This document shows positions 1-33,795 of a stretch of DNA of 33,795 nucleotides, one piece after another (the stretch's first letter is position 1; every line of letters starts with the position of its first letter). The position numbers were made by a program, and so were the translations under genes. The notes under the pieces are model-generated. The model was not told the DNA's origin. It saw nothing but the letters and a program-made list of their open reading frames with translations, and made no database searches. Location of the stretch: the NCBI GenBank assembly GCA_030016635.1, contig JASEJQ010000024.1:1-33795 (forward strand), given 5' to 3'. Source of the DNA: Thermoanaerobacteraceae bacterium (lineage in GTDB: Bacteria > Bacillota > Thermoanaerobacteria > Thermoanaerobacterales > UBA4877).

Positions 1-2181
1 GATGATATAAAGTATTTTAATAGAAATACGATTAAGCTTGCCAGATTTATCAAAGATAAATATAACTGCCGATATATAGATGCAATAAAGTGCTTTATAC
101 CACCCGAGGTTGATATTAATGTCAAGAAGAAAATTGTTGTAAATGAAAATGTTAACGAAACAAATTTAAGTAAAGAAGAAAAAGATGTTCTGGAAAAGAT
201 AGTGACAAGTAAATTAAATATAAACGTAAATGATATTTATGAAAGTAAAAAAGTAATAGATAGGCTGAGAAAAAAAGGTGCTATTAGTTTTATGCCTGAT
301 ATAAGCTATGGAATTGGGCACAAGAAGGTTCGTATGGTAAAATTAAGGGATATTTCCTTTGATAACCTGAGTGAGAAGGAAAGGGATTTTATAGAACTTC
401 TAAGAGGAAGAGAATGGATTGCCGCTTCGGAACTCGTAAACAAAAAGGGGATAAGTTATTCTTTTATAAATAGACTGCATAAAAAAGGACTTATAGATTA
501 TGAATATCGAGAATCAAGACGGAGGGTCGAATTTCCTCATATTGTGGAGAAGGAATATCCATTAAATTCTTATCAGTTAAAGACCTTGAGTTGTTATTAT
601 AATGCAAAAGAAAAAGGGAAAAGTAAATTTTTGCTTTATGGTGTGTCAAACAGTGGTAAGACAGATGTATATATGAGAATAGCTCAAAATACGTTGAATG
701 AAGATAAAAGTGTACTTATACTTGTACCGGAGATTTCTTTAACACCACAGCTTATTGCCCGATTTACAAATAGATTTGGTGATAAAGTGGCTGTTTTCCA
801 CAGCAGACTATCGGATGGTCAGCATTTTGATGAATGGGACAGGGTAAGGCAAGGAGATGCAATGATAGCCATTGGCACACGCAGCGCTGTCTTTTTGCCT
901 ATGAAAAACCTTGGTCTGATTGTAATTGATGAAGAGCATGATAATGGATTTAAACAGTCTGATATGTACCCCTTCTATGATGCGAGGGAGATCGCTGAAA
1001 AGAGATGTGAGATAGAAGGCGCTTCATTCATACTGTGCAGCTCGACTCCTTCAATGGAAACTTACTACAAGGCCAGGACTGGTGAGCTGGAACTGCTCCA
1101 TATCCCGGTAAGAGTGAACAATCTTGACGCACCACAGTACTCTATAGTGGATTTGAGAAGGGAATTAAAAAGAGGGAACAAAGGGATTTTAAGTACGCAG
1201 CTTATAACCGAGATTGAAATGTGTCTAAAGAACGGGGAACAGGCTATACTTTTTTTGAATAAGCGTGGTTATGCAAGTTTTGTTATGTGTCAGGACTGCG
1301 GACATATATTTAAATGCCCTCATTGTGATATAACCTTGAGTTATCATTCGGATAGGAAGATTTTAACATGCCATTATTGCAATTATACAAGACCTGTAGC
1401 TCAAAACTGTCCTGAATGCGGCGCTAAGGAACTGGAGTTTAAAGGATTCGGTACACAAAAACTGGAAAAGGAAATTAACAGGTTTTTTCCTGAAGCCAGG
1501 GTTCTAAGGCTTGATAGAGATTCTCTGAAGGGGATAAACAGTTTAAATCAAATTTATACTGACTTTAGAAATAAAAAAGCAGATATACTTATAGGTACCC
1601 AGCTTATAACAAAAGGATTCGATTTTCCGGGTGTAACTTTAGCCGCTGTAATAATGGCAGATATTAATTTGAATCTGCCTGACTTCAGGTCTGCTGAAAG
1701 TACTTTTCAGCTTATAACCCAGCTTGGTGGCAGGGTGGGCAGGGGAGACAAAAGGGGAAAAGTTATAATTCAGACCTTCAATGCTGAACATTATAGCATA
1801 CAATATGCTGCAAAGAATGATTATACGACTTTTTATAAAAAAGAAATAGCGTTCAGAGAAAAATACGGATATCCCCCTTTTGTTCATCTCGGTAGAACTT
1901 TATGTACAGGACTTAATGAAGAGCAGGTTAGAAAAGCGATAGAATTATGGTATAATGATATCGAAAGTAAAATTAATAACAACAGTTTAAATGGCATAAA
2001 GCTGCTGCGTCCTGTTCCGTGTCCTGTGCCCAAAATAAATGATTTTTACCGGTGGCAGATTGTAATAAAAGGTAGTGAAGAGAATGTATTATCCCGGATT
2101 ATTGCGGATAGCTATAATAATATTGAGAAATTTGATGGAGTAAAATATATGATGGATATTAATCCTGTTAATTTGATGTAA
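1..2181 (+). CDS. priA: Primosomal replication helicase PriA, 5' end outside the window
   Basis: PriA is the 3'-to-5' DNA helicase that restarts stalled replication forks. The frame is open from base 1, and the first residues already match the N-terminal DNA-binding part of PriA (a stretch ending CFIPPEV). The start therefore lies left of the window, and the GTG at 202 is only an internal codon; 726 residues are visible. The helicase core shows Walker A GVSNSGKT, the DEEH box in VIDEEHDNGFKQ, and the late motif QLGGRVGRG. Between the two helicase halves sit paired zinc-binding cysteines (CQDC, CPHC, CHYC, CPEC), the hallmark of PriA. The stop lies 11 nt before def, so the two are probably co-transcribed. 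A minor oddity is Asn in the Walker A loop (GVSNSGKT) where GVTGSGKT is usual; the pattern GxxxxGKT is kept. Identification is secure. Confidence 0.96.
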   Translation, partial: DDIKYFNRNTIKLARFIKDKYNCRYIDAIKCFIPPEVDINVKKKIVVNENVNETNLSKEEKDVLEKIVTSKLNINVNDIYESKKVIDRLRKKGAISFMPDISYGIGHKKVRMVKLRDISFDNLSEKERDFIELLRGREWIAASELVNKKGISYSFINRLHKKGLIDYEYRESRRRVEFPHIVEKEYPLNSYQLKTLSCYYNAKEKGKSKFLLYGVSNSGKTDVYMRIAQNTLNEDKSVLILVPEISLTPQLIARFTNRFGDKVAVFHSRLSDGQHFDEWDRVRQGDAMIAIGTRSAVFLPMKNLGLIVIDEEHDNGFKQSDMYPFYDAREIAEKRCEIEGASFILCSSTPSMETYYKARTGELELLHIPVRVNNLDAPQYSIVDLRRELKRGNKGILSTQLITEIEMCLKNGEQAILFLNKRGYASFVMCQDCGHIFKCPHCDITLSYHSDRKILTCHYCNYTRPVAQNCPECGAKELEFKGFGTQKLEKEINRFFPEARVLRLDRDSLKGINSLNQIYTDFRNKKADILIGTQLITKGFDFPGVTLAAVIMADINLNLPDFRSAESTFQLITQLGGRVGRGDKRGKVIIQTFNAEHYSIQYAAKNDYTTFYKKEIAFREKYGYPPFVHLGRTLCTGLNEEQVRKAIELWYNDIESKINNNSLNGIKLLRPVPCPVPKINDFYRWQIVIKGSEENVLSRIIADSYNNIEKFDGVKYMMDINPVNLM

Positions 2182-2192
2182 GGAGGTTTAAA

Positions 2193-2669
2193 ATGGCGTT
2201 GAGAGAAATAAGAAAATATGAAGATGAGATATTGAGAAAGAAGAGCAAGGAAGTCAAAGAGGTTGATGATAGGATAAGGTTATTGATAGATGATATGGCC
2301 GAGACAATGTATAACGCAGATGGGGTTGGTTTGGCTGCACCTCAAGTTGGTGTTCTGAGGAGAGTAATAGTTGTAGATGCCGGAAGCGGACTTATAGCCC
2401 TTGTCAATCCGGAAATTGTTATGGTAGATGGAGAGCAGATAGGTGTAGAGGGGTGCCTCAGTATCCCGGACGTGGCTGGTGAGGTGGCCAGGCCTCAGAT
2501 TGTGACTGTAAGGGGACTTGATAGAAATGGAGAACTTATAGAGATAACCGGTGAAGATTTGTTGGCGCGTGCATTATCCCATGAAATAGATCACTTAAAT
2601 GGGGTATTGTTTATAGATAAGGTAATTAAATATGTAAATATGGAAGATGAGGATGGTATTAAAGAATGA
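2193..2669 (+). CDS. def: Peptide deformylase
   Basis: Def removes the N-terminal formyl group from new polypeptides and works directly after Fmt in the initiator-Met cycle. The 158 residues are normal for the type 1 family. All three signature motifs are present: GVGLAAPQVG (44-53), EGCLS (86-90, metal-binding Cys) and HEIDH (130-134, two metal-binding His and the catalytic Glu). The ATG start follows AAGGAGG at good spacing. The 3' end overlaps the fmt start by 4 nt (ATGA), so translation of the two is probably coupled. Confidence 0.97.
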   Translation: MALREIRKYEDEILRKKSKEVKEVDDRIRLLIDDMAETMYNADGVGLAAPQVGVLRRVIVVDAGSGLIALVNPEIVMVDGEQIGVEGCLSIPDVAGEVARPQIVTVRGLDRNGELIEITGEDLLARALSHEIDHLNGVLFIDKVIKYVNMEDEDGIKE

Positions 2670-3592
2670 AGATTGTATTTACGGGGACGCCTGAGTTTGC
2701 TGTACCAACATTAACGGGACTTATAGCTCATCACGATGTGATACTTGTAGTGACTCAACCTGATCGGCCAAAAGGCAGAGGGAAAAAATTATCGGAATCC
2801 CCTGTAAAAGTATGTGCAAAAGAACATAATATAACAGTAATTCAGCCTGAAAGTCTTAAAAAAAATGATGAAGTGTATAATATTATTAAAAAAGCAGATC
2901 CCGATGTCATAGTAGTAACTGCTTATGGTAATATATTGCCAAAAGAAATTTTAGAGCTGCCACAATATGGTTGTATAAATGTACATGCTTCTCTATTGCC
3001 CAGGTATAGGGGTGCTGCTCCTATCAATTGGGCAATAATAAATGGTGAAAATATAACAGGTATAACAATTATGAAAATGAACCAAAGGCCTGATGCAGGA
3101 GATATTATATTGAGTAAAGAGGTAGAAATATGTGAGAAAGATAATGCACTAACTCTGACGGATAAATTATCGAGGATTGGTGCTGATGCTTTATTGAAGG
3201 CGCTTGACATGATAAAAAATAATGCTGCGGTGTTTAAAATGCAGGATGAAAGCCAGGCTACTTATGCTCCTATGCTTACTAAGAAAATAGGTCATATTAA
3301 CTGGAACAGGTCAATGAAAGAGATAATTAATCTGGTGAGGGGTACATGGCCGTGGCCCGGAGCATATTTTTTACTAAATGGCAAAATGATTAAAGTAATT
3401 GAGTGCAGCAAAAATAAGGACCTTAAAGGTAATCCTGGTGAGGTTCTTGAAGCCAACAGAGAAGGTCTTTATGTGGGGTGTAATGATGGAAGCATAATGA
3501 TAACAGTACTTCAACCTGAAGGAAAAAGAGCGATGAACGTGGACGAATATTTAAGAGGCAACAAACTGGAAAGGGGCACTATTTTAGAATAG
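2666..3592 (+). CDS. fmt: Methionyl-tRNA formyltransferase
   Basis: Fmt formylates Met-tRNAfMet using 10-formyl-tetrahydrofolate to make the bacterial initiator tRNA. It is 308 residues, a typical length. The N-terminal formyltransferase fold carries the catalytic signature INVHASLLPRYRGAAPI (Asn105, His107) and RPDAGDI (Asp143). The C-terminal part, from about residue 205, matches the OB-like tRNA-binding domain (NLVRGTWPWPGAYF). The ATG overlaps the def stop by 4 nt. The priA-def-fmt-rsmB order is common in Firmicutes, although here three membrane-protein genes are inserted before rsmB. Confidence 0.97.
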   Translation: MKIVFTGTPEFAVPTLTGLIAHHDVILVVTQPDRPKGRGKKLSESPVKVCAKEHNITVIQPESLKKNDEVYNIIKKADPDVIVVTAYGNILPKEILELPQYGCINVHASLLPRYRGAAPINWAIINGENITGITIMKMNQRPDAGDIILSKEVEICEKDNALTLTDKLSRIGADALLKALDMIKNNAAVFKMQDESQATYAPMLTKKIGHINWNRSMKEIINLVRGTWPWPGAYFLLNGKMIKVIECSKNKDLKGNPGEVLEANREGLYVGCNDGSIMITVLQPEGKRAMNVDEYLRGNKLERGTILE

Positions 3593-3603
3593 GGAGTGGA
3601 ATT

Positions 3604-4365
3604 TTGTACGGCAGAAAACGGGTTTATATAGGAATTCTTACCATTCTTGCTGTAATTGTTTTGGCCATCTACCTTTTATTTATTTATATAATTGTTACCC
3701 GCAGGATAGGCCTTTATTATTATATAATGATCGGCATTATTGTCTTTTTGACAATATTTATTATAATTCTAATGATGGGGACTCTTGCTGTAGTATTATC
3801 CCTGCTGGGAAAAAAGCCGATTAAGGTATTGAGCGGTTTTATGTCTTTTGCTTTAAATACACTTTATCCGGAGGTTTTGTTCTTTGGCGGACTTTTAGGG
3901 ATAGACAGGGATAAGATAATGAAATCATTTGCAGAGATTAATAACAACATCGTAGCTTCAAAGAATGTAAAGATAGCCCCTGAGGATATCCTTATTTTAC
4001 TTCCCCATTGTCTGCAGAGAACAACCTGTGTTCACAGGATAACTACCAATATAAATAATTGCAGGAGATGTGGCAAATGTGATATAAAGGGATTAATTGA
4101 AATAGCTGAACGTTATGGTGTACACATAGTAGTTGCAACCGGAGGTACTTTGGCACGAAAAGCTGTCAAAAATTATAAACCTAAAGCAATTGTTGCTGTG
4201 GCATGTGAGAGGGATTTAACCAGCGGCATTCAGGATGTAAACGGCATACCGGTATTTGGCATAGTTAATATAAGGCCTGAAGGGCCATGCTATAATACAA
4301 GAGTGGATTTAAATCTTGTAGAAAATGCTGTCAAAAATTTTATTGATAGGAGGTATATACAATGA
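3604..4365 (+). CDS. DUF116 family membrane protein with a Cys-rich cytoplasmic domain
   Basis: This is a 253-residue protein of unknown biochemical role that I recognise as DUF116. Two hydrophobic segments (about 8-31 and 38-67) anchor it in the membrane. The C-terminal part has seven cysteines at 136, 142, 153, 156, 159, 201 and 229, including a compact CxxCxxC in NNCRRCGKCD. That pattern could bind zinc or an iron-sulfur cluster, but this is inference. The start is TTG at 3604, chosen because GGGAG lies about 7 nt upstream and no ATG or GTG gives a sensible N terminus. The stop overlaps the next gene's ATG by 4 nt. Its fixed place between fmt and a zinc peptidase suggests a shared membrane function. 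Confidence 0.85.
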   Translation: MYGRKRVYIGILTILAVIVLAIYLLFIYIIVTRRIGLYYYIMIGIIVFLTIFIIILMMGTLAVVLSLLGKKPIKVLSGFMSFALNTLYPEVLFFGGLLGIDRDKIMKSFAEINNNIVASKNVKIAPEDILILLPHCLQRTTCVHRITTNINNCRRCGKCDIKGLIEIAERYGVHIVVATGGTLARKAVKNYKPKAIVAVACERDLTSGIQDVNGIPVFGIVNIRPEGPCYNTRVDLNLVENAVKNFIDRRYIQ

Positions 4366-5039
4366 TTTTTGATTCTACTTTTATACTTCTTATACCAGCT
4401 ATGATTCTGGCCATTTATGCTCAGAGTAAAGTACAGAATACCTTTAATAAATACTTAAGATATAAAAATGTTCGCGGTTATACAGGTGCCGATGTAGCAA
4501 GAAGGCTTCTTGATTTGAATGGTCTTTATGATGTTCCTGTGGAGACTATAAGCGGTACTCTGACAGACCACTATGACCCCGCAAGAAAAGTTATGAGGTT
4601 ATCAAGAGAGGTATATTCCGGTATGTCCATTGCTGCATTGGGGGTGGCTGCACATGAGACCGGCCATGCCATTCAACATAAAGAGGGATATATGCCTCTT
4701 GCTATAAGAAACAGCATAGTTCCAATAGCAAACTTCGGCTCAAATCTGGCCTGGCCTCTATTTTTACTCGGCTTGATAATGGGCATTACTCCTCTTCTGG
4801 ACTTTGGTATAATTCTCTTTTCAGCGGTTGTTATATTTCAAATAATAACACTACCTGTAGAATTTAATGCCAGTAATAGGGCTATAAAACTTTTAAGATC
4901 GGAAGGTATACTCACTGCTGAAGAAATAGGTCCTGCAAGAGAAGTTTTAAATGCTGCTGCACTGACTTATCTTGCTGCCACATTGACTGCCATACTGCAG
5001 CTCTTGAGATTAATTATATTAAGGGGGAGAAGAGATTAA
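4362..5039 (+). CDS. Membrane zinc metallopeptidase, YugP-like
   Basis: This 225-residue integral membrane protein has the zincin motif HETGH at residues 98-102, where two His would bind zinc and Glu would activate water; a later Glu in VEFNASNRA is a plausible third ligand. Hydrophobic segments lie at about 3-20, 118-140, 145-165 and 197-217. It matches the family of Bacillus subtilis YugP, annotated as membrane zinc peptidases with no agreed substrate. It overlaps the DUF116 gene by 4 nt and abuts the DUF6391 gene with no spacer, so the three are translated as a unit. GATAGGAGG upstream serves as the ribosome site. Confidence 0.87.
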   Translation: MIFDSTFILLIPAMILAIYAQSKVQNTFNKYLRYKNVRGYTGADVARRLLDLNGLYDVPVETISGTLTDHYDPARKVMRLSREVYSGMSIAALGVAAHETGHAIQHKEGYMPLAIRNSIVPIANFGSNLAWPLFLLGLIMGITPLLDFGIILFSAVVIFQIITLPVEFNASNRAIKLLRSEGILTAEEIGPAREVLNAAALTYLAATLTAILQLLRLIILRGRRD

Positions 5040-5663
5040 ATGTATCTACTCTTTCTCATCTTATTTCCCGTTTTGATATTTGTCCTGCTTAATCTCATAA
5101 TATTACCTTTTCAATTTACGGTTCGTTCTCTTGTAAATGTAATAACGGTTCCAAAAGAGATATTTCGCGTAGCTGTTAATAAAAGGGTAAGGCAAAATCA
5201 TGCGCTGGAGCATGCCACAATAAATGTTATAGAGGAAAAATACGGTACACTTTTTAACCTGAGTGGGTATGCTCTTGAAGATGGCTTTATTATAAGAGGC
5301 AATGCTCCAACTGATATGGTGTATGAAGCAGCTGCAATAGGACAGAGAAGGCTTAAGAGAGGAGAACGGTACCTTGCTATACACAAAAGATGCGGTACCA
5401 GTCTTGCAATCACAAATCTAATTGCATCTGTTTTGTTTCTTATACTGTTGTTAAAGTATGGTTATTTTAATCTGCTGAATATAGTTATTGCCATTCTGGC
5501 TGCCAGCATGATTGGACCTTTTTTTGGTAAATATGTTCAGCTATATTTGACTACTGCACAGGACGTCGAAAATATGGAAATAATAAATATAATATATAGG
5601 AACCAGCCAATGAGCTTTTGGAATATAAACAATGAATATTTCGTACAAACACGGAGGATTTAA
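5040..5663 (+). CDS. DUF6391 family membrane protein with a HALEH motif
   Basis: This is a 207-residue protein of unknown function, recognised as DUF6391. It has an N-terminal hydrophobic segment (about 2-28) and two more at about 122-138 and 145-165. Between them is a soluble stretch with NHALEHATINV (residues 53-63). His54-x-x-Glu57-His58 fits HxxEH, the zinc motif of inverted zincins such as M16 peptidases; metal binding here is inference from the pattern alone. It begins directly after the YugP-like gene stop and ends 2 nt before rsmB. Confidence 0.78.
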   Translation: MYLLFLILFPVLIFVLLNLIILPFQFTVRSLVNVITVPKEIFRVAVNKRVRQNHALEHATINVIEEKYGTLFNLSGYALEDGFIIRGNAPTDMVYEAAAIGQRRLKRGERYLAIHKRCGTSLAITNLIASVLFLILLLKYGYFNLLNIVIAILAASMIGPFFGKYVQLYLTTAQDVENMEIINIIYRNQPMSFWNINNEYFVQTRRI

Positions 5664-5665
5664 AA

Positions 5666-7009
5666 GTGGAAAATGCAAGAGAAGCGGCATTAAACATTAT
5701 TAGTGATGTATTAAAATCAAGTGGTTACCAGTCCTTTGACCCTAATAAAGAACTTAATATTAATTTATCTGACAAAAGAGACAGGAGACTGGCTCTGGAA
5801 ATAGCATATGGGGTAATTGAAAGAAAAAATACACTTGATTATATTCTGAAACAATATATCTCAAGACCAATAAACAAAGTGGATATTGTTGTGCTTAATA
5901 TATTGAGAATGGGGCTCTATCAGCTTATTTATCTTGACCGTATTCCACCATCGGCAGCGGTAAATGAGTCTGTAAATATGGCTAAAAAATATAGCAATGC
6001 CGGTTCAGCTAAAATGGTTAATGCCGTATTGAGAAACTTCCTTCGCAATGATGGTTTTTATAAACTTCCACCACAAGATGATAAGGTAAAGTATCTTTCT
6101 ATAGTTTATTCACATCCTGAATGGCTGGTAAAAAAGTGGCTTGATGAATTTGGATTGGAATTTACAGTTGGCCTTCTGGAAGCTGATAACAAAAGGCTCC
6201 CTCTTACTGTTCAGACGAATGTATTGAAAATGGAGCCTAAGTTTCTTATAAGCAAGTTGAAAAATGAAGGAATTGATGCAGAAGGAGGCAACTATCTTGA
6301 GGAAGCTATAATAATAGAGAACTTTAGTAGACTTGAAAACCTTCAATCCTATAAAGAAGGACTGTTTTACATCCAGGATGAGGCATCAATGCTTGTGCCT
6401 CATATTCTGGATCCCAGAGAAGGTGAATTCATAATTGACGTCTGCAGCGCACCTGGAGGGAAAGCCACTCATATAGCTGAAATTATGAGAAATAAAGGCA
6501 ATATTCTGGCAATGGATGTTTATGCTCATAAGCTTGATATTGTAAGAGAAAATGCAAACAGACTTGGAATTGATATTATAAATACACAGCTTTTTGATGC
6601 AACTGAGATTGACAATAGTTTAATAAGCAAAGCTGACAGAGTATTGGTGGATGCTCCTTGCTCTGGTCTGGGTACTATACGACATCGACCCGACATGAGA
6701 TGGAATAAACGAATGGATGACATTAGAAAAATATCGGGCTTACAGAAAATTATTTTATTAAATGCATCTAAATATGTAAAAAAGGGAGGTATATTGATAT
6801 ACAGTACCTGTACTATTGAAAAAGAAGAAAATATAGATGTCATAAATGAATTCTTAAGAGAAAATAATGACTTTGAACTTATGGATTTTAATGACTTGCT
6901 GCCACCCAATCTTGTACTGAGGAATTCAGGTATGGGTTACATAACCATATATCCCTCTCTTAATCTGACCGATGGATTTTTTATTGCAAAGATGTACAGA
7001 AAAGGTTAA
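5666..7009 (+). CDS. rsmB: 16S rRNA (cytosine-967-C5)-methyltransferase RsmB
   Basis: RsmB methylates C967 of 16S rRNA using SAM. The 447-residue protein has an N-terminal NusB-like RNA-binding domain (about 1-140, with ILRMGLYQLIYLDRIPPSAAVNESVNMAK) and a C-terminal RsmB/Nop2 methyltransferase domain. Visible motifs are the SAM-binding DVCSAPGGKATH, then DAPCSGLGTIRHRPDMRW and YSTCTIEKEEN, whose two cysteines are the release and catalytic nucleophile residues of the family. The start is GTG at 5666, 8 nt after GGAGG; no better start is near. Confidence 0.96.
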   Translation: MENAREAALNIISDVLKSSGYQSFDPNKELNINLSDKRDRRLALEIAYGVIERKNTLDYILKQYISRPINKVDIVVLNILRMGLYQLIYLDRIPPSAAVNESVNMAKKYSNAGSAKMVNAVLRNFLRNDGFYKLPPQDDKVKYLSIVYSHPEWLVKKWLDEFGLEFTVGLLEADNKRLPLTVQTNVLKMEPKFLISKLKNEGIDAEGGNYLEEAIIIENFSRLENLQSYKEGLFYIQDEASMLVPHILDPREGEFIIDVCSAPGGKATHIAEIMRNKGNILAMDVYAHKLDIVRENANRLGIDIINTQLFDATEIDNSLISKADRVLVDAPCSGLGTIRHRPDMRWNKRMDDIRKISGLQKIILLNASKYVKKGGILIYSTCTIEKEENIDVINEFLRENNDFELMDFNDLLPPNLVLRNSGMGYITIYPSLNLTDGFFIAKMYRKG

Positions 7010-7035
7010 ACTGGTATATGAATTGTACGAACATA

Positions 7036-7044
7036 TGATATAAT
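7036..7044 (+). promoter_or_regulatory. Possible extended -10 promoter before rlmN
   Basis: The 54 nt gap between rsmB and rlmN contains TGATATAAT, a TGn extension followed by a perfect TATAAT. No good -35 box is present, which extended -10 promoters can tolerate. The expected start of RNA would lie about 13 nt before the rlmN ATG, leaving room only for the weak GGTGAT ribosome site. It could be an internal promoter in the long operon or chance. Confidence 0.33.
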
Positions 7045-7063
7045 TAAAGAAAACGGTGATAAA

Positions 7064-8095
7064 ATGGAAAAGAAGAATATAAAGGATTATACGCAGAATG
7101 AATTAAAGGAAATAATAGCTGATTTAGATGAACCGGGATATAGAGCAGGACAGATATTTGGCTGGTTATATAAAGATGCAGATGATTTTGAAGCTATGAC
7201 CAATTTATCCAAGGAATTAAGGACAAAACTGAATGAAAGATTTTATATTTTTAAATCTAACATCATAGATGAAAAAAACTTAACGGACTCTACCAAGTTT
7301 TTGATTACTTTAGAAGATAACAACCTGATCGAGACCGTATTACTTAGATATAAGTATGGTTATACTTTGTGTGTGTCCAGCCAGGTGGGGTGCAAAATGG
7401 GTTGCGGATTCTGCGCTTCAACGATTAATGGATTTGTGAGAGACTTAAAGCCTGGAGAAATGGTTGAGCAGATTATGCTGGTAGAGAGACATAAAAATAT
7501 ACGTGTATCAAGAGTTGTAATTATGGGGAGTGGTGAACCGCTGGATAATTATGATAATGTCATGCGCTTTATAAGGATCATTAACGATAAAAATGGGATA
7601 AATATAGGTGCAAGACATATAACTATATCAACATGCGGCATAGTACCTGGGATTTATAAGCTGGCTGACGAAAAGCTGCAGCTTACTCTTGCGGTATCAC
7701 TTCATGCCGCAATGGATGAAAAACGTCTTGCTATAATGCCGGTGAATAGGGCATATCCCATAAAGGATATTATTTCTGCAGTTAAATACTATACAGAACG
7801 TACTAATCGAAGGGCTACATTTGAGTATTCTATGATAAGGGGATTTAATGATACTGATGAAGATGCAGAAAAACTTGCTTTGTTGATAAGGGGGATTCTT
7901 TGTAATGTGAATCTTATACCGATTAATAGCGTAGAAGAGACAGGATTTTTGCCTTCAGTTTCTGAAAGAGTAATGAAATTTAAGGACAAATTAGAGGAAT
8001 TTGGTATTAATGTTACTATAAGAAGGTCACTGGGTGAGGAAATTGATGCCGCATGTGGTCAGTTAAGAAGAAGTTATTTAGAGAAACAGGAGTGA
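7064..8095 (+). CDS. rlmN: Dual-specificity 23S rRNA/tRNA adenosine-C2 methyltransferase RlmN
   Basis: RlmN is a radical-SAM enzyme that methylates C2 of A2503 in 23S rRNA and A37 in some tRNAs. It has 343 residues. The 4Fe-4S cysteines are C110, C114 and C117 in VGCKMGCGFCAST, and the second conserved Cys used in the methyl-transfer mechanism is C331 in DAACGQLR. The GEPLDNYDNV segment is the GEP-type SAM-binding motif of the family. It is followed by the phosphatase-kinase pair, the same order as in Bacillus subtilis. The stop lies 5 nt before the phosphatase ATG. Confidence 0.96.
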   Translation: MEKKNIKDYTQNELKEIIADLDEPGYRAGQIFGWLYKDADDFEAMTNLSKELRTKLNERFYIFKSNIIDEKNLTDSTKFLITLEDNNLIETVLLRYKYGYTLCVSSQVGCKMGCGFCASTINGFVRDLKPGEMVEQIMLVERHKNIRVSRVVIMGSGEPLDNYDNVMRFIRIINDKNGINIGARHITISTCGIVPGIYKLADEKLQLTLAVSLHAAMDEKRLAIMPVNRAYPIKDIISAVKYYTERTNRRATFEYSMIRGFNDTDEDAEKLALLIRGILCNVNLIPINSVEETGFLPSVSERVMKFKDKLEEFGINVTIRRSLGEEIDAACGQLRRSYLEKQE

Positions 8096-8100
8096 TTTTT

Positions 8101-8832
8101 ATGATAAGCAATGCTGTTTCAGACATTGGCATGGTGCGGGATAAAAACGAAGACAGTTTCTATATTTCCAGTTGCAGCGACCCATATAAGCTATACATTG
8201 TTGCAGACGGGATGGGCGGACACAATGCTGGTGAAGTAGCAAGTTCGCTGGCAGTAGATACAGTTAAGCAATTTTTTGATAAACATTATGAATCTTTGCA
8301 AAAAACTGATGAAATGATAGAAAAATTTATGAGAGAGGCTATAGCCAACAGCAATGCTTGCGTTTTAAATGAATCACAGCTGCATCTGGATGAAAGCGGT
8401 ATGGGTACCACCATGACCCTGCTTTTAATTGAAAACAATAAGTTTTATATAGGCCATATAGGGGATAGCAGAGCATACCTTATCAGAGATAATACTATAG
8501 AGCAAATAACAGAGGATCACTCACTGGTAACTCAAATGGTAAAAGAAGGCAAACTTTCGGTGACTGAGGCAAGATACCATCCTTTAAAAAATATAATTAC
8601 AAGAGCTCTTGGCATAGATCTTGACATAAATATTGATGTTTATATTCGTGATGCAAAACAGGGGGACATAGTAATTTTATGTACTGACGGGTTGTCAAAT
8701 ATGGTAACAGATGCAGAAATCTTAGAGGAATATACAAAAAATGATATAGTTACAGCCAGCAATAATCTTGTTAAGTATTCCAATGCACGGGGCGGGTACG
8801 ATAATATTACTATAGTAGTAGTCAAGTGCTGA
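8101..8832 (+). CDS. prpC: PP2C-family Ser/Thr protein phosphatase (PrpC/Stp type)
   Basis: This phosphatase reverses phosphorylation by the neighbouring PrkC kinase. The protein is 243 residues, typical of bacterial PP2C. Metal-binding motifs appear in order: VRDKNEDS (Asp14, Asp18), VADGMGGHNAGE (Asp36), GDSRAYL (near 121), CTDGLSN (Asp196) and GGYDNITIVVV (Asp234). I start it at ATG 8101, after AGGAG. A longer frame from 8053 would overlap rlmN by 43 nt and add residues unlike the family. It is translated 14 nt ahead of prkC, as in other Firmicutes. Confidence 0.94.
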   Translation: MISNAVSDIGMVRDKNEDSFYISSCSDPYKLYIVADGMGGHNAGEVASSLAVDTVKQFFDKHYESLQKTDEMIEKFMREAIANSNACVLNESQLHLDESGMGTTMTLLLIENNKFYIGHIGDSRAYLIRDNTIEQITEDHSLVTQMVKEGKLSVTEARYHPLKNIITRALGIDLDINIDVYIRDAKQGDIVILCTDGLSNMVTDAEILEEYTKNDIVTASNNLVKYSNARGGYDNITIVVVKC

Positions 8833-8846
8833 TTGAGGTGATTTGA

Positions 8847-10715
8847 TTGATAGGTAAGATGTTAGGTAACAGATATGAGATTTTGGAAGAAATTGGGCAG
8901 GGAGGTATGGGCATAGTATATAAAGCCCGGTGTCATTTGCTGAATAGACTTGTTGCCATAAAGATTCTTCGTCCTGAATTTTCACATGACGAAGAGTTTA
9001 TAAAAAGGTTTAAATACGAATCCCAATCAGCAGCAAGCCTATCCCATCCCAACATCGTAAGTATTTATGATGTCGGTAATGAAGGAGATATTTATTATAT
9101 TGTGATGGAATATGTAAATGGCAAAACTTTAAAACAAATAATTAAGGAGTCTAACGGGCCTCTTCCATTGGATAGGGCTATGTCTATTACAAGCCAGGTT
9201 TTAAGAGCTCTGGATAATGCCCACAGGCATAATATCATACATCGTGATATAAAACCTCACAATATCTTACTCACTGAAGACGGGATAGCAAAGGTCACAG
9301 ATTTTGGTATAGCCAGGGCTGCTACAGATTATACATTGACTTATAATAAAAATATTATAGGTACTGCACAATACTTCAGTCCTGAACAGGCAAGAGGTGG
9401 AATAGTAGATGAAAAATCTGATATTTACTCTCTTGGCATAGTTATGTATGAAATGCTGACCGGGCAAGTACCTTTTGAAGGGGATAGTCCTATATCGGTT
9501 GCATTAAAACATATTGAAGAAAATTTAATTCCACCTTCAAGGCTAAATCATAATATTCCTAAAGGTATCGAAGAAATAATTATGAAGGCTACAGAAAAGG
9601 ATCCCAATAGGAGATACTCCAGTGCAAATGAAATGTTAACTGACATAAATAAATTTGCCAGTGACCCGGATAACTTCAGAATCAGAAAAATAGAAGAAGA
9701 TGCTCCCACTAAGATAATACCTCCAATAAACTATGATAAAACCAGAATGACAGAAAGAACTGATGTAAAAAAAGGACATAACAGGATTATTCCAATTATC
9801 ATAACAACAATAATAATTTTAATAATTATGGGTGGAATAGCTGGAGCAACACTATATTTTATAAATCGTCAGACTGTAGCTGAGGTTGAAGTTCCATCAA
9901 TAGTTGGTATGAACATTGAGGAAGCAGAAAGGCTCTTAAAGCAACAGGGTCTATCTATAGAAGTAATAGGTGAAGATTATAGTAGTGAGCCTGCTGGTGT
10001 TATTCTGAGCCAGGATCCCGAATCGCCGATAAAAGTCAAACAAAATTATAAGGTGAAGGTGAGAATTAGCAAAGGGATAGAGTTGACAAAAGTACCACTG
10101 GTTGAAAACATGAGTGTAGATGAGGCTGTTTCTACCCTGGAGGATGCTGGTTTAAAGCCTAACATTATTCCCACTTATGATGATATTATACCGGAGAATC
10201 AGGTAATATCTCAGAATCCTGCAGCTAACGAGGAAATAGAAAGTGGTTCTCAGGTTAATCTTTATGTAAGCAAAGGAAAAGAAAAGATTACAATGATAAA
10301 TATTGTCGGTAAAACACTGGATGATGCTGAAAAACTTTTGGCTGAAAATGGAATAGCTTTAGGCAATATAACTGAGCAGGAGAATGCCGGTCCTGAGAAT
10401 ATAGTTTTATCACAGAGCATAAACCCTGGCGACCAGGTAGAAAAAGGTAAAACAGTTGATTTAGTGATAAGTAAAAAACCTACAACTCCTGTGTTAAAAA
10501 ATATCACAGTTCCATTGCCTGATATACCTGGAGAAATGAAAGTTGTTGTGATAAAAAGGGATGCTTTGGGTGAGACAACTGTGTATTCAGGCATGAACAC
10601 CTATCAGGATAGCCCTCTTAATATACTGAATGTACCAATGAAAGGGCATGTTGTTATAGAGGTCTACATCAATGATGATAATAAACCGTATTCAAGATAT
10701 GAGGACAACATATAG
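8847..10715 (+). CDS. prkC: PASTA-domain Ser/Thr protein kinase PrkC
   Basis: PrkC is a membrane kinase whose outer PASTA repeats bind muropeptides in relatives, where it controls spore germination and wall metabolism. The 622 residues comprise a kinase domain (about 10-270), one transmembrane segment (about 313-339), three PASTA repeats (about 346-410, 412-477, 480-545) and a further 77 residues. Kinase motifs are GQGGMG (17-22), Lys39, HRDIKPHN (132-139), DFG (152-154) and SPE (178-180). The start is TTG at 8847, placed 6 nt after GAGGTG and giving MIGKMLGNRYEIL, close to other PrkC N termini; ATG 8859 lies too far from the ribosome site. The C-terminal extension after PASTA 3 (VPLPDIPGEMKVVVIKRD onward) looks beta-rich and I do not recognise it. 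Confidence 0.95.
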   Translation: MIGKMLGNRYEILEEIGQGGMGIVYKARCHLLNRLVAIKILRPEFSHDEEFIKRFKYESQSAASLSHPNIVSIYDVGNEGDIYYIVMEYVNGKTLKQIIKESNGPLPLDRAMSITSQVLRALDNAHRHNIIHRDIKPHNILLTEDGIAKVTDFGIARAATDYTLTYNKNIIGTAQYFSPEQARGGIVDEKSDIYSLGIVMYEMLTGQVPFEGDSPISVALKHIEENLIPPSRLNHNIPKGIEEIIMKATEKDPNRRYSSANEMLTDINKFASDPDNFRIRKIEEDAPTKIIPPINYDKTRMTERTDVKKGHNRIIPIIITTIIILIIMGGIAGATLYFINRQTVAEVEVPSIVGMNIEEAERLLKQQGLSIEVIGEDYSSEPAGVILSQDPESPIKVKQNYKVKVRISKGIELTKVPLVENMSVDEAVSTLEDAGLKPNIIPTYDDIIPENQVISQNPAANEEIESGSQVNLYVSKGKEKITMINIVGKTLDDAEKLLAENGIALGNITEQENAGPENIVLSQSINPGDQVEKGKTVDLVISKKPTTPVLKNITVPLPDIPGEMKVVVIKRDALGETTVYSGMNTYQDSPLNILNVPMKGHVVIEVYINDDNKPYSRYEDNI

Positions 10716-10724
10716 GAGGTATTT

Positions 10725-11597
10725 ATGGCAGAAGGTAAAATAGTAAAGGCTATAGCTGGTTATTATTATATATTGGCTGAAGGAAAGATATATGAGTGTA
10801 GGGCCAGGGGTCTTTTTAAATTAAAAGGGAAGCCCCCCCTGGTAGGAGATAATGTGATTTTTAAAATAATAGATGATAAAAGTGGCTATATAATAGAATT
10901 GCTGGACAGAAAGAATCAAATAAAAAGACCGACTGTAGCCAATGTAGACCTAGTGTGCTTGGTCGTGTCCGCAAGGATGCCTGAACCCAATTTTATATTT
11001 ATTGATAGGGTTTTAGCTATGTGTGAACACGAGAGTATAGACAGCATAATATGTGTGAGTAAGATTGACCTTGATAGAGAACATGAATATGAAAAATGGA
11101 CAAAAATATATTCAAATATTGGATATAAAGTCTTTTATACAAGTGCAAAATTAAATACTGGCATCGATGAATTAAAGGAATTTTTATTGAATAAAACAAT
11201 GGTATTAGCGGGAAATTCAGGGGTAGGCAAATCTTCTCTTGCGAATGCAATAAAACCGGGGTTGACATTGAAGGTAGGAGATGTCAGTTCTAAATTAAAA
11301 AAAGGCATTCATACTACCAGACATATTGAGTTGATAGAAATATTGCCTGATAGCTTTATTTTAGATACTCCGGGTTTTAATGAATTGTCATTGAACTTTA
11401 TAAATAAATATGATTTTCCATCCTGTTTCAAGGAGTTTAACAGTTATAAGTGTCGCTTTTCAAACTGTTTGCATGAAAGTGAACCAGATTGTGGTGTAAA
11501 ATATGCGGTTAATGCAGGTGAAATAAGTATGTCTCGCTACTTTAATTATTTAAAACTCTTGAATGAGATCGTTGAAGTGGAAAGGGAGGTAGATTAA
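10725..11597 (+). CDS. rsgA: Ribosome small-subunit GTPase RsgA
   Basis: RsgA is a circularly permuted GTPase that checks late maturation of the 30S subunit. In the 290 residues an OB-fold (about 1-65) precedes the permuted G domain, in which G4 (SKID, 112-115) comes before G1 (GNSGVGKSS, 163-171) and G3 (DTPG, 214-217). The C-terminal zinc ligands are Cys243, Cys248, His250 and Cys256. G4 reads SKID where NKxD is most common. The ATG follows TAGGAGG. Its 3' end contains the ribosome site of rpe, and its stop lies just before the inferred rpe start. Confidence 0.96.
   Translation: MAEGKIVKAIAGYYYILAEGKIYECRARGLFKLKGKPPLVGDNVIFKIIDDKSGYIIELLDRKNQIKRPTVANVDLVCLVVSARMPEPNFIFIDRVLAMCEHESIDSIICVSKIDLDREHEYEKWTKIYSNIGYKVFYTSAKLNTGIDELKEFLLNKTMVLAGNSGVGKSSLANAIKPGLTLKVGDVSSKLKKGIHTTRHIELIEILPDSFILDTPGFNELSLNFINKYDFPSCFKEFNSYKCRFSNCLHESEPDCGVKYAVNAGEISMSRYFNYLKLLNEIVEVEREVD
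11584..11589 (+). promoter_or_regulatory. Ribosome binding site that fixes the rpe start
   Basis: GGGAGG sits inside the last codons of rsgA. Its spacing to ATA at 11599 is 9 nt, which is ideal, while ATT at 11593 would be only 3 nt away. No ATG, GTG or TTG lies within reach in the rpe frame. Confidence 0.7.
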
Positions 11598-11598
11598 A

Positions 11599-12246
11599 AT
11601 AGCGATATTATCACCTTCAATATTATCGGCAGATTTTTTAAATCTTGGCGAGAATATAAAAGAATTGGAAGAAGCTGGGATAGAAATATTGCATATAGAT
11701 ATTATGGATGGCCATTTTGTCCCTAATCTTACCTTTGGGCCCGGTATGGTAGAATATATAAGACGTTGTACTGAACTTAAGTTGGACGTCCATCTAATGA
11801 TGACAAATCCTCAAGAGTTTATTGATGAATTTTGTGATGCGGGAGCTGATTATATTACCATACATCAGGAGGCATGTGTGCATCTTAACAGGATTATAAA
11901 TTCGATTAAAAAAAGGTCAGTAAAGGCAGGAGTGGCCTTGAATCCTGCTACACCTCCCTCTACCCTTCAATATGTACTTGATGATGTGGACATGGTGCTG
12001 GTAATGTCAGTCAACCCTGGATTTGGAGGGCAAAAATTTATAGATAGGATGCAACTCAAGGTAGCTGAACTGAATAGGTTAAGAAAAAACGGTTATAGTT
12101 ATAAAATTGAAGTAGATGGCGGTATTAATTTTGATAATGTTAAAGAATTAAAGGATGCTGGTGCTGACATTATTGTGGCTGGCACTTCGGTGTTTAAAGG
12201 TAATATTGCTGAAAATTGTAAACGTTTTGAGGAGCTAATAAAATGA
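11599..12246 (+). CDS. rpe: Ribulose-phosphate 3-epimerase, with a non-standard start codon
   Basis: Rpe interconverts ribulose-5-phosphate and xylulose-5-phosphate in the pentose phosphate pathway. The TIM-barrel motifs are all present: SPSILSADF at the N terminus, HIDIMDGHFVPNLTFGP, DVHLMMTNP, VNPGFGGQKFI and EVDGGIN. The frame that encodes SPSILSADF has no ATG, GTG or TTG before it. The best initiation site is ATA at 11599, which gives a 215-residue protein of normal length and lies 9 nt after GGGAGG. ATT at 11593 is the alternative. The first standard start in frame, TTG 11665, would remove the substrate-binding SILSADF strand and is unlikely to make a working enzyme. A G-to-A change of an original ATG, real or a sequence error, would explain it. 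The gene overlaps thiN by 4 nt. Confidence 0.88.
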   Translation: MAILSPSILSADFLNLGENIKELEEAGIEILHIDIMDGHFVPNLTFGPGMVEYIRRCTELKLDVHLMMTNPQEFIDEFCDAGADYITIHQEACVHLNRIINSIKKRSVKAGVALNPATPPSTLQYVLDDVDMVLVMSVNPGFGGQKFIDRMQLKVAELNRLRKNGYSYKIEVDGGINFDNVKELKDAGADIIVAGTSVFKGNIAENCKRFEELIK

Positions 12247-12881
12247 AAGTGGCTATACTATCTAATGGGAGAATCGAAAATATAGAATTTTTAAGGCCAT
12301 TCATAGAGGAATGCGACCTTTTTATATGTGCTGATGGTGGGGCAAAATATGCCAGACTTTTATCAGTAAAACCGGATATTTTAGTTGGGGATTTTGATTC
12401 TTTGGATGAAAATACCTTTAATTATTTTGAGGGGCTTGGTGTTGAGATTATTAGGTATCCCCGGGAAAAGGATTATGCAGATACTCAGATAGCCATAGAT
12501 AAGGCGGTTGAGCTTGGAGCGGAAAAGATAGTATTGTTAGGAGTAACGGGAAACAGGCTGGACCATACCCTGGCCAACATAAATATGTTGTATTACCTCT
12601 ATAAAAAAGGAGTTGACGCAGAGATAGTTGATGAGTACAACAGGCTGCGGCTGCTCAGGGGAGAAAATATTTTAAAAGGGAAAGTGGGGGACACTATTTC
12701 ATTTATACCATTCTTTGGCGATGTCAGGAAAATAATCCTTAAAGGATTTTATTATCAGTTAGACGGAGTAATAATGCCTAAGGATATATCACTGGGAATT
12801 AGCAACATATTTACTGAGGAGGAGGGATATGTTAACACAGGGGATGATTTTGTCCTGGCAATTTATTCGCGTGATGTGTAA
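12243..12881 (+). CDS. thiN: Thiamine pyrophosphokinase
   Basis: ThiN makes thiamine pyrophosphate from thiamine and ATP. The 212 residues show the family motifs CADGGAKYA, VGDFDSLDE, DYADTQIAIDKA and GVTGNRLDHTLANI, which build the ATP, magnesium and thiamine site. The ATG overlaps the rpe stop (ATGA). The rsgA-rpe-thiN order is that of Bacillus subtilis yloQ-rpe-yloS, and spoVM follows in both. Confidence 0.95.
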   Translation: MKVAILSNGRIENIEFLRPFIEECDLFICADGGAKYARLLSVKPDILVGDFDSLDENTFNYFEGLGVEIIRYPREKDYADTQIAIDKAVELGAEKIVLLGVTGNRLDHTLANINMLYYLYKKGVDAEIVDEYNRLRLLRGENILKGKVGDTISFIPFFGDVRKIILKGFYYQLDGVIMPKDISLGISNIFTEEEGYVNTGDDFVLAIYSRDV

Positions 12882-12939
12882 CATATCCCTGAACTTTATC
12901 ATATTATAAGAGCGAGGCGGGGTAAAGAAGGGGTTTAAG

Positions 12940-13119
12940 ATGTTTAAATTATTTCGCAACATAAGTTTTAGTAAAAGAAGTATCGGACATGGAATAGGAC
13001 TTTTCCTGATGATATTAGGCGCAGCAATAGCTATTATAAACATACCTGTTTGGTTCTGGATGAGTGTGATTGGCATCGCGATGTTGATGTTCGGGCTTTT
13101 GTTATATAATCAAAAATGA
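12940..13119 (+). CDS. Small two-span membrane protein, 59 residues, unknown
   Basis: A 59-codon frame sits between thiN and spoVM. It starts with ATG preceded by AAGAAGGGG at 6-7 nt and ends in TGA 19 nt before the spoVM start. The N terminus is basic (MFKLFRNISFSKRSIGHG), followed by two hydrophobic segments at about 19-35 and 38-56, with Pro-Val-Trp-Phe-Trp between them. The basic N terminus suggests a cytoplasmic start. I do not recognise a family. Packing between thiN and a sporulation gene argues that it is a real gene in the same transcript, possibly with a sporulation role; that role is only suggested by position. Confidence 0.68.
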   Translation: MFKLFRNISFSKRSIGHGIGLFLMILGAAIAIINIPVWFWMSVIGIAMLMFGLLLYNQK

Positions 13120-13138
13120 TTTGAAAGAGGTGCTGTTT

Positions 13139-13207
13139 ATGAGGATCTATGTTATCAAGGCTCCAAATTTTATAAAAAAACTTTTGGGTGTCTTTATTAA
13201 AAAATAA
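13139..13207 (+). CDS. spoVM: Stage V sporulation protein SpoVM, 22 residues
   Basis: SpoVM is a tiny amphipathic helix that recognises the convex forespore membrane and anchors SpoIVA for coat and cortex assembly. The translation MRIYVIKAPNFIKKLLGVFI ends in two more lysines. Compared with the Bacillus subtilis protein as I know it (26 residues, MKFYTIKLPKF...), Tyr4, Ile6, Lys7, Pro9 and Phe11 are at the same positions, and Pro9 is a key residue for membrane recognition. It is four residues shorter at the C terminus. The ATG follows GAAAGAGGTG. The thiN-spoVM-rpmB neighbourhood is conserved, which makes the identification strong despite its size. Confidence 0.9.
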   Translation: MRIYVIKAPNFIKKLLGVFIKK

Positions 13208-13247
13208 AAAAGACGTGCTGACATATGACTATCAGCACGTCTTTTTT
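13206..13247. terminator. Bidirectional terminator between spoVM and rpmB
   Basis: The inverted repeat AGACGTGCTGA / TCAGCACGTCT with a 10-base loop is flanked by A-runs on the left and T-runs on the right, so it can end transcription in both directions. It overlaps the last bases of spoVM and the stop codon of rpmB, closing the long + strand operon and the convergent rpmB transcript. Confidence 0.92.
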
Positions 13248-13437
13248 ATATAGCTCTTATTACCTTACCTGACCTTAAACAACGGGTACATACGTATATT
13301 CTCTTATTTTCCCCGTTTACAACTGCCCTTACTTTCTTAATATTTGGTTTCCACATCTTTTTCGATTGTCTGTGTGAATGACTGTATTGTATCCCGGTTA
13401 CAGGCCTTTTGCCGCATATCTCACATACTCTTGCCAT
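13246..13437 (-). CDS. rpmB: Ribosomal protein L28 (zinc-binding form)
   Basis: bL28 is a large-subunit ribosomal protein. The 63 residues begin MARVCEICGKRP and contain two CxxC pairs (Cys5/Cys8 and Cys50/Cys53), so this is the zinc-ribbon paralogue. AGGAGGTG precedes the ATG on the - strand. As in Bacillus, it faces spoVM and diverges from the recG side. The yloU and yloV genes that separate rpmB from recG in Bacillus are missing here. Confidence 0.97.
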   Translation of the reverse strand: MARVCEICGKRPVTGIQYSHSHRQSKKMWKPNIKKVRAVVNGENKRIYVCTRCLRSGKVIRAI

Positions 13438-13476
13438 TAGAGCACCTCCTAACTCGAGTTGAATTTAAACAAATAA

Positions 13477-13506
13477 ATTCTAACACAAAATTGGCCATAA
13501 TTTCAA
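13477..13506 (-). promoter_or_regulatory. Sigma-A promoter of rpmB
   Basis: Read on the - strand: TTGAAA, 18 nt, TAGAAT, with TG one base before the -10 (extended -10). The -10 lies 39 nt ahead of the rpmB ATG, a normal leader for a ribosomal protein gene. Confidence 0.65.
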
Positions 13507-13530
13507 TAACAACTTTATTTTTCGTTATTA

Positions 13531-13559
13531 TTGATTGATGTTAATATATTTATTACAAT
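13531..13559 (+). promoter_or_regulatory. Sigma-A promoter of recG
   Basis: TTGATT and TACAAT are separated by 17 nt, upstream of recG by about 42 nt and back-to-back with the rpmB promoter. The region is a 164 nt divergent spacer with no other gene. Confidence 0.6.
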
Positions 13560-13601
13560 ATTCATCGTAGAAATAAATCCAACTTTATTCTGGAGGTAAA
13601 T

Positions 13602-15653
13602 ATGTCGAATCTGGATTTGCCGGTAAGATATATAAAAGGTGTAGGGCCTGGCCGGGAAAAAATTTTAAATAGCATTGGAATATTTAATGTTTTGGACCTG
13701 ATAAACTATTTTCCAAGAGATTATGAAAACAGGTCTGTAATAACCAAGATTAGGAATATGACTGCAGGAAACAAAGTCACTGCTGCTGTAAAATATACGG
13801 GACGCTATAAGATTTTAAAGCCACACAAGGGTCTTAGTATAGCCAAAGTATACATAAATGACGATACAGGATATGCCACCCTGACCTTTTATAATCAGGA
13901 TTATATAGTAAAGAACTTTGTTAGTGGACAGTATTATCTTGTATATGGTGATGTGGATATATCATTTGGAGAGATACAGATACAAAATCCTGAGGTTGAG
14001 TTAATAAAGGGTAAGCTGAGCCAGTATCTCCATATTTATCCCATTTATAGCCTAACAAAAAATATTACTCAAAAGATATTAAGAAGCATTGTGAAAGAAG
14101 CTTTAACTTATCTTGATGATGTCAAAGAGATTCTCCCACCGGATTTGCTTGATAGGTTTAACCTGATAGATATAAGGACAGCTTATGAAAATATACATTA
14201 TCCGGTTGACATGGAATATCTGGAAAAAGCAAAAAGGAGATTTGCTTTTCAGGAGTTATTTGAGGTAATGTTATATTTGAACATATTAAAATTAAGAAGA
14301 AACTCTTTAAATAAGGGAATTTTGTTTGGATTATGCGACGAATATGAATTTATTAATTCTCTACCCTTTAAACTGACAAATGCTCAGTTGCGTGTGTGGC
14401 GTGAAATAAAAGAGGACATGGAATCTGACAGACAGATGAACAGGCTTGTGCAGGGAGATGTAGGGTCTGGGAAGACAGTTATTGCTGCCATAGCAGTATA
14501 TAAAGCTGTTAAGAATAATTATCAGGCAGCTTTTATGGCCCCAACGGAAATTCTTGCCGAACAGCATTTTTCCACATTAAATGCATTGTTTAAAGGACAT
14601 GACATAAATGTCGGACTTTTGACAGGCTCTATTACACCAAAAGAGAAGGACAAGATGTTGAAAGATATTGTTGAGGGTAAAATAGATGTTGTTGTAGGTA
14701 CTCATGCACTCATTCAGGACAATGTTGTATTCAAAAACCTTGGGCTGGTTGTTACAGATGAGCAACACAGATTTGGCGTACGACAGAGATCTATGCTTGA
14801 ACAGAAGGGTAGTAATATTGATGTACTTGTTATGACCGCAACACCTATTCCTCGCAGTCTGGCCCTTATAATATATGGTGATCTGGATATTTCTATTATA
14901 GATGAACTGCCACCAGGCAGAAAACCTGTAAAGACTTATTTAGTTGAAAAAAATATGCGAGGAAGTGTATATGATTTTGTAAAATCGCTTTTAAAAAAAG
15001 GGGAACAGTGCTATGTAGTGGCACCTTTAATTGAGGAATCTGATAAAATGGATGCTATCTCTGTTGAAGAGGTTTATACAGAGCTAAAAAAGGAATTCAT
15101 GGATTACAGTGTAGGATTGCTTCACGGTAAAATATCTAAAGAAGAAAAGGACTATATTATGCATCAATTTAAATCAAACAATATCAATTTGCTGGTTTCT
15201 ACAACTGTAATTGAAGTGGGTGTTGATGTGCCGAATGCTACAGCCATAATAATTGAAAATGCTGAGAGGTTTGGCCTGGCCCAGCTTCATCAGCTACGGG
15301 GTAGAATTGGGCGTGGAGATAAAGAATCTTATTGTTTTCTTGTTATGGGAAACAATATTACTGATGTTAAAGAAAGATTAAAGATATTAACAGAAACAAA
15401 TGATGGGTTTAAAATTTCAGAACATGATTTAAAATTAAGAGGTCCGGGAGACTTCTTGGGCTATAAGCAACACGGTCTACCTGGTTTTAAAATTGCTAAT
15501 TTCTATTTTGATAGCAAAATTCTTGACAATATATCAATGGCAGTGAAGTACTTTGTCGACAGATATGGTATATATTCTCCTACCACAGAAGAATTGATAA
15601 AATCTATTGAAGAAAGGTGGGACTTCAGTGGAGAGGAGATTACTTTTAATTGA
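13602..15653 (+). CDS. recG: ATP-dependent DNA helicase RecG
   Basis: RecG is a double-strand DNA translocase that remodels stalled forks and Holliday junctions. The 683 residues include the N-terminal wedge/OB domain (about 60-150), helicase domain 1 with Walker A GDVGSGKT (285-292) and box DEQH (386-389), TATPIPRSL, and domain 2 with ENAERFGLAQLHQLRGRIGRG, followed by the C-terminal TRG hook region (KISEHDLKLRGPGDFLG). The ATG follows TGGAGG. The gene has its own promoter and no clear terminator before the SASP gene. Confidence 0.97.
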   Translation: MSNLDLPVRYIKGVGPGREKILNSIGIFNVLDLINYFPRDYENRSVITKIRNMTAGNKVTAAVKYTGRYKILKPHKGLSIAKVYINDDTGYATLTFYNQDYIVKNFVSGQYYLVYGDVDISFGEIQIQNPEVELIKGKLSQYLHIYPIYSLTKNITQKILRSIVKEALTYLDDVKEILPPDLLDRFNLIDIRTAYENIHYPVDMEYLEKAKRRFAFQELFEVMLYLNILKLRRNSLNKGILFGLCDEYEFINSLPFKLTNAQLRVWREIKEDMESDRQMNRLVQGDVGSGKTVIAAIAVYKAVKNNYQAAFMAPTEILAEQHFSTLNALFKGHDINVGLLTGSITPKEKDKMLKDIVEGKIDVVVGTHALIQDNVVFKNLGLVVTDEQHRFGVRQRSMLEQKGSNIDVLVMTATPIPRSLALIIYGDLDISIIDELPPGRKPVKTYLVEKNMRGSVYDFVKSLLKKGEQCYVVAPLIEESDKMDAISVEEVYTELKKEFMDYSVGLLHGKISKEEKDYIMHQFKSNNINLLVSTTVIEVGVDVPNATAIIIENAERFGLAQLHQLRGRIGRGDKESYCFLVMGNNITDVKERLKILTETNDGFKISEHDLKLRGPGDFLGYKQHGLPGFKIANFYFDSKILDNISMAVKYFVDRYGIYSPTTEELIKSIEERWDFSGEEITFN

Positions 15654-15768
15654 AATAAAAGTTAAATTTTTCATAGACAATATTAATATTCTTTACCTTC
15701 AATTTCATGTTTATAAACTACAAATCAGGTTATATTAATAATGCAACAACAAATAGGAGGTGAGAAAG

Positions 15769-15996
15769 ATGGCAAGAGGATCAAATACAAGCAACATTAT
15801 TGTTGTAAGAGAAGCAAGAAAAGCTATGGATCAATGGAAATATGAAGTTGCTAATGAGATAGGTGTCCAGCCTCCTGCTGACGGTTATTGGGGCAATCTT
15901 TCTTCCCGCGACTGCGGAGCCGTTGGTGGTCACATGGTAAGGAAAATGATAGAAATGGCTGAAAGAAGCATAGCCAACACTCCTCAAAATAGGTAA
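15769..15996 (+). CDS. Alpha/beta-type small acid-soluble spore protein
   Basis: This DNA-binding protein coats and protects DNA in dormant spores. The 75 residues contain both family signatures: KYEVANEIGV, whose Glu30-Ile31 bond matches the germination protease cleavage site, and GAVGGHMVRKMIEMAE. The ATG at 15769 lies 6 nt after AGGAGGTG; a GTG start at 15760 would lie inside that ribosome site and is rejected. A Cys at position 49 (SRDCGAVGG) replaces the Asn usual in Bacillus proteins. Expression should be forespore-specific, but I could not find a convincing sigma-G promoter. Confidence 0.95.
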   Translation: MARGSNTSNIIVVREARKAMDQWKYEVANEIGVQPPADGYWGNLSSRDCGAVGGHMVRKMIEMAERSIANTPQNR

Positions 15997-16020
15997 TTGA
16001 AAGCAATCAATATTGTAAAT

Positions 16021-16058
16021 AAAAAGGAATGACTCTTTATAAGAGTCATTCCTTTTTT
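16021..16058 (+). terminator. Terminator of the SASP gene
   Basis: A long stem AAGGAATGACTCTT / AAGAGTCATTCCTT with a 3-base loop (TAT) ends in a T-run. The A-run on the left pairs with it and could also allow function on the other strand. Confidence 0.92.
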
Positions 16059-16155
16059 GGGAGAGGAGAAATTGAAGGAAGAATTTTAGGGAATTTATTT
16101 CCCGTATATAATGTTAACCTTAAATGAAAACTTTATACATATTTTAATAAATTTA

Positions 16156-16164
16156 TGTTAAAAT
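16156..16164 (+). promoter_or_regulatory. Likely promoter of rsmD-coaD
   Basis: TGTTAAAAT is a TGn extension plus a TAAAAT -10 box, 28 nt ahead of the rsmD ATG. No good -35 box is seen. A promoter is expected here because a strong terminator precedes the gene. Confidence 0.42.
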
Positions 16165-16192
16165 GTAATTAAATAATAACGAGGAGTATCCT

Positions 16193-16756
16193 ATGAGAAT
16201 AATTTCGGGTACAAAAAAAGGGATAAAACTTATAAGTCCTGAAGATATAAATATAAGACCTACTGCAGATAGGGTCAAAGAAGCATTGTTTGACATGATA
16301 TCATTTGATATAGCTAATTCAAAAGTTCTTGATCTTTTTTCAGGTACGGGTGCACTTGGAATAGAGTCTTTAAGCAGAGGCGCTGGTTTCTGTGTTTTTG
16401 TTGACAGGTCAAAAAAGAGCATTGAATTAATTAATAAAAATCTAAAAAAAGCACAGATGGACAATGATAATAATTTTTTGATATTAAATATGGATTTTTC
16501 AAAGGCACTGGAGTTTCTGACGCAAAAAGGTATAATATTTGATATAGTTTTCATCGATCCACCATATCACAATAACCTATATGATAAAGCGCTTGAACTT
16601 TTAATAGGATACAACCTATGCAGTGATGATTGCAAGATAATACTTGAATTAAGCAAAGATGTAAAGATAGAGGATAGTAAAAATGGCTTAATCTGTTATA
16701 AGGAAAAGAAATATGGGAATACAGTATTAAAATTTTATACAAAGGAGAAAAATTAA
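16193..16756 (+). CDS. rsmD: 16S rRNA (guanine-966-N2)-methyltransferase RsmD
   Basis: RsmD methylates G966 of 16S rRNA. The 187 residues start MRIISGTKKG, matching the family's RIIxGxxKG N terminus. The SAM-binding motif is VLDLFSGTGALGIE (about 44-57) and the catalytic N-methyltransferase motif is DPPY (122-125). The ATG follows GAGGAG. Its stop is directly followed by the coaD ATG, the standard rsmD-coaD pair of Firmicutes. Confidence 0.95.
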   Translation: MRIISGTKKGIKLISPEDINIRPTADRVKEALFDMISFDIANSKVLDLFSGTGALGIESLSRGAGFCVFVDRSKKSIELINKNLKKAQMDNDNNFLILNMDFSKALEFLTQKGIIFDIVFIDPPYHNNLYDKALELLIGYNLCSDDCKIILELSKDVKIEDSKNGLICYKEKKYGNTVLKFYTKEKN

Positions 16757-17239
16757 ATGAATATTGCTGTTTATCCCGGAAGTTTTGATCCAGTAACCTA
16801 CGGCCATCTGGACATTATTGAGAGAGCTTCGAGCATATTTGATAAATTAATAGTAGCGGTATTGGAGAACAGTGCTAAAAAACCACTTTTTACCGTTGAA
16901 GAACGAAAGGATATGATAAAAGCAGCCACTATGTCTTTAAGAAATGTTGAGGTTGACTACTTTTCTGGCCTTTTGGTAGATTACATGAAACAAAATGATT
17001 ATCACATTGTGATTAAGGGATTGCGTATGCTTTCTGATTTTGAATATGAATTTCAAATGGCTCTTATGAACAAAAAGTTAAATGACGATATCGAAACGCT
17101 TTTTATGATGACGAACAGCAAGTATGCATATCTCAGTTCCAGCATAGTAAAAGAGATAGCGAAATTTAATGGTGACATCAGTGAATTGGTTCCTGAATAT
17201 ATAGCTTTAAGGTTAAAAGAAAAGCTAAGGGGGAAGTAA
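16757..17239 (+). CDS. coaD: Phosphopantetheine adenylyltransferase
   Basis: CoaD transfers AMP from ATP to 4'-phosphopantetheine, the penultimate step of coenzyme A synthesis. The 160 residues are the normal length. The nucleotidyl-transferase motif is [10 protein letters not shown] (8-17), with [12 protein letters not shown] and [11 protein letters not shown] as the later conserved blocks. It begins right after the rsmD stop and ends 2 nt before the next gene. Confidence 0.97.
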
Positions 17240-17241
17240 AA

Positions 17242-17685
17242 ATGGAAGTACTTGAACTACTGCAAAAAATGGAGGATCTATTAAATAAGTCTGTTAGTAT
17301 TCCAATATCAGGTAAAATACTTGTAGACAGGGATGTACTGCTGAAAATAATTCAGGATTTAAGGCTTTGCCTTCCGGATGACCTGAAACGTGCCGAATGG
17401 ATACAAAATCATAAACAGGAGATATTATTGGAAGCACAACAGCAATCAGATGTAATTATTTCAGAAGCAGAAAAGAAAATAAAGCTTATGGTAGATGATG
17501 AAGAAATTGTAAAAATGGCTAAAGCTGAGGCAGAGGAAATTATTGCCTCAGCTCAAAAAAATGCAAAGGAGATACGTCTTGGTTCTAAGGAATATGCTGA
17601 TTCTATATTGGAGAAACTGGAAAATGATTTGACTGATATTGTAAATACATTAAGGGAAAACCGTAATGAGCTTAAGAAAATTTAA
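17242..17685 (+). CDS. Coiled-coil protein of unknown function after coaD
   Basis: This 147-residue protein has no catalytic motif I can see. Residues about 60-120 form an Ala/Glu/Lys-rich helix (EILLEAQQQSDVIISEAEKK, AEAEEIIASAQKNAKEI) like the stalk of ATP-synthase b subunits or DivIVA-like proteins, and a second helix runs to the C terminus. Genes like this occur after coaD in thermophilic Clostridia, usually labelled vaguely as ATPase or hypothetical; there is no Walker motif to support ATPase activity. The start is ATG 17242, after AGGGGGAAG. Its stop overlaps the stop of the facing ylbJ by 3 nt. Confidence 0.8.
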   Translation: MEVLELLQKMEDLLNKSVSIPISGKILVDRDVLLKIIQDLRLCLPDDLKRAEWIQNHKQEILLEAQQQSDVIISEAEKKIKLMVDDEEIVKMAKAEAEEIIASAQKNAKEIRLGSKEYADSILEKLENDLTDIVNTLRENRNELKKI

Positions 17686-18863
17686 GACCGATTTTTAAAG
17701 GCCAGGCCATTTACTATCGCAATTAATGATACTATTGATATAACCATTATAATCATAAATAATGAAAACCATAGATTAAATAACCAATTATCAGCTATAT
17801 TGAATGTTTCTATAGCATCAGATTTGATTATTATAGGATATGCCAAAAAAATATATATAGGTGTCAATATACTGTGGACTATTTTAGCCAAAAAATATGA
17901 TAAATAACTTATATCCGTTTTTTCTAAGACACTTATTACCTGAGTATGGGTCGATAAGCCTCCCCACGATAATATAAATCCTGCTAACATTGTTTTTTGA
18001 TACAGAGATATCGGTAATTCCTTTAATGAATTACATCCAACAGTCATTTCGAAAATGCCATTAATTATACCTGCAGCCATTTCTTTTGAGATATAACCAC
18101 CTGATAGAATATTGAATATATCAGCAATAAACGAAGTAAACCCTGTTATATTAAGCAGCTTGACAATAACAGAAAAGGTAATTATATATCCTCCAATCAT
18201 TAACATGAGCTTAACTCCATCTCTAATCGAATCGGAAAAAAGATAATTGAAATTCCTTCCGTCTTTTTTTTGTGCCATTTTCATATTATAAACAGCTTTT
18301 TTAAACAAATTAGTTTCCCTGAAGTTAATATTATTTTTGCCTTCAGCTTTACCGTATCTTCTAAATATAAGACCTGTGGTTATTAGTCCAGCATAATTAC
18401 AAAGTAGTAGTAGGTATCCAACTTCAGGGCTATTAAATAAGTCAGTACCGACAACCCCAAGGATAAATAACGGTCCTGCGCTATTGCAAAATGACATGAG
18501 TCTTTCTGCCTCATATTTCGTGCATGAATTTAAATTCCTTAATGATGATATCAATCTGGCACCCATAGGTTAACCGGAGGTTATCCCATTGGAAAAACAC
18601 AACGCACCTTCTCCTGGTACATTCATAATGGGCCGCATAAGAGGTTCAAACAATGTACCTATAAAGTTTACAGCGCCGAGCCCTAATAAAAGCTGGCTTA
18701 TAACAAAAAACGGAAATAAAGAAGGAAATACATTGTTTATCCATAACAGTAATCCTTTTCTTGACGCTTCAAGTATTTCCTCGGGAAATAAAATAATAAA
18801 AACCAGTAGCAAACCGATAATAGCAGGCAGAAAGAAATCTTGCGAAATTTTTTTGATATTCAT
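17682..18863 (-). pseudogene. ylbJ: YlbJ, spore cortex membrane protein, interrupted by one in-frame TAA
   Basis: YlbJ is a polytopic membrane protein needed for spore cortex formation in Bacillus subtilis. On the - strand the frame opens at ATG 18863, gives 97 residues ending NGITSG, meets TAA (18572-18570), then continues in the same frame for Pro and 294 further residues starting MGARLISSLRN. The family sequence at this point is SGYPVGAKL, so a single base has turned a Tyr codon (TAT or TAC) into TAA. The combined length of about 393 residues is that of intact YlbJ, no other damage is seen, and hydrophobic segments continue on both sides. The downstream part has an ATG one codon after the stop but no ribosome site, so only weak reinitiation is likely. 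The cause could be recent inactivation, read-through or a sequence error. It lies downstream of tmcAL, as in Bacillus where ylbJ and ylbM are close. Confidence 0.88.
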
Positions 18864-18916
18864 TTATAATCACCCATAATATGTGTATATGCTCATGAAT
18901 GTGATTATTACAAAAA

Positions 18917-20140
18917 TTATTTGCCAATAATTACAGGACTTTTAATAAAATCTTTACTGAGCATTATATTGCCCAATGAACTAAGGATAGAATAGATGTC
19001 TGTTGAGAGAATATCCTTATCAAGCATTTTTCTGGCTGTATCATTCAAGTCTCTATACTGCTTTCCGAGATTTGTAATTACAGGGATACAGCATTTTTCA
19101 TTTATGCTACTTAATAATTTCCTTCCTGTACTATCAAAACCCAGTACCCTTGCATATAAAGGGCCGGTTTCATTAAAAATACCTGCCTCTTTTTTTGTAT
19201 ATCTAATAATCGTATGAAAAAGTATTCTGGAAAGCCGGCTATATGCATATCTTTTGGTTTTAATTTTTAATAGAAGATCTTCTAAAGAGTATGATTTATA
19301 AACCATTTCTTTAATTCTTCGATGTAATCCTTCTGATACGTCAAAAATTTCCTCAATATTGTCATTTTTAACTAGCTCATAATATAAAATATTTTCCATA
19401 TCCTTTGTAAATATAGGTTTTTTCCCACATAAAACTGCCTTTTCTATCACTTCGAAAGAACCAAACGGCAGATGCTTCTTGACCCTGTTTAAATCACCGT
19501 CATTTAAAACTTTTCTGATAGATGTTGCGCTGGAAATAAAAAGTGTCTCATTTAATTTCTGCTGATAATATTCTGAGCCAATTCTTTTTATGGTGATCGG
19601 TATAATATTGCTATTCAGGCGTATCAACCACTTTAAATATTCAACACCAAGTATGTTATTAGGAGATATAATAAGATTTCCGTTTAGATTGAGTTCATTT
19701 AACGCCATCTGACGTGCTCTGGCAAAAGAAAAGCCATCCTTTAGAAACTTTTTAAGATATATTTTAAAATATTTATCCTCATTGGCCAGTATCCTGGAAA
19801 TCATAAGCAGTTCATCTATATTACCTGCTTCACTTCCAAAAGAAAGATAATTCACTATACCAAGACGCTCTAAGAGGCTGACAGCACCAAAAGCAAAAAG
19901 TTCCGCACTGGATGTGCTATAGCAAACTGGGAGCTCTATAACTAAGTTTATTCCACTTTTTATAGCGGCCTCAGTTCGTGTCCATTTATCAAATAATGCA
20001 GGTTCTCCTCTCTGGGTAAAATTGCCACTCATCACAGCTACAGTTGCATCTGCTTTTGTTATTTCCAAAGATTTTTGTAAATGGTATAAATGGCCATTAT
20101 GAAAAGGGTTATATTCGGAAATAATAGCTAATACGACCAT
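18917..20140 (-). CDS. tmcAL: tRNA(Met) cytidine acetate ligase TmcAL (YlbM family)
   Basis: TmcAL makes N4-acetylcytidine at the wobble base of elongator tRNA(Met) from acetate and ATP. The 407 residues begin MVVLAIISEYNPFHNGHLYH, with the nucleotidyl-transferase motif NPFHNGH (11-17), followed by AVMSGNFTQRGEPALFDKW and INLVIELP. Length and motifs fit the family throughout. AAAGGAGAAAG precedes the ATG on the - strand. Its substrate acetate is also the product of the divergent pta-ackA pair, an association that may be chance. Confidence 0.93.
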   Translation of the reverse strand: MVVLAIISEYNPFHNGHLYHLQKSLEITKADATVAVMSGNFTQRGEPALFDKWTRTEAAIKSGINLVIELPVCYSTSSAELFAFGAVSLLERLGIVNYLSFGSEAGNIDELLMISRILANEDKYFKIYLKKFLKDGFSFARARQMALNELNLNGNLIISPNNILGVEYLKWLIRLNSNIIPITIKRIGSEYYQQKLNETLFISSATSIRKVLNDGDLNRVKKHLPFGSFEVIEKAVLCGKKPIFTKDMENILYYELVKNDNIEEIFDVSEGLHRRIKEMVYKSYSLEDLLLKIKTKRYAYSRLSRILFHTIIRYTKKEAGIFNETGPLYARVLGFDSTGRKLLSSINEKCCIPVITNLGKQYRDLNDTARKMLDKDILSTDIYSILSSLGNIMLSKDFIKSPVIIGK

Positions 20141-20305
20141 ATCTTTCTCCTTTGATTACAAATTTTTAACAAATAAAATTCACGTTGTAACATATGGCTA
20201 AATTAAATTTGTTTTTAATATTATTATTTTATCACTTTAAGCAGGATTTTAACATTATGAGTAGAATATCAAATAGGTAATAAATATAGAGAAAGGAGCA
20301 AAAAT

Positions 20306-21307
20306 ATGGAAATATTGAAAGGCATAATAGAAAAAGCAAAAAAAAATAGGAAAAAAATTATACTCGCAGAGGGCCCTGAACCAAGGACACTCAAAGCTGC
20401 CGAAATGATTATCAAAGATGGTGTCTCAGATATCGTACTTTTAGGCAACCCGGATGATATTAAAAACAAAGCAGCTGAGTTGAATGTTAATATTGAAGGT
20501 GCAGAAATAATTGATCCTTTAAACTCACCTTTTTTTGAAGACTATGTGAAAAAATATTACGAAATGCGTAAAAGCAAGGGCATAGATATTGATAAAGCTA
20601 AAGAAACTATAAAAAATCCTTTATATTTTGGATGCATGATGGTGCAGAACGGGGATGGCGATGGCATGGTAGCAGGAGCAATCAATACAACTGCGGATCT
20701 GTTAAGACCTGCCTTTCAGATAATAAAGACTGCTCCCAACATATCCATTGTTTCCAGTGCATTTGTGATGATAGTACCCGACTGCAATTATGGATCCGAA
20801 GGTGTCTTTTTGTTTGCAGACTGTGCAATAAATCCAAATCCCACTTCTGAGGAATTAGCATCTATAGCTGTTGCTTCTGCTACAACTGCCAAGGTACTTC
20901 TGGGGCTTGAGCCAAAGGTTGCTATGCTATCTTTTTCTACAAAAGGCAGTGCACAGCATGAGCTGGTGGACAAGGTTGCAAATGCCACTAAGTTAGCTAA
21001 AGAAATTGCCCCGGATATATTAATTGATGGTGAATTGCAGGCTGATGCCGCCATTATACCAAGTGTTGCATCTTTAAAAGCCCCCGGCAGCAGCGTTGCA
21101 GGTTCGGCTAACGTATTGATTTTCCCCGATTTGCAATCCGGCAATATAGGATATAAGTTAGTCCAGAGATTGGCAAAAGCACAGGCTATAGGTCCTATTT
21201 CCCAGGGGCTTAATAAACCGGTAAATGACCTTTCCAGAGGTTGCAGCGCAGAAGATATTTATAATGTCGTGGCTATAACAGCTGTACAGGCAAAGGGAAA
21301 TAATTGA
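20306..21307 (+). CDS. pta: Phosphate acetyltransferase
   Basis: Pta converts acetyl-CoA and phosphate to acetyl phosphate and CoA. The 333 residues are the short, single-domain form. Recognisable blocks are [17 protein letters not shown] near the N terminus, [31 protein letters not shown], and [29 protein letters not shown] with [15 protein letters not shown] near the C terminus. The ATG follows GAAAGGAG. The 165 nt divergent spacer to tmcAL must hold promoters, but I could not pick one with confidence. ackA follows within 17 nt. Confidence 0.96.
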
Positions 21308-21324
21308 GAGAGGAGAATAAACAA

Positions 21325-22527
21325 ATGAATATATTAGTTATAAACTGTGGCAGTTCGTCGTTAAAATATCAATTAATAGATATGGATAAGAATGAGGTCA
21401 AAGCAAAAGGTATAGTTGAGAGGATAGGAATTAATGGTTCGCAGATTAAATATGAAAGAACTGGCATGGATAAACAGGTATTTTCAAAGCCAATTAATAA
21501 CCATAAAGAAGCGTTGAAAGAAATGCTTGGCTTGCTTACCGACCAGGAATTAGGAGCAATTAAAAGCCTCAAAGAAATTGATGCAGTTGGACACAGGGTA
21601 GTACATGGGGGGGAAAAGTTTTCTGGTTCAGTAATTATTGATGACGAAGTTATAAAAGCCTTAAATGACAATATAGACCTTGCACCACTTCATAATCCAC
21701 CCAACATAATGGGAATAATGGCATGCAAGGAGTTGATGCCGGATATCCCAATGGTTGGTGTTTTTGATACAGCATTTCATCAGACAATGCCTCCAGAGGC
21801 TTTTATTTATGGAATACCATATGAATTTTATGAGAAATATAAGATAAGAAGATATGGTTTTCATGGTACCTCACATAAATATGTTACATTAAGGGCAGCT
21901 GAACTGCTTGGCAAGAGCGTAGATGAGGTAAACCTTATTACATGCCACCTTGGTAACGGCTCAAGTATAACAGCAGTTAAAAACGGTAAATCTGTAGATA
22001 CCAGTATGGGTTTTACTCCTTTAGAGGGATTGATTATGGGGACTAGATCTGGAAGTATAGATCCATCCATTATTGCATATTTAATGGATAAGGAATCCCT
22101 TGCAACATCTGAGGTAATGGATATACTGAACAAGAAATCAGGCGTTCTTGGGATTTCGGGCCTGAGCAGTGATTTTAGAGATATAGAAAATGCAGCACTG
22201 GTGGATAGTAACAAAAGAGCACAGGTTGCTTTAAAAGCCTTTACCTATGGTGTTAAAAAGTATATTGGTTCTTATATTGCAGCTCTTGGCACCGTAGATG
22301 CAATTATCTTTACAGCAGGTGTTGGAGAAAACTCTAATATAGTAAGGGAAATGGTGCTGGAGGGACTGGAACCATTAGGAATTATTCTAAACAAGGAAGC
22401 AAACAAAATAAAGGGTAAGGAAAAGGAAATAACTACCCCAGAATCAAAAGTAAAGGTATTTATAATACCAACCAATGAAGAACTAATGATAGCAAGAGAA
22501 ACTGAATTGTTGGTAGGCAGAGACTAA
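21325..22527 (+). CDS. ackA: Acetate kinase
   Basis: AckA transfers phosphate from acetyl phosphate to ADP, giving acetate and ATP. The 400 residues are full length. Family motifs are [17 protein letters not shown] at the N terminus, [53 protein letters not shown] and [10 protein letters not shown] use ATG 21325, which lies 9 nt after GAGAGGAG; a TTG at 21304 would overlap pta and adds residues not found in the family. With pta it forms the energy-yielding acetate branch of fermentation. Confidence 0.97.
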
Positions 22528-22533
22528 AAATTA

Positions 22534-22562
22534 TTGACAGTATAGCTTTAACACCTTATAAT
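22534..22562 (+). promoter_or_regulatory. Consensus sigma-A promoter of yceD-rpmF
   Basis: TTGACA and TATAAT, both perfect, are separated by exactly 17 nt. RNA would start about 22 nt ahead of the yceD ATG. It lies just 6 nt after the ackA stop, so it separates the acetate genes from the ribosomal unit. Confidence 0.85.
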
Positions 22563-22591
22563 GGATATGTCTTAAAAACAGGGTGGTGTAT

Positions 22592-23083
22592 ATGAGGCTG
22601 GATATTTCTAAAATCAAAGGCAATTTAAACTCGCAGATGGACGTTAATTTTGATGTTATGCTTGAAGAGAATGATGACATTGAGATTGATTTCATTGGGC
22701 CAGTTCATGTTAATGCAGTTATTACCAATACTGAAGACGGTTATGATATCGATGGTTCAATGGATGTTTCTCTGGACGCAATATGTTATAGATGTTTAAA
22801 ACTATTTCGCTATCATGAAGTAATTGAACTCCATGATAATCTTAACAATTATGAAGAGGAATCCGGAGAAAAAGTATTCTTTAATGGGGGGAATCAGGTT
22901 TATCTTGATGGCCTCATAAGGACAGATTTGTTGCTGTCTCTTCCTTCGCGTTATCTATGCGATGAAACATGCCGGGGTATTTGTCCCGATTGTGGTGCTG
23001 ATTTAAATGTTGGAGATTGTACATGCAATAATGAACCAATTGATCCAAGGCTGGAAGTTCTGAAGAAATTTTTGAAGCAGTAG
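22592..23083 (+). CDS. yceD: YceD family protein (DUF177)
   Basis: YceD proteins are linked to 23S rRNA accumulation and almost always precede rpmF. The 163 residues carry a CYRC pair (65, 68) and a Cys-rich C terminus (CDETCRGICPDCGADLNVGDCTC, cysteines 123-145), a likely zinc site. ATG 22592 is chosen because GGGTGGTG lies 7 nt upstream; a GTG inside that ribosome site is rejected. The stop lies 17 nt before rpmF. Confidence 0.9.
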   Translation: MRLDISKIKGNLNSQMDVNFDVMLEENDDIEIDFIGPVHVNAVITNTEDGYDIDGSMDVSLDAICYRCLKLFRYHEVIELHDNLNNYEEESGEKVFFNGGNQVYLDGLIRTDLLLSLPSRYLCDETCRGICPDCGADLNVGDCTCNNEPIDPRLEVLKKFLKQ

Positions 23084-23100
23084 CAAAGGAGGTGTCATGA

Positions 23101-23277
23101 ATGGGCGTTCCAAAAAGAAGATGGTCAAAAGCAAGGACAAGGAGCAGAAGAGCCCACTGGAAATTAGCTGGCCCTACTCTTGTAGAGTGTCCTCAGTGCC
23201 ATGAATTAATGGTACCGCATAGAGCATGCAAAAACTGCGGTTATTATGATGGCAAAAAGGTAATAGTAAACGAATAA
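23101..23277 (+). CDS. rpmF: Ribosomal protein L32 (zinc-binding form)
   Basis: bL32 is a large-subunit ribosomal protein. The 58 residues start MGVPKRRWSKARTRSRRAHW, and the zinc ribbon ligands are Cys30, Cys33, Cys43 and Cys46. AAAGGAGGTG is the ribosome site. An out-of-frame ATG four bases earlier (23097) is rejected because it does not give L32. It forms one unit with yceD, ended by a terminator. Confidence 0.97.
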   Translation: MGVPKRRWSKARTRSRRAHWKLAGPTLVECPQCHELMVPHRACKNCGYYDGKKVIVNE

Positions 23278-23308
23278 AAAAGTAATAGGTTAAACCTATT
23301 ACTTTTTT
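23276..23308 (+). terminator. Terminator after rpmF
   Basis: The perfect stem AGTAATAGGT / ACCTATTACT with a TAA loop is followed by a T-run and preceded by an A-run. It overlaps the rpmF stop and separates the ribosomal unit from the fatty-acid operon. Confidence 0.92.
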
Positions 23309-23349
23309 ATAAGTGGTTGATTTTGGTTTTTTTTTATGATATTCTTTTA

Positions 23350-23366
23350 TTAGTAGGTCATTAAAT
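23350..23366 (+). promoter_or_regulatory. Possible FapR operator before fapR
   Basis: TTAGTAGGTCATTAAAT lies 28 nt ahead of the fapR ATG. The left half TTAGTA is that of known FapR sites, and the right half CATTAA is an imperfect inverted copy. It is in the place expected for autoregulation, but the centre differs from the Bacillus consensus, so the call is weak. No clear -35/-10 pair stands out in this spacer. Confidence 0.35.
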
Positions 23367-23393
23367 ATAGTTATATAAGTTGGAGTGAAGTTT

Positions 23394-23993
23394 ATGCCAT
23401 CAAGCAGTTTGTCAAAACTGAAGAGACAAAACGAACTGCGTTTAAAACTGGCAGAAGATCCTTTTTTAACGGATGAAGAGCTGGCATGCCTGTTTAGTGT
23501 AAGTGTACCAACCATAAGGCTTGACAGGATAGAACTTGGTATTCCTGATTTACGGGGAAGGTTAAAAAAAGTAGCTGAAATTAATTATAATAAATTGAAA
23601 TCAATTAAAGGCACAGAAATTGTTGGAGAGCTTTTAGACCTCGAATTAGGAAAAGGCGGCATTTCTGTTTTTGAACCTTCAAAGGATATGGTATTTGAAA
23701 AGAGTCAGGTTGTAAAGGGGCAATTTATTTACGCCCAGGCTGAATCACTCGCAATAGCAGTGATAGATGCAAATGTTGCTCTTATAGGGGTTGCCAATAT
23801 AAAGTATAAGCATCCTGTAAAGCTTGGAGATAAACTGATAGGAAAAGCAGAGGTGATCAGGAGGCGTGGCAATAAATATTTCGTATGGGTAAAAATAAAA
23901 GCACAGAGACAGGAAGTGTTCCGTGGGAAATTTATCCTTGTAAGTCTTGACACTGAGGAAGGAGATGGCGCAGATAATGAAGATCGGAATTGA
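23394..23993 (+). CDS. fapR: Transcription factor FapR, malonyl-CoA-responsive repressor of lipid synthesis
   Basis: FapR represses fatty-acid and phospholipid genes until malonyl-CoA binds. The 199 residues contain an N-terminal winged-helix (about 26-46, [35 protein letters not shown]) and a hotdog ligand-binding domain (about 75-185). ATG 23394 follows TGGAG at 8 nt; an upstream GTG overlaps that ribosome site. The end overlaps plsX by 17 nt, the usual fapR-plsX coupling. It heads the operon it most likely controls. Confidence 0.93.
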
Positions 23994-24981
23994 TGCAATG
24001 GGAGGCGACTATGCGCCAAAAGAAATAATCAGCGGTAGTTTGATGGCGTTAGAAGAATATGATGATATAGAATTGACATTTTTTGGTGATGAAGTGCAAA
24101 TTGTTTCAGAAATTAATGCCCATAACCTTAAGTCAAATAACAGGATTGAAATCATACATACTGATGAGGTTATATCTAACAACGATGCACCGGTAGCTGC
24201 CATTAGAAATAAAAAAAATTCATCTTTGTCTCGTGGCCTTGATTATTTGAAAACTAATAAAATTGATGTCTTTGTTTCTGCTGGAAATACGGGTGCACTG
24301 ATGGCCGGAGGATTATTAAAACTTGGGCGTATTAGAGGTGTCGATCGCCCGGCTCTTGTGTCCACACTGCCAACAGTATCTGGTCTTGTTGTTTTGGTAG
24401 ATAGTGGCTCAAATACGGACTGCAGACCAATAAATTTGCTTCAATTTGCAGTGATGGGCTCAGTATATGCTGAAGATATTCTAAACGTAAGAAAACCACG
24501 GATTGGACTGCTTAATATAGGTTCTGAAGAAGAAAAGGGTAATGAACTTGCCAAACAGACATATGGTTTATTAAAAGAAATACCACTTAACTTTATTGGT
24601 AATGTCGAGGGACGCGATGTGCCTTACGGCAAATGTGATGTTTTAGTATGTGATGGCTTTGTTGGCAACGCAGTTTTGAAGTCAATGGAAGGAATAGCCT
24701 CTCTTATCATTGATATGTTAAAAGAGGAGATGATGAAAAATTATTTGACCAGAGTGGGTGCATTGTTGCTAAAAGATGGACTAAAAAATATTTTAAAGAA
24801 AATGGACTATAAAGAGTATGGTGGTGCCCCACTTTTGGGGATTGATGGAGTCATAATAAAAGCCCATGGAAACTCAGATGCGCGTGCTTTTTTGAATGCT
24901 ATCCGACAAGCAAGAACCTTTGTTGACCATGATGTACTCAACCATATAAGAAATCAAGTTTCTGGTATAGGAGTGAACTGA
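23977..24981 (+). CDS. plsX: Phosphate acyltransferase PlsX
   Basis: PlsX converts acyl-ACP to acyl phosphate, the first step of phospholipid synthesis in most Gram-positive bacteria. The 334 residues begin with the family's hallmark [14 protein letters not shown], which selects ATG 23977 over ATG 23965. Other blocks are [27 protein letters not shown] and [13 protein letters not shown]. It lies inside the fapR 3' end by 17 nt, with GGAAGGAG upstream, and ends 4 nt before fabH. Confidence 0.96.
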
Positions 24982-24985
24982 GATT

Positions 24986-25984
24986 ATGAGTAATCTATTT
25001 TCATCTGGTATAATAGGAATCGGGAGTTATGTCCCAGAGAGGGTGCTCACAAACCATGATCTGGAAAAATTGGTAGATACAAGCGATGAGTGGATCACAA
25101 CACGTACTGGTATCAAAGAGAGACATATAGCTGCTGATACTGAAGCAGCATCAGATCTTGCCTCTTTAGCTGCCAGGAGAGCGTTGGAAGATGCCTCAAT
25201 GGATCCCAAAGATATTGAACTGATAATTGTCGCGACTAATTCACCGGATTATATGAACTTCCCCGCCACTGCATGTGTAGTTCAGGATAATTTAGGAGCC
25301 GTCAATGCAGCAGCTTTTGACCTGGAAGCAGGATGTTCCGGATTTATTTATGCCCTTACCGTGGCAGATCAATTTATTAAGACGGGCATGTACAAAAATA
25401 TACTTGTGGTTGCCAGTGAAATTATGTCTAAAATAACTAACTGGGATGACAGGGAAACATGTGTGCTTTTTGGCGATGGGGCAGGTGCGGTAGTGCTGGG
25501 CAGAGTAGAAGAAGGATTAGGTATTATCTCATCTTTTCTTGGATCAGATGGTAGTGGTGGAAAATATCTCCTTTTACCTGCTGGAGGTTCAAGAAAACCA
25601 GCTACTATAGACACAGTGAAAAACAAACTTCATACAATACACATGGACGGTAAAGAAGTTTTTAAATTTGCCGTAAAAGTAATGGGTGAGGCTTCATTAA
25701 AGGCTCTGGATATTGCCGGACTTACGCCTGAAGATGTGGACATATTTATTCCACATCAGGCAAATATAAGAATAATAGATGCAGCAATGAGGAGGCTTAA
25801 CCTTTCCCGTGAAAAGGTGTATGTAAATATTGATAGGTTTGGAAACACATCATCGGCTACTATTCCAATTGCGCTGGATGAGTTGTATCATAATTCTTCC
25901 TTGAAAAAAGGTGACTGCGTATTATTGACTGCATTTGGCACTGGCCTGACATATGCATCAATGACTTTGAGATGGAGTAAATAG
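24986..25984 (+). CDS. fabH: 3-oxoacyl-ACP synthase III (FabH)
   Basis: FabH starts fatty-acid synthesis by condensing an acyl-CoA primer with malonyl-ACP. The 332 residues carry the Cys-His-Asn triad: Cys117 in AGCSGF, His257 in PHQANIRI and Asn287 in GNTSSA. Other family blocks are DTSDEWITTRTGIKERHI and FGDGAGAVVLG. It follows plsX by 4 nt. The sequence alone does not tell whether it prefers branched or straight primers. Confidence 0.96.
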   Translation: MSNLFSSGIIGIGSYVPERVLTNHDLEKLVDTSDEWITTRTGIKERHIAADTEAASDLASLAARRALEDASMDPKDIELIIVATNSPDYMNFPATACVVQDNLGAVNAAAFDLEAGCSGFIYALTVADQFIKTGMYKNILVVASEIMSKITNWDDRETCVLFGDGAGAVVLGRVEEGLGIISSFLGSDGSGGKYLLLPAGGSRKPATIDTVKNKLHTIHMDGKEVFKFAVKVMGEASLKALDIAGLTPEDVDIFIPHQANIRIIDAAMRRLNLSREKVYVNIDRFGNTSSATIPIALDELYHNSSLKKGDCVLLTAFGTGLTYASMTLRWSK

Positions 25985-25994
25985 GAGGAAAATC

Positions 25995-26936
25995 ATGCTG
26001 CACACAAAATTATGCGAAATTCTGGGTATTGAATATCCAATTATTCAGGGCGGAATGGCCTGGGTAGCAACCGCTGAATTAGCTGCTGCGGTTTCAAATG
26101 CCGGTGGACTGGGTATTATAGGTGCAGGGAATGCACCAGGTGAATTTGTGAGAGAACAAATTAAAAAGGCAAGAACTTTAACTGATAAACCTTTTGGCGT
26201 GAATGTTATGTTGATGTCGCCTTTTGCTGAAGATGTTATGCAGGTAGTATATGAGGAAAGAGTACCGGTAATAACTACAGGAGCTGGTAATCCAGGTAAA
26301 TATATTGAGAAGCTCAAGAATGTAGGTGTAAAGGTTCTTCCAGTGGTGGCATCAGTAGCACTGGCCAGGAGAATGGAAAAAGAGGGCGTAGACGCTGTTA
26401 TCGCTGAAGGTACAGAATCAGGCGGGCATGTAGGAGAATTGACTACTCTGGTTCTTGTACCTCAGGTTATAGATGCAGTTAAGATACCTGTAGTTGCAGC
26501 CGGCGGCATTGCAGATGGAAGAGGGTTGGTCGCTGCTCTGGCTCTTGGTGCTTGTGGCATACAGATGGGTACAAGGTTCGTGGCTTCGACAGAGTGTACT
26601 GTAAATGAAAACTACAAGAAGGCTATTGTAAAGGCAAAGGATAGAGATACAGTTGTCACCGGCAGACCTACCGGTCATCCGGTTAGAGTATTGAAAAATA
26701 AACTGACGAGGGAATATGAGAAACTGGAAAGTCAGTGTGTTTCTCCAGAGGTATTAGAACAACTTGGGGCAGGCAAATTAAAAGCTGCAGCAGTTGACGG
26801 GGATGTTGATTATGGTTCTGTAATGTCAGGGCAGATTGCTGGTATGATAGAGGATATCAAACCATGTAAGGATATAATAAATGATATTATAACAGAGGCT
26901 GTAGATTTGCTTGACAGGATGAAGGAATGGAGGTAG
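25995..26936 (+). CDS. fabK: Enoyl-ACP reductase II (FabK), FMN-dependent
   Basis: FabK reduces enoyl-ACP in the last step of each elongation round. It belongs to the FMN-binding TIM-barrel family of 2-nitropropane dioxygenase, not the SDR family of FabI. The 313 residues show YPIIQGGMAWVATAELAAAV at the N terminus, EGTESGGHVGE, and the phosphate-binding VVAAGGIADGRGLVAALALG followed by GIQMGTRFVAS. FabK enzymes resist triclosan. The ATG follows AGGAGG. Confidence 0.95.
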   Translation: MLHTKLCEILGIEYPIIQGGMAWVATAELAAAVSNAGGLGIIGAGNAPGEFVREQIKKARTLTDKPFGVNVMLMSPFAEDVMQVVYEERVPVITTGAGNPGKYIEKLKNVGVKVLPVVASVALARRMEKEGVDAVIAEGTESGGHVGELTTLVLVPQVIDAVKIPVVAAGGIADGRGLVAALALGACGIQMGTRFVASTECTVNENYKKAIVKAKDRDTVVTGRPTGHPVRVLKNKLTREYEKLESQCVSPEVLEQLGAGKLKAAAVDGDVDYGSVMSGQIAGMIEDIKPCKDIINDIITEAVDLLDRMKEWR

Positions 26937-26941
26937 TATCA

Positions 26942-27877
26942 ATGGTGAAATTGGCAGTTGTATTTCCTGGACAGGGTGCCCAGTATGCCGGCATGGGAAA
27001 AGACCTGGCAGAGAATTTCTCCGAAGCAATGAAAGTTTTTGACACTGCTAATGAAGCACTGGGATATGATATCAAAAAGCTATGCTTTGAAGGCCCGGAA
27101 GAGGAACTGGTAAAAACAGAGATTACTCAGCCGGCCATATTAACTATGAGCCTTGCTGCTTATAAAGTGTTGGAATCAAAAGGTATTAGACCGGATGTTA
27201 CTGCGGGCTTGAGCCTGGGTGAGTATTGCTCACTGGTTATTTCAGGTGCACTGGACTTTCAAGATGCTGTCAAATTAGTTGCAAAACGTGGTAGATATAT
27301 GCAGGAGACTGTACCACAGGGGAGCGGTGGAATGGCTGCAGTAATGGGGCTTGACAGGGAAGCTGTGGAAGAGGCATGTAGAGAGGCGTCAGATGAAGGC
27401 GTAGTAGAACCTGCAAATATAAACTGTCCAGGTCAAATAGTAATCTCTGGTGAATTAAAAGCGATTGAAAAAGCGTCAATACTGGCAAAGGAAAAAGGCG
27501 CTAAAAGGGTAGTTAATCTTTCAGTGAGCGCACCTTTCCATTGCAGTTTATTGCAGCCAGCAGGCGATAAATTATCTGCTGATTTAGAGGAAATAGAATT
27601 CAGACATTTGAATATTCCTGTTATATCTAATGTAACCGGTGAATATATTAGGGATGAATCTGAAATAAGAAATCTGCTGATAAGGCAGGTTAGCAGTCCT
27701 GTTTTTTGGGAAGATTCTGTTCGTCTTATGCTAAAAGACGGTGTTAATATGTTCATAGAGGTCGGTCCAGGAAAATCGCTTAGTGGCTTTATTAAGAAAA
27801 TAGATAAAAATGTTGATATACTTAATGTTGAAGACATGGATTCACTTAATAATACTCTAAAAGTACTAAATTTATAA
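26942..27877 (+). CDS. fabD: Malonyl-CoA-ACP transacylase
   Basis: FabD loads malonyl groups onto ACP. The 311 residues begin MVKLAVVFPGQGAQYAGMGKD. The catalytic Ser91 lies in GLSLGEY and His200 in APFHCSLL; QPAILTMSLAAYKVL and VGPGKSLSGFIKK are further family blocks. ATG 26942 is chosen because GGAGG (26929-26933) sits 8 nt ahead; an ATG at 26927 lies inside the end of fabK. This start leaves 5 nt between the two genes. Confidence 0.96.
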   Translation: MVKLAVVFPGQGAQYAGMGKDLAENFSEAMKVFDTANEALGYDIKKLCFEGPEEELVKTEITQPAILTMSLAAYKVLESKGIRPDVTAGLSLGEYCSLVISGALDFQDAVKLVAKRGRYMQETVPQGSGGMAAVMGLDREAVEEACREASDEGVVEPANINCPGQIVISGELKAIEKASILAKEKGAKRVVNLSVSAPFHCSLLQPAGDKLSADLEEIEFRHLNIPVISNVTGEYIRDESEIRNLLIRQVSSPVFWEDSVRLMLKDGVNMFIEVGPGKSLSGFIKKIDKNVDILNVEDMDSLNNTLKVLNL

Positions 27878-27892
27878 GAGGCTGGTGTTTGT

Positions 27893-28636
27893 ATGTTGTT
27901 GGAAGGTAAAGTAGCTATAATAACCGGTGGTTCAAGGGGCATTGGAAAAGCTACAGCTATAAAGCTGGCTAATCTGGGCGCTAAAATAATAGTTAATTAC
28001 ACCAACAGGCTGGAAGCTGCCAATGAAGTTGTTAATATAATTAAAGATAATAATGGAGAAGCAATAACTGTTAAGGCTGATGTATCAAATATATCTGAAG
28101 TTAAAGATATGATGAAATTTGCTGTGGATACCTACGGTAGTATTGATATTCTTGTTAATAATGCCGGTGTTACAAAAGATACTCTCATTTTGAGAATGAA
28201 TGAAGAGGATTGGGATAAGGTTATCAACACCAATTTAAAAGGTGCATTTAACTGTATTAAGGAAGCTTCAAGATATATGATAAAAAATAAATATGGAAAG
28301 ATAGTAAATGTGTCTTCAGTTATTGGTGTTATTGGAAATATTGGCCAGGCCAATTATGCAGCATCGAAAGCAGGTATAATAGGACTCACAAAATCGGCTG
28401 CGAAAGAGTTTGCTTCAAGGGGAATAAACGTAAATGCTGTTGCTCCTGGTTTTATAGATACTGAGATGACGCAGGTTTTGAAAGATGAAATTAGAAATGA
28501 AATGTTGAAGGCGATACCCCTTGGTCGATTTGGGACCCCCGAAGATGTATCAGATGTTATAGCATTTCTTGTGTTGCCTTATTCTGACTATATTACAGGA
28601 CAGGTTATACATATTGACGGGGGAATGGTAATGTAA
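27893..28636 (+). CDS. fabG: 3-oxoacyl-ACP reductase FabG
   Basis: FabG is the NADPH-dependent reductase of 3-oxoacyl-ACP. The 247-residue short-chain dehydrogenase has the cofactor motif TGGSRGIGK (11-19), NNAG, the catalytic Tyr155 and Lys159 in YAASK, and a C terminus YITGQVIHIDGGMVM typical of FabG. It starts 15 nt after fabD. Confidence 0.96.
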   Translation: MLLEGKVAIITGGSRGIGKATAIKLANLGAKIIVNYTNRLEAANEVVNIIKDNNGEAITVKADVSNISEVKDMMKFAVDTYGSIDILVNNAGVTKDTLILRMNEEDWDKVINTNLKGAFNCIKEASRYMIKNKYGKIVNVSSVIGVIGNIGQANYAASKAGIIGLTKSAAKEFASRGINVNAVAPGFIDTEMTQVLKDEIRNEMLKAIPLGRFGTPEDVSDVIAFLVLPYSDYITGQVIHIDGGMVM

Positions 28637-28693
28637 TATATTTTATATGTAATTTTTGTTATTTGTTTTAGGTTGGGGAAGGAGGTGAAAAAA

Positions 28694-28933
28694 ATGATAT
28701 TTGAGAAAGTAAAAGAAATAGTGGCAGAGCAGTTGGGTGTCGAACCAGAAGAGGTCGCCTTAGAGTCTTCTTTCATAGATGATCTTGGAGCTGATTCTCT
28801 GGACATAGTTGAGCTTATCATGGCCCTTGAAGAAGAGTTTGATCTCGAGATACCAGATGAGGATGCAGAAAAAATATCTACAGTAAATGATGTTGTTGAG
28901 TATATAAAGGCTCATACTGATGAAATGGAATAA
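28694..28933 (+). CDS. acpP: Acyl carrier protein
   Basis: ACP carries growing acyl chains on a phosphopantetheine arm attached to Ser35 in [10 protein letters not shown]; the arm comes from CoA, whose synthesis includes CoaD encoded at 16757. The 79-residue acidic protein starts [19 protein letters not shown] 28694 lies 7 nt after AAGGAGGTG. A hairpin follows the stop. Confidence 0.97.
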
Positions 28934-28936
28934 TAG

Positions 28937-28960
28937 AGGTCCCGCCTTAGTGCGGGACTT
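28937..28960 (+). terminator. Hairpin between acpP and fabF (weak terminator or processing signal)
   Basis: The stem GTCCCGC / GCGGGAC with loop CTTAGT can be extended by two pairs. Only a short T-run (TTTG) follows, so termination would be partial at best. A stable stem here could also protect the abundant acpP message. Confidence 0.5.
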
Positions 28961-28999
28961 TGAATAATAAGTATAAAATGTTAATTAGGAGGATCACTT

Positions 29000-30244
29000 A
29001 TGAAGAAAAAAAGAGTAGTAATTACCGGGTTAGGTGCGATAACTCCTATCGGGATAGGTCTTGATGAATACTGGAATGCTTTAAAAGAGGGCAGGTCTGG
29101 AATTGATTATATAACAAAGTTTGATGCCTCTGAATATTCTACGAAAATTGCCGGTGAAGTGAGAGGCTTTGATCCGGTTAATTATATAGATAAAAAAGAA
29201 GCTAAAAGAATGGACAGATTTACACAATTTGCAGTTGCGGCTGCTAACATGGCATTAAAAGATGCATCTTTGGATATGGCAAAGGAAGACAAGGAGAAGG
29301 TAGGTGTAATACTGGGTACTGGAGTTGGTGGTATTGAAACCCTTGAGGAACAATTTCATGTATATTATGAAAAGGGTCCAGGAAAGGTTAGTCCATTTTT
29401 TATACCTATGATGATTGCAAACATGGCAGCCGGGCAGATCGCAATTGTTTTTGGAGCGAAGGGTGTAAATCAAACTACCATAAGTGCATGTGCATCTGCT
29501 ACCAATGCGATTGGTGATGCGTTCAGATTTATACAAAATGGAGAAGCTGATGTAATAATAACAGGAGGAGCAGAATCTCCAATAACACCTATGGCATTTG
29601 CTGGCTTTTGTTCTATGAAGGCAATGTCTACACATAATGAAAATCCAAAAGAGGCCAGTAGACCTTTCGATGCTGAGAGAGATGGCTTTGTCATGGGAGA
29701 AGGTGCTGGCGTCTTGATATTGGAAGAACTTGCACATGCAATAAAAAGAGGCGCAAAAATATATGCTGAGATTGTTGGTTACGGTCTTACCGCCGATGCA
29801 TATCATATAACAGTTCCGGCACCTGAAGGTGAAGGTGCTGCAAGGGCTATGAGAAATGCATTAAATGATGCTGGTATATTGCCTGAAGATGTACAATACA
29901 TCAATGCCCACGGTACCTCGACTGATTATAATGATAAATTTGAGACAATGGCTATAAAAACTGTTTTTAAGGATCATGCATATAAGCTTGCTGTTTCTTC
30001 AACCAAGTCAATGACAGGTCATCTCCTGGGTGCAGCAGGCGGAATTGAGTCTATAGCAACTGTACTTTCAATCTATAATGGATTTGTTGTACCGACAATT
30101 AATTATAAAACACCTGATCCTGAGTGTGATCTGGATTATGTACCAAATACTGGCAGGGAGATTGATATTCATTATGCAGTTAAAAATAACTTTGGCTTCG
30201 GTGGTCAGAATGCATCCCTGGTCTTTAAGAAATATACAGATTGA
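29000..30244 (+). CDS. fabF: 3-oxoacyl-ACP synthase II (FabF)
   Basis: FabF condenses malonyl-ACP with longer acyl-ACP in elongation. The 414 residues carry the Cys-His-His triad: Cys164 in [10 protein letters not shown], His304 in [11 protein letters not shown] and His341 in [10 protein letters not shown]. The ATG follows TTAGGAGGATC. The gene ends 4 nt before rnc. No fabZ or acc genes follow, so dehydratase and acetyl-CoA carboxylase must lie outside this window. Confidence 0.97.
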
Positions 30245-30248
30245 ATGG

Positions 30249-30941
30249 ATGATGGACTTGGCAGAATATGATGTTATAGAGAAGACTATACGTTATAAAT
30301 TTAAAGATAAATTTCTTTTAAGAATGGCTCTTACACATAGTTCTTTTGCCAATGAACAAAAAGAGTTGGCTTCAAACGAGAGACTGGAATTTTTGGGTGA
30401 CTCAGTATTAAGTCTTGTTGTAACGGAATACATCTACAGGCAGTTGCCAGAAATTGATGAAGGATATCTTTCCAAACTTCGTGCATCACTTGTATGTGAA
30501 CCTGCTCTGGCAAAAAAAGCAAGGTATATAAGATTAGGAAATTATCTAAAGTTAAGCCATGGTGAAGAATTAAGCGGTGGGAGAGAACGTTCATCCATAC
30601 TTGCTGATGCCCTTGAAGCACTTATAGGAGCCATTTATCTGGATGGTGGTCTTGAGAGCGCAAGAGAATTTATAATGAATTTTGTTCTTGATGATTTTGA
30701 TGATATATATAATAGCTCCGGTGCTTTTGATTACAAATCGAAACTGCAGGAATTTGCTCAGAAAAATGGCTATAGCATATCTTATATAGTTACAGATGAA
30801 TCAGGTCCGGATCATGATAAAACCTTTTATGTTGAGGTTATCGTAAATAATGAAGCAATGGGTCATGGCGCAGGTAAAACCAAGAAGGAAGCAGAACAAA
30901 ATTCTGCAAAGGAGGCCCTGGAAAAAATCCGTATAATATGA
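30249..30941 (+). CDS. rnc: Ribonuclease III
   Basis: RNase III cuts double-stranded RNA in rRNA and mRNA processing. The 230 residues include the catalytic signature NERLEFLGDSVL (43-54), the second acidic cluster DALEALIGAIYLDGG, and a C-terminal double-strand RNA-binding domain from about residue 160 (DYKSKLQEFAQK, HGAGKTKKEAEQNSAKEALE). Starts at ATG 30249 and 30252 are both possible; neither has a good ribosome site, so translation is probably coupled to fabF. The stop overlaps the next gene's ATG by 4 nt. Confidence 0.95.
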   Translation: MMDLAEYDVIEKTIRYKFKDKFLLRMALTHSSFANEQKELASNERLEFLGDSVLSLVVTEYIYRQLPEIDEGYLSKLRASLVCEPALAKKARYIRLGNYLKLSHGEELSGGRERSSILADALEALIGAIYLDGGLESAREFIMNFVLDDFDDIYNSSGAFDYKSKLQEFAQKNGYSISYIVTDESGPDHDKTFYVEVIVNNEAMGHGAGKTKKEAEQNSAKEALEKIRII

Positions 30942-32023
30942 AATATAAACATTATACTATACCGATATTTGTACCACAGGAAGGATGTCCTTTTAAGTGT
31001 ATATACTGCAATCAGTTTACAATTACAGGTGGCATAGAAACAGTAAATGCAATGTATGTAGAAGAAACTATAGAAGAACACTTAAAGACTATTCCTGAAA
31101 ATTCATACATCGAAGTAGGTTTTTTTGGCGGAAGTTTTACGGGGATACAGCTTTCAAGACAAAATGAACTTCTATCAGTTGCAAAAAGATATAAAGAACG
31201 AGGTGCTATAAAAGGCATTAGACTTTCTACCAGGCCAGATTATATTAATGAAAAAATATTGCAAAACCTGCTGGAATATGGTGTAACTGCTATTGAGCTG
31301 GGACTACAATCAATGGATGAGAGCGTTCTGGAAGCATCATATAGAGGTCATACACCAGATGATACCAGGAGAGCTGCAAATCTAATCAAAAAATATTCCT
31401 TTGATCTGGGTTTACAGATGATGATTGGTCTGCCTAACGACGATTATTATAAAGATATTAGAACTGCACGGGAAATAATCTCTATGAAGGCAGATTTTGT
31501 CAGATTATATCCAACTCTTGTGATCAAGAATACATATCTTGAGAAGCTTTTTAAGGAGGGTATTTATAAACCTTTAACGGTTGAAGAGACCATTAAAATT
31601 TGTAAAGACATCATGCTTTTATTTACTTTAGCAGATATTCCTATTATACGTCTGGGCCTTCAAACCAGTGATAGTATTAATGATAATTCTGATGTCATTG
31701 CTGGTCCGTTTGCTCCTAATATTGGGGAAATGGTTGAATCTGCGTTGATTCGTGATATGGTTTTATACTATTTACGTGGTAGAGTGAATAATGACATTAT
31801 AGAGCTTACTGTAAATCCTCTTATGATGTCAAAACTAGTAGGTTATAAAAGGCGCAATATCGAATTATTTAAAAAAGAACTTGATTGTGAAGTAATTATT
31901 ATACAGGATGAGAAACTGGAAAAGGATATGGTGAAAATTGAATACAATGATAATAGTATGGAGATTAATAAAAAAAAGTATGCCATGGATGCAATAAAAG
32001 AAGGAATTATTGAATTGACATAG
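30938..32023 (+). CDS. Radical SAM protein, Elp3-related
   Basis: The 361 residues have the iron-sulfur motif CPFKCIYC (Cys17, Cys21, Cys24) followed by FFGGSFTGI, a pattern typical of Elp3/MiaB-like radical-SAM folds, and RLSTRPDYI. The N-terminal two thirds match the radical-SAM domain; the rest (from about 265) is a C-terminal part with no acetyltransferase domain that I can recognise, so it is not a full Elp3. The reaction is unknown. It is coupled to rnc by ATGA overlap; the same rnc-radical SAM-smc neighbourhood is common in Clostridia. An RNA-modifying role is plausible from the relatives but unproven. Confidence 0.85.
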   Translation: MKYKHYTIPIFVPQEGCPFKCIYCNQFTITGGIETVNAMYVEETIEEHLKTIPENSYIEVGFFGGSFTGIQLSRQNELLSVAKRYKERGAIKGIRLSTRPDYINEKILQNLLEYGVTAIELGLQSMDESVLEASYRGHTPDDTRRAANLIKKYSFDLGLQMMIGLPNDDYYKDIRTAREIISMKADFVRLYPTLVIKNTYLEKLFKEGIYKPLTVEETIKICKDIMLLFTLADIPIIRLGLQTSDSINDNSDVIAGPFAPNIGEMVESALIRDMVLYYLRGRVNNDIIELTVNPLMMSKLVGYKRRNIELFKKELDCEVIIIQDEKLEKDMVKIEYNDNSMEINKKKYAMDAIKEGIIELT

Positions 32024-32101
32024 AATATAAATTATAGTCAATGCAGTTCACAATAATCTATAAATCGTAAAAATCTAATACTTTATTAAGGAGGAGTTTA
32101 G

Positions 32102-32362
32102 ATGGAGGTATTGAAGGTATCAGCCAAATCACAACCAAAATCCGTAGCTGGTGCTCTCGCTGCTGTGTTAAGAGAAAAAAGTGTTGTGGAGATACAAGCA
32201 GTAGGTGCAGGAGCAGTAAATCAGGCTGTGAAATCCATAGCAATTGCAAGAGGATATGTAGCACCCAATGGCATCGACCTTATTGCAATTCCGGCTTTTT
32301 CTGAAATTGAAATAGATGGAGAAGTTAGGACCGCAATTAAATTCATTGTTGAGCCGAGATAA
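32102..32362 (+). CDS. spoVS: Stage V sporulation protein S
   Basis: SpoVS is a small Alba-like nucleic-acid-binding protein that acts in sporulation and septation. The 86 residues begin MEVLKVSAKSQPKSVAGALA and continue through VGAGAVNQAVKSIAIARGYV, hallmarks of this very conserved family. The ATG follows AAGGAGGAG. It stands alone, with 78 nt upstream in which I see no clear promoter, and a hairpin follows. Confidence 0.97.
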   Translation: MEVLKVSAKSQPKSVAGALAAVLREKSVVEIQAVGAGAVNQAVKSIAIARGYVAPNGIDLIAIPAFSEIEIDGEVRTAIKFIVEPR

Positions 32363-32376
32363 AAAATTCTGCTGAT

Positions 32377-32406
32377 ACCTGCTGTCTTATGATAGCAGGT
32401 TTTGTT
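32377..32406 (+). terminator. Terminator after spoVS
   Basis: The stem ACCTGCTGTC / GATAGCAGGT (10 pairs, one G-T) with loop TTAT is followed by TTTGTT. The T-run is interrupted, so efficiency is uncertain. smc begins 18 nt later. Confidence 0.75.
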
Positions 32407-32424
32407 ATGTATATGGAGGTATTT

Positions 32425-33795
32425 ATGTTTCTGAAAAGATTAGAAATTTATGGTTTCAAGTCGTTTGCTGAAAAAACTGTTTTTGATTTTGAAAAGGGAA
32501 TAACATGTATAATTGGCCCAAATGGTACAGGTAAAAGCAATCTGGTAGATGCAATCCTATGGGTTTTGGGATCACAGAATCCCAGGGATTTGCGCGGCAA
32601 TAAAATGGAAGATGTAATCTTTAACGGAAGCGATAAGAGAAAACCATTGGGTTTTACTTATGTTACCCTTGTACTCGACAACAGTGATAAACTAATACAA
32701 ATAGATTATTCGGAAATATCAATTACAAGGAAACTCTACCGCTCTGGTGAAAGCGAATTTTATATTAACAACGTGGAATGTAGATTAAAAGACATCATAG
32801 ATTTATTTACCGATACAGGTTTAGGAAAAAATGGTTATTCTATTATTGGACAGGGTAAAGTAGATGAAATATTAAACAGTCGTCCTGAGGAAAAAAGAGG
32901 ATTTTTTGAAGAAGCAGCAGGTATAATGAAGTACAAAAACAAACGTTACGAATCAATCAAAAAACTTGATATTACTCAGGACAATTTAAACCGGTTGAAT
33001 GATATAATATCTGAACTTCACGGCCGACTGAGACCGCTTTATGAAGAATCATTGAAGGCACATGAATATACGGAACTGTCCGAGAAATATAAAATATATA
33101 AAATTAACTATTATCTGGGGAATTATAGAAAAATTGAAAATGAAAATAGCATACTTAACGAGCAAATAGATGTGGAAAAGAATAAACTTGAAACTTTAAA
33201 GGTAAGTTTAGAAGAGACAGAAATCAATTTAGGAGAATTAAATACTCTGCTTGATAGTTTAAAAAATCAGGAAACATTGCTCAGGGCTAATTTATTTTCT
33301 ACAAGCAATGAGCTGGAAAAAAATAGGGGCGAGATTAAACTTTTAAATTTACAGTTATCCGGGGAACTTAAAAACTTTCATGATACAAAACAAAAAATTT
33401 CTGGTTTAATAAAAGAATTGAAAAAATGGAAAGAAGATATAAGGCAACTAAAGCTAAAGATGGATGATTTAAGCTCCGAAGATCGGGGAATGGACAGGCA
33501 GGAAAAAAATTATATATACAACATTGAGATTATTTCAAATGCCCTTGATAAAATTAATGCGATACATGATGAAATAAAAAAGGAAAAAGATAATCTGGAG
33601 AAGGAACTTCTAATTAAAAATAATGAAATCAAACACATCGACATTAATACATCAGAAAAAATCGATAATTTGCATGCATTGGAGGACAAATATAATGAAC
33701 AAATATCAGGCATCAGGTCTGTTAAAGAAGAAATAAAGAAATACATAGGCGAAAGGAAAAACATTAAGAATGAAATCAACTTGGTAAAAGGCAAA
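32425..33795 (+). CDS. smc: Chromosome segregation protein SMC, N-terminal part (runs off the window)
   Basis: SMC is the ATPase of the condensin that compacts and separates chromosomes. ATG 32425 lies 7 nt after TGGAGG; the frame then stays open for 457 codons to the right edge. MFLKRLEIYGFKSFAEKT is the standard SMC N terminus, the Walker A is GPNGTGKSN (31-39), and LRGNKMEDVIFNGSDKRKPL and the IIGQGKVDEIL / EEKRGFFEEAAGIMKYK segments complete the N-terminal head. From about residue 165 a long Glu/Lys-rich coiled coil starts. The hinge, second coil and C-terminal head lie outside. Differences from the common pattern: Thr for Ser in Walker A, and GSQNPRDLRG where GEQSAxxLRG is usual. Confidence 0.95.
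   Translation, partial: MFLKRLEIYGFKSFAEKTVFDFEKGITCIIGPNGTGKSNLVDAILWVLGSQNPRDLRGNKMEDVIFNGSDKRKPLGFTYVTLVLDNSDKLIQIDYSEISITRKLYRSGESEFYINNVECRLKDIIDLFTDTGLGKNGYSIIGQGKVDEILNSRPEEKRGFFEEAAGIMKYKNKRYESIKKLDITQDNLNRLNDIISELHGRLRPLYEESLKAHEYTELSEKYKIYKINYYLGNYRKIENENSILNEQIDVEKNKLETLKVSLEETEINLGELNTLLDSLKNQETLLRANLFSTSNELEKNRGEIKLLNLQLSGELKNFHDTKQKISGLIKELKKWKEDIRQLKLKMDDLSSEDRGMDRQEKNYIYNIEIISNALDKINAIHDEIKKEKDNLEKELLIKNNEIKHIDINTSEKIDNLHALEDKYNEQISGIRSVKEEIKKYIGERKNIKNEINLVKGK

Follow-up and report, generated by a model that had tools for sequence, protein, structure and literature searches.

A single in-frame TAA interrupts the only ylbJ (spoVV) gene found in a Thermoanaerobacteraceae draft genome

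An in-frame TAA in ylbJ

The window analysed here, 33,795 nucleotides in length, is the entire contig C31 of a 2.35 Mb, 114-contig genome of a Thermoanaerobacteraceae bacterium. Its ylbJ (spoVV) gene lies on the minus strand (Table 1), and the sole interruption of the 393-codon frame (18863..17682) is a TAA at 18572..18570, codon 98. A preliminary description of this DNA had reported two same-frame minus-strand pieces split by one TAA, and its coordinates were right: GGT (18575-18573), TAA (18572-18570), CCT (18569-18567) and ATG (18566-18564) follow one another in a single frame, in the context TCC GGT TAA CCT ATG GGT. The start codon and ribosome-binding site of the gene are retained in comparison with G001, a member of the same family but another genus and the closest relative found (hereafter the sister). 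The gene order recG-rsmD-coaD-divIVA-like-ylbJ-tmcAL-pta-ack is common to the window and the sister, in which the tmcAL-like neighbour has the same position relative to ylbJ.

Table 1. Features of the ylbJ locus, in window coordinates
Feature	Position	Strand	Remarks
ylbJ (spoVV)	17682..18863	-	393 codons plus stop, broken at codon 98; TIGR02871 317 bits
In-frame TAA	18570..18572	-	Stands for Tyr/Phe of the SG[YF]P motif; Bacillus SpoVV N97 column
Upstream ORF, 97 aa	18570..18863	-	N-terminal TM segments and first half of the substrate hairpin (hairpin from a low-confidence model)
Downstream ORF, 294 aa	17682..18566	-	Starts at the ATG 3 nt past the stop; remainder of YlbJ
ATG past the stop	18564..18566	-	Internal Met codon, present too in the sister (SGYPMGAK); no Shine-Dalgarno upstream
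GGGTGATT	18868..18875	-	Likely ribosome-binding site of ylbJ, by sequence; sister has AGGTGATT
Upstream neighbour, intact	18917..20140	-	PRK13670 nucleotidyltransferase family, tmcAL-like; NF010191 415.6 bits vs cut-off 360

Read through the stop, ylbJ scores 317 bits over positions 7-361 of the YlbJ profile TIGR02871 ('stops inside: 1 TAA'), above a curated cut-off of 304.65 bits that neither piece reaches by itself. The upstream piece matches positions 7-89 and the downstream piece 91-361, so that exactly one profile position is missing. The Gate domain PF07670 is also found (41.9 bits, above cut-off), and the TAA falls within it. Total length had been described as that of a full YlbJ, and the 393 codons are indeed comparable to relatives of the same order, whose open frames span 387-410 aa. 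At the level of sequence, a full-length TIGR02871 match across a lone stop, with the rest of the 393-codon frame alignable, is more than chance; with the TAA at codon 98 in place of one uninterrupted ORF, the gene is a disrupted member of the family. A TIGR02871 profile search of the assembly (2.35 Mb, 114 contigs), a check proposed in the preliminary description, returned no second ylbJ, and other Gate proteins were rejected as spare copies, being separate genes with intact frames.

YlbJ had been introduced as a protein needed for the spore cortex. The sporulation role stands, but a plain cortex function describes the protein less well than its present identification as SpoVV, which transports dipicolinic acid (DPA) at the outer forespore membrane (PMC5629000). 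In B. subtilis, where SpoVV expression in the mother cell is SigE-dependent and the protein functions in DPA transport, five residues form a putative substrate pocket (G96, N97, F141, F302 and Q310); the sporulation defect is strong in G96A and milder in N97A (PMC5629000). Bacillus velezensis YlbJ carries all five residues. In pairwise alignment G97 of the window protein pairs with G96 and the stop with N97; among the pocket columns Gly and Gln are retained, Trp stands for Phe302, and the N97 column is occupied by the stop. Judged from this alignment, the break at codon 98 removes the predicted DPA pocket. A weak model of the read-through protein (only three input sequences, mean pLDDT 47.7) shows a helix interrupted at residues 97-99, and the first seven matches of this weak model in a PDB fold search were all concentrative nucleoside transporters (CNTnw/vcCNT, elevator fold), at E-values of 0.006-0.06 and TM-scores of 0.3-0.4. 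The likeness agrees with the published SpoVV result (PMC5629000), although the substrates differ, DPA being proposed for SpoVV. A PDB sequence search gave no match.

The window gene and B. subtilis YlbJ/SpoVV have in common family (TIGR02871, PF07670), length, the G96/N97 pocket motif region and the distal Q310, as well as synteny beside coaD and rsmD, seen on the Bacillus side in B. velezensis. They differ in that codon 98 of the window gene is TAA and the protein is in two parts. The B. velezensis record pDMB05-1, typed as a plasmid, is 807 kb long, carries ylbJ, coaD and rsmD, and looks like a chromosome piece.

Codon 98 in relatives and tests for decay

Matches to ylbJ were present in 58 of the 61 genomes searched. 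The comparison with related genomes called for earlier placed Tyr at codon 98 in most aligned intact relatives and Phe in the remaining minority, while Bacillus has Asn; the proposal that the stop replaces the Tyr of an SGYPVGAKL-type motif is thereby upheld. The sister gene, 66% identical over 389 aa, is intact and has a Tyr codon at the stop position. The search for relatives returned no further genome of the same genus; a contig scan for related sequences yielded distant Bacilli MAGs only, and a viral-contig pattern scan found nothing.

Inactivation of ylbJ was also seen in other genomes. In the closed genome of a class relative, G036, a frameshift and a TAA disrupt the gene (about 7000-8000 of the examined stretch). 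The same gene is inactivated, but its two lesions indicate an older decay, whereas the window ylbJ has one stop. Within the class-level set of 37 genomes G034 gave no ylbJ match, and the copy in G023 (contamination 6%) contains multiple stops. Stops reported in the g7 genomes were discounted, as the profile match apparently runs past the true ends of these genes (G031 has no stop inside).

Several comparisons bear on the age of the stop. Ka/Ks against the sister is 0.10 for ylbJ, 0.113 for the neighbour tmcAL and 0.097 for recG, values meaningful only as a between-gene comparison since synonymous sites are saturated. By half, Ka/Ks is 0.16 upstream and 0.07 downstream of the stop, consistent with purifying selection in both parts; most of this signal is older than the stop and is silent on the present state of the gene. 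Of 57 sites that the other homologues conserve, 9 deviate in the window gene and 9 in the sister, 7 being common to both. Relative-rate counts (own/sister) with four outgroups were 19/23, 19/19, 35/23 and 19/30, which gives no consistent acceleration, and at outgroup-invariant sites own-only changes numbered 4 and sister-only changes 7. In the ylbJ tree the window's own branch is 1.5 times as long as the sister's (0.356 vs 0.235), a difference unsupported by the other counts. A long-standing pseudogene is rejected by the conserved-site, relative-rate and own-only/sister-only counts. The earlier remark that nothing else is decayed agrees with these counts and with Ka/Ks: no accumulated decay beyond the stop appeared in the tests, as in an ordinary recent nonsense pseudogene. 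Because nothing but the stop marks decay, the stop is either very young or not real.

Sporulation genes in the genome

The bacterium is probably a spore-former. Open frames for both DPA synthase subunits, dpaA and dpaB, lie on contig C18 (dpaA scores below its curated cut-off, and dpaB is named by position and sequence), and the SpoIIE, SpoVAD and SigK frames are intact. Contig C71 ends just before the output domain of Spo0A, which truncates the gene, and the search did not locate the receiver part. The preliminary description held that the neighbouring sporulation genes look intact. This applies to the set tested across the genome, with the exception of the truncated Spo0A, but the window itself adds only spoVS, the one other recognised sporulation gene there. 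The gene ylbJ is reported from all spore-forming Firmicutes examined (PMC3533761), and its loss in B. subtilis lowers DPA and reduces heat-resistant spores more than a million-fold (PMC5629000).

In a separate observation, the glycine reductase cluster on contig C22 (12161-18562 of the examined stretch) carries a TGA within the grdB frame (15313), and its grdA seems to be interrupted. Since these are typical selenocysteine sites, the organism probably makes selenoproteins.

Possible origins of the stop

A very recent change, suppression and error had been offered as explanations for the stop. These are the right options, and the tests favour a very recent change or an error; suppression is unlikely. 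The most likely of them, by a moderate margin, is a one-base nonsense mutation that arose very recently in the strain's only ylbJ/spoVV. This reading is favoured because the single ylbJ has one TAA where the aligned intact relatives, the sister included, have Tyr or Phe; because the stop occupies the N97 column beside G96, where B. subtilis mutants impair sporulation; because ylbJ is otherwise free of decay in the comparisons above; because ylbJ decay has precedent in the lesions of G036 and the missing match in G034; because non-sporulation is explicable by point mutations in single essential genes (PMC3533761); and because the sampled ABC, receiver and Gate domains contain no other in-frame nonsense codon. 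Under a recent mutation, the protein would be cut short at residue 97, where the helical hairpin predicted to line the substrate pocket has its tip, and the mother cell would be left without a working DPA transporter. Judging from B. subtilis, it might then form few heat-resistant spores, or DPA-poor ones. A parallel is found in Spo0A-positive non-sporulating clostridia with few recent mutations (PMC3533761), in which an essential sporulation gene is likewise disabled and the other tested ones kept; in the window strain, by contrast, both the nonsense base and any sporulation defect are presumed. The kind of event is ordinary, requires no new mechanism and is informative mainly on the strain itself. 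A real TAA would make the strain a naturally occurring spoVV nonsense mutant that retains an intact DPA synthase, and so a useful subject for learning whether a clostridial-type spore former makes stable spores without the outer-membrane DPA transporter.

Against a recent mutation stands its dependence on one base of one 114-contig draft, and a sequencing or consensus error, the cell itself having Tyr at codon 98 and SpoVV intact, is a substantial though less probable explanation. By our own estimate, an error rate of 1e-5 per base would produce about one false nonsense codon in a genome of this size, which makes error a serious rival. Also in its favour are the lack of decay in ylbJ apart from one base, the retention of both ylbJ and DPA synthase, and the state of the draft, in which genes are broken at contig ends (Spo0A, tRNA-Tyr) and several expected tRNAs were not found. 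A second single-base oddity, the ATA start of rpe 7 kb away, likewise counts for error and against mutation. On the other side, there is no homopolymer at the stop and the frame is kept, which excludes a typical indel artefact. At 1411 conserved (invariant) sites, own-only changes numbered 50 and sister-only changes 49, so the contig is not grossly error-rich, gross error being all that these counts exclude. A survey of 53 ABC domains, 20 receiver domains and 7 further Gate domains turned up no in-frame nonsense codon, and with the 73 ABC and receiver domains free of stops, genome-wide nonsense or gross error is rejected. A codon-usage scan of 0.32-0.34 Mb picked up the grdB TGA, a few weak pairs attributable to chance and otherwise gene junctions that were essentially normal and had start signals; it missed ylbJ itself, and at such low sensitivity carries no weight. 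An erroneous base would instead make the case a cautionary one, showing how a strain may look non-sporulating on account of a single letter.

The rpe gene (ribulose-phosphate 3-epimerase; 11593-12246, plus strand) has ATA at 11599-11601 where the sister has ATG, preceded by GGGAGG at 11584-11589; an annotation that begins at TTG 11665 would drop the N-terminal end. The ATA is a rare start codon, a mutation or a base error.

It is improbable that the gene is split and still expressed, with termination at the TAA, reinitiation at the ATG, and 97-aa and 294-aa pieces forming a working or weak transporter. The stop-to-start distance of +3 nt, a start within a few nucleotides of the stop, falls in the coupling range (PMC10666635), the break sits in a predicted hairpin turn (low-confidence model), and both halves show purifying selection. 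That selection mostly predates the stop, however, and in a synthetic operon cited in PMC10666635 a +3 nt spacing cut coupling about tenfold. As stated earlier, the ATG one codon past the stop has no ribosome-binding site; it is an ancestral internal Met codon, as in the sister, and did not evolve as a start, so neither start nor ribosome site is evolved or conserved as such. One pocket residue would be lost and the two products divided inside the binding hairpin, and the local RNA fold is ordinary (z = 0.06). Less probable still is a naturally split SpoVV that functions as two pieces, produced through termination and reinitiation within the DPA-binding hairpin.

Least probable of all is full-length protein made through a suppressor tRNA or programmed read-through of the TAA: the conservation on both sides of the stop and the incomplete tRNA set would allow it, but the 41 tRNAs include none with an anticodon for TAA, TAG or TGA, a partial 42nd at the start of contig C58 was identified by inspection as tRNA-Tyr (anticodon GTA), no Rfam match or special RNA fold was found, and TAA ends 14 of the window's 29 genes, more than any other stop, so that a suppressor tRNA or reassigned TAA is rejected among the tRNAs found. 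The tRNAs not found in the assembly are tRNA-His, Lys(TTT), Thr(TGT) and Leu(TAG); because several tRNA clusters lie at contig ends, the assembly probably misses some tRNA loci.
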